Source: Limnothrix sp. CACIAM 69d (GTDB taxonomy: Bacteria; Cyanobacteriota; Cyanobacteriia; CACIAM-69d). From it: DNA of 64,000 bases. The DNA is taken from positions 62,001 through 126,000 of the forward strand of contig MKGP02000053.1 in the NCBI GenBank assembly GCA_001913845.2, in the 5' to 3' direction. Numbering within the stretch: position 1 is the stretch's first letter; each line of letters starts with the position of its first letter. A program made the position numbers and the translations under genes. Positions 1 to 64,000 of this stretch are shown here, one piece after another. Below the pieces are notes generated by a model. That model was not told the DNA's origin. It saw only the letters and a list, made by a program, of their open reading frames with translations, and searched no databases.

Positions 1-473
1 ACCAAGCTCCCGATGGGCGCTGTGCGGCTCAGGTGCAATTTATGCCCCAAGTGCCGATGATTCCCGCCCTGCACGCGATCGCGGTGTGGGGCACGCGAGT
101 TCGCTCGCTCGTTCCCTTGGGTTGGCAGCGAGATCCGATCCTGACCAACCTGTGGCGATCGCCCGAAACAGAACCGAATGAAGGTCGCATCAGCTTCATG
201 TGGGTGGTGGGCGAAACCGGCCCCCAAGCCTTGCGACGGTTGGGGCTGACCGTGCCCTTGACAGCCCAAGGATCCCAACAAGCGGGCGGGCGCACTTGGC
301 AGCTTTACACCAGTCCCCAAAGCCCGGTGCAGGTGGCCGCCACCACCGACGGCCAGGATACGTATCTCATCGCAGTGGAAAGCTTGCGCCAGCGATCGCG
401 CCAAGCCATTTTGCAAGGGGCGATCGCCGGGTTTCAACTGGCCCCCGCTATTGCGGTGCCGCCCAAGCCATAA
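1..473 (+). CDS. Unrecognised protein, C-terminal part (gene starts before the window)
   Basis: The reading frame is open from the first bases to the TAA at 471-473, so this is the 3' end of a longer gene; about 156 residues are visible. The protein is a mixture of short strands and helices with Gly/Pro/Ala-rich loops, ends in a Pro-rich tail (AIAVPPKP) and shows no membrane segment or metal motif. I do not recognise the family. The GTG and ATG codons near position 33 are internal codons of the open frame, not likely starts. Codon use and CGATCG sites match the neighbouring genes. Confidence 0.6.
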   Translation, partial: QAPDGRCAAQVQFMPQVPMIPALHAIAVWGTRVRSLVPLGWQRDPILTNLWRSPETEPNEGRISFMWVVGETGPQALRRLGLTVPLTAQGSQQAGGRTWQLYTSPQSPVQVAATTDGQDTYLIAVESLRQRSRQAILQGAIAGFQLAPAIAVPPKP

Positions 474-571
474 CCCCGGACTAATGAGTACCGATTAATT
501 AGGCTTTAGCCCATAGGTGCTAGCTCAGAGGTACTAACTACAGGGATGCTAACTACAGGGGCGCTAACTCA

Positions 572-1414
572 TCAGCTCATGGGCGTGGGTGTCGGGACAA
601 CGATCGCCGGGGCCGGCCGGCCCCGCCGCGCCACCTCCACAAACTGGCTAACCCGGTTCGGGTCGATCGGCGAATCCCGCCGGCCTCGCCGCTTCAGGGA
701 GCTGGCCACAATCACCCCATCTGCCACTTCCAGCAGTTGCGCCACATTGTCATAATTAGCCCCGCTGCCCACAAAGATCGGCGTATCCCCCGCAGCGGCC
801 TTGGCTAACTCCAAGTCTTCGATATTGGGCGGGCTGCCGGTGGCCCATCCCGACAAAATGGCCCCATCGGCCAAACCGCGCTCGATCGTGTCTTGCACCG
901 CCACCGTTAAGTTGGGTGACCCGATCGGGCGAGCATGTTTCACCAACACATCCGCCAAAATCTTGACATCACTGCCCAGTTCCCGCCGGTAACGCAGGAG
1001 CTGGTGGGCCTGGCCTTCAATCAATCCCTGATCGGTGGCCATCACCCCCGACAGCACATTGACCCGAATAAAGTGCGCCCCGGTGCAAGATGCGATCGCA
1101 ATGGCCGAATGGGCATCATTGCGCAACACATTCACCCCGATCGGTAAAGTCACCAAATTTTGTAAATGGTGAACCACCAGCGTCATGGCACTCACCACCG
1201 CCGGATCAACCGCATCTTTCGGAAAAGGGGCATCAAAAAAATTTTCCACCAAAATCGCATTCACCCCACCGGCAGCCAGCGCCACTGCTTCCTGCTCAGC
1301 GCGCTCAATAACTGCCTTAAGGCTCAGTCCCCACCGTGCAGAACTCGGCAGCGGCAACAAGTGGACGACTCCAATGATTGGCTTAGGATGTTTAAAGACT
1401 CGATCTAGATCCAC
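572..1414 (-). CDS. btpA: BtpA family protein (photosystem I biogenesis/stability)
   Basis: The 280-residue protein begins VDLDRVFKHPKPIIGVVHLLPLP, the conserved start of cyanobacterial BtpA, so the GTG at 1414 is preferred over an upstream open stretch that reaches 1522; AGG lies just before it. A (beta/alpha)8-barrel pattern follows, with GVNAILVENFFDAPF, GVNVLRNDAHSAIAIA and a C-terminal phosphate-binding-like stretch (GDTPIFVGSGANYDNV). In Synechocystis BtpA is a peripheral thylakoid protein needed to accumulate photosystem I reaction-centre proteins; its biochemical activity is unknown and it belongs to the BtpA/SgcQ family. The last residues (APAIVVPTPTPMS) form a short Pro-rich tail. 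No operon partner is evident. Confidence 0.9.
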   Translation of the reverse strand: MDLDRVFKHPKPIIGVVHLLPLPSSARWGLSLKAVIERAEQEAVALAAGGVNAILVENFFDAPFPKDAVDPAVVSAMTLVVHHLQNLVTLPIGVNVLRNDAHSAIAIASCTGAHFIRVNVLSGVMATDQGLIEGQAHQLLRYRRELGSDVKILADVLVKHARPIGSPNLTVAVQDTIERGLADGAILSGWATGSPPNIEDLELAKAAAGDTPIFVGSGANYDNVAQLLEVADGVIVASSLKRRGRRDSPIDPNRVSQFVEVARRGRPAPAIVVPTPTPMS

Positions 1415-1903
1415 GCAAAGACCTGAAAACTCGGCGAAACACAGCGGCGTTGCTAGCACCCCCCATTCTATCGAGCTTAGGGATCCCAGTCGGGTCAAAT
1501 TTTGGGGCAAGTTCTCGGGCAAGTTCTCGGGCGAGTTTTCGGGCGCAGGGTTCGCTGTCGATCTTCGTCAATTTCTGAGCTGGGTCTGGGGTGGTGTTTG
1601 GGTTGCCTCCCTATCCGCTATTTGCAGAGTGATTTTGACCCCATCCACCCCTGTAGATTAATGCCCATAAACTCATGCTCAGAAAATCCTGAATTCCAAG
1701 ACTCCTGGGCCAGAGCAGGGCAAAACCTGCCTAAGAGGCACAAGTATCTTGAAAACGCAATATTTCACCGTGCGAGATGCGAGAGCTTATCCCACTCTCC
1801 CCTGATAGCTACGAACTCATTTCTAGAAAATATTCATATAAGAAATACATTTTCGAGGCTAAGATGAAGGCCGAAGATTGTTTAGTACAGAGAGATTGGT
1901 GAA
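1415..1903. other. Intergenic region between divergent btpA and NB-ARC gene
   Basis: About 490 bases without a credible gene, holding the promoters of two divergent genes. Bases 1505-1546 carry about three copies of a 12-base unit (CAAGTTCTCGGG, last copy diverged) close to the btpA start. The part nearer the NB-ARC gene (about 1660-1900) is more A+T-rich than the surroundings and lacks HIP1. Confidence 0.5.
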
Positions 1904-3517
1904 TTGATTCCTCAAGACTTTTTGAGACAAATTGCGAAGGAGCATAGTGTCTCGAATACCGAGCTGGATGTGCTGGCCGCAGCCATCAATGGTGAGCCGA
2001 TGAATGCCATTGCCCAACGCCTAGGAATCCGCCCAGAAGCGGCCCGTAAGCGCTTGGGTGAAGTGTATAAAAAGTTTCATATCGCTGGTGCTGGGCCAGG
2101 AAAATTGGCCAAGCTTCAGCAGATTTTGGTGTCTCAGTATCAAACCCGCCAAACGCAGGGGCCGATCGTGGCAATTCCGGTCACCCCCGAAGTGGAAGTG
2201 GGCGAGTTGCCGCCTCAGTATGACTGGGGAGAAGCGCCGGATATTTCGGCTTTCTATGGCCGTGCGCAGGAGCTGACCGCCCTGCAAACCTGGATTTCTC
2301 AAGATCACTGCCGTGTGGTGGCCTTGCTGGGGATCGCGGGGATTGGCAAGACGGCGCTGGCGGTTCGTTTGGCTCGATCGCTCGAAGAGCAAGACGAGTT
2401 TGAGTTCATCATTTGGCGATCGCTCCGCCATGGGGTTTCGCCCCGCGAGGTGATTGGCCGGTTGGTGCAAACCTTGTCTCGCAAGCGCCAAACCTATTTG
2501 CCCGACAGTGCCCACAACCGAATTACGCTGCTGATTGACTATCTGCGTCAACACCGCTGCTTGTTGGTGCTGGATGGCGTGGAGTCGGTACTGCGTCAGG
2601 GGGATATCTCCGGACAATACCGCGACGGGTTTGAGGACTATGGTGAATTGCTGCGCCGGGTGGGCGAAGAGTCGCACCAAAGCTGCCTGCTGCTCACCAG
2701 TTCTGAAAAGCCCCGTGAGGTGGCTCGCCTAGAGGGCAATACGCTGCCGGTGCGGGTGTCGCAGTTGGGCGCGTTGGGCCCCGATGAAGCGGGTGAAATT
2801 TTCCGCGACAAGGGCTTGCAAGAGGAAAAACTCTGGAAAGAGTTGATTGATTTGTATCGGGGAAACCCGCTCACCTTGAAGATTGCTTCGACCACGATTC
2901 AAGAACTGTTTGGCGGTCGGGTGTCGGAGTTTTTGAAGCAATCGACCCTGGTGTTTGGGGATATTCGCGATTTGTTGCAACGCCAGTTTGATCGCCTGTC
3001 GGATATTGAACGGGCGATTGTTTATTGGTTGGCGATCGAACAGCAACCTCTGTCTTTGAGCCAACTGCGCGACAAGATTTCGATTCCGTTCTCGCAACCG
3101 GAATTAATCGAAGCGTTGGAATCCCTGGGCCGGCGATCGCTGATTGAGCGTGGCGCGGCCGGTGGGGCCATGTTTGGTTTGCAACCGGTGGTCTTGGAAT
3201 ATGTGACCCAAGAATTTACCGATCGGGCTTGCTATGAATTGCAAGATCTGTTGCGGACCCAAAAGATCGATCGCCTGGATCTGTTCCGTACCCATGCCCT
3301 CGAAGCCTCTGAGGGTAAAGACACGGGGCCGATTCTGCCGGCCGTTAAGGATCGGTTGCGGAAGCTGATTCGCAACGATCGCCAGCTTGAAGGTCAGCTC
3401 GATCGGGTGTTGGCTGTTTTGCAAGCCAAGTTTCCCCTCGAAGTGGGCTATGCCACCAGCAATGTCCAAAGCGTTTTGGAGTCGCTGCAGGTGGATCTGC
3501 CTCCGGTTGAAGCCTAG
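1904..3517 (+). CDS. HTH-NB-ARC STAND ATPase lacking C-terminal sensor repeats
   Basis: This 537-residue protein has an N-terminal HTH-like domain (about 1-75: AIAQRLGIRPEAARKRLGEVYKKF, then GPGKLAKLQ) of the kind found before NB-ARC modules in cyanobacterial WD40, TPR and pentapeptide STAND proteins. The NB-ARC ATPase follows: Walker A GIAGIGKT (143-150), kinase-2 CLLVLDGVES (about 218-227), a LLLTSSEKP sensor and GNPLTLKI. A winged-helix region and a helical linker close it. An in-frame TAG at 1883 leaves TTG 1904 as the only reasonable start. From family memory, the linker ending GYATSNVQSVLESLQVDL is normally followed by WD40 or pentapeptide repeats; here the protein stops five residues later, next to a repeat element. 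It is probably a signal-transduction or defence-type switch that has lost its sensor. Confidence 0.8.
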   Translation: MIPQDFLRQIAKEHSVSNTELDVLAAAINGEPMNAIAQRLGIRPEAARKRLGEVYKKFHIAGAGPGKLAKLQQILVSQYQTRQTQGPIVAIPVTPEVEVGELPPQYDWGEAPDISAFYGRAQELTALQTWISQDHCRVVALLGIAGIGKTALAVRLARSLEEQDEFEFIIWRSLRHGVSPREVIGRLVQTLSRKRQTYLPDSAHNRITLLIDYLRQHRCLLVLDGVESVLRQGDISGQYRDGFEDYGELLRRVGEESHQSCLLLTSSEKPREVARLEGNTLPVRVSQLGALGPDEAGEIFRDKGLQEEKLWKELIDLYRGNPLTLKIASTTIQELFGGRVSEFLKQSTLVFGDIRDLLQRQFDRLSDIERAIVYWLAIEQQPLSLSQLRDKISIPFSQPELIEALESLGRRSLIERGAAGGAMFGLQPVVLEYVTQEFTDRACYELQDLLRTQKIDRLDLFRTHALEASEGKDTGPILPAVKDRLRKLIRNDRQLEGQLDRVLAVLQAKFPLEVGYATSNVQSVLESLQVDLPPVEA

Positions 3518-3784
3518 GGGCTGTCGTCATCGGCTGGCGCAAGGCTGAAACGATTGAGTTTTGGTGCGTCAGTGGCCGTAACAAGGGGCTTAAGCCCCTT
3601 GTCTCTCCTGAATCTGCTCGCTGTAACAAGGGGCTGAAGTTCCTTGTCTCTCCTGATCTGCTCGCTGTAACAAGGGGCTGAAATCCCTTGTCTCTTCTGG
3701 CCTGCTCGCCGTAACAAGGGGCTGAAGTTCCTTGTCTCTCCTGATCTGCTAACGGCAGAATCGGGATTTTGGGTGATTCGACCT
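3518..3784. mobile_element. MITE-like element A with four tandem palindrome units
   Basis: The segment starts at the stop codon of the NB-ARC gene with AGGGGCTGTCGTCAT, then GGCTGAAACGATTGAG, the core palindrome, and GCTAACGGCAGA near the right end. Each of these blocks recurs in the same order in the reverse complement of 47389-47532, so the two are copies of one element. The unit GTAACAAGGGGCTNAAG..CCTTGTCTCTCCTG is expanded to four tandem copies here, starting at 3578, 3623, 3667 and 3711 (44-45 base period). The right terminal repeat has decayed. No coding capacity. Confidence 0.7.
3578..3752. repeat. Four tandem 44-45 bp repeats built on a palindrome
   Basis: Copies begin with GTAACAAGGGGCT at 3578, 3623, 3667 and 3711. 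The first copy keeps the full palindrome CAAGGGGCTTAAGCCCCTTG; the others have imperfect right arms (GAAGTTCCTTG, GAAATCCCTTG). Each is followed by TCTCTYCTG and a CTGCTCGC-like joint. Each unit can fold as a hairpin, and the array lies between convergent genes, so it may act as a transcription barrier. Confidence 0.85.
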
Positions 3785-3875
3785 CAATCAAGACCCTCAC
3801 TTCCTCTCTCTTCCGCTTGCTTGGAGAGCCAGGAGGTGAGGTTTTTTGATTGGAATATGCATTTTGGGCCAACGC

Positions 3876-4325
3876 TCAAGAGGCGGCCCCAGTTTGACCG
3901 TAATAGGCACTGTAATCCGTATGTAAGCGAGGATTCAGCAAATCTGAGACCGGGTGATTTTGCCGCAGATGTTCCTCCACAATCCTGGACACATCCGCTG
4001 GCTCTACCCGGGCATACCAAGTTTCATCCGGCACAATTCGCACACTGGGGCCCAAGTGGCACTGGCCATGGCAATCGCTGGCGGTGACGGTGACCCCCGC
4101 TGGCAAGGCGGCGCTCTGGAAAGCGGCCAGCACGGCTCCCGATCGATGGCGGTAGCAGTGAACGTTTTGACAAATCAGGATTGATCGCCCATTTTCCCCT
4201 GCACCCAACTCGGTCGCAGGCTGGTTTTGGGACTGGAGTTCAGAATCAGCAGCGTTGGTCATAGCGGTAGCCGGGGCGTGCTTGGGTGTGGAGTTGGGTG
4301 TGGATTGGGGCGCGGAGTGGGTCAC
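3876..4325 (-). CDS. (2Fe-2S) thioredoxin-like ferredoxin
   Basis: The C-terminal two-thirds form a compact thioredoxin-fold [2Fe-2S] ferredoxin: RSILICQNVHC (Cys52, Cys57), then ASDCHGQCHLGPSV (Cys85, Cys89), giving four cluster ligands, followed by VRIVPDETWYARVEPADVSRIVEEHL. Proteins of this type resemble the NuoE C-terminal domain and Shethna-type ferredoxins and carry electrons; the partner is unknown. The first 45 residues are Ser/Thr/Pro/Gln-rich and poorly conserved-looking. GTG 4325 gives 149 residues; ATG 4262 would give 128 and remove most of the tail. It is divergent from ftsX, about 115 bases away. Confidence 0.8.
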   Translation of the reverse strand: MTHSAPQSTPNSTPKHAPATAMTNAADSELQSQNQPATELGAGENGRSILICQNVHCYRHRSGAVLAAFQSAALPAGVTVTASDCHGQCHLGPSVRIVPDETWYARVEPADVSRIVEEHLRQNHPVSDLLNPRLHTDYSAYYGQTGAAS

Positions 4326-4440
4326 GAGCGGCGTTCGAGGGGGTGGTAACGAATGGGGCCAGGAGTCTGGTCAAGGGTCGAGACCGCCATTCCTCTGATT
4401 ATGATGGTTTAGGAGCGAGTCGAAGGCGAAGGCAACCCCC

Positions 4441-5376
4441 ATGGGCGATCGGACGGCCATCCCTTGGCTGTATCTGTGGCAAGAAACCCGGCAAGGCCTG
4501 CGACGGGGCGGCTGGATGAATTGGGCCGCCGTGGGCACGGTGGCGGTGTCCCTATTTCTGTTTGGCATTAGCTTGCAGGGCACTTGGTATCTCGATCGGG
4601 CCCTGGCCAAACTGGGGAGCCAACTCGAAATTTGCGTGTATTTGCAACCTGGGGCCCAAACCGCCGCCGTTGCCCGATCGATCGCCCAACTCGAAGGCGT
4701 GGTGGCCGTGCAAGTGATTCCGAAAGATCAAGCCTGGCAAGCGTTGGTTCGGGATTTGGGCATTTCGGATATTGCCCGCGCCACCCAACAGTTGGAAGGC
4801 AACCCCCTCACCGACGAGCTGAAAGCCCAAGCGGCCCGGGCCGAGCTGACTCCCCAACTGGCGGCCACCATTGCCCAATTGCCCGGCGTGGATGCGGCCC
4901 GGTATGCGGCGGAAGTGGTGGTGCGGCTGCGGGAGCTGGATTGGGGGCTGAAGGTGTTGGCCACGGGCACGATCGTCCTGTTGGTTTCCGCCGCGATCGC
5001 CACGATCATCACCGCCATCCGGTTGGTGGTGGCCGCCCGTCGCCAGGAAATTGAAATTGCTCAACTGGTGGGGGCAACTCCTGTTTGGATCTATCTGCCC
5101 TTCATTCTTCAAGGGGCGGTTTTTGGGGTTCAGGGAGCCTCGATCGCCAGTTTGGCCGTCATGGCCTTGCAACAGGCCCTCGGTTCCTTGCTCAACAGCC
5201 GCTTGGGATTGGTGCAACTGCTGGCCCGAGACTTGCCCCTCACGGGTTCTGACTTGCTATTGTTGCTTTCGATTTTGGTAGGGTTTGGCTGTTCCGTGGG
5301 TCTCTTGGGCAGCTATGTGGCTGTGCGTCGCACCACCAGCGACTTGGCCATCAGGGGCGCGGAGTTTGAGGTTTAG
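4441..5376 (+). CDS. ftsX: Cell division protein FtsX
   Basis: The 311-residue integral membrane protein has the FtsX order: a short cytoplasmic N-terminus, TM1 (about 27-48), an extracytoplasmic domain with QLEICVYLQPGAQTAAVARSIAQLEGV and VQVIPKDQAW, then three TM segments (about 175-200, 215-245, 275-300) with the permease signature RRQEIEIAQLVGATPVWIYLPFILQG. With the ATPase FtsE it forms an ABC-like complex at the division site that regulates peptidoglycan hydrolases. ftsE is not adjacent here. The start at ATG 4441 fits the family length. Confidence 0.92.
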   Translation: MGDRTAIPWLYLWQETRQGLRRGGWMNWAAVGTVAVSLFLFGISLQGTWYLDRALAKLGSQLEICVYLQPGAQTAAVARSIAQLEGVVAVQVIPKDQAWQALVRDLGISDIARATQQLEGNPLTDELKAQAARAELTPQLAATIAQLPGVDAARYAAEVVVRLRELDWGLKVLATGTIVLLVSAAIATIITAIRLVVAARRQEIEIAQLVGATPVWIYLPFILQGAVFGVQGASIASLAVMALQQALGSLLNSRLGLVQLLARDLPLTGSDLLLLLSILVGFGCSVGLLGSYVAVRRTTSDLAIRGAEFEV

Positions 5377-5457
5377 TCCGAAATTTCGATCGACCCCAAG
5401 CATCAAAACCGTTGATTAACCCCAATTCCGAAACTCAGGTCTGAGGAGGCTTGTTTG

Positions 5458-6060
5458 ATGTTGCTTTCACACCGTTGGGCCCCCTCGGGGTCTTTGGCTT
5501 GGGTGCGCCAATGGCTCGATCGCGCGTTGGTGGGTTGTTTGGCTGGGGCGATCGCCCTGGCGCTATGGTTCGTTGGCCCCAGTGCCGCCTGGGCCTTGGG
5601 TGGCCCGCAGCCGGCCTTGAATGCCCCGGCTCCCGATTTCACCCTACCCAGCAACAGCGGTGATGGCATGATTTCGCTGCAAGATTACCGGGGCCAGTGG
5701 GTGGTGTTGTATTTCTACCCCAAGGATTTCACCTCCGGCTGCACGATCGAGGCCCAGCGGTTCCAGCGCGACTTGCCCCAATATCAAGCCCGTAACACCC
5801 AGATTTTGGGAGTTAGCGCCGATGATGTGGACAGCCACGCGGAATTCTGTGATGCGGAGGGGCTGCGTTTTCCCCTGTTGGCAGACACCGACGGGGCGGT
5901 CAGTCGGGCCTATGGTTCTTGGATGAATCCCATGTCCATGCGTCATACCTATCTGATTGATCCGGAAGGGATGCTGCGCGATCGATTCTTGAAGGTGCGG
6001 CCAGTGGTTCACAGTGCGGAAGTGTTGGAACGGCTGGATCAGTTGCAGAAAGTCGGCTGA
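5458..6060 (+). CDS. Peroxiredoxin (BCP/PrxQ type) with signal peptide
   Basis: A 200-residue peroxiredoxin preceded by a Sec-type signal (hydrophobic stretch about 24-47 ending AAWA). The thioredoxin-fold core carries LNAPAPDFTLPSNSG, the peroxidatic motif YPKDFTSGCT (Cys95), DDVDSHAEFC (Cys131) and LLADTDGAVSRAYG. The usual PrxQ resolving Cys five residues after the peroxidatic one is replaced (GCTIEAQ), so Cys131 or an external thiol would resolve the sulfenic acid. It probably removes peroxides in the thylakoid lumen or periplasm. ATG 5458 has GAGGAGG eight bases upstream and is preferred over TTG 5455. Confidence 0.88.
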   Translation: MLLSHRWAPSGSLAWVRQWLDRALVGCLAGAIALALWFVGPSAAWALGGPQPALNAPAPDFTLPSNSGDGMISLQDYRGQWVVLYFYPKDFTSGCTIEAQRFQRDLPQYQARNTQILGVSADDVDSHAEFCDAEGLRFPLLADTDGAVSRAYGSWMNPMSMRHTYLIDPEGMLRDRFLKVRPVVHSAEVLERLDQLQKVG

Positions 6061-6147
6061 TTGACGGCCGGGGCGATCGAAGTAGGGTGGAATTGGCCGA
6101 ATTCATAGATTGAATTCATAACCTTGAGCTGAGGAGTTGCGATCGCG

Positions 6148-7098
6148 GTGGCTGTTCCCTCTTGTTCCCTGTCGATCATGGTGGCGCGTACGGATCTGCC
6201 ATTCATGATGCATACCATTCCGCACCTGGTTCGGAGTTGTAACTTTCCCTTTGTGGAGCGGGTGCTGTTTGTGGACACGGCTCCCCTGTCTGGCGATAAG
6301 GTGCAGCGGCCGGGCCTAGGGACGATCGAGCAATTGCGGGCCGCCTGCCAAGAACTGCTCGATCGCGGCATTGTCGATCGGCTCGCGGACATGGACTATG
6401 GCCAACGGCCCCAGGTTTACCGCAAACACTTCGGTTGGCCCCTGCCCCACACCCACAACTGGAAGGGCTATCCCATCTTTGGCAGTCTCTACGCCCTCGA
6501 AGCGATCGCGGGTGATTATTTGCTGCACTTCGACAGCGACATGATGCTTTATCAAAAGCCCGGCCACGATTGGATTTCCGAAGGGGTGGCACTGCTCAAG
6601 GCCCGGCCCGATGTGATGTCCGTGCGGCCGCTGACGGGGCCGCCGGCCGATGCCATGCATCAGGTCAAACCCTTCACCCAAGACCCCGATGGGTTTTATC
6701 GCTTCAAATTCTTCAGCAGCCGCGCCTTTTTGATCGATCGCCGCCGGTTTGACCAACTCCTGCCCTGGCCGATTTTGTGGCATCGATCGCCCCGGCCCTG
6801 GTTTGACCAACTCCCCACCGTCCTGCGCACCGCCTTGTATGGAACCACCGGGCGCGGTCGCCTAGACTCCTGGGAATTAATGGTTTCCAAACGGCTGGAG
6901 CTGGGCCCCTGGTGGCGGGCGGTGTTGCCGTCCACCGATGCTTGGACAGTGCATCCCAACTTGCGATCGCCCGAATTTTTAGCCGCCCTGCCGCAAATCC
7001 TGGCCAAAATTGAACAGGGTTGGTATCCCCCGGAACAGGCGGGCCAATATGACTTGCAAATTCAGCCCTGGTTGGCGGCCTTGGCGGCCGAGCATTAG
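6148..7098 (+). CDS. Glycosyltransferase, GT-A fold (family 2-like)
   Basis: The 316-residue protein has a GT-A layout: VERVLFVDTAPLSGD, a nucleotide-binding segment, then GDYLLHFDSDMMLY, whose DSD supplies the metal-binding DXD motif. C-terminal aromatic patches (WPILWHRSPRPWFDQLP) and GRLDSWELMVSKRLELGP follow. It probably transfers a sugar from a nucleotide donor during polysaccharide synthesis; donor and acceptor are not evident. The GTG start is preceded by GAGGAG (6131-6136). The sugar transferase and gmd that follow on the same strand support a cell-surface polysaccharide role. Confidence 0.7.
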   Translation: MAVPSCSLSIMVARTDLPFMMHTIPHLVRSCNFPFVERVLFVDTAPLSGDKVQRPGLGTIEQLRAACQELLDRGIVDRLADMDYGQRPQVYRKHFGWPLPHTHNWKGYPIFGSLYALEAIAGDYLLHFDSDMMLYQKPGHDWISEGVALLKARPDVMSVRPLTGPPADAMHQVKPFTQDPDGFYRFKFFSSRAFLIDRRRFDQLLPWPILWHRSPRPWFDQLPTVLRTALYGTTGRGRLDSWELMVSKRLELGPWWRAVLPSTDAWTVHPNLRSPEFLAALPQILAKIEQGWYPPEQAGQYDLQIQPWLAALAAEH

Positions 7099-7221
7099 CC
7101 GCCGGAATTGGCTCGATCGCCCCGGTAGTCAGTTCTTGAAGCGCATTGTCCGGGCCGGACTTTCGGAACCAAGCCTTATCATTAGGCTCAGGTGTGGTGT
7201 GAACAAACTTGAAGGAGTGTC

Positions 7222-7926
7222 ATGCTGGCTAAGAGTCCTTCCGTTGCCAGCCGGGCCGGGCGATCGACCTCCCGTCGAAGCCTCGGGCCTGCCGTTATCA
7301 GCAACCTGAATGCGGACTTTGTTAAACGACTGTTTGACATCGTTTTTTCTCTATTTGTACTGATTGTTTTTTCGCCGCTGTATCTACTGCTGATTGCCCT
7401 GGTGGCCTTCAGCTCGCCTGGCCCGGTGTTTTATACCCAAAGTCGCGTCGGCAAAAATTTCCGCCGCTTTCGGTGCATCAAATTTCGCACCATGGTGGTG
7501 AACGCCGATGAAATGTTGGCCGCCATGATCGCCAAGGATCCCGCCCTGCGGGCCGAATATGCCGCCACCTGCAAGCTCAAGCGCGACCCTCGCATCACTT
7601 GGATTGGTCGCCTTTTGCGGGTGACCAGCTTGGACGAATTCCCCCAGTTTTTAAATGTATTGCTGGGGGATATGAGTGTGGTGGGGCCGCGGCCGTTGGT
7701 TCCCGAAGAATTGCCCATGTATGGTCGTCACATCCATAAGGTGCTGACCGTGAAGCCGGGAATTACCGGTCTATGGCAAGTGTCGGGCCGCAACGACATT
7801 CCCTACGATCGCCGCATTTCGATCGATGTGTACTATGCCAGTGCTCGGAACCTTTGGCTCGATATTTGGATCGTGTTAAAGACCCTCTGGGTGGTGGTCG
7901 CCACCAAGGAGAACGGCGCTTACTAG
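7222..7926 (+). CDS. Bacterial sugar transferase (polyprenyl-phosphate sugar-1-phosphate transferase)
   Basis: This is the catalytic part of the WcaJ/RfbP/CpsE family: one hydrophobic hairpin (FDIVFSLFVLIVFSPLYLLLIALVAF, about 35-60), then SPGPVFYTQSRVG, RCIKFRTMVVNADEM, TSLDEFPQFLNVLLGDMSVVGPRP and KPGITGLWQVSGRND. It starts polysaccharide assembly by moving a sugar phosphate from a UDP-sugar to a lipid carrier at the membrane. At 234 residues it is the short form without the N-terminal four-helix domain. ATG 7222 has AAGGAG just upstream. Confidence 0.9.
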   Translation: MLAKSPSVASRAGRSTSRRSLGPAVISNLNADFVKRLFDIVFSLFVLIVFSPLYLLLIALVAFSSPGPVFYTQSRVGKNFRRFRCIKFRTMVVNADEMLAAMIAKDPALRAEYAATCKLKRDPRITWIGRLLRVTSLDEFPQFLNVLLGDMSVVGPRPLVPEELPMYGRHIHKVLTVKPGITGLWQVSGRNDIPYDRRISIDVYYASARNLWLDIWIVLKTLWVVVATKENGAY

Positions 7927-8128
7927 GCCCGAGCGTTCTCGATCCATCAGCAATGACCCGCAACGATCGCCCGCAACGATGCCCGGTGGTTGGTGGCGGC
8001 CTTGCTCGATCGTCATGGATAATGGCGACGGTTCGATCGCGCTTGGGTTGCGGTGCTGTTCTCCCTTCAGGTTCGATCGCCCAGCCCAGACGATCCCAAC
8101 CTCCCTTCAGTCGTAAACCCTGTCCCTA

Positions 8129-9217
8129 ATGACGCAACCCAAGCGCGCCCTCATCACCGGCATCACTGGCCAAGACGGCTCCTATTTGTCGGAACTACTG
8201 CTCCAAAAGGGCTATGAAGTTCACGGCATCATCCGCCGCACCTCCACCTTCAACACCGATCGGATCGACCACCTCTACGAAGATCCCCACAACGAAGGTG
8301 TGCGGCTGTTTCTGCACTACGGCGATCTGTGCGACGGTTCCACCCTCCGCCGGATCCTCGACAAAATTCAGCCCCACGAAGTCTATAACCTGGGGGCCCA
8401 GTCCCATGTGCGGGTGAGCTTTGACGAGCCGGAATATACCGTGGATGCCGTAGGGCTGGGCACCTTGCGGATTTTGGAGGCCTTGCGCGAAACCCAACAA
8501 CGCACCGGCCAAGAAATTCGCTACTACCAAGCTGGCTCTTCCGAAATGTTCGGCAAGGTGCTGGAGGTTCCCCAAAAGGAAACAACCCCGTTTTATCCCC
8601 GCAGTCCCTACGCCTGCGCCAAGGTCTATGCCCATTGGCAAACGGTGAACTACCGAGAGTCCTACGGGCTGTTTGCCTGTAACGGCATTTTGTTCAATCA
8701 CGAGTCGCCACGCCGGGGTGAAACCTTCGTGACCCGCAAGATTACGCGGGCCCTGTCGCGAATTTTGGCGGGAACCCAAAAGAAAATCTTTATGGGTAAT
8801 CTCGATTCCAAGCGCGATTGGGGCTATGCCAAGGACTACGTGCGGGCCATGTGGCTGATGTTGCAGCAGGAACAACCCGATGACTATGTGGTGGCCACCA
8901 ACGAAACCCACTCGATCCGTGAGTTTTTGGATGTGGCCTTTGGCTATGTGAATTTGGACTGGCAGCAGTTTGTGGAGTTTGACCCGCGCTACTTGCGGCC
9001 GGCTGAAGTGGATCTGTTGATTGGGGATGCGGGCCGGGCGAAGGAAAAGTTGGGTTGGGAGCCGTCGGTGACCTTCGAGGAATTGGTCAAGATCATGGTG
9101 GATGCGGATCTGCGGGCGATCGGGCTGGAGCCGCCCGGCGAAGGGGAAGCCCTGATGCATCGGGAAGCGGCCACCGTGCGCCAGGACTCACCGATTACGG
9201 TGGACTTGGGCGGCTGA
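8129..9217 (+). CDS. gmd: GDP-mannose 4,6-dehydratase
   Basis: A 362-residue extended short-chain dehydrogenase with the NADP-binding [19 protein letters not shown], the arginine region [16 protein letters not shown], the active-site GSSEMFG (Ser/Glu) and [10 protein letters not shown] (YxxxK), and [15 protein letters not shown], all typical of Gmd. It converts GDP-D-mannose to GDP-4-dehydro-6-deoxy-D-mannose, the first step to GDP-fucose, GDP-rhamnose or GDP-perosamine. No epimerase/reductase (fcl/rmd) is adjacent. It follows the glycosyltransferase and sugar transferase and would supply deoxysugars for the same polymer. Confidence 0.95.
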
Positions 9218-9287
9218 TGTGGGAAAGCCAGGGGGCTGCGGCCCAATCGCTCCAATCATCAGTCGTGGGGGGCAAGGGGCTGAAGGG

Positions 9288-9307
9288 CAAGGGGCTAAAG
9301 CCCCTTG
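9288..9307. terminator. Palindrome between convergent gmd and binding-protein genes
   Basis: CAAGGGGCTAAAGCCCCTTG, one of the dispersed palindromes, preceded by a half copy (GCAAGGGGCTGAAGG) at 9272-9286. It lies in the 146-base gap between two converging genes and can form a 9-bp GC-rich stem, so a bidirectional terminator role is plausible although there is no long T run. Confidence 0.5.
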
Positions 9308-9363
9308 TCTGCGTTGAGCGCTGGGGCAAGCAGAGTGGCAGTTTCGGCTGTTTAGCGATCCGC

Positions 9364-11145
9364 TCAAGCTTCCCGATCGAGCAGCAATTCATGGATATTC
9401 CAGAATGCGCCGCCGAGGGCATTCACCTTTAGCCCTTGGATCGTGTTCCGCACGGCCACCAGGGAATAGGGCGTGATCAAATGGATGAAGGGGAGATATT
9501 GCTGGGTTAACTGTTGGGTGCGGGCATAAAGGGCGCGGCGCTTGGCTTCATCTAGCTCCTGGGAGGCTTGGGCATAGAGGCGATCGATCTCTAATTCCCA
9601 AGGGGCAAATTCCTGGCCCACCAGTTGCTTGCCGGGATCTGGCGTTTGGTTAAAGGCATGGAGCCGGCCCGTGACCCGCCACACATTGGAACCACCGTGG
9701 GGTTCAACACCGCCGGTAAACCCCAGCAAATGGCATTCCCAATCCAGACTATCGGAGAGTTTGGAAACCAAGCTGCCAAAGGCGATCGGCTGGAGATCAA
9801 CCTTCATGCCCAGTTTGGCCAGGTCTTGGGCAATTTGTGCGCCCATGGCTTCGCGAATTTTGTTGCCCGCGTTGGTGATCAGGGTAAAGCGGACTCGGTT
9901 GCCGGCCGAGTCGAACAATTCCCCGTTGCGATTTTGGAAGCCGGCCTCGGTCAGCAGTTGGCGCGATCGCTCCGGGTTGAAACCATAGGTCAGCAGCCCC
10001 TGTTCCGGTGAGAGGTAATAGGGACTTTGGCTGGCGATCGGGGAATGTTGCAGTTGTCCTAGTCCTCGAAAGATGCTGTCGATCATGGTTTGGCGATCGA
10101 TCCCGTGGGCCACCGCCTGCCGAAATCGCAAATCATTAAACCAAGCAGACTTCACCGGATCAACGAGAGGCTTACCGTCCCGTTTGCCCTTGTTCAAGTT
10201 GAAGCAAATGAACGAGGTGGTTAAGGTGGGGCCGGCGTTGTAGATCGTGAAGTTGCCGCGTTTTTCCTCCCGCTTCAGCAGGGAAAAATAGTCGGCGGTG
10301 ACGCTGATCGAGTCCAAACCGCCCGATCGAAACTGCAAGAGGGAGGTGTCTTGGGACTCCACAATCTGCCAAACCCACTCTTCGATGTAGGGCTGGGGCG
10401 CATTGTTCGGCCCCTTGCGCCAATAGTAGGGATTGCGCTCGAAAACCAGCCGTTGACTGGTGACGTATTCCTTGAGCCGGTAGGGGCCATTACCCACAAT
10501 TTGGCTGGGCGGAGTGTCCACGCCCCAGGTGGTCAAAAATTGTGGCCGGCCATCGGTTCCCTTGGCTTTGAGCGTGGGCCGCAGGCGATGGGCGGGCAAA
10601 ATGCCCACGCCCAAACTCCGCAAAAAAGGGGCAAAGGGTTCCGGAACGCTGAATTCCACCTGGAGCGGGCCCAGCATTTTCACTTGGGGCAGCGCGTTGC
10701 TTTGGCCCACCCGCAACACGTCTCGAATGCCCGTAGGAATCGCTTCGTTAAAGAAGACTTCATTGAAGGTGAAGGACACATCATCGGCAGTGAGGGGCGC
10801 ACCATCCGACCAACGCAACCCCGATCGCAGGGTGACAACAATCCGCTGGCCGTTTTCGCTCATTTCCCAGCCTGCGGCCAGGGCCGGTTCCACTTTGCCG
10901 GTTTCTGGATCTTCTTCCACCAGGCCTTCGTAGGTGATGCCAAAGATGTTGGGTGATTCTTCGTTAATGGCGTAGTTGAAGGTTTTGGGTTCGCTGAGGA
11001 TGCTGGTGACCAGTTGCGATCGCCCGCCACCGCCCGTGCTGCCCGATCGCCCACAACCCCCGATCGCTGCGATCGACAGCCCTCCCAAGGCCCACAGCAA
11101 CCGCCGCCGAGTTAGCCCCACCGTCCAATCCGTTAACGTTGCCAT
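9364..11145 (-). CDS. ABC transporter substrate-binding lipoprotein (family 5, peptide type)
   Basis: The 593-residue protein starts with an Arg-rich signal (TRRRLLWALGGLSIAAIGGC) ending in a lipobox, so it is an exported lipoprotein; the adjacent arginines could allow Tat export. The mature part matches SBP_bac_5: EPKTFNYAINEES, LRSGLRWSDGAPLTADDVSFTFNEVFF, GNGPYRLKEYVTSQRLVFERNPYYW, FRQAVAHGIDRQTMIDSIFRGLG and a C-terminal helical region. Such proteins bind oligopeptides or similar solutes for ABC importers. No permease or ATPase gene is adjacent, so its transporter is encoded elsewhere. AAGGAA precedes the start. Confidence 0.9.
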   Translation of the reverse strand: MATLTDWTVGLTRRRLLWALGGLSIAAIGGCGRSGSTGGGGRSQLVTSILSEPKTFNYAINEESPNIFGITYEGLVEEDPETGKVEPALAAGWEMSENGQRIVVTLRSGLRWSDGAPLTADDVSFTFNEVFFNEAIPTGIRDVLRVGQSNALPQVKMLGPLQVEFSVPEPFAPFLRSLGVGILPAHRLRPTLKAKGTDGRPQFLTTWGVDTPPSQIVGNGPYRLKEYVTSQRLVFERNPYYWRKGPNNAPQPYIEEWVWQIVESQDTSLLQFRSGGLDSISVTADYFSLLKREEKRGNFTIYNAGPTLTTSFICFNLNKGKRDGKPLVDPVKSAWFNDLRFRQAVAHGIDRQTMIDSIFRGLGQLQHSPIASQSPYYLSPEQGLLTYGFNPERSRQLLTEAGFQNRNGELFDSAGNRVRFTLITNAGNKIREAMGAQIAQDLAKLGMKVDLQPIAFGSLVSKLSDSLDWECHLLGFTGGVEPHGGSNVWRVTGRLHAFNQTPDPGKQLVGQEFAPWELEIDRLYAQASQELDEAKRRALYARTQQLTQQYLPFIHLITPYSLVAVRNTIQGLKVNALGGAFWNIHELLLDREA

Positions 11146-11208
11146 GTTCCTTGTTGCTTTGTTCTGGATCCGAACCGCTGCCTAACCCTGATGCAATGGC
11201 TTCATGGC

Positions 11209-12291
11209 CTATGAAACGGCGGCCTCGGGCTTGGCAAAAATCATCCGACCGGCGGAAGTTTGCAGGGCGCTGGTGACCACCACCCGCAATTCACCGCCCA
11301 AATAAGAATTGCCATCTTCGACCACCACCATCGTGCCATCGCTGAGATAGCCCACTCCTTGGGCCGGTTCCTTGCCTTCCCGGACAATTTTTAGCTCAAT
11401 GCTGTCGCCGGGCAGGTAGGCGGGGCGCAGGGCATCGGCCAGGTCATTGACATTCAAGACCGGGACGTTTTGCACCGTGGCCACCTTATTCAGGTTGTAG
11501 TCCGTGGTCAGCAATGCACCGTTGATTTCTTGGGCCAGCCGCACCAGCTTGGCATCAACGGTGGTGATGTCTTCGTAGTCGGCGGAGTGGATCGTGAGCC
11601 GATCGGGATAGGCCTCGCGCATTTGCTGCAAAATATCTAGCCCTCGCCGCCCGCGCGATCGCTTTTGGTCACTGGCGGAATCGGCAATCCGCTGCAATTC
11701 CTGCAACACAAACTGGGGCACAATCAAGCGCCCTTCAATGAATTTGGTTTCCAGCAGGGCCGTCAGCCGCCCGTCAATGATGCAACTGGTGTCCACCACC
11801 TTGGCGGCGGCCGGAGCCAGGGTTCCTTCACTGACCAGGATGGATTCAACACTGTTGGGGTTGATTAACCGTAGGAACGATCGCCCGTGGGTGTCGGCCA
11901 ACGATACGCCCGTGACCGCAAACAGCACACTGCCCAACACCGCCACGAGGGGTTTGATGAAGGCCAGCTCCCAAGGAAACGGCAGCAGATACAAAGGAGC
12001 CAACATCAAGTTGGCCATCAACAGCCCCAACACCACCCCACCCGATCGGGTCAGCAGTCGATCGGGTGGCATTTGGCGCACCTGGTTTTCAATGCGTCGG
12101 TAGGTGGTTTGGCAAGCCAGTCCCAGCACCAAGCCAATTAGGGCTCCAAAACCACCCGTGGCGAAGCTGAGACCTTCGCGGTTGGTGACTTGGGCCAGGG
12201 TTTGGGCGGGCAAAAAGTCAATGCCGAAAAAGCCAATGCCCGCACCGGCGATCAGAAATGAAAGGATAATTACGGTGTCAATCATGGTCAT
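11209..12291 (-). CDS. PIN/TRAM domain membrane protein (YacL type)
   Basis: A 360-residue protein with about four N-terminal TM segments (residues 5-25, 43-60, 85-105 and 110-132), then a PIN nuclease-like domain starting VVDTSCIIDGRL, with conserved acidic residues and DAKLVRLAQEINGALLTTDYNLNKV, and a C-terminal TRAM-like beta domain (YLPGDSIELKIVREGKEPAQGVGYLSDGTMVVVEDG). This matches the YacL-type PIN/TRAM family common in cyanobacteria and Gram-positives; PIN domains usually cleave RNA, but the substrate is unknown. It is transcribed alone, in the same direction as the binding-protein gene. Confidence 0.9.
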   Translation of the reverse strand: MTMIDTVIILSFLIAGAGIGFFGIDFLPAQTLAQVTNREGLSFATGGFGALIGLVLGLACQTTYRRIENQVRQMPPDRLLTRSGGVVLGLLMANLMLAPLYLLPFPWELAFIKPLVAVLGSVLFAVTGVSLADTHGRSFLRLINPNSVESILVSEGTLAPAAAKVVDTSCIIDGRLTALLETKFIEGRLIVPQFVLQELQRIADSASDQKRSRGRRGLDILQQMREAYPDRLTIHSADYEDITTVDAKLVRLAQEINGALLTTDYNLNKVATVQNVPVLNVNDLADALRPAYLPGDSIELKIVREGKEPAQGVGYLSDGTMVVVEDGNSYLGGELRVVVTSALQTSAGRMIFAKPEAAVS

Positions 12292-12691
12292 CGATCGAGT
12301 GGACGATCGCCCGAGTCATCGCGACCATTGCTCAGAGCATTGCTTGCAGGCGGTGGATGCAGGAACGATCGCGGTGGCTAATTGCAGGCTCTTCGGTGGG
12401 TGGGGGCTGAGTCGAATTGGGATTGGTCGCGGTGGTTGCTTCCGATCGCTCGCCCGTGGGCGGCGATTCGGAACAATTGCGCCCAATTCTTGACAGAATT
12501 TGATGAGTATTATAGCCCCGTGGCTTGGTGGCTTTGGCTGAAACCCAGGGCGGTTAACCGATCGAGCCAGCGAATCTGGCCAGCGAATCTGGCCAGCAAA
12601 TCGAGCCGGCGAATCGAACGAGCTAATGCACATGATCGCGCCAGCCAATCCCCACAAGCCAATCAAGCCAACCCAAAACGCCGACAATCCC
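12292..12691. other. Intergenic region with degenerate 13-bp tandem repeats
   Basis: About 400 bases between divergent genes. Bases 12565-12614 hold four imperfect copies of a GCCAGCGAATCTG-like unit ahead of hemW. An upstream in-frame extension of hemW (from 12626) runs through this low-complexity stretch but looks non-coding. Confidence 0.45.
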
Positions 12692-13939
12692 ATGAGTCAT
12701 CCCGTCGCCCTGGCGCTGTCCCCGCCTCGGGCTGCCTATTTGCACATTCCCTTTTGTCGGCGGCGTTGCTTTTATTGCGATTTCCCCATTTCCGTGGTGG
12801 GGGAGTTTAAGACCTTTCGCGATCGCCCCGACCAATCACCGGAACTCGCCACGGGCCGCAATAGCACCCAAATCATTGAATACTTGGCAGCCTTGGAGCG
12901 GGAAATTACCCTCGGGGCCGATCGCGCCGCCGCCGACCAACCGCCCTTGGAAACCGTCTTTTTTGGGGGCGGTACGCCGTCCCTGCTGGCCCCCGAACAG
13001 GTCGATCGGCTCTTGCAACTGCTCGATCGCCGCTTTGGGTTGGCTTCCCAAGTGGAAATTTCCATGGAACTCGATCCGGGTACGTTCGATCGCGCCTGGT
13101 TGGCGGGCTTTTTGGCGGCTGGGGTCAACCGCATTAGCCTGGGGGTGCAAGCCTTTCAAGCGGAATTGTTGACCGCCTGTGGCCGATCGCATGGAGTCCA
13201 AGAGATTGAACAGGCCGTGGCCCTTTTGCAGTCAGCGGGGGTCAAAAATTGGAGCCTAGATCTGATCTCAGGATTACCCAATCAGTCGATCGACCAGTGG
13301 CAAGCGTCCCTCGATCGGGCGGTGGCCTGTGGCCCGGCGCACCTGTCGGTTTATGACCTGATCATTGAGCCGCAAACCGTGTTCGATCGGCGCTACCAAC
13401 CGGGCGATCGGCCCCTGCCCTCTGATGAACAAACGGCTCAAATGTATCGGATGGCTTCCCAAACCCTTCAGGCAGCGGGCTTCCAGCACTACGAAGTTTC
13501 CAACTATGCCCAGCCGGGTTTTCAGTGTCGCCACAACCGCACCTACTGGGAAAATCGCCCCTACTACGGTTTTGGGATGGGAGCCACCAGCTATGTGGCC
13601 GGGCAGCGCTTTGGCCGGCCCCGCACCCGAGCTGCCTACTACGATTGGCTGAACCATGGCGCAATTGAACCGCCGGCCCCGCCCCAATCCATGCCCGATC
13701 GATTGGCCGAAACCTTGATGTTGGGATTGCGGTTGGCGGAGGGCTTGGCCCTGGAACCCTTGCGCCGGGAATTTGGCCCGGTTTGGGTCGATCGGGTGTT
13801 GCAATGCCTTGATCGATTTGTGGCGGAGGGCTGGGTGGTGCGATCGGGCGATCGACTCGCTCTTGCAGAACCGGATGGTCTGCTATTTTCTAACAGCATT
13901 CTTGCGGAAATTTTCAGCATATTGGAACAAGAACCATAG
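12692..13939 (+). CDS. hemW: Radical SAM heme chaperone HemW (coproporphyrinogen III oxidase-like)
   Basis: A radical SAM protein with AYLHIPFCRRRCFYCDFPI (CxxxCxxC cluster motif), VFFGGGTPSLLAPEQ, NRISLGVQAFQAELL, NWSLDLISGLPNQS and HLSVYDLIIEP, plus the C-terminal HemN-like domain (HNRTYWENRPYYGFGMGATSYV). It resembles HemN, but the compact N-terminus is that of HemW, which binds heme and is thought to insert it into target proteins. ATG 12692 gives 415 residues, close to the family length; an upstream ATG at 12626 is possible. The downstream small membrane gene starts 9 bases after the stop. Confidence 0.87.
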   Translation: MSHPVALALSPPRAAYLHIPFCRRRCFYCDFPISVVGEFKTFRDRPDQSPELATGRNSTQIIEYLAALEREITLGADRAAADQPPLETVFFGGGTPSLLAPEQVDRLLQLLDRRFGLASQVEISMELDPGTFDRAWLAGFLAAGVNRISLGVQAFQAELLTACGRSHGVQEIEQAVALLQSAGVKNWSLDLISGLPNQSIDQWQASLDRAVACGPAHLSVYDLIIEPQTVFDRRYQPGDRPLPSDEQTAQMYRMASQTLQAAGFQHYEVSNYAQPGFQCRHNRTYWENRPYYGFGMGATSYVAGQRFGRPRTRAAYYDWLNHGAIEPPAPPQSMPDRLAETLMLGLRLAEGLALEPLRREFGPVWVDRVLQCLDRFVAEGWVVRSGDRLALAEPDGLLFSNSILAEIFSILEQEP

Positions 13940-13948
13940 AGCTGACCA

Positions 13949-14266
13949 ATGATCTTAATACTGCTTACTATGATCGGTCTGGTCATTCTTTCGATGCTAC
14001 TGAGGCGAGTTATTTCACCAAGATCTCCAGCCAAAAATCTATTGTCTAAAAAATCACAACTAATTCAGCAAATGCAAACTAGGGGCGAAGCAAGTGATAA
14101 TTTAAAACGAAAGCTAATCTCGATGTTGGAAGGTGATGAACAAGCCGCAGAAAAATTGGTTGCAAAGAAGCGTTTTGGAAAAGAGGGAAGATATTCTGAA
14201 AATTATTACTGGTGGTTGGCTATCCAAGAGTTAGAGCATCAAAAAAGTTCCCGACCTCCACAATAG
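13949..14266 (+). CDS. Small single-pass membrane protein, unknown function
   Basis: The 105-residue protein has an N-terminal hydrophobic helix (ILILLTMIGLVILSMLL) followed by a Lys/Arg/Gln-rich cytoplasmic-looking segment (KKSQLIQQMQTRGEASDNLKRKLISMLEGDEQAAEKLVAKKR) and YWWLAIQELEHQ. I do not recognise the family; the middle resembles an amphipathic, possibly coiled helix. The DNA is clearly more A+T-rich than hemW upstream and lacks HIP1, suggesting a different origin. It begins 9 bases after hemW and may be co-transcribed. Confidence 0.6.
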   Translation: MILILLTMIGLVILSMLLRRVISPRSPAKNLLSKKSQLIQQMQTRGEASDNLKRKLISMLEGDEQAAEKLVAKKRFGKEGRYSENYYWWLAIQELEHQKSSRPPQ

Positions 14267-14298
14267 GGCTGTCTAACTCAACGAAGTGAACTGATCCA

Positions 14299-14853
14299 AT
14301 GCCAATTTTCTTTAGCCCCGAGGAATATCTCAACCTAGAAGCCAATAGTCCCATACGCCATGAATATCGATCGGGCTTGGTATATGCCATGGCCGGTGGA
14401 AGTGATGTTCATGACTTAATCAGCCTCGCGCTGGTGAGCCTACTGCGATCGCGCCTGAAGGGGCAAGGCTGCTTCGTCCATTCAGGCAACGTGAAGGTGG
14501 GGCGAAATCATGATTTTTTCTACTACCCTGATGTTTTCGTTACTTGCGATCCACGCGATCGGGACAATCGATATATTAAGTGCCATCCCTCATTGATTGC
14601 TGAAGTGCTATCCCCTTCAACGGAGCGGTTCGATCAGGGGGCCAAATTTGAAGACTATCAGCAACTAGAAACCCTAAAAATCTATCTTTTAATTTCCCAA
14701 GATCAAATGCAAGTGGAAGTGCGCCAGAAAAATGCATTAGGTATCTGGGAAACGGAGCAATTTGGCCCGGGCGATCGATTCCAAATGGTTGGCTGGAATT
14801 GGGAAATTGCGGTGCTGGACTTATACGAAGATGTGCAATTTCTTGGAATCTGA
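14299..14853 (+). CDS. Uma2 family endonuclease (DUF820)
   Basis: A 184-residue protein with the Uma2 pattern: SPEEYLNLEANSPIRHEYRSGLVYAMAGGSDVHDLIS, then FFYYPDVFVTCD and SLIAEVLSPSTERFDQGAKFEDYQQLETLKIYLLISQD. The Asp of YPDV and the Glu and downstream Lys around AEVLSPST match a PD-(D/E)XK nuclease core. The family is greatly expanded in cyanobacteria, its biological role is unclear, and links to mobile DNA have been proposed. It stands about 30 bases after the small membrane gene. Confidence 0.9.
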   Translation: MPIFFSPEEYLNLEANSPIRHEYRSGLVYAMAGGSDVHDLISLALVSLLRSRLKGQGCFVHSGNVKVGRNHDFFYYPDVFVTCDPRDRDNRYIKCHPSLIAEVLSPSTERFDQGAKFEDYQQLETLKIYLLISQDQMQVEVRQKNALGIWETEQFGPGDRFQMVGWNWEIAVLDLYEDVQFLGI

Positions 14854-14943
14854 GGCCATTTTCGCCGTGATCGTCATTTCCGAACGCTTCCTGGCTCGTC
14901 GGACAGCGGCGAACCAGGAAAAGTCCGGTTGAGGGTGACCCGG

Positions 14944-16317
14944 CTAGGCGATTAGGTTTTTGAGGGATTGGTGAATTTCCTGAGTGACCGATTGGAGGGT
15001 GGCGCGGCGATTGGCTTTGTAGTCCGCTGCGCGATCGCTCACCCAAATCGGGTTCGCAACCCGTAACCAAACCGCCTGTTTGCCCAGTTGCGGGGGCTTG
15101 CTGGTGTCGTCTCCCTGAATCCAGGTGGTGACGCGCCACAGAATCATGAGGGTTTCGGCAAACCTTTCGGCGGTGGGCTTTTCTCGCACATAGCGGCCCG
15201 TGACGGCGGTGAACCGTTCCACCAGGCGCATGTGTTGCATTCGGAGAGTGGCTTCGGCGGCCACCCAGTTGGCCAAACCTCGCTCCACCGGGCAGCGCGA
15301 TCGCCCGTCATCGCAGTAGATTCGATCCCAACCGGCCTGTTCCAACCGACGGCAGCGCTCTTCAACCGTGCCGGTGTTGGTTACACCAAAATAGGCTTCC
15401 CCCACCCGCAAGGCGGTATCTAGGAGGTTTTTCAGCCGTTGGCCCATGCGCTCGTTGGGGTCGGGCAAGTCTACGATCGGGAGGGTTTGTTGATAGAAGG
15501 TTTGATAAAACTGCTCCACCAAGTCCAGGAGCCGATCGCCCAACAGATATAACCGCAGGTACCGACCCTCTTCGGGGCTGGTGGGGGCGGTGGTTTTTAG
15601 GGGGTTCGTGAGGCCAAGGCTGGTTTCGATCGTGTCGATCAGCCGATCGATCTCGGCCCAAGGGGGCGAAAGGTAGGTGTATTGAATTCCGATCGGGACA
15701 ATGGCCACCCGCTCCGATCGCCCGGCCGATCGCAAATCCTCCACTGTCCAAAAGGCCATTTGGGCCACGCCCGGTTCCAGGGGGCTAACCACTTCGCTGT
15801 GGCTGTTGGTTGCGCCTTCGGGGGCCGCCGCCAGCGGAAATCGCCCGTTCAGCAACAGCTCACGAGCCGTTTTTAGCCCGGGGCGATCGAGCTTGCCGCG
15901 CTGCATTGACGTGCCGCCCAAGTGGGAAAACATCCAGGTCACTGCTTCCCCCGCCCAAAGGGGAATGCCGCGATCATAAATAAAGTGCGTGTGCGGCCAA
16001 TCCGGCAGCCGAATGCCCCGATCTCGCGCCGCTTGGGGCACTGCCTCCCACAGCAAGTGGGACATCACGAACGGGTCATTGGTGCTGGGATGCCGAAAGG
16101 CCAAAATAAAGCGGAGTTTGCCCGCCTGGAAGTCGCGAAACAGTTCCGCCAACGTTTCAGCATTTTCCGTATGGAGTTTTGCGATGCCCTGTTGGCGAAT
16201 CAACCAAGGAAAGATCCAACGCGCCAACCGATGCACCCAAGGGGTGTAGTTGGGCGGAATGAATTCCAGAGTGGGCTGAATGCCGGAAGCGGATGCAGCG
16301 GGCATAGGGTTAATCAA
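14944..16317 (-). CDS. 1-acyl-sn-glycerol-3-phosphate acyltransferase-like (PlsC superfamily)
   Basis: A 457-residue protein with the acyltransferase HX4D motif in LAFRHPSTNDPF, a second block GGTSMQRGKLDRPGLKTARELLLNGRFPLAAAPEGATN (the EGxx glycerol-phosphate site), and a long C-terminal helical region. The PlsC superfamily transfers acyl chains to lysophospholipids at the membrane. It is longer than classical PlsC (about 240 residues), so the exact substrate is uncertain. It is transcribed alone, convergent with the Uma2 gene and divergent from the radical SAM gene. Confidence 0.8.
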   Translation of the reverse strand: MINPMPAASASGIQPTLEFIPPNYTPWVHRLARWIFPWLIRQQGIAKLHTENAETLAELFRDFQAGKLRFILAFRHPSTNDPFVMSHLLWEAVPQAARDRGIRLPDWPHTHFIYDRGIPLWAGEAVTWMFSHLGGTSMQRGKLDRPGLKTARELLLNGRFPLAAAPEGATNSHSEVVSPLEPGVAQMAFWTVEDLRSAGRSERVAIVPIGIQYTYLSPPWAEIDRLIDTIETSLGLTNPLKTTAPTSPEEGRYLRLYLLGDRLLDLVEQFYQTFYQQTLPIVDLPDPNERMGQRLKNLLDTALRVGEAYFGVTNTGTVEERCRRLEQAGWDRIYCDDGRSRCPVERGLANWVAAEATLRMQHMRLVERFTAVTGRYVREKPTAERFAETLMILWRVTTWIQGDDTSKPPQLGKQAVWLRVANPIWVSDRAADYKANRRATLQSVTQEIHQSLKNLIA

Positions 16318-16520
16318 CAGTTGGTAGAGTGGTTACGAGCAATCGACGGCCACCAAAGCCGCCCCAGCCTTGCCCAGTGGGGTTCAAGGCTTGGGAATCA
16401 ACAGCATAGGCCCGATCGCCCCAGCACAATCGCCATTGGGTGTCTGTATTTTGGCCGGTTGTGCCCAAGGAGAACGCGATTAGCGACCGCCTGGCCAGTT
16501 GTCTATTCAGGAGCGTGGGG

Positions 16521-18332
16521 ATGAGCGAAGCAGCGGTGCGACCGGCCAAAATTACGCGAGTGTTGCCCGGATCAATTGCCCAGGAGGTGGGGTTTGAAGT
16601 GGGCGATCGGTTAGTGGCCATCAATGGCCAAAAACCCCGAGACTTGATTGATTACAACTTCCTCTGTGCCGATGAGGTGTTGGAGTTGGAAGTGCTGGAT
16701 CAGCACGATCGCACCCACCTGGTTGAAATTGAAAAGGACTATGACGACGAGTTGGGCTTGGAATTTGAAGCGGCCCTGTTTGATGGTCTGATTCAGTGTA
16801 ATAACCGCTGTCCCTTTTGTTTTATTGATCAGCAGCCACCCGGTAAACGGGCATCGCTTTATTACAAAGATGATGATTATCGGTTGAGTTTTCTCTATGG
16901 CTCCTATCTCACCCTCACCAATTTGACGCAGCGGGAATGGGATCGCATTGAGCGGCTGCGGTTGTCGCCTTTGTTTGTCTCGGTGCATTCCACGGAACCG
17001 GAGGTGCGATCACGCTTGCTGAAAAATCCCCGGGCGGGCGAGATCATGAACCAGTTAGCTTGGTTTCGCGATCGGCGCTTGCAAATTCATGCCCAAGTGG
17101 TGCTTTGTCCTGGCATTAATGACGGGGTGCATTTGGAGCGAACCATTCATGATTTGGCCAGCTTCTACGGATCGCCTGCGGGTCAATCTGGGCCCGGTCG
17201 GCGGGCCAAGCCGGCCCTGGCCGACCAAGCCGCGATCGGGGGCGGCTGGGCCATTTCTGAAAATGTGACGTTGCTGGCGGGCCGATCGCCGGGGGCCGAT
17301 TCGGGGGCGATCGAAGCTGAATCGCTCGATCGGGTGGCGGTGATCGATCGCCTCGACGGCTCAGAACCGGCAGAGTCGAATCTGCCTGACCCGAATGTTT
17401 TTGATCCAGATGTTTTTGACCCAGATGTGTTCGATCCGCGATCGCAACCCATCGGCCTAACGGATTGGGATCCAGAAGGAGATCCAGCCGATGAGGATGA
17501 CCAGTGGGATGAGGCTGATGGGTTCGATCGGACCGCTTGGGATGATCAAGACCTCGATCAGCTAGATGATGATTTAGATGGCGACCAAGACGAAGTGGAA
17601 CCCCATCGCCCAACGGTCACTTCCGTGGCGATCGTGCCAGCGGGGCTAACGCAATTTCGCCCGGCCGACGATGAGCTACAGCCCGTCACCCCCGCCAAAG
17701 CCTGCGAAGTCATTGCCCAGGTGCGATCGCTCCAGCAAACCTTTCGCCAAACCCTCGGTTCCACGTTTGTTTGGTTGGCCGATGAGTGGTTCCTGATTGC
17801 GGGTCAGGATTTGCCGGAAATGGTCGAGTACGAAGATTTTCCGCAAATTGACAATGGCGTGGGTTCCATCCGGCTGTTTGTGGATCAGTTTGAACGGGCC
17901 CTGGCGGCGAACCCGGTGCGTGCAACCCCGTTCCCCCGTCGCCTCACCTGGGTGGTGGGGAACACGGTGGAGCGGCCCTTCAGTGGTTTGGTGCGCCAGC
18001 TCAATCAAATTTCAGGGCTAACGGTGCAGTTGGCGGCCCTGAACTCGGACTATTGGGGCCAAACCATGACCGTTACCGGCTTGCTGACGGGCCAGGATTT
18101 GGTGCAAAAGTTGACGGGCCAAGACCTGGGGGATGCGTTGCTGCTGCCGTCGTTGATGTTGCGCCATGGTGAACAGCGCTTTTTGGACGATATGACGGTG
18201 CAGGAGGTGAGCGATCGGCTGCAAGTCTCGATCGTGATTGTCACCAATGCTGAAGCGGTGATTGAGCAAGCGGTGGCCGCCGCCTGGCCCCAAGCGATCG
18301 CCCCCCAAGCGCCCAGTGATTTGCTGGCGTAG
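16521..18332 (+). CDS. TIGR03279-type radical SAM protein with PDZ domain and large acidic insertion
   Basis: ATG 16521, with AGGAG seven bases upstream, gives 603 residues. A PDZ-like N-terminus (ITRVLPGSIAQEVGFEVGDRLVAINGQ) leads to CNNRCPFC (Cys93, Cys97, Cys100), then YYKDDDYRLSFLYGSYLTLTN and VLCPGINDGVHLERTIHDLASFY. After a break the family resumes at PTVTSVAIVPAGLTQFRP and runs through the C-terminal DUF512 domain. This is the cyanobacterium-enriched putative Fe-S oxidoreductase family, of unknown function. From memory, homologues are about 430-460 residues; the excess is residues 216-362 (17166-17606), which are low-complexity and Asp-rich with PNVFDPDVFDPDVFDP repeats. The reading frame stays open throughout. 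Confidence 0.88.
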   Translation: MSEAAVRPAKITRVLPGSIAQEVGFEVGDRLVAINGQKPRDLIDYNFLCADEVLELEVLDQHDRTHLVEIEKDYDDELGLEFEAALFDGLIQCNNRCPFCFIDQQPPGKRASLYYKDDDYRLSFLYGSYLTLTNLTQREWDRIERLRLSPLFVSVHSTEPEVRSRLLKNPRAGEIMNQLAWFRDRRLQIHAQVVLCPGINDGVHLERTIHDLASFYGSPAGQSGPGRRAKPALADQAAIGGGWAISENVTLLAGRSPGADSGAIEAESLDRVAVIDRLDGSEPAESNLPDPNVFDPDVFDPDVFDPRSQPIGLTDWDPEGDPADEDDQWDEADGFDRTAWDDQDLDQLDDDLDGDQDEVEPHRPTVTSVAIVPAGLTQFRPADDELQPVTPAKACEVIAQVRSLQQTFRQTLGSTFVWLADEWFLIAGQDLPEMVEYEDFPQIDNGVGSIRLFVDQFERALAANPVRATPFPRRLTWVVGNTVERPFSGLVRQLNQISGLTVQLAALNSDYWGQTMTVTGLLTGQDLVQKLTGQDLGDALLLPSLMLRHGEQRFLDDMTVQEVSDRLQVSIVIVTNAEAVIEQAVAAAWPQAIAPQAPSDLLA

Positions 18333-18678
18333 GAGTTTCGGGACTCGGGGGAGCGAGCCGGCCGATTCTGTAGGCCAGCCGCTAGACTAACCAGTATGCT
18401 TTTTGAGGCACAACCTCGATTCGATCCTGGTTCGATTCTCAGTTTGATCTCAGTTCGATCGAGTATCCACTGCGCAAGGCCATCCAACCGACGCTGGCAA
18501 CCCCCACAGGGAGCAATTCATCCCTGAACTTTCGGGCCCCGAACTTTCGGGAGTTGGCAGCGTCTGCTGGTGACGATGCGAGCAATAGGCGAGTAATTGA
18601 GTCATTTACGAACTTTGCACCAGTGGCAGCCGTCAAAACAGCCGGTTTTAGGCGTGAGGAGCGAAGCAAGTTTTGGTT
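18333..18678. other. Intergenic region upstream of the tolC-like gene
   Basis: About 345 bases with no credible gene. It contains two close copies of a partly palindromic 14-mer, CCTGAACTTTCGGG (18523-18536) and CCCGAACTTTCGGG (18538-18551), which could be a paired operator or a hairpin ahead of the tolC-like gene. A TTCGAT-rich stretch (about 18408-18462) precedes them. Confidence 0.4.
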
Positions 18679-20670
18679 ATGAAGATTGCCCATCGAGCGA
18701 TCGCCACGGGTTTAGGGGTTACCGTCGCGTTGTGTTGTCTGTGGGCGGATGCCGCCCGCGCCGAGTCGGTGGAAGCGGATGCGGCCGCCACCTTGGCTGA
18801 AGCTGATCATGTCATAGCCGACAAGTCCCCCACTTCGCCACCGGATTCAGCCGCCGCGACTGGTTCTGAATCCGCTGAACCCGCTGAATCGCCTCATTCG
18901 CCTGTTAATTCGCTGAATTTGCCGAAGCCAGCTAAACCGGCCAAACCGGCTGTGGGTGTGGTGGCCACCGCAGTTCCGATCGCTGCCGACCGTGATCAGG
19001 AGCCGATCGCCCAAGAATCAGCCAGTCAAGAGCAAGCCAGTCAAGAGCGAGCTAGTCAAGAGCCAGAGCTTGCAGCAGACTCCCCTAGGGCCGACGCTTC
19101 CGAGTCGATCGGGGGAGATTCGGCTCCCGTTGCCCAAGCGAACGATAGTTCTAGTAATCCCGATCCGTTGGGAAATGTGCCCTCTGCGCCTGGTTCCTTG
19201 GGCGATCGGCCCGAAGGCAACACAGAAGCCGATGAGCTGGTGATCCAGCGGCTGGAATCTGACCCCAACCCGCTGCAATTTCCCACCCTGCCGGAAGAAG
19301 TGCGGATCCTGTTGACCCAGCCGATTACCCTTGAGCAGGCCTTAGAAATTGGCCGTCGCAATAATCGGGATCTGCGCCAGGCCTACCTCAGCATTGAAAG
19401 TAGCCGGGCCCAACTGCGCCAGGCGATCGCCGCCAACTACCCCCAGTTGCGGTTCTCCTCCTCCCTCACGGATTCGCTCACGGCCGGCAGTCGCTTGAAC
19501 CTGTTGTTGCAAAACCGCGCCGCCCGCCGTGTTGGCAACTTTGGGGGCCAGGTGGATATTGACACCCAAGATCAGTTCACCTGGAGCAGCGCTCTGGAAC
19601 TGAGCTACAACATCTACACTTCGGGACTGCGGCCCGCGAACATTGCCGCCGCCCAAGCCCAGTTGCGAGCCACTGAGTTGTCCCTCGAAGCCACCTTTGA
19701 GGACTTGCGGCGCGATATCACCGATAGCTACTACCGGCTGCAACAGGAAAACGAGCAACTCAAAATTGACCAATCGGCGGTCAAGTTTCGGGAGCAAAGT
19801 GTGAAGGATGCCCAAGCCTTGGAAAAGGCCGGGTTGGGAACGCGGTTTGAAGTGCTGCAAGCGGAAGTGGAATTGGCTAACGATCGCCAGTTGGTGGTGC
19901 AAACGCGCGATCGACAGACCCAGCGCCGCCGGGAACTGGCTCGGCTGTTGAGTTTGCCGGAGGCGATCGATATCCAAACCGCTGACCCGATCGCCAAGGC
20001 GGGGGAATGGACGCTGCCCCTCGCAGACAGCATCGTGTTGGCCTATCGCAATCGCGCAGAAATTGAACAGCAACTGGCCCAGCGGGAACTGAACAGCGCC
20101 CAACGGCGGGCCCGGTTGTCTCAGTTGGGGCCCCAGCTCAGTGCCTTTGCTCGCTATGAGTTGCTGGATGTGATTCAGCCCGATGATGACTTCAGTTTGG
20201 TCAGCGGCTATTCCACGGGTTTGCAGTTGCAATGGACGCTGTTTGATGGCGGAGCAGCCCGGGCCCAGGCGCGTCAGGAGTCGGTGGCGATCGAGCAGGC
20301 CGAAAACGGTGTGGGTCGGGCGCGCGATCGAATTCGGTTTGAAGTGGAAGTGGCCTACTCCAACCTGCAAGCCAACGCCGAAAACATTCAAACCTCCCTC
20401 AAGGCGATCGAGTCGGCCCAAGAGGAAGTGCGCTTGGCGCGGCTCCGGTTCCAGGCCGGCGTGGGCACACAGACCGATCGACTCAACGCAGAAACCCGCC
20501 TCACCCGGGCGCGGGGTAACGTGTTGATTGCGATTATTGGTTACAACCGCGCGTTGGCTGCCCTCAACCGTGCCGTCAGCAACCTGCCGCCGGGCACGAT
20601 TCAACCGGTTCCGGAACCGATTCAACTGCCTGAGCTGGTCGATGCACCGACGGGCCCTACTACTCCTTAG
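18679..20670 (+). CDS. TolC family outer membrane protein with long disordered N-terminal region
   Basis: ATG 18679 gives 663 residues: a signal peptide (MKIAHRAIATGLGVTVALCCLWADAARA), then about 170 residues rich in Ala, Ser, Glu and Pro, including a SQEQASQERASQE repeat encoded by three 15-base units at 19021-19065. The outer membrane efflux domain follows: ITLEQALEIGRRNNRDLRQAYLSIESSRAQLRQA, long coiled coils (EENEQLKIDQSAVKFREQSVKDAQALEKAGLGTRFEVLQAEVELANDRQ) and a second half-repeat ending LNAETRLTRARGNVLIAIIGYNRALAALNRA. TolC trimers form the outer-membrane channel for type I secretion and efflux. The RTX-trypsin at 50435 is a conceivable substrate, but no ABC or membrane-fusion gene is adjacent. 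Confidence 0.9.
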   Translation: MKIAHRAIATGLGVTVALCCLWADAARAESVEADAAATLAEADHVIADKSPTSPPDSAAATGSESAEPAESPHSPVNSLNLPKPAKPAKPAVGVVATAVPIAADRDQEPIAQESASQEQASQERASQEPELAADSPRADASESIGGDSAPVAQANDSSSNPDPLGNVPSAPGSLGDRPEGNTEADELVIQRLESDPNPLQFPTLPEEVRILLTQPITLEQALEIGRRNNRDLRQAYLSIESSRAQLRQAIAANYPQLRFSSSLTDSLTAGSRLNLLLQNRAARRVGNFGGQVDIDTQDQFTWSSALELSYNIYTSGLRPANIAAAQAQLRATELSLEATFEDLRRDITDSYYRLQQENEQLKIDQSAVKFREQSVKDAQALEKAGLGTRFEVLQAEVELANDRQLVVQTRDRQTQRRRELARLLSLPEAIDIQTADPIAKAGEWTLPLADSIVLAYRNRAEIEQQLAQRELNSAQRRARLSQLGPQLSAFARYELLDVIQPDDDFSLVSGYSTGLQLQWTLFDGGAARAQARQESVAIEQAENGVGRARDRIRFEVEVAYSNLQANAENIQTSLKAIESAQEEVRLARLRFQAGVGTQTDRLNAETRLTRARGNVLIAIIGYNRALAALNRAVSNLPPGTIQPVPEPIQLPELVDAPTGPTTP

Positions 20671-21083
20671 GGGGCTTGGCCGGCCCGCGCCTGCATTCCA
20701 GCGGCTCGGGATCGATCGAACTTGAATGGTCTGCCTTGAGCGGTCTTGCATCTTGGGGGCGATCGGGCCGAGGTCGGTTTTTTCGACTCCCTGCCACGAT
20801 TGCTCCTGAGACGCTCGCATTAAACTGGGGTAGCTCAACAAACTGCAACATCTTGCAATGATCTTGCAATCTTTCACCGATTGCCTATTTCCTTGCGTTC
20901 GTTGTGCCTGTTGTGTCCCTTGCTTGCAACACTGCACCCGTGTTTGGGCGAAGCAGTGGCATCGGTCGTGGTTGTCACTCTTTCCCGATCGCCCTGCCCA
21001 CCGCATGGGTTCCCAGTTTCCAGCCAAGACCCACAATTTCCCCTGAGCTACGCTCCGTCAGCGAGTCCCTTTCCCAACACCCT
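20671..21083. other. Intergenic region upstream of the ferredoxin gene
   Basis: About 410 bases without a supported gene; the ferredoxin frame is open upstream to 20904, but that extension looks non-coding. An 11-base unit is tandemly duplicated, ATCTTGCAATG ATCTTGCAATC (20850-20871), a possible protein-binding or promoter-proximal repeat. Confidence 0.4.
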
Positions 21084-21380
21084 ATGGGCACTATTCACTT
21101 CGTTAACGAAAACAAGGACGTAATCGCCGCCACCGGTTCCAACCTGCGAATCAAGGCGATCGAGAACGGCATTGATATCTATAAGCTGTACGGCAAAATG
21201 ATGAACTGCGGTGGCTATGGCCAATGTGCCACCTGCGTTGTCGAAATTGTGGAAGGGATAGAAAATTTGTCCGATCGGACGGATTTTGAGAATCGCACCC
21301 TGCGCAAGAAGCCCGACAATTACCGTTTGGCTTGCCAGGTGTTGGTGAATGGCCCCGTGAGCGTGCGTACTAAGCCCTAG
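21084..21380 (+). CDS. [2Fe-2S] ferredoxin
   Basis: A 98-residue ferredoxin with cluster ligands Cys42, Cys48, Cys51 and Cys84 ([11 protein letters not shown] and LACQV). The C-x5-C-x2-C spacing differs from the C-x4-C-x2-C of photosynthetic PetF and resembles adrenodoxin-like and other bacterial [2Fe-2S] ferredoxins. [29 protein letters not shown] gives the expected beta-grasp start, so ATG 21084 is chosen over the upstream open frame. It transfers single electrons; the partner is not evident. It stands alone between the tolC-like and porin genes. Confidence 0.88.
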
Positions 21381-21860
21381 CTATCGACTCGTAAACCCGG
21401 GTCTCCTGGGGACTTTCGTGGCGATCGAGTGAGATCCAGCGCGATCAAATGAAATCAAAATGAAACTAGACCAATGCGATCAAAATAGAAGTCAAGAGGC
21501 TCGCCCCTGCGTCTGAGGCGATCGGGTTGCAAAAATCCGTCAAGGCAACCTCAGCCGACTGAGCACATCTTTTGGCAATTTCTGGTTTTGGCAGTTTTGG
21601 GGCTGAGCACAACCCGAAGAATTGACAGCTACCGAGGGTAAAAGCGTTTCCTAGCGTTTTTCTCTCGGTGCTCGCATTTTGGGGAGCTGATCGATTTTTT
21701 CCAGTCGTCTGGAGGATGCGGATCCGGAATTGGGGGCGATCGCTCCGCGCTGATTGTGGCCATTTGCCGCAAAGACTGACAGCCCGCTTGCTAGTTTCGC
21801 TAGTCTTCCCCTCTCAACGCCACCCCAGCACCACCCCAATGCCATCAAATTGGACTGGAT

Positions 21861-21878
21861 TTGATCGAATTCGATCAA
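21861..21878. promoter_or_regulatory. 18-bp perfect palindrome, candidate operator of the porin gene
   Basis: TTGATCGAATTCGATCAA is a perfect 18-base palindrome about 120 bases upstream of the TATAAT at 22000, followed by a partial repeat (CTTGATCTAAT). Its length and symmetry suit a dimeric regulator. The regulator is unknown. Confidence 0.4.
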
Positions 21879-21975
21879 ACTTGATCTAATCTTCCTGATC
21901 CTCCCAATTACCGATGAAATCAGGGTTTTTGGACTCTCCTTAACCGTAATTTTCGAGAATCTTTTCCAAGACTCG

Positions 21976-22036
21976 GTTTCGCCTCTTGTCGGTTCGATCT
22001 ATAATCGCCACAGGAAGTGTACTGACTCAGTAACAC
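21976..22036 (+). promoter_or_regulatory. Porin promoter with inverted repeat near the transcription start
   Basis: A consensus -10 TATAAT lies at 22000-22005; the -35 region (about 21976-21982, TTTCG-like) is weak, suggesting activator help. Just downstream, AGTGTACTGACTCAGTAACACT (22016-22036, quoted approximately by its arms AGTGT and ACACT) forms an imperfect inverted repeat that would sit at the start of a roughly 55-base leader. GAGGAA precedes ATG 22067. Confidence 0.5.
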
Positions 22037-22066
22037 TTTCACTGGTATCGGTGTGAGGAAACGCGA

Positions 22067-23677
22067 ATGAAACTGTTCTGGAATGCACTGCGCCTGAGCC
22101 CGGCTGCTGCTGGCCTCTCGCTGTTGCTCGCTCAAGGCGCTTTTGCCGGCGAAGCAACGACCCAAACCAATGTTGACGCTAGCCCTTCGGCGATCGAGCT
22201 TGGCCTGCAAGACGATCTCGCCAGCATGGATCAAGTGACCTCCGTGTCGCAATTGTCCGACGTGCAACCCACTGATTGGGCTTTCCAAGCGCTGCAATCG
22301 CTGGTTGAGCGCTATGGTTGCATCGCTGGTTACCCGGATGGCACCTTCAAGGGCAACCGCCCCTTGAGCCGCTACGAGTTTGCCGCCGGTTTGAACGCTT
22401 GCCTCGATCGGATCAACGACCTGATCAAGGCAGCTACCGATCCCCTGGCCACCAAGGAAGATCTGCGCAAGCTGCAAAAGCTGCAAGAAGAATTCGCCGC
22501 TGAATTGGCTGCCCTGCGCGGTCGTGTGGATGCCCTCGAAGCCCGCACCTCCGAGCTGGAAGCTAACCAATTCTCCACCACCACCAAGCTGACCGGTGAA
22601 GTGGTGATGGCCGTGGCCGCTGGCCTGTCGGACGTGGTTGGTGATGATGACAACGACGAAGCGGACAACGCCACCTTCTCGCACCGCGTGCGCCTGAACT
22701 TCAACACCAGCTTCACGGGTAAGGACTTGCTCCGCACCCGTCTGCAAGTGGGTAACGTGCCTCGTTACTACAGCAGCGAGACCAACATGGCTCGTTTGGC
22801 TTGGGAATCGAACACCAGCAACAACTTCATCCTGGATGAGTTGTACTACCGCTTCCCCCTGAACAGCGCCAACACCTGGCGCGCCTTCGTGGGTACGACC
22901 GGTCTGGACATCGACGATATCCACTACACCGCCAACCCCCTGTTGGAATCCTCGGCTGATGGCGCTCTGTCGCGCTTCGGTCGCTACAACCCCTTGTTCC
23001 GTCAGCCCCAAGGCGCTGGTATCGGTGTGAACTACAAGGGCGAACGTTTCCGCTTTGCCGCCAGCTACCTGGCCAGCGAAGCCAACGATCCCCAAACCGG
23101 TGCTGGTTTGTTCGACGGTAGCTACAGCGCTGCTGCGAGCTTGTACTACTCCCCCAGCAAAACTTGGGATATCGGTCTGCTGTATGCCTACGCTTACCAC
23201 AGCACCGATGCTCGCACCCGTCCGAGCTTGACCGGTGGTACCGGCAGCTTCCTGGGCGACAACCCCTTCCGCGACCCCACCAGCGCTCACAACGTGGGCG
23301 TGCAAACCACCGCGAAGCTGAGCAAGAACTTCGTGCTGAGCGGCTGGGCTGGCTGGACGTTTGCTAACGCTGAAGATAACGGCGATGGCAACGCTGACCT
23401 GTTCAACTGGGCTTTGACCTTCGCGTTCCCCGACCTGTTCAAGGAAGGCAGCGTGGGCGCTCTGATTGTGGGTCAACAGCCCAACCTGTACAACGCCGAC
23501 AACACCGTCGGTGGCGAAGATGATGACAATTCCTGGCACATCGAAGCTCTGTACAAGTTTGCGGTTAACGACAACATCTCGATCACCCCTGGCGTGATTG
23601 TGGTGACCGACCCCAACAACAACAACGACAACGACACTGCTGTGTTGGGCGTGTTGCGGACTGTCTTCAAGTTCTAA
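22067..23677 (+). CDS. SLH-OprB type outer membrane porin (iron uptake porin family)
   Basis: A 536-residue major outer membrane protein: signal peptide (about 1-27, ending GAFA), an S-layer homology domain (VSQLSDVQPTDWAFQALQSLVERYGCIAGYPDGTFKGNRPLSRYEFAAGLNACLDRI) that binds peptidoglycan-linked polymer, a coiled coil (EDLRKLQKLQEEFAAELAALRGRVDALEARTSELE), and an OprB-like beta-barrel ending in Phe (VFKF), the usual barrel C-terminus. Related cyanobacterial porins move small solutes including inorganic ions and iron. Codons are strongly biased (AAC, GGT, GCT, CTG) compared with neighbours, as in highly expressed genes. The gene is monocistronic, with a strong terminator at 23839. Confidence 0.93.
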   Translation: MKLFWNALRLSPAAAGLSLLLAQGAFAGEATTQTNVDASPSAIELGLQDDLASMDQVTSVSQLSDVQPTDWAFQALQSLVERYGCIAGYPDGTFKGNRPLSRYEFAAGLNACLDRINDLIKAATDPLATKEDLRKLQKLQEEFAAELAALRGRVDALEARTSELEANQFSTTTKLTGEVVMAVAAGLSDVVGDDDNDEADNATFSHRVRLNFNTSFTGKDLLRTRLQVGNVPRYYSSETNMARLAWESNTSNNFILDELYYRFPLNSANTWRAFVGTTGLDIDDIHYTANPLLESSADGALSRFGRYNPLFRQPQGAGIGVNYKGERFRFAASYLASEANDPQTGAGLFDGSYSAAASLYYSPSKTWDIGLLYAYAYHSTDARTRPSLTGGTGSFLGDNPFRDPTSAHNVGVQTTAKLSKNFVLSGWAGWTFANAEDNGDGNADLFNWALTFAFPDLFKEGSVGALIVGQQPNLYNADNTVGGEDDDNSWHIEALYKFAVNDNISITPGVIVVTDPNNNNDNDTAVLGVLRTVFKF

Positions 23678-23838
23678 GTTGCAACCCCACTGCTGCGTTG
23701 AAATGACGGTGTAGTGGTCAATCAAGCTGGGCGGTGATTTTTGATCAACTAGCCCAGCTTGCTCAAGGGCAGCTTTAGAATCAGTGCTTGGTTGAACCCG
23801 TTTGCGGGAGCCAGCACGATCCAAATGAAGCCATTTTC

Positions 23839-23880
23839 AAAAGAGTAAGTGTTACCCATGCACTTGCTCTTTTGTTTTGG
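23839..23880 (+). terminator. Rho-independent terminator-like hairpin after the porin
   Basis: AAAAGAGTAAGTG (23839-23851) pairs with CACTTGCTCTTTT (23861-23873) with one mismatch around a 9-base loop, followed by TGTTTTGG. It stands about 160 bases after the porin stop. Confidence 0.75.
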
Positions 23881-24274
23881 TTGCTTTTTTGGGTGGGGGC
23901 GATCGGGATTCTGAAAACTTCATGAAAGTGCGATCATTCGGCGTGCCTTTGCCAGGTTTTCAACGGCTTGCGGAGTGCTTGAGGCATAATGGAAAAAGGT
24001 ATCCTCTGGTTAGATGTTTGCTCTCGCATTGTGACCATTAGGGTGACCACGCGCCCAAAGCCAGCGTTTGGCCAGCGGAAATGTTCGTGCGATCGCCCCT
24101 GAGGCGGAACTCAGGTTCTGTCAAGGGTTCCACCGGTTCACGGGTGGAGCCAGGGACTTTGCAAATCTGCCATCAGCCAGATCTTGATTCACTACCAGCG
24201 CAGCACCCCTTTGCCATGAGCCAATGCCATGGGCAAATGCGGTAACGAGTGCGCGACTTCGAGGGGCAACCTGT
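23881..24274. other. clpX leader region
   Basis: About 390 bases between the porin terminator and clpX, with no gene. A 9-bp stem (GGTTCCACC at 24126-24134 with GGTGGAGCC at 24143-24151, one G-U pair) could fold in the clpX leader. There is no typical riboswitch pattern that I can recognise. Confidence 0.4.
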
Positions 24275-25645
24275 ATGTCGAAATTTGACTCCCATCTCAA
24301 GTGTTCGTTTTGTGGCAAGTCCCAAGAGCAAGTCCGCAAGCTTATTGCTGGGCCGGGAGTCTATATCTGCGATGAGTGCGTAGATCTGTGCAATGAAATT
24401 TTGGACGAAGAACTCTTCAATGGCGGCACAGCAACCCAAGCGCCGCCTCGTCCTGAACCGGCTGAGCGGACTCGCACCCGCACTCCCCGCACCACGCCCC
24501 ATCGGGTACTGAAGCCCCGGGAAATCAAGAAATACCTCGATGACCACGTTATTGGCCAAGACGAAGCCAAAAAAGTCTTGTCAGTGGCGGTTTATAACCA
24601 CTACAAACGGCTAGCCTGCTTGCAGGAAGCCGAAAATGGCCAAGGATCCGCAACCAATCCTAGTAATCCTAGTGCGCCCGCTTTGGATGATGGGGTGGAA
24701 CTCCAAAAGTCCAACATTTTGCTGATGGGCCCCACGGGGTGTGGCAAGACGCTGCTGGCTCAAACCTTAGCCAAAATCTTGGATGTGCCCTTTGCGGTGG
24801 CCGATGCCACAACCCTGACGGAGGCGGGCTACGTTGGGGAAGATGTGGAAAATATTCTGCTGCGCCTGTTGCAGGTGGCGGATTTTGATGTGGAGGAGGC
24901 CCAGCGCGGCATCATCTACATTGACGAAATTGATAAGGTGGCCCGCAAGAGTGAAAACCCCTCCATCACGCGCGATGTGTCCGGAGAGGGGGTGCAACAG
25001 GCGCTGCTCAAGATGTTGGAAGGGACGGTGGCGAATGTGCCGCCTCAGGGGGGCCGTAAGCATCCTTACCAGGACTGCATCCAAATCGACACCAGCAATA
25101 TTTTGTTCATTTGCGGTGGGGCGTTCGTTGGTTTGGAGAAGGTGGTGGAGCAGCGCACGGGCAAGAAGTCGATGGGCTTTGTGCGAGCGGGCGAAACCCA
25201 ATCCCGGGAGCAACGCACGGCGGATACTTTGCGCCATCTGGAACCGGAAGATCTGGTGAAGTTCGGAATGATTCCGGAGTTTATTGGGCGGGTGCCGGTG
25301 CTGGCGGTGGTGGAGCCGTTGGATGAGGAGGCCCTGATCGCGATCCTGACGCAGCCGCGTAATGCGCTGGTCAAGCAATATCAAAAGCTGCTACGGATGG
25401 ATAATGTGCAGTTGACGTTTGAGCCGGATGCGGTGCGGGCGATCGCCCAGGAGGCCTATCGGCGGCGAACGGGGGCGAGGGCCCTGCGCAGCATTGTGGA
25501 AGAACTGATGCTGGATGTGATGTATGAAGTGCCGTCGCGGAAGGATTTGACCCGCTGTCTGATTACGCGGCACATGGTGGAGCATCGATCGACTGCGGAG
25601 TTGTTGTTGCACCCGTCGTCGCTGCCGAAGCCGGAGTCTGCCTAG
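24275..25645 (+). CDS. clpX: ATP-dependent Clp protease ATP-binding subunit ClpX
   Basis: ATG 24275 gives 456 residues. The N-terminal zinc-binding domain has [10 protein letters not shown] and [10 protein letters not shown] (C-x2-C ... C-x2-C). The AAA+ core has Walker A GPTGCGKT, pore loop GYVGED, Walker [11 protein letters not shown], an RKHP loop (GGRKHPYQD, contact with ClpP) and sensor motifs near [22 protein letters not shown]. ClpX unfolds tagged proteins and feeds them to ClpP. Many cyanobacteria keep tig-clpP-clpX together; here the visible clpP is about 5.8 kb downstream. A 22-residue Asn/Ser/Pro-rich loop ([20 protein letters not shown]) precedes the Walker A domain. Confidence 0.97.
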
Positions 25646-25789
25646 CTTGCCCAAGACTGGAACTGGCTCAGCTCATTGGGCCAATGGCTCGATCGAGCCT
25701 GATGTTTGGGGGCTTGGCATCCAACCTCGAAGTTTGATCTTTTGATCGATTAACCTTTTTGCATTAACCTTCTTTGCTGCTCTGCAACC

Positions 25790-26644
25790 ATGGCCTATGT
25801 GGAGGTGCGCGGAACAGCGCATTATTACGAGTGGATCCGACAGGGGGGCGCAACGACCCCAACCGGTCGGCCCATTATGGTGTTTTTGCATGGCTGGGGC
25901 GGTTCTGGGCGCTATTGGCGATCGACTGCGGCGGCCCTGAGCGATCGCTTCGATGCGCTGATTTATGACCTGCGGGGATTTGGCCGATCGCGCTTGCCCC
26001 AAAACCACCCCCCGGCCGATTCTCCTGACTATTGGTTGGAGGCCTATGGGGAAGACCTGATCGCGCTGCTCGATCGCCTGGGCATCACGGGGCCGGTGTA
26101 TCTCAATGCCCACTCAATGGGGGCTTCGGTGGCCGTGTTGCTGATGCGGCAATCGCCCGATCGAATTCGGCAAGCCATCTTGACCTGTAGCGGCATTTTT
26201 GAATATGACGCGGCGGCCTTTGCGGCCTTTTACCGGTTTGGGGGCTATGTGGTGCAATTTCGCCCCCCTTGGCTGTCTCGCTTACCCCTAGCGCCACAAC
26301 TGTTCATGGCGCGGTTTTTGCATCGCTCCATTCCGATCTCAGAGCAGCGTGCTTTCCTGGAGGACTTTACTCTGGCCGATCGCGCGGCTGCCCTGGGCAC
26401 GATCTTCACCTCCGTGAGCCTGCGAGCGGTGGAAGAGATGCCCGCTGCTTTTGCGGCCTTGCCTGTGCCGACCCTGTTGGTGGCGGGACAGTTTGATCAA
26501 ATTATTCCGCCGCGTTTGGGACAGCAGGCCGCGGCACTCAACCCTCGCATTACCTACCGCGAGCTGACGGCCACGGGGCATTTTCCAATGCTGGAGGATC
26601 CGGAAACTTACCTAGCCACAGTGCGCCAATTCCTGCATGGATGA
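25790..26644 (+). CDS. Alpha/beta hydrolase
   Basis: A 284-residue alpha/beta hydrolase: oxyanion-hole FLHGWGGSGRYWR, DLRGFGRS, nucleophile elbow NAHSMGAS (Ser), LTCSGIF, a lid region, acid GQFDQIIPP and a catalytic His in TATGHFPMLEDPE. The full Ser-Asp-His triad is present, so it should be an active esterase, lipase or related hydrolase; the substrate cannot be told from the sequence. Its TGA overlaps an ATG at 26641, but the muramidase gene downstream probably starts later. Confidence 0.88.
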   Translation: MAYVEVRGTAHYYEWIRQGGATTPTGRPIMVFLHGWGGSGRYWRSTAAALSDRFDALIYDLRGFGRSRLPQNHPPADSPDYWLEAYGEDLIALLDRLGITGPVYLNAHSMGASVAVLLMRQSPDRIRQAILTCSGIFEYDAAAFAAFYRFGGYVVQFRPPWLSRLPLAPQLFMARFLHRSIPISEQRAFLEDFTLADRAAALGTIFTSVSLRAVEEMPAAFAALPVPTLLVAGQFDQIIPPRLGQQAAALNPRITYRELTATGHFPMLEDPETYLATVRQFLHG

Positions 26645-26835
26645 GGCTGAGGTGGACATGGGTGTTGTGGGGTGATTCCCCTCAGCCTGCTGGAAGATCG
26701 GGCTTTAGAATGTGCCTGAGGGGAGCGGTGGACTCAGGTATCGATCAAAACCAGACCATTCGTCGATTCAGGCTCAGTTTCCCGATCGCCCAACTTTGCC
26801 CCCTTGCCTCCGGTGCTCTATCCGGCTTCTGGCCC

Positions 26836-27624
26836 ATGCTTGACCATGCCAACAGTTCGCCTACCGAGTTGCCACCAAAGTTGCCAGCACCTGCACCAGC
26901 AGAGGGATCGACGACCTTTTGGGGATCTTTGGTCAATGGGGCGATCGCGGCGGGCAGTGCCATTACCCTGTTGTGGCTGGGCTTGAACCTGTCGGAGTTG
27001 TCACCATCGGGGGCAAATTATTTGGGCCCAGCCTTGAAGCTGAGCGAAGGCGTAGCCATTCCGCCTCTGGCCATGCAGGGCGGAGACCCTTACCTGCGGG
27101 CCTTGATGCGGACCATTTCGGTGAGCGAGGCCAATGGTCGCGATCCTTACGCGATGCTTTATGGCGGCCGACGGGTTCGGAACCTGAGCCAGCATCCTCA
27201 GGAATGCGTGACAATTTTGCTGGGGCCCAATATGGGCAATTGCTCCACGGCGGCGGGTCGCTATCAAATGCTCGATCGCACCTGGTTTGAAAAGGCGAAG
27301 GCCTATCACCCCGATCGCCACAGTTGGGGGGTCTTGGGCCGCTACAGTTTTGAGCCGGTTTATCAAGATTGGGTGGTTTATCGTTGGCTGAACGATCGGG
27401 CTGCTTGGGGGATTGATTTGCGCCAGGCCTTGCGCCAGGGCCAGCTCGATCGGGTGTTGCGCCGCCTGTCCGGGACTTGGACTAGTTTGGGCTATGGCAT
27501 TGAAACCAACCGCATGACCCGTTTGCTGCCCAGTGCCTATCGTCAAATTTTGCGGGAAGAGTTGAAACGGACTCAGGGGCCCGCCCAACGCCCAGCCCAA
27601 TCCAGCCCTGCACCAACGCCCTAG
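26836..27624 (+). CDS. Membrane-anchored lambda-R-like muramidase (GH104-like)
   Basis: From ATG 26836 the protein has 262 residues: a Pro-rich start, a membrane or signal-anchor helix (LVNGAIAAGSAITLLWLGLNL) and a lysozyme-like domain. Key segments are RTISVSEANGRDPYAMLYGG (Glu as likely catalytic acid), HPQE, CSTAAGRYQMLDRTWFEKA, and RQALRQGQLDRVLRRLSGTWTSLGYG. They follow the order of phage lambda endolysin R (SEGT, HPRK, STGAGRYQLLSRWW, RQAIDRCSNIWASLPGAGYG), a lytic transglycosylase, so it probably cleaves peptidoglycan glycan strands. An upstream ATG at 26641 overlaps the hydrolase stop but would add 65 poorly protein-like residues. Confidence 0.8.
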   Translation: MLDHANSSPTELPPKLPAPAPAEGSTTFWGSLVNGAIAAGSAITLLWLGLNLSELSPSGANYLGPALKLSEGVAIPPLAMQGGDPYLRALMRTISVSEANGRDPYAMLYGGRRVRNLSQHPQECVTILLGPNMGNCSTAAGRYQMLDRTWFEKAKAYHPDRHSWGVLGRYSFEPVYQDWVVYRWLNDRAAWGIDLRQALRQGQLDRVLRRLSGTWTSLGYGIETNRMTRLLPSAYRQILREELKRTQGPAQRPAQSSPAPTP

Positions 27625-27678
27625 CCAGATATGGCATTTGATCGCGCCTCGCCACTGGATCAGGGTTGTTGGGGCAAC

Positions 27679-28539
27679 CTAAGCGACGCGTTGTTCAGTT
27701 ACCAGGGTTAGGCTAGCCCAGGCTCCTTGGGCATCGTAGCTGCGGATCAGCCGTTGGCGCAGATTGGGGTTGATTAACCAACCAGCTTCCAAAAAGAGCG
27801 GCTGTCGATAGTTGAGCTGCGTGGGAAAGGTGGCAGAAATTCCGTTGGGCAGCAGGAGCACGGTGCTGTTGCCTGCGCGGAACTCCAGCCGATTCCCCAT
27901 GATCGCCGCGTCAGAGCCGATCGCCTGATTTCCGAACTTGAGCGTTTGCACCAGCCGATCGCCCGATCGCCGAACTTCCAAGTGCGACATGCCTGTTTGG
28001 GCTGGCTGAAAATCTGGATAGACCGTCACCCACTGTCCTTGCCAAACCCCCGGCAGCGCGGTTAACAACGCCTCAGGCGTGAGCGGTTCGCCCGGCGGCA
28101 AGGTCGGCAGAGGATCCAGGGTTTCCCGAATCAGGGAAAGGGGCATTAACTGCGCCGCCTTGTCGTAGCGAATCACGACTCGCACCCGTAAGGGCCGAGC
28201 CACCAATCCCAACTCGGCCCCAAATTCGGAAAAGGGCCCCAATTGCATGGAACCTTGGGAAAATGCGCCGGTTTCGAGGGCTAAGAATCCCCGCCCCAGG
28301 CTGCTGTAGGTGAGTTCTAAATCTTGAACGGGGGCAGCGGTTTCGATTTCAGGAAATTGTCCATCGGCCGTGGGGGCAAATTGGCGCACCCGCTGATAGA
28401 TGGTTTTGCCGCCTTCGAGGGGGGTAATGCTGGTGATGCTGGGGCGATCGCTGAGGAGTTGTCCCTGGTCATCCACCGTGGCAAAAGATCCATACCACTC
28501 ACCCACGTTCTCTAGCAAGCAGTCCCAGGTCGATCGCAT
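27679..28539 (-). CDS. DUF3598 family protein
   Basis: ATG 28539 gives 286 residues beginning MRSTWDCLLENVGEWYGSFATVDDQGQLLSDRPS, the typical start of cyanobacterial DUF3598 proteins; the frame is open further upstream, but that part overlaps pyk and is not used. The fold is expected to be lipocalin-like beta-rich, with repeated strands such as FGNQAIGSDAAIMGNRLEFRAGNSTVLLLPNGISATFP and the C-terminal SYDAQGAWASLTLVTEQRVA. Function unknown; some relatives are compared with bilin-lyase-like CpeS/lipocalin folds. It is divergent from pyk with only 64 bases between the starts. Confidence 0.8.
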   Translation of the reverse strand: MRSTWDCLLENVGEWYGSFATVDDQGQLLSDRPSITSITPLEGGKTIYQRVRQFAPTADGQFPEIETAAPVQDLELTYSSLGRGFLALETGAFSQGSMQLGPFSEFGAELGLVARPLRVRVVIRYDKAAQLMPLSLIRETLDPLPTLPPGEPLTPEALLTALPGVWQGQWVTVYPDFQPAQTGMSHLEVRRSGDRLVQTLKFGNQAIGSDAAIMGNRLEFRAGNSTVLLLPNGISATFPTQLNYRQPLFLEAGWLINPNLRQRLIRSYDAQGAWASLTLVTEQRVA

Positions 28540-28603
28540 GGCCCATAGCAGAGAGAGGACTCCATCGATGGTATCGTAGTACCCGCAACGTTTCGAGACA
28601 TTC

Positions 28604-30367
28604 ATGGACTCGCCACAGCCCTTGCGCCGCACCAAAATCGTCGCCACCATTGGCCCCGCCACTAACACGCCCGATGTGTTGCGATCGCTCATTGAAGCCG
28701 GTGCCACGACGCTTCGCCTCAACTTCTCCCATGGCAGCCATGCCGATCACCAGTCCAACATCAAGCTGATTCGGCAAATCTCCTTTGAGCTAAATCAGCC
28801 GGTGGCGATTCTGCAAGACCTTCAAGGCCCGAAAATTCGGCTGGGCAAATTTGCTGAAGGGTCGATCGTGTTGCAAAAGGGCGATCCCTTCGTGCTCACC
28901 AGCCGGGAAGTGGTGGGTACTCAGGACGCAAGCTCCGTCACTTACGATTTGCTGGCGGAAGAAGTTCCTGAAAATGCCACGATTTTGCTCGATGATGGGC
29001 GCGTGGAAATGGTCGTGGAGCGGGTCGATCGAGCCAAGGGCGATCTCCACTGTCGCACCATTGTTGGCGGCCGCCTCTCCAACAACAAGGGCGTGAACTT
29101 CCCCGGGGTTTACCTGTCGATCAAGGCTTTGACCGACAAGGATAAAGAAGATTTGATGTTCGGCCTCGATCAAGGGGTCGATTGGGTGGCGTTGAGCTTT
29201 GTGCGCAATCCCCAAGACGTGCTGGAAATCCGCGAGATGATTGCCAGTCGGGGCAAAAACGTGCCCGTGATCGCCAAAATCGAAAAGCACGAGGCGATCG
29301 AGCAGATGGAGGCTATCCTTTCGCTGTGTAACGGCGTGATGGTGGCGCGGGGTGATCTGGGGGTGGAACTGCCCGCCGAAGACGTGCCCGTTCTGCAAAA
29401 GCGCTTGATTCGCACGGCTAATCGCCTGGGAATCCCGATCATCACGGCAACCCAGATGCTCGACAGCATGGTCAGCAACCCGCGGCCCACCCGTGCGGAA
29501 ATTTCCGACGTGGCGAATGCCATCTTGGACGGTACTGATGCGGTGATGCTGTCCAACGAAACCGCTGTGGGTCAATATCCCGTGGAAGCCGTGGCCACTA
29601 TGGCTCGGATTGCCGTGCGGATTGAACAGGAAAAATTCCAGTTCGATTTGGAAAGTGCTGGGCGATCAATCCCGAATGCGATCTCCAAGGCCGTTGGGGA
29701 CATTGCGGCCCAGTTGGACGCAGCGGCGATCGTGACCCTCACCAAGTCCGGAGCCACCGCCCGCAACGTTTCCAAATTCCGTCCTAGTACGCCCATTTTG
29801 GCCGTCACGCCCCATGTCAACATTGCCCGCCAACTGCAATTGGTGTGGGGTGTGCGGCCGCTGATGGTGTTGGATTTGCCGTCACCCACCCAAACCCTGC
29901 AAGCGGCGATCGGGCTGGCCCAAGAACAGTACGTTCTGCGCGAAGGGGATTTGGTGGTGATGACCGCCGGTACGCTGCAAGGCATCTCCGGTTCCACAGA
30001 CTTGATCAAAGTAGAAGTGGTGACCTCCGTGTTGGGCCGTGGCCGTGGCATTGGCCAAAGCTCCGTTAGCGGTCGGGCCCGGGTGGTGAAAAACCTGATG
30101 GATGCCAACTCCTTGGAAGCGGGCGAAATCCTCGTGGCTCCTGCTACCAGCGTTGATTGCATTGAAGCGATTCGCCGTGCCGGTGGCGTGATCACGGAAG
30201 ATGGCAGCCTGACGGGGCACGCCGCCACGATCGCCCAGCGGTTAGGCATTCCCGTGATTGTCGGTGTGGACGGGGCCACCGATGCCATTCGTGACGGGGC
30301 GATCGTAACCTTGGATGCACCGCGCGGAGCCATCTACTCGGGAGCGGTGGGAGCCATCAGCGAATAG
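28604..30367 (+). CDS. pyk: Pyruvate kinase with C-terminal PEP-utilizer domain
   Basis: A 587-residue pyruvate kinase: RTKIVATIGPATNTPDVL and LRLNFSHGSHADH, DLQGPKIRLGKF, DKDKEDLMFGLDQGVDWVALSFVRN, IAKIEKHEAIEQMEAI (catalytic Lys), and MVARGDLGVELPAEDVP plus TATQMLDSMVSNPRPTRAEISDVANAILDGTDAVMLSNETAVGQYP. It converts PEP and ADP to pyruvate and ATP. The C-terminal extra domain (AGEILVAPATSVDCIEAIRRAGGVITEDGSLTGHAATIAQRLGIPVIVG) is the PEP-utilizer mobile-domain fold seen in cyanobacterial and Bacillus enzymes. Transcribed alone. Confidence 0.97.
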   Translation: MDSPQPLRRTKIVATIGPATNTPDVLRSLIEAGATTLRLNFSHGSHADHQSNIKLIRQISFELNQPVAILQDLQGPKIRLGKFAEGSIVLQKGDPFVLTSREVVGTQDASSVTYDLLAEEVPENATILLDDGRVEMVVERVDRAKGDLHCRTIVGGRLSNNKGVNFPGVYLSIKALTDKDKEDLMFGLDQGVDWVALSFVRNPQDVLEIREMIASRGKNVPVIAKIEKHEAIEQMEAILSLCNGVMVARGDLGVELPAEDVPVLQKRLIRTANRLGIPIITATQMLDSMVSNPRPTRAEISDVANAILDGTDAVMLSNETAVGQYPVEAVATMARIAVRIEQEKFQFDLESAGRSIPNAISKAVGDIAAQLDAAAIVTLTKSGATARNVSKFRPSTPILAVTPHVNIARQLQLVWGVRPLMVLDLPSPTQTLQAAIGLAQEQYVLREGDLVVMTAGTLQGISGSTDLIKVEVVTSVLGRGRGIGQSSVSGRARVVKNLMDANSLEAGEILVAPATSVDCIEAIRRAGGVITEDGSLTGHAATIAQRLGIPVIVGVDGATDAIRDGAIVTLDAPRGAIYSGAVGAISE

Positions 30368-31403
30368 TTCACGAATCGTTGGCGAGTGAGTCAATGAATT
30401 AGTTCAGCGAAAGGAGCGGGCTGGGGGTGACCCGGGCGATCGCCCTGTGGCGATCAAAAAACTGACCCCCGCCCTTTCCAAATCAGAGTGCAACCGGCAA
30501 AATACTGGCATCCCCCCGCCTGGTTAGCCCCGATCGCCAAAAGTTGGATCATCTCCACGGGCAAACCAAGTGGCGGGAAATGATCGATCCTGTTTTGGCG
30601 TGTAAAGCTGGCTGAAGACAAGCCAGCCGCGAAAAAAGCAGACCGCAAACAGCAGATAGTCAGACAGCCAGACCGCTAGACAGTCAGACACGGATAAAAA
30701 ACAGATGGGGTAAACGCTGGGCGAGGAGTCGTTTAACCAGTGGAAATGCTTGGTTAACCTCTCAGCCCAATTCAACTCAACCCAATTTAATTCAGCCCTT
30801 GTCCTTAGAGCCTGGCAATTCTTTACCAAAGGTTCATACGGGATGGGTGAAAGTTCATCCTAGCTTTACAGACAGCTAGGGGTTTTCGCATACCCTTAAA
30901 GTTATGAAAGTGCTGAAAACGCAATAAGGGCTAAAAACTCCATTGCATTCACGCGCTTGCGGACGAAACAAAAAAGTCACCCCTTTGGGGTCTCCGCAGC
31001 GTGCCATCTCTGTCTGACATCTCTGGCAATCTCCACAGACCCTGCTCTAACTCTCTTTTCCTGCTCTAACTCTCTTTTTACGACAACGGTTCATTGGGTG
31101 AGTGTGATTGACACACCACCCCTTTTTTTGTCTCTGGGCTTTCTGTTGCTGATCTGACGCTGTTGGCCTGGCGCGGCTGTGGACTCGATAATCGCGGGGG
31201 GATGGCGGATTAGCCCATTAATCTTCGATCACCCTTGTTTGGAATTAAGAGCGTGAAATGGGCGACTAGCCTGTTCAGCCTAGGCTCCATCGCGATCGAG
31301 CAGACCTTAGGGCGGAGACCCGTATCGAGACCCCTAGAAGGTATTTGGCGCAACTCGCTAGAATCAAGGTTGTTTCAGGTCATTCACAAGCCATAGGACG
31401 CGC
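30368..31403. other. 1-kb gap between pyk and clpP, no supported gene
   Basis: No frame here looks coding. Visible structures: GC-rich complementary arms flanking a GGGCGATCGCCC core just after pyk (about 30411-30480); a perfect 7-bp hairpin GCTGGCT-7-AGCCAGC (30607-30627); degenerate AGTCAGACAGCCAGAC repeats (30658-30690); and a small ACCCC-TTT-GGGGT hairpin near 30980. A+T content rises between 30780 and 31130. The last 200 bases should contain the clpP promoter. A small RNA gene is possible but not demonstrable. Confidence 0.45.
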
Positions 31404-32012
31404 ATGATCCCGACTGTTATCGAACAATCTGGCCGCGGCGAACGCGCTTTTGATATTTATTCCCGGTTGCTGCGGGAGCGCATTGTGTTTTTGGGAACGG
31501 CGATCGATGCGGATGTGGCCAACTCGATCGTGGCGCAGCTCCTGTTCCTTGACGCGGAAGATCCCGAACAGGATATCTACCTGTACATCAACTCCCCTGG
31601 GGGTTCGGTGACGGCTGGCATGGGCATCTATGACACGATGAATCACATCCGCCCGAGTGTTTGCACCATCTGCGTTGGGTTGGCGGCCAGCATGGGAGCG
31701 TTTTTGCTCAGTGCCGGTGAAAAGGGCAAACGGATGAGCTTGCCGAACTCTCGAATTATGATTCACCAACCCTTGGGCGGCGCACAGGGCCAAGCAACGG
31801 ATATCGAAATCCAAGCTAAGGAAATTCTGTATCACAAGGCGAATCTCAACCGTTGCCTGGCGGATCACACGGGGCAACCCCTGAGCCGCATTGAAGAGGA
31901 TACGGAACGTGATTTCTTCATGTCGGCTGGAGAAGCCCAGGACTATGGCCTGATTGACCAGGTGATTAATCGTCGGCCGTCGGCTTCGGAGCCGTTGGTG
32001 GCGGCGGTTTAG
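31404..32012 (+). CDS. clpP: ATP-dependent Clp protease proteolytic subunit ClpP
   Basis: A 202-residue ClpP with the Ser protease triad: [15 protein letters not shown] (Ser), [22 protein letters not shown] (His) and [26 protein letters not shown] (Asp), plus the N-terminal [31 protein letters not shown] and [12 protein letters not shown]. It forms the tetradecameric peptidase chamber capped by ClpX or ClpC. All catalytic residues are kept, unlike ClpR paralogues. Cyanobacteria usually carry several clpP genes; which paralogue this is cannot be settled here. Its neighbours are unrelated. Confidence 0.95.
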
Positions 32013-32104
32013 GATGCGGCGGCGCTGCGGCGTGGCTGACTTGTCGTGATGAAAAAGCTGAGGGCGCGGAGTTGGGCATTGAATAGCCAACGATCGCGCG
32101 GGGG

Positions 32105-32124
32105 CAAGGGGCTTAAGCCCCTTG
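32105..32124. terminator. Dispersed palindrome between convergent clpP and phosphoesterase
   Basis: CAAGGGGCTTAAGCCCCTTG followed by TCTGTTTTTG, with a second CTCCTTGTCTGTTTTTG copy of the right arm at 32139-32155. The perfect 10-bp arms and T-rich exit make it a plausible bidirectional terminator of the two converging genes. Confidence 0.6.
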
Positions 32125-32212
32125 TCTGTTTTTGTAGGCTCCTTGTCTGTTTTTGGGGGATGAGGCCAGGGTGAGCCGTTGCCTTGAAGATGGCTGGCTG
32201 GGCTTGATGTTT

Positions 32213-33343
32213 CTAGAGGCGCAGGGCGATATGGTTGTCGATGCGCGCGATCGAGCCGTCGGGGCCGATCGCCCCAAATTGTTGGCAATAGTCCCGCACG
32301 ATCGGGGGCAATTGCTGAAACTCAAAGAGCGTGTCCCCATTGGCCACATCGGCCCAGAAATTCCGCAACTGGGGAGCCAGCAAGAGCGCTTCATCTTGCG
32401 ACAGCCCCAAACCGCCATGCATCAACATTTTCAACATAAACGGTGGACTCCGATCGCCCATCCACTGTCGAGAAAGGGCGGGCAAATCTTCCCAACCGGG
32501 AACGGACTTCACTCGGCCCGATTCCACCTCCAACCAAGGATGACCCGCGCGATCGCGCCGCAAGGTGACTAGGCGGAAGGGGTGGGGATAGCTGACCAAG
32601 GAGCCGGTGGTGATGTCATAGAGTCCGTCAGCTTCGGCAATGTCCTGCACATGGAGATGGCCCGTAAAGACTAACTGGATCCCGGCCGATCGTAGCTTTT
32701 GGCGCAGCTCGATCGCGTTTTGGAGCATGTAGCGACTGCCCAAGGGGTGAGTCGCCTGCTCCGGCAAATGCTCCACCACATTGTGATGCACCATCACCAG
32801 GGTCAGATCCTGCGGGTTGAGCTGGGCGAGGGTGTGATCGAGCCAGGCCATTTGCTCCGCATCGATCGCCCCAACAATTTCCTTGCCATCCTCTGAAAGT
32901 TGATTGGAATTCAGACCAATCAGTTTCAGACCGGGCAACAGTTCCCGGATGTAATAGGGCTGCGGAGAATCCCCATAGCCAAAGTCCCGATACAGCGCCA
33001 CAAACTCCGGCAGAGTCGTGATGCGGGGGTAACTCGATTGGGCAGGAAAATCATGGTTGCCCGGAACCACATAAACCGGATAGGGCAACTGTTTCAGTCG
33101 TTGCACCAGCCACTGATGATTTTCTGGCTCGCCATGCTGAGTCAGATCACCGGGCAACAACAGGAAATCTAAATTCAGTTGCTCCAGTCGCTCCAGGATT
33201 TGCTCCAGGGCTGGAATCGCCACCTCCACCAAGTGAAATCGACTCGGATGATCCCAAACCGTGTGGGGCAAAGCGACATGTAAATCGCTAATGACGGCAA
33301 AGCGGCAAGGGCGATCGGGCCACGGGGCGATCGGGGAGGACAT
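32213..33343 (-). CDS. Metallophosphoesterase (Icc/CpdA-like)
   Basis: ATG 33343 gives 376 residues with the calcineurin-like metal motifs in order: FAVISDLHV, LLPGDLTQHGE, VVPGNHDF, LVMVHHN and LVFTGHLHVQD. The family hydrolyses phosphodiesters, cyclic nucleotides or phosphomonoesters with two divalent metals; the substrate is not evident. The C-terminal 100 residues (QWMGDRSPPFMLKMLMHGGLGLSQDEALLLAPQLRNFWADVANGD) form an additional helical region seen in cyanobacterial members. Transcribed alone; it converges with clpP. Confidence 0.88.
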   Translation of the reverse strand: MSSPIAPWPDRPCRFAVISDLHVALPHTVWDHPSRFHLVEVAIPALEQILERLEQLNLDFLLLPGDLTQHGEPENHQWLVQRLKQLPYPVYVVPGNHDFPAQSSYPRITTLPEFVALYRDFGYGDSPQPYYIRELLPGLKLIGLNSNQLSEDGKEIVGAIDAEQMAWLDHTLAQLNPQDLTLVMVHHNVVEHLPEQATHPLGSRYMLQNAIELRQKLRSAGIQLVFTGHLHVQDIAEADGLYDITTGSLVSYPHPFRLVTLRRDRAGHPWLEVESGRVKSVPGWEDLPALSRQWMGDRSPPFMLKMLMHGGLGLSQDEALLLAPQLRNFWADVANGDTLFEFQQLPPIVRDYCQQFGAIGPDGSIARIDNHIALRL

Positions 33344-33668
33344 AGGAAGCGATGAACGGGGGCTGAAGAACTGGACAAGGACGATCCCCACTCAAAAACG
33401 AGTATAGCCTTGCGTTTCCGCCCCCGGGCGCGATCGAGCCTAAAGCAAGCAATCTGTAGTGATTTTTAAATCGTTATTAACGCATGTGCTTATTAAACGA
33501 TGAAATGTGGGTTGATCCGAGGGCTGGGCTGATGACTGCAAAGGCTTTTGGCTCTGAATGAGGAAAGTAAAATAATTTTCGTCAAGTATGTTGCAAGAAA
33601 AGTTTACATAGTGTTACACTGTGAAACACAGGGCAACAAACAGCCCCCACATCCTTCGGAGCAGTGCC
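33344..33668. other. Divergent promoter region, phosphoesterase and Ssl1498-like gene
   Basis: About 325 bases, A+T-rich from 33460 onward, with no gene. It carries the promoter of the Ssl1498-like gene (listed) and a short run of A/T repeats (TTTTTAAATCGTTATTAACG). Confidence 0.4.
33591..33620 (+). promoter_or_regulatory. Sigma-70-type promoter of the Ssl1498-like gene
   Basis: TTGCAA (33591-33596) and TACACT (33615-33620) are separated by 18 bases and lie about 50 bases before ATG 33669. The fit is good for a vegetative cyanobacterial promoter. Confidence 0.55.
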
Positions 33669-33848
33669 ATGTACACCACCGTTAACGAAACCGGCCAACT
33701 GAACAACTACGCCAAAGAGCCGAAGATGTACTACGCGCATTACCCCACCTTCTGGGAACAGCGCCGCTACGCACAACTGGGTGGGGCCGCTGTCTTATTC
33801 CTGGGGCTAACTTTGGCAGTTGCCTTCGCTGCATCCTCAGTTGCCTAA
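33669..33848 (+). CDS. Ssl1498 family light-harvesting-like small membrane protein
   Basis: A 59-residue protein, MYTTVNETGQLNNYAKEPKMYYAHYP..., with one C-terminal TM helix (QLGGAAVLFLGLTLAVAFAASSVA). The N-terminal LNNYAxEPxxYYA motif is the hallmark of the cyanobacterial Ssl1498 family, annotated as light-harvesting-like and thought to act in the thylakoid membrane; its precise role is unknown. ATG 33669 is chosen over an upstream frame extension (33621) because the family starts with MYTT and CGGAG precedes it. A strong terminator follows 225 bases later. Confidence 0.88.
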   Translation: MYTTVNETGQLNNYAKEPKMYYAHYPTFWEQRRYAQLGGAAVLFLGLTLAVAFAASSVA

Positions 33849-34073
33849 AGTGTTGTAATCTTCAGGCTTAGTGTTAGTAAAGTCAGCAATTCCCTGTGCC
33901 CTTCGCAGTCATGATTGACTTCTGAGCCTGTTGATAACCCACAATGACGGTTTGCAGCAACTTCCCAAAGTAATGTTCTGCAATGGTTGCCCGCAGTAAT
34001 TACTTGCCACGACGATCTTTAGTCACCAATGGCTATTGTTGTCTGTAGCAAACCAGCCGCCATAAATAATACG
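33849..34073 (+). other. Long 3' region before the terminator, possible 3'-UTR RNA
   Basis: The 225 bases between the Ssl1498-like stop and the terminator are non-coding yet apparently transcribed. Such a long tail is unusual for a 59-codon gene and could release a 3'-derived small RNA. No known RNA family is recognisable. Confidence 0.3.
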
Positions 34074-34117
34074 AAAGCCACCCCAGTGCTGAACATCGAG
34101 GTGGCTTTTGTTTTTTT
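34074..34117 (+). terminator. Rho-independent terminator
   Basis: AAAGCCACC (34074-34082) pairs perfectly with GGTGGCTTT (34100-34108), followed by TGTTTTTTT. It is the clearest terminator of the window and ends the Ssl1498-like transcript. Confidence 0.9.
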
Positions 34118-34225
34118 AAGACTCGAATAGAAGTTAATAACCCGCTTGTCCCTCAATGCTTTCTTTTCACTGGGGCACAGAGGATGCGGCAATTAAGGCT
34201 AACCATGTAATCATTTCGTTAGCGC

Positions 34226-34370
34226 TAGGGCCTGCTGTCAATTGCCCGAAAGCCTGATTCCACCGTGAGTAAATCGTGGGGGCAAGGGGCTTAAGCCCCT
34301 TGTTATGGCAACTGATTCCCGTTGTTATGACGACTGATTCCCGTTGTTATGGCGACTGACTTCGCAACTT
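34226..34370. repeat. Degenerate MITE-like copy C with palindrome and 21-bp tandem repeats
   Basis: AGGGCCTGCTGTCAATTGCC resembles the AGGGTCTGTCGTCATTTTTC end of the elements at 3518 and 47389. The palindrome CAAGGGGCTTAAGCCCCTTG follows at 34283-34302, then three copies of TTGTTATGGCAACTGATTCCC-like units (about 34301-34362). It lies between convergent genes. Its right end is not recognisable. Confidence 0.5.
34283..34302. terminator. Dispersed palindrome between convergent genes at 34 kb
   Basis: A perfect copy of CAAGGGGCTTAAGCCCCTTG, 100 bases before the stop of the minus-strand hypothetical gene and after the Ssl1498-like terminator. It is likely to end the minus-strand transcript. Confidence 0.5.
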
Positions 34371-34399
34371 TGACCCCATCAATTAGGGCGGCCACGCTA

Positions 34400-34915
34400 C
34401 TAGGCAAAGTCTGAAGGGATCGTCGCGGCGCTATTGGGCAGCGGATTGGGAATCATGTCGCCTTCTTGCCACTGTTGAACTTGGGAAAAGAGGTTGCGAA
34501 CGGTTTCTTGAAAGGCTTCTCGGGTCACTTCAATGCCCTGCATCACATCGCCGGGGATGTCGAAAAATACGAGGCTATCGATCGTTTCCATTGCCATCAG
34601 TTGAAACAGGATGTGCGTGACGGGAAATGGGGCGGCCATCATGTTGGGATCTTTGGTGGGCATGGGGCCGCGGGCTGCGTCTTGCAGGGTGGGAAAGGCG
34701 TAGACTACATTTTTCTCGACTCCCTGTTCACGGCGGTTCCCGAGGGTGACGCGCACCCAATCGCCATTCAGGGTTTGTAGGATGTAGTAGTCTTCGCGAC
34801 TCAGTTGGTTGGCGAAGTAAATCAATGCTGGGGCGATCGCGGCAACGATTTCGGGAGTTTGACCGTCTTGGGGGGCATTGTCGATCAGAATTTGAATTTG
34901 GCTTTCAATATCCAT
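34400..34915 (-). CDS. Conserved cyanobacterial hypothetical protein
   Basis: A 171-residue soluble protein, MDIESQIQILIDNAPQDGQTPEIVAAIAPALIYFANQLSREDYYILQTLNGDWVRVTL..., with a mixed alpha/beta core (KNVVYAFPTLQDAARGP, FPVTHILFQLMAMETIDSLVFFDIPGDVMQGIEVTREAFQETVRNLFSQV) and no metal or catalytic motif I can name. I recall similar conserved hypotheticals in other cyanobacteria but no function. Monocistronic, converging with the Ssl1498-like gene. Confidence 0.75.
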   Translation of the reverse strand: MDIESQIQILIDNAPQDGQTPEIVAAIAPALIYFANQLSREDYYILQTLNGDWVRVTLGNRREQGVEKNVVYAFPTLQDAARGPMPTKDPNMMAAPFPVTHILFQLMAMETIDSLVFFDIPGDVMQGIEVTREAFQETVRNLFSQVQQWQEGDMIPNPLPNSAATIPSDFA

Positions 34916-35221
34916 GGGTTCAATGAAAAAGACGAAAAATGACGGTCAAGCTAGGCAAGGTGGGCGGCAGCTTTGGCAATTGCCCTAGTAACAGTCCTAG
35001 CAACGATCGCTCGTGCCACAACTATCGTTGCGCTCGGTCGCAAGCATTGTACCTGCGGATTTTGTGGCAATTTGTTGGAGGCTAATTGGGGTTACCGATC
35101 GCACAGGCAGCGTAATCGCTCGTGGTGGTCATCGCTGAGTCGATTATGCTTGTCATGGTAAACCGTTCCGTAGGACATCTCCGGAGTCTTGGGGTGGCAT
35201 CAGTCGCAATGGTCGGTTGTA
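34916..35221. other. Divergent promoter region upstream of hetZ
   Basis: About 305 bases with no supported gene, between the hypothetical gene and hetZ. It includes TTGCAATTGCC-like and HIP1-core words. No clear promoter box or operator stands out. Confidence 0.35.
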
Positions 35222-36400
35222 ATGTTGGCATCAGACGAGAGTTGTAGGGGCGTGGAATCGACGATCGATTTATTGCAGCGGGAGTTGCGGTCAGGAACGA
35301 CGGCTCCAGAGGCGGTTTGTGCAGCGGTGGCCGATCGAATTGCGGCGGAAGTCGATCGCATCTGTACTGAAAGTCGTCGGATCCAGTCTTCCGGGGATGT
35401 GTTGGGTTGGGCCCACAGCCTGGCTCGTCACCGATTGCAACAGAATTTGCGCTATTACCAGTTGGGATCCCAACGCGGCCGAGCCGAGTTGCACAGTACC
35501 CTCAGCGCCATCATTTACCGATACATTTCCCCAGCCCGATCGCGCACGAGCTATCAAGCGCGGCTGTTGGCGATCGAGGATTTCCTCCAGGGATTTTATG
35601 TGGAGGCGCTGGGAGCCTTTCGGCGCGAAAACCAGTTGCCCCCGGACTATACCCCTCGGGTACGGCTGGAGTTGGCGGAATATATGGCGTTTGTGGAACG
35701 CTACGCCAAGCGTCGGATTCCGTTGCCCGGTGGGCGATCGCAGCAGCTAATTGTGTTGCGGGCCCAAACCTTTGCCCGCCAACAGCCCCCGGAAACTTCG
35801 ATCGATATGGATCAGGCCGCCGAAAGCGCCAGTGATAGCGGTGAGGGCTACTCCTGGGATGATGCATCGGTGCAGCAGGTGCGCGATCGAATCAGCGCCA
35901 AGGAATCCACCGACGTGATGGATGGGGCCCTGCGCCAGGCGGTCGTAGATGAACTAATTGCTTACCTGCGCGATCGCAACCAAGAGGAATGCGTTAACTA
36001 TTTGGTGCTGCGATTAAAAGACTTATCCGCCAGCGAAATTGAAAAGGTGTTGGGGCTGGATGCTCGTCAGCGCGATTACTTACAACAACGTTTCAAATAT
36101 CACCTCATTCGCTTTGCTTTGCTCCACCGTTGGGAATTGGTTCACCAGTGGCTTGATGTGGATTTGGAGCGCGATTTAGGCTTAACCCCTCGTCAATGGG
36201 AAAGTTTGCTCAATCAACTGGGCCCGGAAATCACCAAATTGGTGGAGCTAAAACGCGCGGGATCAGACGATCGAACCGTGGCCCAAGCGATGGGGATCAG
36301 CGCTTCTCAAGTGCAAAAGCTATGGTTCAAGTTGCTGGAAACTGCTTGGGAAATTCGTAATCGCACAGAGTCCGGAACGAGGAGGGGGACAGATGAATAG
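35222..36400 (+). CDS. hetZ: HetZ-type regulator (heterocyst differentiation protein family)
   Basis: About 392 residues from ATG 35222; TTG 35189, preceded by GGAG, is an alternative start. Family segments: ICTESRRIQSSGDVLGWAHSLARHRLQQNLRYYQLGSQRGRAELHSTLSAIIYRYISP, YQARLLAIEDFLQGFYVEALGAFRREN, AEYMAFVERYAKRRIPLPGGRSQQLIVLRAQTFARQQPPETSIDM, and a C-terminal HTH-like region (SDDRTVAQAMGISASQVQKLWFKLLETAWEI). In Anabaena HetZ is a DNA-binding protein needed early in heterocyst differentiation; it is also conserved in filamentous species without heterocysts. It overlaps patU by 8 bases, the arrangement known for hetZ-patU. Confidence 0.85.
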   Translation: MLASDESCRGVESTIDLLQRELRSGTTAPEAVCAAVADRIAAEVDRICTESRRIQSSGDVLGWAHSLARHRLQQNLRYYQLGSQRGRAELHSTLSAIIYRYISPARSRTSYQARLLAIEDFLQGFYVEALGAFRRENQLPPDYTPRVRLELAEYMAFVERYAKRRIPLPGGRSQQLIVLRAQTFARQQPPETSIDMDQAAESASDSGEGYSWDDASVQQVRDRISAKESTDVMDGALRQAVVDELIAYLRDRNQEECVNYLVLRLKDLSASEIEKVLGLDARQRDYLQQRFKYHLIRFALLHRWELVHQWLDVDLERDLGLTPRQWESLLNQLGPEITKLVELKRAGSDDRTVAQAMGISASQVQKLWFKLLETAWEIRNRTESGTRRGTDE

Positions 36401-37511
36401 CAACTTAGATAGCGTTCCCGGTGCGTTGCAAGCGCAGCTCTTGGGCCAGTTATTGGATGTGGCCAAGGAACTCGACCCCACAACCACCCCTGATCAGTCC
36501 CGATCGCCTGAGCCGATTGAACTTGGGGCAACCCAGCTTGAGCCGATCGAGATTGATCAGGCGATCGAACAGGCCCTCGCTGCCCATGCCTTCGATCCCG
36601 CTGACCTCCTAGAGGGCGACTTTTCTGCCCTTGAGGATCCGGCGATCAACCCCGCACCAGCGCGATCGCTATCCCCCAGCGATTTATCGGTTGCGAATCC
36701 TATGCTCGAACTTGATGCAATGCCCGTCGTTGACCAGCGCTATCACGCCCTGCTGAAACAGCGGTTGATTCTAGAAGCCTCCCAGCGCCCTCCCCTGTTT
36801 CCTTGGGAGTCGCCCGAAACGGCGCTAGATTATCGCGACACTTACGAGGACGCACCCTCGATCGCCCAAGTTCCCCAAAATCCCTGGCTACGGCAGTTCC
36901 AGCAGCTCAACCTGCCCACGAACCTGCCAGCGGAATTGGCCGAACGACTCTTGGCCGCTTGCCAAACCGTTGCCGCCCAGGCGCTCAAGGAAGGCGTAGC
37001 CCTCATGCAAGCCGTAGATGAGCTATTTCCCGACCAAGATCGCCTGCTGAATGCCCAAGCCTCCGTCGTATTGCGCTGGGCAACGGCCGTGCGTACAGGC
37101 GCTACCAATCGCTTCCCCATGGAATATGTGGAATACGATCGCGCCAATCCCCAGCAGCAAATGACCATTGCCCTGTTGGCCGCGCGGGAACTGCTGAACC
37201 GCCTGACCCTCGAACTCAGCGCCAAAACCCCCCAGGTCACCCAAGAATGGCTAGCCGATGGTGGTGCTTTGCGAATTGAGGCCCACTACATCCCCCAAGC
37301 CGATCGCCCTGCCTTGAACCTCACCCTCCGGCTTCCCGGCACGGGCACTGCCACCCTCAACGGCCCGCAGGCCTCCGTGCAAGCGGCTGGAGAAGGCCTC
37401 CTGCGCCTGTCCATGCGGAACGTCAAACCGGGCGATCGCTACCGGCTGTCCGTGGCCCAAGTGGGCGAAACGGAGCTTCCTCCCTTAACCTTTACGATTT
37501 TGGTGCGCTAG
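36393..37511 (+). CDS. patU: PatU-type protein
   Basis: A 372-residue protein starting inside the 3' end of hetZ (ATG 36393, hetZ stop 36398-36400) with GGAGGGGG upstream, so translation is probably coupled. The N-terminal part is Pro/Asp/Glu-rich with PVVDQRYHALLKQRLILEASQRPPLFPWESP; the C-terminal part (PWLRQFQQLNLPTNLPAELAERLLAACQTVAAQALKEGVALMQAVDELFPDQ to a beta-rich end LTLRLPGTGTATL...LPPLTFTILVR) fits PatU3. In Anabaena sp. PCC 7120 the gene is split into patU5 and patU3; here it is one frame. PatU3 affects heterocyst pattern and acts against HetZ. Its function in this strain is inferred only. Confidence 0.78.
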   Translation: MNSNLDSVPGALQAQLLGQLLDVAKELDPTTTPDQSRSPEPIELGATQLEPIEIDQAIEQALAAHAFDPADLLEGDFSALEDPAINPAPARSLSPSDLSVANPMLELDAMPVVDQRYHALLKQRLILEASQRPPLFPWESPETALDYRDTYEDAPSIAQVPQNPWLRQFQQLNLPTNLPAELAERLLAACQTVAAQALKEGVALMQAVDELFPDQDRLLNAQASVVLRWATAVRTGATNRFPMEYVEYDRANPQQQMTIALLAARELLNRLTLELSAKTPQVTQEWLADGGALRIEAHYIPQADRPALNLTLRLPGTGTATLNGPQASVQAAGEGLLRLSMRNVKPGDRYRLSVAQVGETELPPLTFTILVR

Positions 37512-37831
37512 CTGCCACGAACGAACAGCCACGAACGAACAGCCACGAACGAACAGCCACGAACGAACAGCCACGAGCGAGCGGCCCCGGGCAACCGACC
37601 GTTAGCGATTCGCCATGAACTGAAATCCCGTCAAGTGGCGGTCATGACTCAAGAGCGTGACTCGGGGGCATGAATCAGATTTAGCAACTTGCCTGTTGTA
37701 AAAGTAATCAAGTCAGGCGATACACTAAAAGACGGGCGATCGCACGATCCAGCGACCTGTTCATCGCCCGCCCTGAGGTCACCCCTCCCGGGAAAGTCCT
37801 CATCCGTTTTGCTAAATCCAGAACGCTCGCC
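37512..37831. other. Intergenic region between patU and nfu
   Basis: About 320 bases without a gene. It begins with the 14-bp tandem array (listed). TTGTAA (37696) and TACACT (37721-37726), 19 bases apart, are a weak candidate promoter for nfu. No terminator for hetZ-patU is obvious other than the array. Confidence 0.4.
37515..37584. repeat. 14-bp tandem repeat, five copies
   Basis: CCACGAACGAACAG is repeated four times exactly (37515-37570), with a fifth diverged copy CCACGAGCGAGCGG (37571-37584), starting three bases after the patU stop. Confidence 0.95.
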
Positions 37832-38068
37832 ATGACCCTACCCCTCACTGTTGAAAACGTCGAAACCACCCTTGATGAACTGCGCCCCTACCTGATGGCT
37901 GACGGCGGCAACGTTCAGCTTGTTGAAATTGACGGGCCCATTGTCAAGCTGCGTCTCCAAGGTGCCTGTGGTTCTTGCCCCAGCTCGGCCATGACCCTGC
38001 GGATGGGCATTGAGCGTCGTCTGAAGGAAGTGATCCCTGAAATTGCCGAAATTGAACAAGTGGTTTAA
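37832..38068 (+). CDS. nfu: NifU-like iron-sulfur scaffold (Nfu)
   Basis: A 78-residue protein equal to the C-terminal NifU domain: [62 protein letters not shown], with the CxxC (GACGSCPSS) that assembles [Fe-S] clusters as a dimer. In cyanobacteria Nfu is the major scaffold supplying clusters to photosystem I and other proteins. The stand-alone short form is normal for the phylum. A strong hairpin terminator follows at 38168. Confidence 0.95.
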
Positions 38069-38167
38069 ATCGTTTACCCGAGCCTTTGGTTTGAGTCTCA
38101 ACACTGAAACCTTTGACTCTCAAAAAAAGTCAACACAGCCACTAAATACAACTGATCGATCGCTGAT

Positions 38168-38200
38168 AAAACAAGGGGCCTTTGCTCCTTGTTTTCTTAT
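38168..38200 (+). terminator. Rho-independent terminator of nfu
   Basis: AAAACAAGGGGC (38168-38179) pairs with GCTCCTTGTTTT (38184-38195), one G-U pair, four-base loop, then CTTATTTGATT. The stem resembles the dispersed CAAGGGGC palindrome and may be derived from it. Confidence 0.8.
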
Positions 38201-38990
38201 TTGATTGTTCTGTTGTGGATTGTTTTCTGTGAATTTGCTTGTTTGTTCTCTTTGAATCTTGTTTAGCCCCCAGCGAGAGTTATTGTCTATTGAAAAATAT
38301 CTAATTAATAGCTCAAGAAATTTAAAAACTTACGCATACGGGTTGAATTTGATTCACATTTCTTTGATTTAGGAATTTTGATTAACAAATAAAAATCTTC
38401 ACGAAAACGTGAATAATAGTTGCTCTTGACCTTGATTCCTATTGGAAAAGAGCGATCAAAATTCCAGAAATCTAGAAGCCCAAAAATACAAAAATCTAGC
38501 CATCTAAAACTAAAATCAGACAATAAAAATGTTACCGAAATACTTTCAGTAAAAGAGTTTAAATATAAACAGACAAGGAGCTGGTGTTCCTTGCCTGTTC
38601 AACGTTTGCGCCGCTTGGCGATCTGGATTACTTCAGCCTGGTTTCAGGCATTCATTGAAATTGATTAATCGGCATCCTGTTAGATCCATTGATTGATAGA
38701 TTGTGATTAATAAATTGAATCTGATCAATCAATTCAATAGATCTAACCGGAGCTAACTAGACCTGATCAGTGCTGCTTAGATCTTGGGGTGAGTCTCAAT
38801 GAGGCTGAATCTGAATAGGTCTGAATGAATTGCAGCGAGAGTGTGTATGTACCTCAGCCGATCGGCAACTGCTTGTTTGATCTGGCGAGCGAAAGTTGAA
38901 AATTTGATGGGTAACAGCGCCCACGTAATCTCAGGCGATAGCTTAAGGTTGGGCAAGCCAATTAATGTGCGCTTGATGGGGCTGCTGGTC
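38201..38990. other. A+T-rich gap without a supported gene
   Basis: About 790 bases, markedly A+T-rich to about 38580 and without HIP1. Short frames on both strands have low-complexity translations and no motif. An imperfect inverted repeat spans 38679-38747 (GTTAGATCCATTGATTGAT against ATCAATCAATTCAATAGATC-TAAC). It may be decayed acquired DNA. Confidence 0.4.
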
Positions 38991-39215
38991 TTAATCGTTA
39001 GTCCATTCTTCGTGACTGAGCAGGTCTCCCACGCAGTCCCGAAGTAGATAGTCACACCGCTCTAGCTCAAACTCCACACAAGTCCATTCCCGAGGCGGAA
39101 TAAATTGGCAGAGGACATAGAGGGGCTGATGACGATCCACGTTTCCCGTTTCCACGAGATGGCGGGCTTCGTCTCGGATCTCGTCGATCGAGTAACGCAG
39201 TTTCGTTTGCAGCAT
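38991..39215 (-). CDS. DUF4327 family protein
   Basis: A 74-residue protein, MLQTKLRYSIDEIRDEARHLVETGNVDRHQPLYVLCQFIPPREWTCVEFELERCDYLLRDCVGDLLSHEEW. The pattern YSxDxIRDExRxLVxxGxxxRxQPxYxLCxxxPxREWxCxExELxxxxxLLRD is that of the short, cyanobacterium-specific DUF4327 proteins. Function unknown. It stands alone beside the A+T-rich gap. Confidence 0.8.
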   Translation of the reverse strand: MLQTKLRYSIDEIRDEARHLVETGNVDRHQPLYVLCQFIPPREWTCVEFELERCDYLLRDCVGDLLSHEEWTND

Positions 39216-39787
39216 ATAGAAGGCCCTCTTGGCGATCGATTCGGATGGTTCGGTATGGCTCGATTCAAATGCACCCTACTGTAACGCACCAAATTTATCT
39301 ATGGCTGTTGCTTAGTAGCGGGCAATACTGAACTTTTACCTATTCTCATCCTTGCCCGAGGGGTTGGCACGGGTCTAATCGTTAAAAATTCTTAAAGACT
39401 GCGACTGTCCTGCAATATTTGATCATCCCCCTTACCATGGCTCTTAGATGGTGGCTGGGCGGGTCGATCGAAGCCGCTGCGTCGCTGGGCAGCATCAGTC
39501 CAGCTCTGGAGTTGTGGGTACTGGCAATGGTTGTGGATTGTTGCCAGATAGTCGCGCGAGCAGTGGCCGGAGGCAAAAAGTACCCAGTTTTGCCCATAAA
39601 CCGCAAGCACCGGAAGATCCATAGGGATCATCTTCCAGTGCTTGTGGTGGGTGATGCTATGCGCTAGCTGAAAGGTTGGCTGTTCCTGATCGGGTGGCCC
39701 GGGGCTTGCGCTGCCTGGGAGGCGATCGCCCCTTTTGTTTGATAACAACCTAATTGCAACGGGCAGATGGCTCGCTAGGGTGAAGGC
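39216..39787. other. Intergenic region with a long hairpin
   Basis: About 570 bases; open frames on both strands here are short and without motifs. The main structure is the hairpin at 39604-39644 (listed). Nothing else is supported. Confidence 0.4.
39604..39644. repeat. Long imperfect hairpin
   Basis: CAAGCACCGGAAGAT (39604-39618) is complementary to ATCTTCCAGTGCTTG (39630-39644) with one mismatch, and GATCC/GGATC (39616-39620, 39625-39629) extends the pairing inward. Neither exit has a T run, so it is not a classical terminator. Confidence 0.7.
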
Positions 39788-40147
39788 CTAGCTAGCGATC
39801 GTGCGAGGAGTGCCCTCAAGGGCTTGGTCTTCACTATCAAAAATTTCAAATACGGAATCCATCATGGTGACCTCGAAAACCAGCTTGGCTTCGGGGTGTA
39901 CCTGACAGAGGCGAAAACTGCCTTTTTCCTTATCGGCATCCCGCATCCCGGCAACGAGCGAGGTGAGGCCAGAACTGTCAATGAAGTTGACCTTGCTGAG
40001 ATTCACGACGATATGAGGACTCAGCTTAGAAATACATTCTTGCAGTTTGAGGCGAAATTGCCAGGCTGTCGTAATGTCCAGCCGTCCTTCAGGGGTGAGA
40101 ACAATTACCGTCGTGCCATCTTTGGTCGTGTGGGTCTTCTGCTCCAT
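39788..40147 (-). CDS. STAS-domain anti-sigma factor antagonist
   Basis: A 119-residue protein of the SpoIIAA/RsbV type: VIVLTPEGRLDITTAWQFRLKLQECI, HIVVNLSKVNFIDSSGLTSLVAGMRDADKEKGSFRLCQVHPEAKLVFEVTMMDSVFEIFDSEDQAL. The DSSGL motif holds the Ser that is phosphorylated by anti-sigma kinases. Such proteins act in partner-switching control of sigma factors or other targets. No cognate kinase or PP2C phosphatase is adjacent. It is on the same strand as hemF, 300 bases downstream. Confidence 0.9.
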   Translation of the reverse strand: MEQKTHTTKDGTTVIVLTPEGRLDITTAWQFRLKLQECISKLSPHIVVNLSKVNFIDSSGLTSLVAGMRDADKEKGSFRLCQVHPEAKLVFEVTMMDSVFEIFDSEDQALEGTPRTIAS

Positions 40148-40453
40148 GATGGATTGTTCGCTCTTGGGGGACTAGGAAGGGGGCTGGCCGACAGATCGTG
40201 TTGAGGACAGCGGCGGATCGGCAAGCACTTCATGACCATACCCAAACTCGGGGGCCAGTGGATGTGCAAAGAACGATCCCGGTCAGGACACGGAGATCGA
40301 AACAAAGCTGGGGGCTTGATGCTTCGATTTGATCGCACCGGCTACGAGCACCACGCAATCGGAAGCAGCGCTCGACAGGTAAGTCTCCTTCGGATTGTAT
40401 CACGGCACCCCAGGAGACTTAAGTGGTCTCGGAGTGCCGTTTTCCCCAAGCTG
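40148..40453. other. Region between hemF and the STAS gene with alternative hairpins
   Basis: About 305 bases. AAGTCTCCT (40381-40389) can pair with AGGAGACTT (40412-40420), while GAGAC (40414-40418) can instead pair with GTCTC (40426-40430) inside a larger CGGCAC/GTGCCG stem (40403-40408 with 40434-40439) followed on the + strand by TTTTCCCC. The two folds exclude each other. Confidence 0.45.
40403..40445 (+). terminator. Terminator-like hairpin beside the hemF 3' end
   Basis: CGGCAC/GTGCCG and GAGAC/GTCTC stems with a TTTT exit on the + strand, 14 bases past the hemF stop. In the hemF direction the T run is missing, so it would best stop transcription antisense to hemF. Confidence 0.4.
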
Positions 40454-41539
40454 CTAGGCAAGTCCAGGCACTTGAGGGGGTGCATTGAGCCAATCCTGCG
40501 GCTTCAGGAAGATCTCATAGAGACTCGCTTCTCGCGTGTTGGGGTCGGGTTGGTAGCCATATTCCCAACGCACGAGCGGCGGCAAAGACATCAGAATTGA
40601 CTCTGTGCGACCATTGGTTTGCAGCCCGAAGATCGTGCCGCGATCGTACACCAAGTTAAACTCAACGTACCGTCCCCGACGATAAAGCTGGAAATTTCGC
40701 TCCCGATCGCCATATTCCTGGGACTGACGACGCTCAACGATCGGCACGTAGGCCGGTAGGAACGCTCGGCCGCAACCTTGCACGAAGCCGAACAACTCTT
40801 CCCAATTGCGCTGAGCCGGTACGCCCACTTGCTTGCTGTGTTGGGCGGCGGGGCCTTGGGCATCGGGGCCGCGATAGAGTTCGTTGGTGCCGTCTTGGTA
40901 ATCGAAGAAGATGCCGCCAACTCCCCGGGTTTCATTGCGGTGCTTCAGGAAGAAATATTCATCGCACCAGAGTTTGAAAGTGTCGTAGTAGTGCGGATTG
41001 TGGCGATCGCACGCATCCTTCAAGGTTTGGTGAAAATGCACCACATCTTCCACAAAGGGGTAGTAGGGGGTGAGGTCAATGCCGCCCCCAAACCACCACA
41101 CGGGGCCCGCTTCAAAGTAGCGGTAGTTGAGGTGAACCGTGGGGATGTAGGGATTTTTGGGGTGCAGCACCATGGAGGTACCGGTGGCATAGAAGCCATG
41201 GCCGGCTGCTTCCGGGCGCTGGGTCAAAATCGAAGGGGGCAATTGGGTTCCCCACACTTCCGAGAAGTTGACTCCGCCTTGCTCAAATACGCCGCCATTG
41301 GTGATGACGCGCGATCGCCCGCCGCCGCCTTCGGGCCGCTCCCAGGCATCTTCACGGAACTGACCCGCCCCATCGGCGGCCGTCAGTCCCTGGCAAATTT
41401 CATCTTGAATTTGGCGCATCCATTGGCCAACCCGTTCACGGGAGTCGGCTGGCGGTGCGCCCGCAACCATGGGTTGGGCCTGGCCGTTGGCCTCGGGATG
41501 GGTGATCGATGACTTGGCGGGGGTTGCGAATGCGGTCAT
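40454..41539 (-). CDS. hemF: Oxygen-dependent coproporphyrinogen III oxidase
   Basis: A 361-residue Hem[143 protein letters not shown]. It oxidatively decarboxylates coproporphyrinogen III to protoporphyrinogen IX in aerobic heme and chlorophyll synthesis. HemW encoded at 12692 is the radical SAM relative, so this is the oxygen-dependent enzyme. The first 30 residues are a variable extension. Confidence 0.97.
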
Positions 41540-42372
41540 AGCTAATGTCTAACGCAGTTTGTTAGGAAGCTTTAGGAAAAGGAAACGCCCGCGATCGACC
41601 TAAAGTTAGGAACTCCCTCAGCCTGGGACGGGGGACGGCGATCGATCTTGGTAGAAAACAGGTTCTGGCGGTTGGGTCAGTTTCCTCACCCAAACGACAA
41701 CCAGTGCCACGGTTGCTATTGACCCTCTAGCGTACCGGAGGCCCCTAAAAGTCCGGCCAAGCAGTCGTAGAACTTAACAATTTTGTTGTAATCCTGCTGC
41801 TGAATCGGAATCAATCGTTGCTAGGAACACTCGATCGTCCCCGATCGCCTAAGCCGCCGCCTGCCAACTTCCCTTAACGAGGCTGGGATCAAGAGGGGGG
41901 ATCAGCTTGCAATTGGCAAACCTCCAGAACCATGAGAGCGACTCAAGCAGATACTCAAATAAATACTCATCAATACCCAAACAGAACTCAAACAGATGTA
42001 GAAGCAACTTCTAGAATCCAACCCAGACTCCTGAGAACCGAGCCTCCCCCAATTTCCCCAAGCCTCGATCTTGCAAGCCCTGAGAACAATCAGAACATTG
42101 GGAGCCTTCTGCTCGATCGGTAGCAGCCCACCGGCAAACGGTAAGATTTCAAAACATATAAACTCTGAGTACAAATCCTTAGAATTGCCCAAAAGTTCCT
42201 GAATCCTCCCGGCTCGCTGCCATGGCCGCACCATCGGCCCCCGCAATCAGAGTCTTGGAAACTTCAGTGAATTCGGGATCTCTGAGGGATCTGTTCGGGA
42301 TCTCTTTTAGCCTCAGTTTCCGATTAAAACTCAGCTTTCGACTCAGCTACGCCAACGAATTCCCACTCACCC
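41540..42372. other. Divergent gap between hemF and mrp, no supported gene
   Basis: About 830 bases. A+T-rich stretches at 41755-41800 and 41930-42180 probably include promoters. The stretch 41940-42005 is an ACTCAAACAGAT-like low-complexity repeat. A frame on the minus strand is open here, but its translation has no recognisable motif. Confidence 0.4.
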
Positions 42373-43452
42373 ATGACTGCTACCGCCCTCAGTCCCGAAG
42401 CCGTGCTTGAGATTTTGCGCCCCGTGGAAGATCCGGAGCTGCGCAAAAGCCTCGTTGAGTTGAACATGATCCGCAACGTCCGCATCGATGGTGGTGCTGT
42501 GCAGTTCACTCTGGTGCTAACAACCCCCGCTTGCCCCTTACGGGAATTTATTGTGGATGACTGCAAGCGGGCGGTGAAAACCCTGCCCGGCGTGGAGTCG
42601 GTGGATGTGGAAGTGACGGCCGAAACGCCGCAACAAAAATCCTTGCCCGATCGCGCGGGAATTTCCGGCGTGAAAAATATCCTGGCCGTGTCCAGCGGTA
42701 AGGGAGGTGTGGGCAAAAGCACCGTAGCCGTGAATATCGCCGTTTCCCTGGCCCAATCGGGGGCCAAAGTGGGGCTAATTGATGCTGATATTTATGGGCC
42801 CAACGTGCCAACCATGCTGGGTTTAACCCAGGCGGAGGTGATGGTGCGGCCAGGGCAGGGGCAAGGGCAAGACATCTTGGAACCGGCGGAAAACCACGGT
42901 GTGAAGATGGTGTCCATGGGCTTCTTGATTGACCCCGATCAACCGGTAATTTGGCGGGGACCGATGCTGAACGGCATCATTCGCCAATTCCTGTACCAAG
43001 TGGACTGGGGAGAGCTGGACTACTTAATTGTGGATATGCCGCCGGGAACGGGGGATGCCCAGTTAACCATGGCCCAAGCCGTACCCATGGCGGGGGCGGT
43101 GATTGTGACCACGCCCCAAACGGTGTCGCTGATTGATGCGCGGCGGGGGCTGAAGATGTTTCAGCAGCTCAGTGTGCCGGTGTTGGGGATCGTGGAAAAT
43201 ATGAGCTACTTCATTCCGCCGGATCTGCCCGATCGCCAATACGACCTATTTGGTTCGGGTGGCGGCAAAAAGACAGCGGAAGAATTAGCAGTGCCGCTGC
43301 TGGGCTGTGTGCCTTTGGAAATGCCTGTGCGGGAAGGGGGCGATCGGGGTGTGCCCATTGTGGTGTCCGCTCCGGATTCGGCCTCAGCCCAGGCCCTGAA
43401 GGCGATCGCCCAGGCCGTGGCGGCACGGGTTTCAGTGATGGCCCTGAGCTAG
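42373..43452 (+). CDS. Mrp/NBP35 family Fe-S carrier P-loop ATPase (ApbC)
   Basis: A 359-residue protein with an N-terminal MIP18/DUF59 domain (ALSPEAVLEILRPVEDPELRKSLVELNMIRNVRIDGG) and a deviant Walker A P-loop, SSGKGGVGKST (107-117), plus GLIDADIYGPNVPTMLG, DYLIVDMPPGTGDAQLTMAQ and TTPQTVSLIDARRGLKMF. ApbC/Mrp proteins carry and deliver [4Fe-4S] clusters. The usual CxxC near GIVENMSYFI is replaced by IPPDLPDRQY, as I recall for other cyanobacterial members. A start at ATG 42373 fits the family. Confidence 0.92.
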   Translation: MTATALSPEAVLEILRPVEDPELRKSLVELNMIRNVRIDGGAVQFTLVLTTPACPLREFIVDDCKRAVKTLPGVESVDVEVTAETPQQKSLPDRAGISGVKNILAVSSGKGGVGKSTVAVNIAVSLAQSGAKVGLIDADIYGPNVPTMLGLTQAEVMVRPGQGQGQDILEPAENHGVKMVSMGFLIDPDQPVIWRGPMLNGIIRQFLYQVDWGELDYLIVDMPPGTGDAQLTMAQAVPMAGAVIVTTPQTVSLIDARRGLKMFQQLSVPVLGIVENMSYFIPPDLPDRQYDLFGSGGGKKTAEELAVPLLGCVPLEMPVREGGDRGVPIVVSAPDSASAQALKAIAQAVAARVSVMALS

Positions 43453-43553
43453 TTTGCCTGAACTCGTTTGGGCGTTATCGGCGACTGGCGGCGAACCATC
43501 GGGCCATCGCTCCGCTACTGTTTGATCCAATCCTCGCCCTTTGCTTGCACTCA

Positions 43554-44813
43554 ATGGCTTCTTCCATGTTGCGCTCCAGTCGCTGGAATCTCAAATCGCT
43601 GATTCAACCCTGGGCTGATATTGACTGGGTGTTGCTGCTGGCGGTCACGGTGATGACCGTCATTGGTGGCATCAGCATCCGCAGCGTCGAACTCAGCTCC
43701 GGGGGCACGAACTGGATTCAACACCTGGTGATGGGAGCCATTGGTTTAATCATTGCCCTCTGGCTAGCCCGATCGCGCTATGAAGAAGTGGAGCGTTGGC
43801 GCTGGTGGATCTATGGCGGCATTAACCTGCTGTTGATTGCGGTGATGCTGTTCGGGACAACAGCCCTGGGGGCAGAACGTTGGCTGACGATCGGGAACTT
43901 TAATATTCAGCCTTCGGAGTTTGCCAAGGTGGGGCTAATCATTACCCTAGCCAGCGCCATCAACCAAGAAAGCATTTCCACCCTGCCGCGTTTGTTCCAG
44001 GTGCTAGCCGTGACGGCCGTGCCCGCAGCCCTAGTGTTCTTGCAGCCCAGCTTGGGATCAACATTGGTGCTGGGGTCGATTTGCATGAGCATGTTGTATT
44101 GGGGCAATGCCAATCCCGGCTGGCTGGCGCTGCTGGTGTCGCCGGTAATTTCCGCTGTGTTGTTTAACGTTTATTTGCCCGCTTGGTTGGCTTGGGTGGC
44201 CCTGATGGGGTTTGCGGCTTGGAAAAGTCTGCCCTGGCGCATCTATGGCAGCTTGGGGGCGATCGTGGTGAACCTGACTTCCGGGGGGTTGGGCAAAATC
44301 TTTTGGGACTTTTTGAAGCCATACCAAAAGGCCCGAATCACCATGTTCCTCAATCCAGATCAGGATCCGATGGGTGGGGGCTATCACTTGATCCAGTCGC
44401 GGATTGCGATCGGGGCGGGGGAACTTTGGGGCCAGGGGCTGTTCAAAGGAACCCAAACCCAGTTGAACTTCATTCCCGAGCAAGACACGGACTTTATCTT
44501 TGCGGCGGTGGGCGAAGAGCTGGGTTTTATTGGCTCGATTGTGGTGCTGGCCCTGTTTTGGATTATTTGCCTGCGGTTGGTGTCGATCGCCCAATCCGCG
44601 AAAGATAACTTTGGCTCGGCGATCGCGATTGGCGTGTTGGGAATGTTGATTTTCCAAATTACGGTCAACATTGGGATGACAATTGGCCTGGCTCCGATCA
44701 CGGGGATTCCTTTGCCCTGGTTGAGTTATGGGCGATCGGCAATGCTCACGAATTTTGTGGCGATCGGGCTGGTGCTGTCGGTGGCCAACCATCGCCAGCG
44801 GTTGCGATTCTAA
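43554..44813 (+). CDS. rodA: Rod shape-determining protein RodA (SEDS glycosyltransferase)
   Basis: ATG 43554 gives 419 residues with about ten TM segments. SEDS signatures: GAERWLTIGNFNIQPSEFAKVGLIITLA, FLQPSLGSTLVL, RITMFLNPDQDPMGGGYHLIQSRIAIGAGELWGQGLFKGTQTQLNFIPEQDTDFIFAAVGEELGFIGS and GIPLPWLSYGRSAMLTNFVAIGLVLS. RodA polymerises peptidoglycan glycan strands with a class B PBP during cell elongation. FIPEQDTDFIF and FVAIGLVLSV favour RodA over FtsW. It lies about 100 bases after mrp. Confidence 0.94.
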   Translation: MASSMLRSSRWNLKSLIQPWADIDWVLLLAVTVMTVIGGISIRSVELSSGGTNWIQHLVMGAIGLIIALWLARSRYEEVERWRWWIYGGINLLLIAVMLFGTTALGAERWLTIGNFNIQPSEFAKVGLIITLASAINQESISTLPRLFQVLAVTAVPAALVFLQPSLGSTLVLGSICMSMLYWGNANPGWLALLVSPVISAVLFNVYLPAWLAWVALMGFAAWKSLPWRIYGSLGAIVVNLTSGGLGKIFWDFLKPYQKARITMFLNPDQDPMGGGYHLIQSRIAIGAGELWGQGLFKGTQTQLNFIPEQDTDFIFAAVGEELGFIGSIVVLALFWIICLRLVSIAQSAKDNFGSAIAIGVLGMLIFQITVNIGMTIGLAPITGIPLPWLSYGRSAMLTNFVAIGLVLSVANHRQRLRF

Positions 44814-44910
44814 CGGTTGCGATTCTGAACTGGGATTTCGTCACTAGAGTTTTGACGACGCGCCCTTGTTTTCCGTGGCTTTTAACGGCATCAGGTATTA
44901 GGACTCAGCG

Positions 44911-45576
44911 GTGTTTACAGGATTGGTGCAAGGACTGGGAACCCTGGAGCGGCTGGGGAACGATCGGGTGGTGATTACCTGCGAACCCGAAGCGATCGGG
45001 GCGATCGTCCCCGGTTTGGAACTGGGTGATAGCGTGGCGGTGAATGGGGTGTGCTTGACGGTGGAAACCCTGTTGCCCGATGGGTTTGTGGCGGCGGTGT
45101 CCCCGGAAACCATCGATCGCACCACCCTGGGGCAAGGGCAGCGCGTGAATTTGGAACCTTCGTTGCGGGTGGGCAGCAAAATTGGCGGCCACTTCGTGAC
45201 GGGCCATGTGGACGGGCCCGGCTGGTTTGAATCGGCGATCGCCACGGCCGCCTCCTGGGAACTGAGTTTTCAGGCGAGCGATCGGGTCGCACGCTACATC
45301 GTTCAAAAGGGCAGCATCGCGATCGATGGCATCAGCCTGACGATCGCCGATTGTTCCGATGACGGCCGCTGGTTCAAGGTGGCCGCCATTCCCCACACTT
45401 ACGCCCACACCACCTTGCAGGATTTGCAGCCCGGAGCTGCCGTCAACCTGGAAGGGGACGTGTTGGGAAAATATGTTGAAAAATTACTGCGATCGGGAGC
45501 GGTTCCCCTGAACGGCAGCGCTGGGGAGACCTATGCCATCACCCCCGACTTTTTAGCGGAGCATGGCTATCTTTAG
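44911..45576 (+). CDS. ribE: Riboflavin synthase alpha subunit
   Basis: A 221-residue protein made of two tandem barrels: MFTGLVQGLGTLE...GDSVAVNGVCLTVETL...GGHFVTGHVDGPG, then FQASDRVARYIVQKGSIAIDGISLTIAD...FKVAAIPHTYAHTTL...GAAVNLEGDVLGKYVEKL. It dismutates two 6,7-dimethyl-8-ribityllumazine molecules into riboflavin and a pyrimidine. The GTG start encodes the conserved MFTG N-terminus that is part of the active site. Transcribed after rodA with about 100 bases between; other rib genes are not nearby. Confidence 0.96.
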   Translation: MFTGLVQGLGTLERLGNDRVVITCEPEAIGAIVPGLELGDSVAVNGVCLTVETLLPDGFVAAVSPETIDRTTLGQGQRVNLEPSLRVGSKIGGHFVTGHVDGPGWFESAIATAASWELSFQASDRVARYIVQKGSIAIDGISLTIADCSDDGRWFKVAAIPHTYAHTTLQDLQPGAAVNLEGDVLGKYVEKLLRSGAVPLNGSAGETYAITPDFLAEHGYL

Positions 45577-45700
45577 AGGCTCGATCGTACACGCTGGTGA
45601 TGCAAATTGACTAGTGAACCATTTAGTTGGGTGACTTAAGTTCTCGATGGAAACAGTGCTTCCAAGATGTCTTTGAGTAGCAGAGTATTAGGATTAAAGA

Positions 45701-46435
45701 ATGCCGACAATCGCTTCATTGAACCCTTCAGAGTTTCAGCAATATGTAGCTGCTTTCCAATCTATAGATAATTTCAACGCTAATCATCTTCAAATACTTC
45801 AGATTCATTACCAAGCAGATGAAAAAACGATAACTGCAAAGCAACTTGCTCAAGCTATGGGCTATAGCCACCATGCTACGGCAAACATGATGTATGGACG
45901 GTTAGCTAGTTTGATTGGTGAAAAGCTGAATTACAACCCAGAACCAGAGAAGTTAGGCACGCTGGTTACGTTTGAGAAGCGCAAGGAGGAGTGGCACTGG
46001 ATTTTAAGACCTGAGGTTTCAGCGGCACTGGAATCATTGGGATGGGTCATAAAAAAATCACGAAAATTGTCTAATGGTCTTTTTCCAAACGAAGTAGATT
46101 CAGAACAAATATTTCGTGAAGGTGCAGTACGTCAAGTAATAGTTAATGCCTATGAGCGAGATCCTAACGCACGGCAAAAATGCATTGATTACTATGGATT
46201 GAGCTGTTCAGTCTGTGATTTTAATTTTGGCAAGGTATATGGGCAATTAGGCGAAGGCTTTATTCATGTGCATCATCTACGACTGATTTCGGAAATTGCA
46301 GAAGAATACGAAGTTGACCCTGTGCAAGATTTACGCCCTGTCTGCCCAAATTGTCATGCCATGATTCATCGAACCTCCCACCTATACAGTATTGAAGAGA
46401 TGAAGAATATAATAGAAGGGCAGTCCCAGATGTGA
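45701..46435 (+). CDS. HNH endonuclease with N-terminal helical/winged domain
   Basis: A 244-residue protein. The N-terminal half (AKQLAQAMGYSHHATANMMYGRLASLIGEKL) looks like a DNA-binding helical or winged-helix module. The C-terminal half is a zinc-stabilised HNH nuclease: CSVC (Cys169, Cys172), FIHVHHL (His189-His192), then CPNCHAMIHR (Cys215, Cys218, His219, His223). McrA-like HNH enzymes cut DNA in restriction or mobile-element biology. The gene is A+T-rich, lacks HIP1 and CGATCG, and differs sharply from ribE upstream, suggesting transfer. It overlaps a possible GTG start of the next small gene, whose better start is 46450. Confidence 0.85.
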   Translation: MPTIASLNPSEFQQYVAAFQSIDNFNANHLQILQIHYQADEKTITAKQLAQAMGYSHHATANMMYGRLASLIGEKLNYNPEPEKLGTLVTFEKRKEEWHWILRPEVSAALESLGWVIKKSRKLSNGLFPNEVDSEQIFREGAVRQVIVNAYERDPNARQKCIDYYGLSCSVCDFNFGKVYGQLGEGFIHVHHLRLISEIAEEYEVDPVQDLRPVCPNCHAMIHRTSHLYSIEEMKNIIEGQSQM

Positions 46436-46449
46436 ATGGAGCGTTTTGC

Positions 46450-46665
46450 ATGGTTTCGTCAGAACTAATCTTGACTTTAAAAGGACTGAGCCGCTCCGAC
46501 AAGTTCCATGTTATGCAAATTCTCATTTCAGAACTAGCTCAACAGGATGTAGATCTTCTTAAGCCTAACCAAGCTTATCCAGTCTGGTCTCCCTACGATG
46601 CCTTTGAAGCAGCAGATGTGATGTTAAAAGTGTTACGCACTGCCAAAGCTCAAGACCATGCCTAA
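46450..46665 (+). CDS. Small protein paired with a retropepsin-like protease
   Basis: ATG 46450, with GGAG eight bases upstream, gives 71 residues: MVSSELILTLKGLSRSDKFHVMQILISELAQQDVDLLKPNQAYPVWSPYDAFEAADVMLKVL. The first half is predicted helical (LSRSDKFHVMQILISELAQQ), followed by the conserved-looking YPVWSPYDAFEAA. I recall similar small proteins immediately upstream of retropepsin-like genes in other cyanobacteria, but no function. The 3' end overlaps the protease start by 8 bases, implying coupled translation, as in toxin-antitoxin-like pairs. Confidence 0.7.
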   Translation: MVSSELILTLKGLSRSDKFHVMQILISELAQQDVDLLKPNQAYPVWSPYDAFEAADVMLKVLRTAKAQDHA

Positions 46666-47086
46666 CACTGAGCGGTATCCATTTGTCTCTGGTGACATAG
46701 CATTGGGCGAAGCGAGTTTTCGCCCGTACTTGCCTTTTGTTCTGTTAAATCAGCAAGTTTCTGTGCAAGCATCTGCGCTATTAGACACAGGTGCAAGTGT
46801 AAATGTACTGCCATATTTGGTAGGGGTTGAACTTGGATATGACTGGGAACAACAAACAGTTGCGCTGAGTTTGACAGGAAATTTGGCACAGTATGAAGCG
46901 CGTGCTCTGCTTGTTCAAGCGGTTGTTGGGCAGTTTGAACCTATCCAACTAGTATTTGCTTGGACACAAGCTACAAATGTTCCACTTATTCTGGGACAAG
47001 TGAACTTTTTTATGGAATTTGATGTTTGTTTCTACCGTGCGCAGCTAGAGTTCGCAGTTAGCCCAAAATTAGCTGCGACAGAGTAA
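46658..47086 (+). CDS. Retropepsin-like aspartic protease
   Basis: A 142-residue single-domain protein with the aspartyl protease motif ALLDTGASVNVLP (catalytic Asp43 in DTG), a beta-rich body with QYEARALLVQAVVGQFEPIQLVF, and a second conserved segment VPLILGQVNFFMEFDVCF (hydrophobic-hydrophobic-Gly before a helix). As in retroviral proteases, one DTG per chain means it must dimerise to be active. Substrate unknown. It is the last gene of the A+T-rich HNH/small-protein cassette and overlaps the small gene. Confidence 0.83.
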   Translation: MPNTERYPFVSGDIALGEASFRPYLPFVLLNQQVSVQASALLDTGASVNVLPYLVGVELGYDWEQQTVALSLTGNLAQYEARALLVQAVVGQFEPIQLVFAWTQATNVPLILGQVNFFMEFDVCFYRAQLEFAVSPKLAATE

Positions 47087-47388
47087 GCTAGTTGTCCTTG
47101 CCAGCCATCTAGCACTGCATTGGTGCGAATGGAACAAAAGTTACTGGTGACAGCTCAAAAGCAACTGCTGCCGCATGACTATACCGTTGACTGATTGCCG
47201 GTTGACTAGATCTCTTACACTCACCCTAAATCCCTTTCCCAAATTGAGGATTGCTGAGGAATACCGGGGCGATCGGGCAAGGGCCGCGAAACCCAGTACC
47301 ATAGATCCCGGAGATTAGGCAGAAAGATTCAGCAAATCCCCGAGCAAACCTCAACGCTTGGCGATCATCATTTGCAATCTCGAAGCTG

Positions 47389-47532
47389 AGGGACTGTCGT
47401 CGTTTCGCCCGAAACCTCAGATCTGCCGTTAGCGGATCGTAGGGGGCAAGGGGCTTAAGCCTCTTGGTACAACGATTGGGGCAGGAAAAATCAACGGTTT
47501 CAGCCTCACCTCGAAAAATGACGACAGACCCT
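47389..47532. mobile_element. MITE-like element B with CTGTCGTC terminal inverted repeats
   Basis: The left end AGGGACTGTCGTCGTTTCG (47389-47407) and the inverted right end (AGGGTCTGTCGTCATTTTTCG read on the minus strand, ending at 47532) match at most positions. The 144-bp body contains the palindrome CAAGGGGCTTAAGCCTCTTG (47447-47466, one mismatch) and GCTAACGGCAGA inverted, as in element A at 3518. No open frame is supported. Flanking bases do not give a clear target duplication. Confidence 0.75.
47447..47466. repeat. Core palindrome inside MITE-like element B
   Basis: CAAGGGGCTTAAGCCTCTTG differs from the dispersed palindrome at one base. It is the central hairpin of element B. Confidence 0.8.
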
Positions 47533-47729
47533 AGGCAAACCGATCGATTCATAACCGGCGACAACCGATCAGGCGCTGAATCAATATGGCTCTGATCAAT
47601 CACTGAATTCATTTCTGATGTTGCGGTTCTTGAGGTTGTGGTTTGCGCTCCGGCCCCCCGATGCGCCATTTCCGGCCGATTTTCCTTTAACAACCATTTC
47701 TTGAAAACGCTGGTTCTTCCTAGGTTGGC

Positions 47730-48461
47730 ATGAGCGATTCCCCTGCGTCCGCCGTCATTGATCCGTCTACCGCCCTCGACTCCCTGGCCACCGCACTCAA
47801 CAGCGGCAACCTGAAAAAGCAATTGGCTGCCCTTCCGGCGTTAGCGGCCCTGGATGATGGCGTGGCCTTGCTGATCGACTTTGCCAAGGATCGATCGCCC
47901 CAGCCCTTGGCCATTGACACGATCGATCCGCTGCTGGGTCGCATCTGCCAACTGTTGAACCGGGCCGACTTGCCCCAGGCTCGTAACTTCCTCGAAGGCT
48001 ACTATCCCGATGGGGTGGTGGAGTTGCCCGGGGAATGCACCGTGGACTACCAACCCATTCAAACGGCGTTGCTTGAGGAAGATTTTGATCAGGCCGATCG
48101 AATCACCATCCAAAAACTGTGTGAGCTGGCGGGCCCCGAAGCTGCCAAGCGCAAATGGCTGTATTTCACCGAGGTCGATCGCTTCCCCGCCCTCGATCTG
48201 CAAGTGATTGATGGCCTTTGGCGCACCTACTCCGAAGGGAAATTTGGCTTTTCGATTCAGCGCGAAATTTGGTTGGGTGTGGGGCAAGATTGGGAAAAAT
48301 TTTGGCCCAAAATTAACTGGAAACAGGGTAACCACTGGACGCGCTGGCCCGGTGAATTTACCTGGAGTTTGGCAGCGCCCCGAGGCCATTTGCCCACCAC
48401 CAATCAACTGCGGGGCGTGCGGGTGATGAATGCCCTGATGCGCCATCCGGCTTGGTCTTAG
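47730..48461 (+). CDS. gun4: Gun4, regulator of Mg-chelatase
   Basis: A 243-residue protein with the cyanobacterial Gun4 layout: an N-terminal helical-repeat domain (LNSGNLKKQLAALPALAALDDGVALLIDFAKDR) and the GUN4 core (VDYQPIQTALLEEDFDQADRITIQKLCELAGPEAAKRKWLYFTEVDRFPALDLQVIDGLW...GKFGFSIQREIWLGVGQDWEKFWPKINWKQGNHWTRWPGEFTWSLAAPRGHLPTTNQLRGVRVMNALMRHPAWS). It binds protoporphyrin IX and Mg-protoporphyrin and stimulates Mg-chelatase ChlH in chlorophyll synthesis. Its TAG stop straddles the left end of a MITE (48461), but the bases beyond the element show the stop would be the same without it. Confidence 0.93.
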   Translation: MSDSPASAVIDPSTALDSLATALNSGNLKKQLAALPALAALDDGVALLIDFAKDRSPQPLAIDTIDPLLGRICQLLNRADLPQARNFLEGYYPDGVVELPGECTVDYQPIQTALLEEDFDQADRITIQKLCELAGPEAAKRKWLYFTEVDRFPALDLQVIDGLWRTYSEGKFGFSIQREIWLGVGQDWEKFWPKINWKQGNHWTRWPGEFTWSLAAPRGHLPTTNQLRGVRVMNALMRHPAWS

Positions 48462-48591
48462 AGGATGTCTGAAAAGCCAACATTGCTACGCTGTACGCCC
48501 CAGAGATCGATGTAGACAAGGGGCTTAAGCCCCTTGTTCCTACGACAATTAGTCTTTAGCCCGTACTGAAAGATACTTCTCAGACATCCTC
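48461..48591. mobile_element. MITE with 16-bp terminal inverted repeats and TTA target duplication
   Basis: The left terminal repeat GAGGATGTCTGAAAAG (48461-48476) and the right one, CTTCTCAGACATCCTC (48576-48591), are inverted with one mismatch. TTA flanks both ends (48458-48460 and 48592-48594), a 3-base target duplication of the kind made by some IS5-group transposases. The 131-bp body carries the palindrome CAAGGGGCTTAAGCCCCTTG (48517-48536) but no open frame. Mobilisation would need a transposase from elsewhere. Confidence 0.85.
48517..48536. repeat. Core palindrome inside the TTA-flanked MITE
   Basis: A perfect copy of CAAGGGGCTTAAGCCCCTTG in the middle of the 131-bp element, flanked by GTAGA and TTCCTACGAC. 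Confidence 0.85.
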
Positions 48592-48755
48592 TTAGGGGTT
48601 AGCCAAGGGTTGCGCTGGTAGTTACGCAAAGGGTTGCGCGAATCGTTGAGCCAATTCGGGAAAACCGCCAGCGGCACGATCGCTAGCCATTGGGCCCCGA
48701 TCGCCCTAGGCTGAATGTGCTGTTTTCCACGCAGGCATCGCCGCCACCTCCTCGC

Positions 48756-50204
48756 ATGACCCCTTGGGACACGATCGGGCAAACCCTCACCCTCTCTGGA
48801 GTCGCCTTAACCCAGTGGCGACAAACAAGCTGGCTGGGTCGTTGGATTGGGGCCCTCAGCGCCTGGCGACAAAGTAGCTGGCTGCTGCATTGGGGCGAAA
48901 CCCTGCTGGCCCTGTTGGCGGCCACGGTTTTTGGCTTGGCTCCCTTTGCCGAAACGGATTTGCTGGGGCTGTTGCTGTTGGCGGCCGGCGCTTTTTGGGT
49001 GTTGCTAACGGTGACCGATCACCCCGTGGCCGCTGCGGAAGCTGGTGATCAGCCTGGATTGTTCACCCCCATTCACCTGTTGGTGTTGCTTTATGGGGCG
49101 ATCGCCACCGTGGCCGTGGCCTTTTCGCCTGTCCAGGCTGCTGCCTTCGTGGGCTGGACCAAGTTGGTTTTGTACCTGGTCTTCTTCTGTGTTCTGGCTC
49201 GGGTCACCCGGCTGGAACGGGGCCGCGCCATCATCACCACCGTCTACCTGCTGGCCGCCCTAGCCACCAGTGTCTATGGTCTGCGGCAATGGATCTTTGG
49301 AGCCGATGCCCTGGCCACTTGGGTTGATCCGGAATCACCCCTCAGCAAAACCACCCGGGTCTACAGCTATCTGGGCAATCCCAACCTGCTAGCCGGTTAC
49401 CTAGAGGCCTCGGTTCCCCTGAGTGTGGCGGCGATCTTGGCCTGGAAGGGCTGGATCCAAAAAATCTTAGGCGTGGTGCTGTTGGGGCTGAATGGAACCT
49501 GTCTGGTGCTCACCTTCAGCCGAGGCGGTTGGATTGGGTTGGTGGTGGAGTTGGCGGTGCTGGGAATTTTGCTGCTCTATTGGTGGTCTGTGCGGTTCAC
49601 TCCTTTTTGGCGACGGTGGGCGATGCCGGCCCTGCTGGGCGGTGGCACAACCCTGATGGTGTTGGCGGTGGCAGCCTTGGAACCCCTGCGCGATCGGGTC
49701 TTCAGCATCTTTGCGGGCCGGGGCGACAGCAGCAACAACTTCCGCATTAACGTTTGGCAAGCGGTTTTGCAGATGATCCAAGACCGCCCTTGGTTAGGCA
49801 TTGGCCCCGGTAATGTGGCCTTCAACCGTGTCTATCCGCGTTACCAAAAGCCGAAGTTCAGCGCCCTCAGTGCCTATTCCGTGGTTTTGGAAGTGTTGGT
49901 GGAAACGGGTGTGATTGGGTTCACCTGCTTTGTTTGGCTGTTGGGCATGACGGTTTATCAAGGGGGACGGGCCCTGAATCGACTGCGACAACTGCAAGCC
50001 AGCCAGGGCTATTGGTTGCTGGCGGCCTTGGCCACCATGGCCGGTATGTTGGCCCATGGTTTGGTGGATACGGTTTGGTATCGCCCCCAGGTCAGCACGC
50101 TTTTCTGGTTGATGTTGGCCCTGGTGGCGGGGTTCTATCAACCGCCGACCATCGCTTCAGCGGCAACCCCCGATCGCCCAAACTTGGCTAGCGAAGAGAG
50201 TTAA
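48756..50204 (+). CDS. ictB: IctB family putative inorganic-carbon transport protein (O-antigen ligase-like)
   Basis: ATG 48756 gives 482 residues with about ten TM helices. It closely follows cyanobacterial IctB: LLALLAATVFGLAPFAETDLLGLLLLAAGAFWVLLTVTD, FTPIHLLVLLYGAIATVAVAFSPV, VYGLRQWIFGADALATWVDPESPLSKTTRVYSYLGNPNLLAGYL, LTFSRGGWIGLVVELAVL, FAGRGDSSNNFRINVWQAVLQMIQDRPWLGIGPGNVAFN and HGLVDTVWYRPQV. IctB was linked to internal inorganic-carbon accumulation, but it shares the Wzy/O-antigen ligase fold and its transport role is debated. A frame extension to 48690 is less likely. Confidence 0.88.
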   Translation: MTPWDTIGQTLTLSGVALTQWRQTSWLGRWIGALSAWRQSSWLLHWGETLLALLAATVFGLAPFAETDLLGLLLLAAGAFWVLLTVTDHPVAAAEAGDQPGLFTPIHLLVLLYGAIATVAVAFSPVQAAAFVGWTKLVLYLVFFCVLARVTRLERGRAIITTVYLLAALATSVYGLRQWIFGADALATWVDPESPLSKTTRVYSYLGNPNLLAGYLEASVPLSVAAILAWKGWIQKILGVVLLGLNGTCLVLTFSRGGWIGLVVELAVLGILLLYWWSVRFTPFWRRWAMPALLGGGTTLMVLAVAALEPLRDRVFSIFAGRGDSSNNFRINVWQAVLQMIQDRPWLGIGPGNVAFNRVYPRYQKPKFSALSAYSVVLEVLVETGVIGFTCFVWLLGMTVYQGGRALNRLRQLQASQGYWLLAALATMAGMLAHGLVDTVWYRPQVSTLFWLMLALVAGFYQPPTIASAATPDRPNLASEES

Positions 50205-50434
50205 TCTCATCCGCCCGTTCCTGATTGATGAACCCCAATTAATTGATGAATCCCAATTAACTGAATCTCTTCAACCACACTCAATCGTTCAACCGTTAGT
50301 CAAGTAAACCGCTAGTCAAGCGCTGGTGAACTTTGAAGCCAGCGAGGGCAGATTGCTGGTTTGGGAAACCCGATCGAGCCGATCGGAGTCGAATCCCGCA
50401 GTGGCCTGTTGATGAATTCGGTTAACGGATAGTT
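50205..50434. repeat. 18-bp direct repeat upstream of the RTX-trypsin gene
   Basis: TTGATGAACCCCAATTAA (50225-50242) is immediately repeated as TTGATGAATCCCAATTAA (50243-50260), one mismatch, about 175 bases before the start codon. A nearby AGTCAAGTAAACCGCTAGTCAAGCG pair adds a second short repeat. These could be regulator sites. Confidence 0.5.
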
Positions 50435-51844
50435 ATGACCCTTGAATCGCTCGATCGCCGTTCGCGCATTGCCGTTGCTTCCAATGAGGCGAATGATGTG
50501 CGGTTTTTGTCCTCCACGGGCCAAGGATTCGATGGGGTTGTGGGCTATGGCACCGGGGGCCAAGTAGACTGCACCGGTTCGCTGCTGTTGTCGGGTCAGC
50601 ATGTGGTGACGGCGGCCCATTGCGTGAGCGATCGCCTGGTGAGCGACAACAGCTATCAGGTGTATTTTGATTTGCCCGAGGGGCGACAGTCGGTGCGGGT
50701 GCGACAAATTTTTGTCCATCCCAACTGGGACGGCTCCGATCCAGATTCCAACAATGATGTGGCGATCCTGTGGCTCGATTCCCGCGCGCCCGATGGGGCC
50801 GATCGCTACGATATTTACCGCAACGGCGATGAAGTGGGGCAGGTGGCAACCCTGGTGGGCTATGGTCAGCCGGGCACAGGCAGTGTTGGGGAGCTGGTGG
50901 GTGATTTTCCCGCCATTCGCCGGTTAGGAACCAATCGCATTGATGGGTTAGGGGATGTTTTAAACCGCCAGTCGAATGTAGCTGTGTTGCCCGGAACCCA
51001 GTTGATCTATGACTTTGACAATGGCACCGATCGCAATGATGGCCTAGGGCGTGATTTTGGCCTGCTCGATCGGGGCACGGGCAGCACTGAAGCGGGATCC
51101 AGCAGTGGCGACTCCGGGGGGCCCTTGTTTCTGGGCAACCGCGTGGCCGGGGTGGTGTCCTATGGTGCTGTGCCCCGGGCCACGGGAGCCGATGTGACCG
51201 GCGCAAACGACACCAGCTACGGCGAAATTTTTGCGGCGACTCGGCTTTCAGCCTTTGCCAGTTGGATTGACAGCACGATCGCGCGGACTCTCTCCGGCAA
51301 CGATCTGTTGGTCGGCACCAATCGCCCCGACACCCTTTCCGGCAACCAAGGCAACGACACCCTGGCGGGTCGCGGCGGGAATGATTTTCTCTCCGGTGGT
51401 CGCGATGACGATCGCCTCGAAGGCGGTGATGGTGATGATGATCTGTATGGGAACCTGGGCAATGACCTGCTCTTTGGGGAAGCGGGCAACGACAGCCTCT
51501 TTGGTGGCCAAGGTGATGACACCCTGATCGGCGGCGATGGGAATGATTGGCTGAGTGGCGATCGGGGAGTGGACTTGCTGACGGGTGGGGCTGGGGTCGA
51601 TCGCTTCATTCTCAATCCCACCACCGCCGACAGTAACCCCGCCCTGGCCGACATCATCACCGACTTCAGCGCGGAAGATGTGATCGGCCTCGCGGGAGGC
51701 TTAACGGCCAGTGCGATCGCCTTGGAGGTGGGCAATCTGCGCAACACGCCAGGGACATTCATTCGTGGCGCAGGTGTTGTGTTGGGATTTGTCAACAACA
51801 CCGATCCCAGTCAGTTAGCCGGCCGTTTTGAGGCGATCGGGTAA
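50435..51844 (+). CDS. Secreted trypsin-like serine protease with RTX calcium-binding repeats
   Basis: A 469-residue fusion. Residues about 35-285 are a chymotrypsin-fold protease with the complete triad: VVTAAHC (His62), NNDVAIL (Asp108) and [10 protein letters not shown] (Ser227). Residues about 300-390 hold nine or ten GGxGxDxLx nonapeptides ([20 protein letters not shown]...[10 protein letters not shown]), the calcium-binding beta-roll of type I secretion substrates, followed by a C-terminal segment ([19 protein letters not shown]...[11 protein letters not shown]) expected to hold the secretion signal. No Sec signal is present, which fits ABC/TolC export. It is probably an extracellular protease active after binding calcium. 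No dedicated ABC exporter is adjacent; a TolC-like gene lies at 18679. Confidence 0.9.
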
Positions 51845-51905
51845 CGTCGCCTGCTAGAACGGAGGGCAGCACCCGCTTGCTTGGCCGTTCTCGAGGAACT
51901 ACCCC

Positions 51906-52763
51906 ATGTCGTTTCCATCCCAGGATTACCAAATTGCCGTCATGGCCCACGGGGAGCTGTCGATCGCGATCGATTGGGCAAGGGCAGAGGGGTGGAATCC
52001 TGGGCTACATGACGCGGACTGTTTCTATGCAGCAGATCCCCAGGGATTTCTGGTGGGCAAGCTGGATCACCAACCGATCGCGACCATTTCCGCTGTCAAA
52101 TACGGCCATTCCTTTGGCTTCATTGGGTTTTACATTGTCCACCCAGACGCTCGGCATCAAGGCTATGGCATCCAAATTTGGCAGCGTGCCATAGAGATCC
52201 TGGAAGACCGAACGATCGGCTTAGATGGCGTGGTTGCCCAACAAGAGAATTACCAAAAATCAGGATTTACCTTTGCCCATCGCAATATCCGCTTTGCGGG
52301 CATCAGCGATCGGGCCGATCAACTCCACCCCGATCTTGTGCCTTTATCCACCATCCCCTTTGAGCAATTGAAACAGTGCGATCGTCGCTTTTTTCCTGAG
52401 CAACGCGAGCAATTTTTACGAGCTTGGATTGATCAGCCTCACGCTCAGTCCATGGGAATTCTGGAGGGCGATCGGCTCTGTGCCTATGGCGTGATTCGTG
52501 CGTGCCACACCGGCTACAAAATCGGCCCACTCAATGCTGAAACCCCAGACCTCGCCGATGCACTGATCCAAGCCTTGATGAGCACCATTCCATTGGGATC
52601 AACCTTCTATTTAGATGTACCTGAACCTAATACTCCGGCGATCGAACTAGTCCAGAAATACAAGATGCAGCCAGCTTTTGAAACTGCACGGATGTACCGA
52701 GGGTGCTCGCCGGAGCTGCCTTTGGGTCAGATATTTGGAATTACCAGTTTTGAGCTGGGATAA
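51906..52763 (+). CDS. GNAT family N-acetyltransferase, two-domain
   Basis: A 285-residue protein. The N-terminal GNAT domain has FLVGKLDHQPIATISAVKYG, FIGFYIVHPDARHQGYGIQIWQRAIEIL (acetyl-CoA-binding R/Q-x-x-G-x-G) and VAQQENYQKSGFTFAHRNIRF. A second domain (about 150-285) carries DRLCAYGVIRACHTGYKIGPLNAETPDLADALIQAL and resembles the C-terminal GNAT-like module of YitH-type proteins. The acceptor is unknown. It lies 60 bases after the RTX-trypsin stop, on the same strand. Confidence 0.88.
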   Translation: MSFPSQDYQIAVMAHGELSIAIDWARAEGWNPGLHDADCFYAADPQGFLVGKLDHQPIATISAVKYGHSFGFIGFYIVHPDARHQGYGIQIWQRAIEILEDRTIGLDGVVAQQENYQKSGFTFAHRNIRFAGISDRADQLHPDLVPLSTIPFEQLKQCDRRFFPEQREQFLRAWIDQPHAQSMGILEGDRLCAYGVIRACHTGYKIGPLNAETPDLADALIQALMSTIPLGSTFYLDVPEPNTPAIELVQKYKMQPAFETARMYRGCSPELPLGQIFGITSFELG

Positions 52764-53034
52764 CACTGGGCATCATGATTGAGAATCAACGCATAGCTTC
52801 CCGACTGACCAGATTTAGGACGGTCACCAACTTTGATTGAGATCGCCACCCCAAAATTATTGCGTCTCCCGGGATTATAAAATAGTAAAATATACAGAAA
52901 ACTATTTCGCTATAGAAATCTCTGTATCTTATGAGACCAGAAAAATGACTAATGTACTGAAATTTTAAAGATAGTTGAAAAAAACTCAAGGTGTTTCCTT
53001 GTCTATTCCTGTGTCTTTTTCTGGGTTTACTCCA

Positions 53035-56000
53035 ATGCTGACAGATTGTCAACTATCGGGTTATCAATTCATTGAAGAAATTTACCAAGGTTCCCGAACT
53101 GCTGTTTATCGTGGAATGCAACTACAGTCACAGCAGCCCGTTGTGATTAAAATTTTGCGATCGACTTATCCCAGTTTCGAGGAATTATTGCAGTTTCGGA
53201 ATCAATACACAATTTCCCAAGCCTTGGACATGCCAGGACTCGTCCGCTCCTATGCTCTGGCAGCCTATGGAAATAGCTATGCATTAATCATGGAAGACTT
53301 CGGAGGAATTTCTCTTCGTGAATATGCTCAAAATCAGCCATTGTCTTTGTATGAAATTCTGTCCATTGCTTTGCAACTGTCCGTAATTTTGGATTACTTG
53401 CATCAACAAAAAGTCATTCACAAAGATATTAAGCCGGCTAATATTTTGATTCATCCCTCCTCGGGAAAAATTAAATTAACTGACTTTAGCATTGCTTCCC
53501 TGTTGCCTCGCGAAGCCCAATGTCTTCAGAGTCCCACCAGTTTGGAAGGCACGTTGGCTTATCTGGCTCCTGAACAGACGGGGCGAATGAATCGCGGCAT
53601 TGACTACCGAAGCGATTTTTATGCTTTAGGTGTGAGTTTGTATGAGCTGCTGACCGGCCAACTTCCATTCCCCACCACTGATCCCATGGAGTTGGTGCAT
53701 TGCCACTTGGCAAGACAGCCGATCGCCCCTTCAGCCCTGAGTTCAGAAATTCCGCCCGTGGTTTCTGCGATTGTGCTGAAACTGATGGCTAAAAATGCTG
53801 AAGATCGCTACCAAAGTGCTCGTGGCCTGAGCCATGATTTGCAAATTTGCCTAGATCAACTACAAGCGCAAGAGGCGATTTCAGATTTTGAGCTGGGTAT
53901 CAGGGATCTCAGTGATCACTTCTTAATTCCTGAAAAGCTCTATGGTCGTGAATCAGAAGTGAAAACTCTGCTCGATGCGTTTGAGCGAGTTCAAGAAGGG
54001 AAAACTGAGTTGATGCTGGTTGCAGGATTTTCTGGGATTGGCAAAACAGCCGTCATCAACGAAATTCACAAACCCATTACGCGCCAAAAGGGATACTTTA
54101 TTAAAGGAAAATTTGATCAATTCAATCGTAATATTCCCCTGTCAGCCTTTGTCCAGGCGTTTCAAAGTCTGATTGGGCAGTTGCTCTCGGAATCTGACCA
54201 AAAATTGCAGGATTGGAAATCAAGAATCCTGGAAGCATTGGGCAACCAAGCGCAGGTTTTGCTGGAAGTGATTCCAGGACTAGAACGCATCATTGGCTCA
54301 CAGCCACCTGCACCGGAGTTGTCGGGAACGGCTGCTCAGAATCGCTTCAAGCTACTATTTCAAAAATTTATTCAAGTTTTTACGATCACTGAACATCCGC
54401 TCGTGATTTTTCTAGATGACTTGCAATGGGCAGATCCAGCCTCCTTGCAATTGCTAAAAGTCTTGATGGAAGATCAAGGATATTTATTGATACTGGGAGC
54501 CTATCGAGACAACGAAGTTGCAGCGGCTCATCCATTAATCTTGACCCTGCAAGAGTTACAAAAATCTCAAGCAACAGTTAATACGATTACGCTCCAACCA
54601 CTGACTATTCAACATTTAAACCATTTGATGGTTGACACCTTTCATTGTTTGCCTGATTTGGCACTGCCACTGACAAAACTGATCTATCAAAAAACACAGG
54701 GAAATCCCTTTTTTACAACACAATTCTTGAAGACGCTGCATGAAGAGGGTTACATCACCTTTAATGCCAGTCACTGCCATTGGGAATGCGATCTAGCCCA
54801 AATTAATATCCTCGCTTTAGCTGACGATGTGGTGGAGTTTATGGCGGTGCAACTGCAAAAACTACCCACTGCCACTCAGCAAAGCTTGCAGTTGGCGGCT
54901 TGCATTGGTAATCAGTTTGATCTAGAAACATTGGCAGTGATTGCAGAGCAGTCTTTGATGGAAGCGGCCGCCGCACTGTGGCGATCGCTTCAGGAAGGGA
55001 TGATTGTACCTGTGAACCAGGCTTATAAGCTCTTTCAAGCGTCAGTGACTGCCCAGGGCGATCGCACCTATGACTTGAACCCAACCTATCGATTTCTACA
55101 CGATCGAATTCAGCAAGCGGCCTATTCATTAATTGCGGAGACGGAGCGACCTGCTCTCCATTACCGAATTGGTCGGCTTTTGGTTCAGCACTTTACCCAC
55201 AGTGATCAAGAAGACCGAATTTTTGAAATTGTCAATCACCTCAATTTGGGTCGTCATTTAATTACTAATGATTTTGATCGGCGTGAGTTGGTTGGTTTGA
55301 ATTTACAAGCAGGTCGTAAAGCAATTACTTCGGCAGCCTACGGGGCCGCCTTGGATTATTTGAATCAGGGCATTGATTTGTTACCGAATGATGCTTGGCA
55401 GCAAGATTATGATCTGACGCTTGAGCTACACCAACAACGCCTAGAAGCGGCCTACTTTAACACGGAGTTTGAGCAGCTAAAAACTTGGGGTGAAGTGGTT
55501 TTGCAGCACAGCACTTCGGTGTTAGATCAAATTAAAGTCTATGAAACCCGAATGCTGGTTTTGCAGGCACAGAGTGAATTTGCACAAGTGATTGAGTTAG
55601 GGTTACAGGTTTTGCAACAACTGGGGATTGAATTTCCCTTGCAGCCAACACCCGCAGAAATTGATGCAGCTTACGAGCGATCGCGCCAGGCCTGGGAAGC
55701 TCAAGAGCCGTTGGGTTTGCTGGATTTGCCGCCGATGGAAGATCCAAAACTCTTAGCCGCCATGCAGATTTTGACAAACTTGTCGCACTCTGCATGTATG
55801 GCAGCTCCGGCTCTATTGCCACTCCTGATTTTTAAACAAATCGATCTTTCAATTCATCATGGAAACTGTGCAGTTTCTGTGGTTTCCTATGCGGATTATG
55901 GAATGGTTCTTTGCGGAATCATGAATGATATTCTCGCAGGATATCAATTTGCGCAGCTTTCGCTGGCACTTCTGGAAAAATTGCAAGCTAATGCGTTTAA

Positions 56001-58446
56001 AAGTCGAGTTTATCTGGTTGTAAATACCTTTGCCCGTCACTGGTGCGAGCCTTTGCAAGAGGTAACTCCATCTTTGTTGGAGGGCTGCCGCAGTGGCTTG
56101 GAAAGTGGCGATTGGGAATGTGTAGCTCTGAATTTATTTACCTATGCTAATCATCAATATTGGAGTGGGCGAGAGCTGCTGGGCTTAGCGGAGGAACTGC
56201 TGAGCCATGAAATTGTGATTGAGCAAGTGAAGCAGCAAGCAGCCTTGCGTGCTCATCAATCCTATCGACAAGCGGTTTTGAACCTCCTTGGCCAATCAAC
56301 TGTTCCCTCTCGCTTGCAGGGAGATGTTTTTGATCTGGAGCAATTGGCTCCCTCTCTCAAGGTGGGGAACGATCGAGCCTCTCTGTTCAGTGGCTACTTA
56401 CATCAAATCTTCCTTTATTACTTATTTGAAGAACATGAAGCAGCTACAGCGCTAATTCCAAGGGTTCAAGAGTACCAAGATGCAGGAATTGGCTTCTTTT
56501 TAATGTCTACTTGGGTGTTTTACCAAGCGTTGATCCAACTTCAACAGTATCCCTTGGCAACCTCATCCGAACAGGTCAAGATCCGAAATTTAGTGCAAGG
56601 GGCCCAAGATCGCCTCCATCAATGGGCGGTTTATGCACCCGAGAACCAAGCCCATCGTTGGCAACTGGTGGCGGCGGAAGTTAATCGGGTTTTGGGTCAA
56701 AAAACTGAGGCGATCGAGACCTATGACTGTGCGATCGCTGATGCTAAAAAAAGCGGGTTTTCCCATGAGGAAGCTCTGGCCAATGAGCTGGCAGCAAAGT
56801 TCTACCTCCAGTGGGGTAAAGAGAAGGTAGCCGCCGGTTACATGCAAGAGGCCTATTATGGCTATGCGCGTTGGGGTGCGAAGGCCAAAACTGCGGATTT
56901 GGAGCGACGCTATCCGCAGTTGCTGAGTCCAATTTTGCGCGCACCCATACCAGCTTTTAATCCTTTAGAAACGCTGGCAGCGGCTACGATTCCGCCAGCA
57001 CTTCGCACATCTGCAATTCACAACTCTCCAGGTCAGGTCAGCGGTACGCCCAGTTCTTCCTCTTCCGACGTGAATGAAATGTTGGATTTGGCGGCGGTGA
57101 TTCGCACGTCTCAGACCTTGGCCGGTACGATTCAGTTAGATGATTTGTTGCGGCAACTAACACAAATTGTTTTGCAATGTTCGGGTGGCGATCGCTGTGC
57201 GCTGGTGGTTGCCGGTGGCGAAGGTGATTGGCAGGTGCGAGCGATCGCCCGGCCAGAATCCGTGGAAGTCTGCACAGAACCTTTGGAAACTTGCCCTATT
57301 TTGCCGGTGCAGTTGGTGCAGTACGTGAAAAATACTGAGACAACGGTGGTGATTGATCAGGGCCAAACTAGCCTGCCCATCACAGATCGATATTTGATTC
57401 AGACCGCCCCTAAAAGTGTGTTGTGCTTGCCAATTTTGAGTCAATCGCAGTTGGTGGCGATTTTATATTTAGAAAATAGCGTGGTGGCCAATGTTTTTAC
57501 GAACGATCGTCTACTGGTCTTGAACTTTCTTTGTGCCCAGGCTGCGATTTCTCTGGAAAATTCACGCCTATATCACCAAGCCCAAACCTATGCCCACCAG
57601 CTTGAGCAGTCCCAATTACAGGTGGTGCAAAGCGAAAAAATGGCCTCATTGGGCAATCTGGTGGCTGGTGTGGCCCATGAAATTAATAACCCGATCGGCT
57701 TTTTAAATGGCAGTATCCAAAATCTTCAGGATTCCATTGGAGATTTGATGAGCCATCTGGGGCTTTACCAACAATATTATCCCAACCCTGAACCGGCGAT
57801 TGCAAGTCATGCGGAAGCGATCGAACTGGACTTTTTGAATGAAGATTTACCAACGCTTTTGCAGTCTATGCAGTTAGCAACCGATCGCATCAAGGGAATT
57901 AGCAATAGCTTGCGAACCTTCTCGAGGGCAGATACCCAATATAAGATTCAGGCTCATCTTCACGAAGGGATTGATAGTACGCTGCTGATTTTGAAGTATC
58001 GACTGAAGGCGAATGAGTATCGCCCGGCGATTCAAGTGATTCAAGACTATGGGAATTTGCCCCCGATCGATTGCTTTCCGGGGCAACTGAACCAGGTGTT
58101 TATGAATTTGCTGGCCAACGCGATCGATATGTTTGATGAGTTGGCCCAGGGGGCATCCTTTGAGCATTGGGTTGCCCATCCGCAACAAATTACAATCTGT
58201 ACCCAAGTTGTGGATCAACAGGTGCAAATTGCCATTCGGGATAATGGGAAAGGGATGAGCGAAGCGGTGCGATTGAATATTTTTGACCATGCCTTCACGA
58301 CAAAAGCCGTGGGCAAGGGAACGGGGTTGGGATTAGCGATCGCCCGTCAAATTGTTGTGGATAAACACGGGGGAAGTTTGGAGGCGCGATCAGAACTTGG
58401 GCAAGGCGCAGAGTTTCTGATCAGCTTGCCGATTCATGGGGATTAG
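53035..58446 (+). CDS. HstK-type hybrid Ser/Thr kinase - AAA ATPase - GAF - histidine kinase
   Basis: ATG 53035 gives 1803 residues; TTG 52975 is an alternative. Domains: a Ser/Thr kinase (about 8-270: [21 protein letters not shown] near 128, TDFS in place of [14 protein letters not shown]); an AAA/STAND-like ATPase (GFSGIGKTA near 331, [12 protein letters not shown]); about 700 residues of TPR-like helices; a GAF domain (about 1345-1500); and a histidine kinase with [21 protein letters not shown] (His about 1547), [20 protein letters not shown] and [15 protein letters not shown]. Similar Anabaena proteins (HstK family) link both kinase types to nitrogen or stress signalling. Ligand and response regulator are unknown. 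The DNA is lower in G+C than the neighbours. Confidence 0.92.
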
Positions 58447-58478
58447 GCTGCGGGTCGGTGTCGGTTGGGCTGAGATGA

Positions 58479-59501
58479 TCAACGGCCCCAGCGGACGATG
58501 ACAGCCCCCCAGGACAAACCGGCCCCAAATCCGGCGAGCGCGAGGGTTTGGCCAGGCTGAATTCGCCCGTCACGAACCGCTTCATCAAGGGCGATCGGGA
58601 TCGAGGCGGCGGAGGTGTTGCCGTAACGCTCTAAGTTGCTGATGGTTTTTTCGTGGGGCAAACCAAGACGATCGGCCACCGCATCAATGATTCGTTGATT
58701 CGCTTGGTGCAACAGCAGCCAATCTACCTGCTCGATCGACCGTTCCGCCCGATGCAAGGCCTTCTCGATCGCCTCGGGAACCCGTTTAACGGCAAAACGA
58801 TAGACTTCCTGACCGTTCATGGTAATCGGCTGAAAATTGCCTTGACCCACCACGGTTCCATTTTTCAGGGGCTGCTCGATCGCCTCCCCCGCCAGGTTCA
58901 ACACATGGTTCATGGAGCCATCGCTGCGTAGCTCAAACCCCAGCAAAGCATCGCTAGCGGTGGGTTGCTCCTGCAAGTCGATCGCCTGTAACACCACAGC
59001 CCCTGCCCCGTCGCCAAACAGGATGCAAGTGCCCCGATCGCTCCAGTTCACCCAGCGCGAAAGCACATCGGCCCCAATCAGCAGCACATTGCGATAAACA
59101 CCCGATCGCAAAAACTGAGCCGCCGTCACCAGGCCAAACGCGAACCCCGAGCAAGCTGCCGTCAAATCCATGGCCACCGCGTGGCTCGCCCCGATCGCCC
59201 CTTGGATGGCCCCAGCACTCCCGAACAAATCATCGGGCGTGGAGGTGGCCAGCAGAATCAAATCCAAATCAGCCGCCTGGAGATCCGCCATCGCCAACGC
59301 CCGCTGGGCAGCCTTTGCGGCCAACGGCGTGAGGGATTCCTGCGGTTGCGCCAAACGCCGTTGACGAATTCCCGTCCGCGTGGCAATCCACTCGTCGGAG
59401 GTTTCAACCAACTGCTCTAGGGCGAGGTTGTCTAAAATTCCATCCGGCAAAGCTGAACCGCTGCCAATGAGGGCGATTCCAAAGGGCGATCGCGTTTGCA
59501 T
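58479..59501 (-). CDS. fabH: Beta-ketoacyl-ACP synthase III (FabH)
   Basis: A 340-residue FabH with catalytic Cys117 in MDLTAACSGFAFGL, His in LLLHQANQRIIDAVADRLG and Asn in RYGNTSAASIPIALDEAV, plus SDEWIATRTGIRQRR at the N-terminus. It condenses acetyl-CoA with malonyl-ACP to start fatty acid synthesis. Its ATG shares one base with the plsX stop (TAATG at 59503-59499 on the minus strand), so the two are translationally coupled, the common plsX-fabH arrangement. Confidence 0.97.
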   Translation of the reverse strand: MQTRSPFGIALIGSGSALPDGILDNLALEQLVETSDEWIATRTGIRQRRLAQPQESLTPLAAKAAQRALAMADLQAADLDLILLATSTPDDLFGSAGAIQGAIGASHAVAMDLTAACSGFAFGLVTAAQFLRSGVYRNVLLIGADVLSRWVNWSDRGTCILFGDGAGAVVLQAIDLQEQPTASDALLGFELRSDGSMNHVLNLAGEAIEQPLKNGTVVGQGNFQPITMNGQEVYRFAVKRVPEAIEKALHRAERSIEQVDWLLLHQANQRIIDAVADRLGLPHEKTISNLERYGNTSAASIPIALDEAVRDGRIQPGQTLALAGFGAGLSWGAVIVRWGR

Positions 59502-60538
59502 TAATTCTCCGAAGCAACAGCCTGCTGCACGCTTTGTTGATACTGGGCTTGGATTCGCTCAATCACACGAGATTCCACAGCCGCCTTGGCGAGGCGGATG
59601 GCCCCAAAGGCTGAAGGGGCCCGCGAGCTGCCATGGCCAATAATGCAAACTCCGTTCACGCCCAGCAACAAACCGCCCCCATGCTCCGCATGATCGACCC
59701 GTTGCTTAATACGCTTCAGGTTGTGCTTCAACACCGTGACCCCAATCTTGCCGCGTGTGCCTTTGGGTAGCTCTTCCTTCACCACCTGAAGCATGGCGCT
59801 GCCCACGGCCTCTGCGAACTTCAGCAGTACATTGCCCACAAAGCCATCACAGACAGCCACATCGAACTGACCCGAGAGGATATCGCGCCCTTCGGCATTG
59901 CCCGCAAAGTGAATGGCGGGATTTTCCGACAGCAACTGATGGGCCCGCAGGGCCAATTCATTACCCTTACATTCCTCTTCGCCAATGTTGACCAAGCCCA
60001 CGTTGGGCCGTTCCACTCCCAAAACATGTTGGCTGTAGATGGAACCCATCACGGCAAACTGTTCTAGGAATTTGGGGCGACAGTCCACGTTGGCCCCCAC
60101 ATCCAAAAGCAAAACATGCTTGCCATTGACCTGGGTTGGCAGCACAGCCCCGATCGCGGGGCGTTCAATACCCGGAATTCGTCCTAACCGCAGCAGGGCC
60201 GCCGCCATGGACGCGCCCGAGTGCCCCGCCGAAACCACAGCATCGGCTCGGCCTTCCTTGACCAGATTCGTGGCTACATTGATGGAAGAATTGGGTTTGC
60301 GGCGCAGGGCGGTTAATGGCTCTTCGTCCATCTCCACCACACCATCGGCGGGCACAATTTCGAGGTTTGAACCAGCATTGTGCTCTTTCAGGCAAGCCTC
60401 GATTTTGTGGGGATCACCGACTAGCAGAACCTTAACCCCCAGTTCTTCGCTGGCGCGCACGGCTCCGGCGACGATTTCTTCGGGGGCATAGTCGCCGCCC
60501 ATTGCGTCAATTGCGATTCGATCCCCAGTTGACCCCAT
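59501..60538 (-). CDS. plsX: Phosphate acyltransferase PlsX
   Basis: ATG 60538 (MGSTGDRIAIDAMGGDYAPEEIVAGAV) gives 345 residues, the normal length; the frame is open to 60619, but the extra part is not conserved-looking. Motifs: AVVSAGHSGASMAAALLRLGRIPGIERPAIGAVLP, LLLDVGANVDCRP, GLVNIGEEECKGNE, VAVCDGFVGNVLLKFAEAVG and GGGLLLGVNGVCIIGHGSSRA. PlsX makes acyl-phosphate from acyl-ACP for PlsY in phospholipid synthesis. First gene of the plsX-fabH operon. Confidence 0.97.
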   Translation of the reverse strand: MGSTGDRIAIDAMGGDYAPEEIVAGAVRASEELGVKVLLVGDPHKIEACLKEHNAGSNLEIVPADGVVEMDEEPLTALRRKPNSSINVATNLVKEGRADAVVSAGHSGASMAAALLRLGRIPGIERPAIGAVLPTQVNGKHVLLLDVGANVDCRPKFLEQFAVMGSIYSQHVLGVERPNVGLVNIGEEECKGNELALRAHQLLSENPAIHFAGNAEGRDILSGQFDVAVCDGFVGNVLLKFAEAVGSAMLQVVKEELPKGTRGKIGVTVLKHNLKRIKQRVDHAEHGGGLLLGVNGVCIIGHGSSRAPSAFGAIRLAKAAVESRVIERIQAQYQQSVQQAVASEN

Positions 60539-61478
60539 AGAAGCCGAACACGGTAGAAGTCTCCCAAATTTTACCAGACAGGGTGCAAATGGCTGTCGTT
60601 TGGCAATTGGGTTTGGCAATTAGGTCGAATCACTGGGCTTGGCAATTGGGTTTGGCGGCTTTCGGGGGAGCGGCCGATGGCTGTTGAGGAATGGTGAACC
60701 CCGTGGGCCGATGCAACCGAGACTCCGGCCCTAAGTTAGAGTTAAGTTCGGGGCCGATCATCGCTTTAGCTTGGGGTTGTTGGCCGCCAAACACTTAGCA
60801 CAGCAAGGTTAGATGAGCACAGCCCTGTGGCCGGTTGTTTGTGGTTCGGGATCGGCTGCCTGCGCTTGCAGCCTAGATTTGCGGTCTACGATTTGCGGTT
60901 CTAAGATCGGTTGTCTTCATCCATCCGTTTAATCAATGCCGATCGAGCCACAGCCAAGGGGTAATGGGGCGATCGCCCTTGATGAAACTGGTTGCATCTC
61001 CGGTGATCCCCTGTGATCGATCAAGAGAAGATGGCTCGCCATCAACTGCATGAGTGATTTCATGACCGATCATGCGTGATGCACTGGGGGAATCGATCGG
61101 GACTCAGATCAACGACTGATTGACCCATCATCGATCACAATCAATTTGAGATTCACAGTCCACTTGATCAGTACCCATTGATGAGACTGATCAGGCCGAT
61201 CACGTTAACTGATCGCTACTGCGCCAATCCATTAAATCCAGTGACTGGGTGAGGGCGATCGGGAGAATCGGGGCGATCGAGGGTGGTCAAGGTGATCGGA
61301 AGGTGATCCAATCGACGGCGATCAAGGCGATCAAATTAATGAAATCGATTGATCTAGAGCCATCTGCATGGCGATCAGGCGATCGATGACATTAATGAAA
61401 TCTGCAATGAAATCCGCAACCCCAATGCTCAAATATCTTGCGCAATCTACTGTCTGAGCCTGTCGGTGGCCAGGATGC
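60539..61478. other. GATC-rich intergenic region
   Basis: About 940 bases with no supported gene. From about 60905 to 61390 GATC occurs roughly 23 times in under 500 bases, mostly outside the HIP1 octamer (TTGATCAG, CTGATCAG, GTGATCGATC). TTGGCAATTGGGTTTGGC-like units repeat at 60601-60655. Promoters of plsX and of the GGDEF-like gene must lie at its two ends. Confidence 0.5.
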
Positions 61479-63332
61479 ATGGAAATTGAAGCGGCTGTTC
61501 AACGAACCTTTGCCACAGGCTCAGCGTCTGGATCGGTGGCGGAAGCGGCACGGCGCTGGATGGCTCTGCCCGATAGTGCTGCCCGATCGAGTTGTTTGCT
61601 GGTTCTCGAAAGCAATCAGCTTAAGGGTGTGGTCTTGCCTCGGGATCTCTTGCGGGCCCTGGCCACTCAGCCCACACGGCTGTTGGGAACCATTGCCCAG
61701 GCCGTCCAACCAATCTTGCTCAAGGACTTGGGGCAATGGATTGGCACCATTGAGGGCCTCCGAACCCTGTTGGATCTGTTCACCCGCCAAGGCCTCGATA
61801 TTTTGCCCGTGGTGGATGGGGGACTGCGGCCCCTAGGGGTGTTGCCGTTGATGGTTGTTTCCCAAGAACTGATTTTGCGCTTGCAACAACAGGCCGATCA
61901 CCGTGACCTGGCCGAGCAGCAACTAATGACTGCCTATGCCGAAATGCGGGGCATGTTGGAAGCCCTGCCGGATCTGGTGCTGGAGCTGTCAACGGAGCAG
62001 GCCCATGTGCGGGTGATGCCCACCCAGTTGGCCCAGGTGTCAAATCATGGGGGTGAGCTAATTAATCAGATGGTGGAGATTCTGACGGATTCCACCCGAT
62101 CGGGCCCTTGGTTGGCCGCCGCGCGGGAAGCCATTCGGCAACAACGTTCCCTGTCCTTGGAATATTCCCTGCGGCTGGGAGAACAGGAGGCTTGGTTTAT
62201 TGCCAACATTGCCCCCACCTCCCACAGCAGCGTGATTTGGGTGGCGCGTGATATCAGCGATCGCAAACGGGCCGAGCGGGCCCTGGCCGAAGCCAATGTC
62301 CAGCTCAAGGCTTGGATTGATACCCTAGAGCGCCGTAACCAGGAGTTGAAACTGCTGGGCGATCTCAGCGGCCTGCTGCAAACTTGCCTGAGCATCGCTG
62401 AGGCGGGCCGCGCCTTGCCCAGTGTGTTGATGGCTTTGTTTCCGCGCTGTAGTGGAGGGGTGTTTTTATACGACGACAGCAAGGGCGTATTTTCCCTGAT
62501 CAGCCAGTGGGGCGATAGTTTCTCCAGCCAATCGACCTTTGCCTTTCGCCATTGCTGGGCCCTGCGGCGTGGGCGATCGCACCGGGTGGAAGCGGGGCCG
62601 CAAAACCTGCGCTGTCAGCACGCCTTTGAGGGGTTCATTGGCGAATCTCTCTGTATGCCTTTGGTGGGGCGGGGGCAAACCTTGGGGCTGCTGCACCTTT
62701 GCACCCAGCCCAATCAGCGTCTGATTTCTGAATACCAACCCATGGCCACGGCCGTGGCGGAGCACTTGGGCTTGGCCTTGTCTGATATGCAATCGCGCCA
62801 GAAACATAACCTGGTGACGCTTCAAGATGAGGATGCGCAACTGTTTAATCGGCAATATTTAGAGCAGCGGCTTCAGCGCGACTTGTTAAATATGGCCCGT
62901 GCCCAGCAACCCTTGAGTTTGTTGGCGATCGCCCTGGATGGGTTGGCTGTGGCGGAGCGTCTTTCGGGCCAAGATACCAGCCGATACTTGTTGCAACGGG
63001 TGGTGATGCGGTTGCGCAACCATATCTCTGAGTTGGAAGCCCTGGGGCGCTACGGCAAATATGACTTGGTGCTGTTGCTGCCCAACACGGAGATTGAGGA
63101 AGCCTGTCGCCGAGCGGAGCGGTTGCGCCAACTGTTGTCGTCGTTGGATGCGTCCCTGCTGGAGTTTGCGCCCCAAGGAATTGGCGTGGCGATCGGGATT
63201 GCCAGTTTCCCAGACCATGGCCGCACGGCGGCTGAGTTATTGCACCGGGCAGACGTGGCCCTGTATCGGGCCCGATCGGGCAAGGGTAACGGCATTGTGC
63301 CCTATAGCTTGCCCGACAGCGATCGCGCCTAA
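61479..63332 (+). CDS. CBS-PAS-GAF protein with degenerate GGDEF domain
   Basis: A 617-residue signalling protein: a CBS-pair-like N-terminus (CLLVLESNQLKGVVLPRDLLRAL...LDILPVVDGGLRPLGVLPL, about 38-130), a short coiled coil, a PAS-like domain (MLEALPDLVLELS to WVARDISDRKRAERALAEA, about 165-275), a GAF-like domain (about 300-440: CSGGVFLYDD, CMPLVGRGQTLGLLHLC) and a C-terminal GGDEF fold (YLEQRLQRDLLNMARAQQPLSLLAIALDGLAVAERL; GIASFPDHGRTAAELLHRADVALYRARSGKGNG). The signature RYGGDEF is replaced by RYGKYDL (524-530), so diguanylate cyclase activity is unlikely and it may be a GTP- or c-di-GMP-sensing relic. ATG 61479 is the best start. Confidence 0.85.
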   Translation: MEIEAAVQRTFATGSASGSVAEAARRWMALPDSAARSSCLLVLESNQLKGVVLPRDLLRALATQPTRLLGTIAQAVQPILLKDLGQWIGTIEGLRTLLDLFTRQGLDILPVVDGGLRPLGVLPLMVVSQELILRLQQQADHRDLAEQQLMTAYAEMRGMLEALPDLVLELSTEQAHVRVMPTQLAQVSNHGGELINQMVEILTDSTRSGPWLAAAREAIRQQRSLSLEYSLRLGEQEAWFIANIAPTSHSSVIWVARDISDRKRAERALAEANVQLKAWIDTLERRNQELKLLGDLSGLLQTCLSIAEAGRALPSVLMALFPRCSGGVFLYDDSKGVFSLISQWGDSFSSQSTFAFRHCWALRRGRSHRVEAGPQNLRCQHAFEGFIGESLCMPLVGRGQTLGLLHLCTQPNQRLISEYQPMATAVAEHLGLALSDMQSRQKHNLVTLQDEDAQLFNRQYLEQRLQRDLLNMARAQQPLSLLAIALDGLAVAERLSGQDTSRYLLQRVVMRLRNHISELEALGRYGKYDLVLLLPNTEIEEACRRAERLRQLLSSLDASLLEFAPQGIGVAIGIASFPDHGRTAAELLHRADVALYRARSGKGNGIVPYSLPDSDRA

Positions 63333-63533
63333 ACTGACCTCCTGCCCATTCGCCCTGATTGTGCCCCTGAACGTCCTGTCCCGAAGCGCTACCCGATCGC
63401 CGACCTCGTTAAGATAGAAGGCCCAAGCGGCGGTTCGCGAACCAAAAGTCGGGGGCCCTGTCGTCAATTGGCGTTAGAGTAGCCACAATGCGCGATCAAC
63501 CGTCGCTTTCTACTGTTGTTGAGTTTCGTTGGT

Positions 63534-64000
63534 ATGGTTCAGCAATTGCCCGATCGTCCCCTGCCCGCCGCCGACCAGGTTGATAAAATCACCCTGCCGA
63601 AAACTAGCGAATCGGAAACGCTGAAGAAAATTCGCCACACCACTTCCCACGTGATGGCCATGGCGGTGCAGCGCTTGTTTCCCAAGGCCCAAGTGACGAT
63701 CGGCCCCTGGATCGAAAACGGCTTTTACTACGATTTTGATAGCCCTGAACCCTTCAGTGAAGAGGCGTTGAAGGCAATCAAAAAAGAGATGATCAAAATC
63801 ATCAACAAAAAGCTGCCGGTGATTCGCGAAGAGGTGTCCCGCGAGGAAGCCAAGCGCCGAATTGAGGCGATCGGGGAACCCTACAAGCTGGAAATCCTCG
63901 ACGACATCAAAACCGAACCGATCACGATCTATCACCTGGGCGATCAATGGTGGGATCTCTGTGCCGGCCCCCACCTGGAAAACACCTCGGAAATCAATCC
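63534..64000 (+). CDS. thrS: Threonyl-tRNA synthetase, N-terminal part (runs off the window)
   Basis: The frame from ATG 63534 is open to the window end (155 residues). It starts MVQQLPDRPLPAADQVDKITLPKTSESETLKKIRHTTSHVMAMAVQRLFPKAQVTIGPWIENGFYYDFD, then EEALKAIKKEMIKIINKKLPVIREEVSREEAK and WWDLCAGPHL, the editing/SAD domain. The HxxxH (HTTSH) and CAGPH motifs of the editing site are present. It charges tRNA-Thr. The N-terminal TGS domain of the E. coli enzyme is absent, as I recall for other cyanobacterial ThrS. Confidence 0.93.
   Translation, partial: MVQQLPDRPLPAADQVDKITLPKTSESETLKKIRHTTSHVMAMAVQRLFPKAQVTIGPWIENGFYYDFDSPEPFSEEALKAIKKEMIKIINKKLPVIREEVSREEAKRRIEAIGEPYKLEILDDIKTEPITIYHLGDQWWDLCAGPHLENTSEIN

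Follow-up and report, generated by a model that had tools for sequence, protein, structure and literature searches.

Results

Gene organization and composition of the locus

The window, i.e. the whole stretch of 64,000 nucleotides analysed here, carries three closely packed genes between ribE and gun4, which encode an HNH nuclease, a small protein and a retropepsin-like aspartic protease. The genes and the associated sequence elements are as follows.

45588-47250, no strand assigned: acquired block, absent in genome G033 by pairwise comparison with L139; longest CGATCG-free stretch
45626-47192, plus strand: integron gene cassette, from a GTTGGGT-like left junction to the end of attC; left edge approximate
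45701-46435, plus strand: HNH nuclease, 244 aa; McrA-like C-terminal module (residues ~127-244) and HTH-like N-terminal module
46408-46413, plus strand: -10-like box (TATAAT) in the leader specific to the pair, overlapping the HNH coding sequence at its 3' end; conserved in HNH-free loci
46438-46441, plus strand: GGAG, RBS-like element of the small gene, kept in the leader alignment
46450-46665, plus strand: small protein PDC-M52A, 71 aa, putative antitoxin-like partner
46658-47086, plus strand: retropepsin-like aspartic protease PDC-M52B, 142 aa
46784-46792, plus strand: catalytic motif D43-T44-G45 of the protease; D and G unchanged across 99 homologues
47108-47192, plus strand: attC recombination site, partly decayed, located by covariance model R2, from whose alignment the window copy was left out

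The left edge of the cassette was placed at the limit of similarity to L049 and L050, the right edge by the attC model. The small gene and the protease gene overlap by 8 bp and form a bicistronic operon with the antitoxin-like gene first. As the ATG of the small gene at 46450 is invariant among 60 homologues, a start at the GTG further upstream (46432) is unlikely. A search for a Rho-independent terminator at the cassette found none.

The GC content of the HNH, small-protein and protease genes (0.41, 0.43 and 0.44, respectively) is far below that of ribE (0.60) and gun4 (0.58), and only 6 of 1253 sliding windows of the same length within the 64-kb window are as low. While CGATCG occurs at 5.2 sites per kb across the window, the cassette has none, and no other stretch of the window free of the site is as long as 45582-47270. 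The three open reading frames, the low GC content and the HIP1 gap are thus all located where a sequence-only reading of this DNA had placed them.

The cassette is absent from a genome of the same genus

In G033, a genome of the same genus with flanks about 96% identical, 42 bp between ribE and gun4 replace window positions 45588-47250, and the block that is absent coincides with the longest CGATCG-free stretch. Such presence and absence between genomes of one genus fits an insertion, and the comparison demonstrates that the block is foreign and was acquired into the ribE-gun4 gap. A unit of HNH gene and pair, 85-87% identical, is also found in L049 and L050 from two other genomes; these two loci are 93.5% identical to each other across 1.85 kb, while their flanks share nothing. 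A transposon with terminal inverted repeats or a target-site duplication was considered and rejected, with repeats only at chance level. The MITE-like element region downstream (47251-47700) is partly conserved at the cassette-free site of G033 and is therefore not part of the cassette.

A second presence/absence difference lies less than 1 kb from the cassette. Just upstream of ribE, G033 carries about 1.5 kb that is absent from the window (44859-44872 versus L139 2303-3771).

The block ends in an integron attC site

Comparison of the cassette ends of L049 and L050 showed an element of about 95 bp located 3' of the protease gene, which in L050 is also present before the cassette and once more one cassette further upstream. 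Alignment of 13 such elements, from which the window copy was excluded, reveals outer boxes (CTAAC...GTTAG), an inner stem, unpaired single bases and a variable loop, i.e. the anatomy of attC. The hand-specified stem has 14 compensatory cells compared to a mean of 6.1 in shuffled alignments, with none of 500 shuffles as high, and this covariation collapses once the stem is slid. A bottom-strand hairpin with a z score of about -2.5 is found for the L049 copy and the upstream L050 copy, while folding is weaker in the rest of the copies tested. A first model with an automatic consensus structure (R1) missed the outer boxes, and model R2 was used instead.

A cmsearch with R2 yields a single match in the window, at 47108-47192 (42.5 bits, E 8.5e-11), beginning 22 bp past the protease stop codon. 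This copy is partly decayed, with a mismatched stem and no significant fold by itself. As the block ends in attC, the comparative data identify 45626-47192 as an integron gene cassette with its attC just past the protease gene. The earlier description of the three genes as a cassette is thereby borne out in the literal sense, with an empty site in G033 and an attC at the end.

A search of the window's genome (G000) for an integron integrase found none and gave only weak XerC/D-like matches. As this genome holds just one further attC of the type, the cassette is a lone one and not an integron. The second site (C53:71920-72004, L249 2421-2505, 97.7 bits) lies immediately 3' of a gene for an N6-adenine DNA methylase and thus represents another lone integron cassette related to defence.

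Cassette arrays in relatives

An attC directly follows the pair of small gene and protease gene in L049, L050, G296, L036, L053, L054, L003, L004, Microcystis loci, L024, L196 and L199. Most pair loci have no adjacent attC match, because R2 recognises one attC type only. In L050 the cassette is flanked by attCs at 1600-1684 and 3451-3535, and in G296, whose genome has three integron integrases, a cassette of HNH gene and pair lies between attCs. On contig C10 of G058 the pair forms a single cassette of an array with seven attCs, accompanied by Fic/Doc, HNH and PIN-domain cassettes, and an integrase fragment lies beyond the array on the opposite strand. Integrase fragments also occur near the pair in Microcystis G095 and G064. 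A cassette array with IntI or its remnants is the context of the pair in G058 C10, G296, L050, G095 and G064. Among 291 cyanobacterial genomes, this attC type is found in 30 of 54 genomes with the pair compared to 21 of 237 without it (P 3e-13, a value that ignores relatedness and genome size).

Two further observations concern the content of these cassettes. A near-identical Uma2 gene is found in attC cassettes of two genomes (L050 1015-1578 and L252 3499-4062) and represents another cassette shared between genomes. In Microcystis L251 a gene at 3658-4044, RelE-like by eye and with no Pfam match, shares the cassette of the pair at the position of the HNH gene.

The protease is paired with a conserved small protein

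In the 107 loci where BLAST detected both genes, the two are without exception on the same strand, and they mostly overlap. Adjacency in other genomes, on which the sequence-only reading had made its proposal depend, is thus near universal. The pair is abundant in cyanobacteria and also found in Chloroflexota, Planctomycetota and Thermodesulfobacteriota. It is patchy and multicopy, occurring in integron arrays and on plasmids, and a search of phage genomes found none. Both proteins match the models of the PADLOC-DB candidate defence system PDC-M52 (7e-6 and 2.8e-53), which has the same adjacent arrangement of an M52A small protein and M52B; our literature search found no paper or experiment on PDC-M52.

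The leader of the pair, comprising the -10-like box and the GGAG, is conserved at loci that have no HNH gene; in the window it extends over the 3' end of that gene. A consensus promoter scan listed no plus-strand promoter at the leader (46408-46413). Among the loci examined, no natural fusion of the small protein and the protease was found. At L022 303-1499 the small-protein sequence lies in frame at the C-terminus of an ORF of 398 aa for a CPBP-like membrane protease, which is either a fusion or the result of a lost stop codon.

Structural models of the two proteins

The D and G of the D-T/S-G motif of the protease are invariant in 99 of 99 homologues. Its structure model is confident and predicts a retropepsin fold, with the best match to the Rickettsia retropepsin 5c9f (Z 14.5, 124 residues, 16% identity) and lower-ranked matches to Ddi1 and to retroviral proteases (Z 10-11 for the latter). 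These data, together with Pfam matches to PF13650 (2e-5) and, weakly, to PF01844, uphold the identities first proposed from the sequence, namely an HNH protein and a single-DTG, retropepsin-like protease. In searches by sequence neither the protease nor the small protein gave a convincing match to a solved structure.

The small protein is predicted to form helices at residues 4-11, 15-32 and 51-69, and the extended segment between them holds a conserved Y-P-x-W-S-P motif. No fold match was found for its model. Weak matches to Unstab_antitox occur in 6 of 60 small proteins, with no confident match to an antitoxin family. Tyr-Pro is a cleavage site of retroviral proteases, and by analogy the Y-P-x-W-S-P motif may resemble such sites.

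Apparently asymmetric decay within the pair

We then counted the genes in the same 291 cyanobacterial genomes. Of the proteases, 74 are intact, 16 are fragments and 7 contain stop codons, while the small genes number 100. By BLAST a small gene lies beside 56 of the 74 intact proteases, and a profile search adds divergent ones at 16 of the other 18, so that 72 of 74 have a small gene directly upstream. In the two exceptions, G002 and G189, no ATG lies close to where the small gene should begin. Conversely, 44 of 100 small genes are without an intact protease (33 with none nearby, 11 with a broken one). These orphans have pN/pS values of 0.13-0.39, similar to paired genes, and thus look constrained, while part of the divergence may predate loss of the protease. 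The asymmetry is significant when every locus is counted and the double length of the protease gene is allowed for (P 7e-6), and weakens to P 0.005-0.08 after merging related orphans, again allowing for gene length. The overlap of the two genes, by coupling their translation, could account for part of it. No recurring alternative partner of the orphans was found, the one HicA-like neighbour being at L207 1288-1536, where an orphan small gene is followed by a HicA-like gene with a 16-bp overlap; this is possibly a partner swap to another toxin.

These counts demonstrate, at the level of gene content, that the protease hardly ever occurs without its small partner, and a toxin-antitoxin system would be predicted to leave a decay asymmetry of this kind. 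We infer that the pair is a toxin-antitoxin-like or abortive-defence module, in which the protease would be harmful when unpaired and the partner would inhibit it by binding, serving addiction or phage defence. The toxin-antitoxin likeness raised in the sequence-only reading thus fits the conserved pairing and the direction of decay (72/74 versus 44/100), while the statistical strength of the latter diminishes once related orphans are merged. In molecular terms, the small helical protein would be made first, then bind the retropepsin and keep the protease off, its extended Y-P-x-W-S-P segment probably being presented to the active-site cleft of the predicted protease dimer. When the small protein is lost or damaged, for example by phage attack or cassette loss, the freed protease would harm the cell. 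The more specific proposal, that the retropepsin is a toxin or abortive-infection effector, that its 71-aa partner acts as a pseudo-substrate through the Q-[SA]-Y-P-x-W-S-P motif, and that cleavage or loss of the partner is the trigger, is put forward only tentatively.

Two other readings of the pair have to be considered. It could be a direct antiphage system, as its PADLOC entry presumes, in which the protease cuts a phage protein, or cell proteins during infection only, does no harm at other times, and has the small protein as its sensor. The matches to the PDC-M52 models, the lack of the pair in phages and the neighbouring Fic/Doc, PIN and HNH cassettes are all in line with this, as is the finding that Vibrio integron cassettes encode phage defence (PMC12409362); however, PDC entries are candidates, M52 is without a published experiment in our literature search, and the orphan asymmetry is left unexplained unless the unpaired protease is harmful. 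We therefore regard a direct antiphage role as possible but doubtful. Alternatively, the pair could be a non-toxic regulatory protease with an adaptor or substrate, where the role of the small protein is to bring in substrates or to switch on the enzyme. Dependence on partner proteins is common among known bacterial A2-like proteases, and in the RimA/RimB/RimK complex a retropepsin-like protease acts with partners in ribosome modification (PMC11957791); obligate pairing and gene order fit an adaptor as well. Yet an adaptor should be useless without its protease, while orphan small genes are common and apparently constrained, and a patchy, multicopy pair borne on integrons and plasmids is unlike a housekeeping regulator, which makes this reading unlikely.

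The HNH gene is separable from the pair

Within the HNH family the C-terminal HNH module is conserved while the N-terminal modules change, being HTH-like in the window and G058, HTH plus about 98 residues in G284, EVE in L036 and yet another in G296; the EVE reader, just below the cut-off, is found in the relative L036 only. The window HNH is below the Pfam cut-off while most relatives are above it, and a match to mREase_IV is weak. These similarities make a type IV-like (McrA-like), modification-dependent restriction nuclease the most likely identity of the protein.

The in-frame segment of about 98 residues that separates the HTH-like and HNH modules is present in L050 and G284. The window gene is without it (at 46074-46077), and G058 has a short form like that of the window.

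In six genomes the pair is immediately preceded by an HNH gene, and no attC was detected between the two. The co-occurrence on which the sequence-only reading had also made its proposal depend does recur, though in a minority only (6 of 109 distinct pair loci), and the HNH-linked pairs fall inside one subclade of 15 without being monophyletic. Most pairs are without an HNH gene and most HNH genes are without the pair. The two modest-coverage MAGs L049 and L050 have an intact pair and a broken HNH gene, G058 has an intact HNH gene and a broken pair, and in L163 and L041 the HNH gene occurs alone, ending in attC. The HNH gene and the pair are thus separable units by their distribution and decay. 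Since the HNH gene also occurs alone in attC cassettes, two adjacent cassettes most likely fused to give the three-gene cassette, the HNH gene having joined the pair when the intervening attC was presumably lost.

A circuit in which the HNH nuclease is a target of the protease, or is released when the protease acts on the small protein, draws on the same-strand arrangement in six genomes, which is far above chance and involves three kinds of N-terminal module, and on the shared cassette without internal attC, but is not supported because the parts decay alone, each mostly occurs without the other, the HNH gene has attC cassettes of its own and the pair keeps its own leader; it is the least likely of the readings and highly improbable.

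Discussion

Taken together, an acquired integron cassette that combines a toxin-antitoxin-like or abortive-defence pair with a separate McrA-like HNH nuclease is the best explanation of the locus, and we consider it rather probable as a whole.

Several known systems resemble its parts. The PDC-M52 entry is a candidate only, to which our analysis adds that the protease is a retropepsin, that the pair appears to decay asymmetrically, and that it occurs next to integron attC sites and, here, in the company of an HNH gene. The Rickettsia APRc (PDB 5c9f) and Pseudomonas RimB (PMC11957791) share the retropepsin fold and the single D-T-G motif, whereas the window protease is short, has no predicted extra domain, is nearly always paired with a small upstream gene and is mobile. 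Our literature search found no report of a retropepsin as a toxin or defence effector. With McrA-type and EVE-HNH type IV enzymes, the HNH protein has in common a C-terminal HNH with CxxC pairs and, in its relatives, N-terminal exchange including EVE; its similarity is however weak and below curated cut-offs, and its N-terminus is HTH-like with no known base reader. As in the sedentary chromosomal integrons of Vibrio (PMC12409362), ORFs are followed by attC, and relatives have arrays, an integrase and defence or toxin-antitoxin neighbours. In contrast to these, the present cassette is cyanobacterial, holds three genes and is a lone one with a decayed attC in a genome without integrase.

The locus shows how a composite cassette, comprising a restriction-type nuclease and an addiction-like pair, can arise, and would extend to cyanobacteria the Vibrio finding that integron cassettes store defence genes. 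Bacterial retropepsins are poorly understood, and this widespread integron-borne pair provides a directly testable case.
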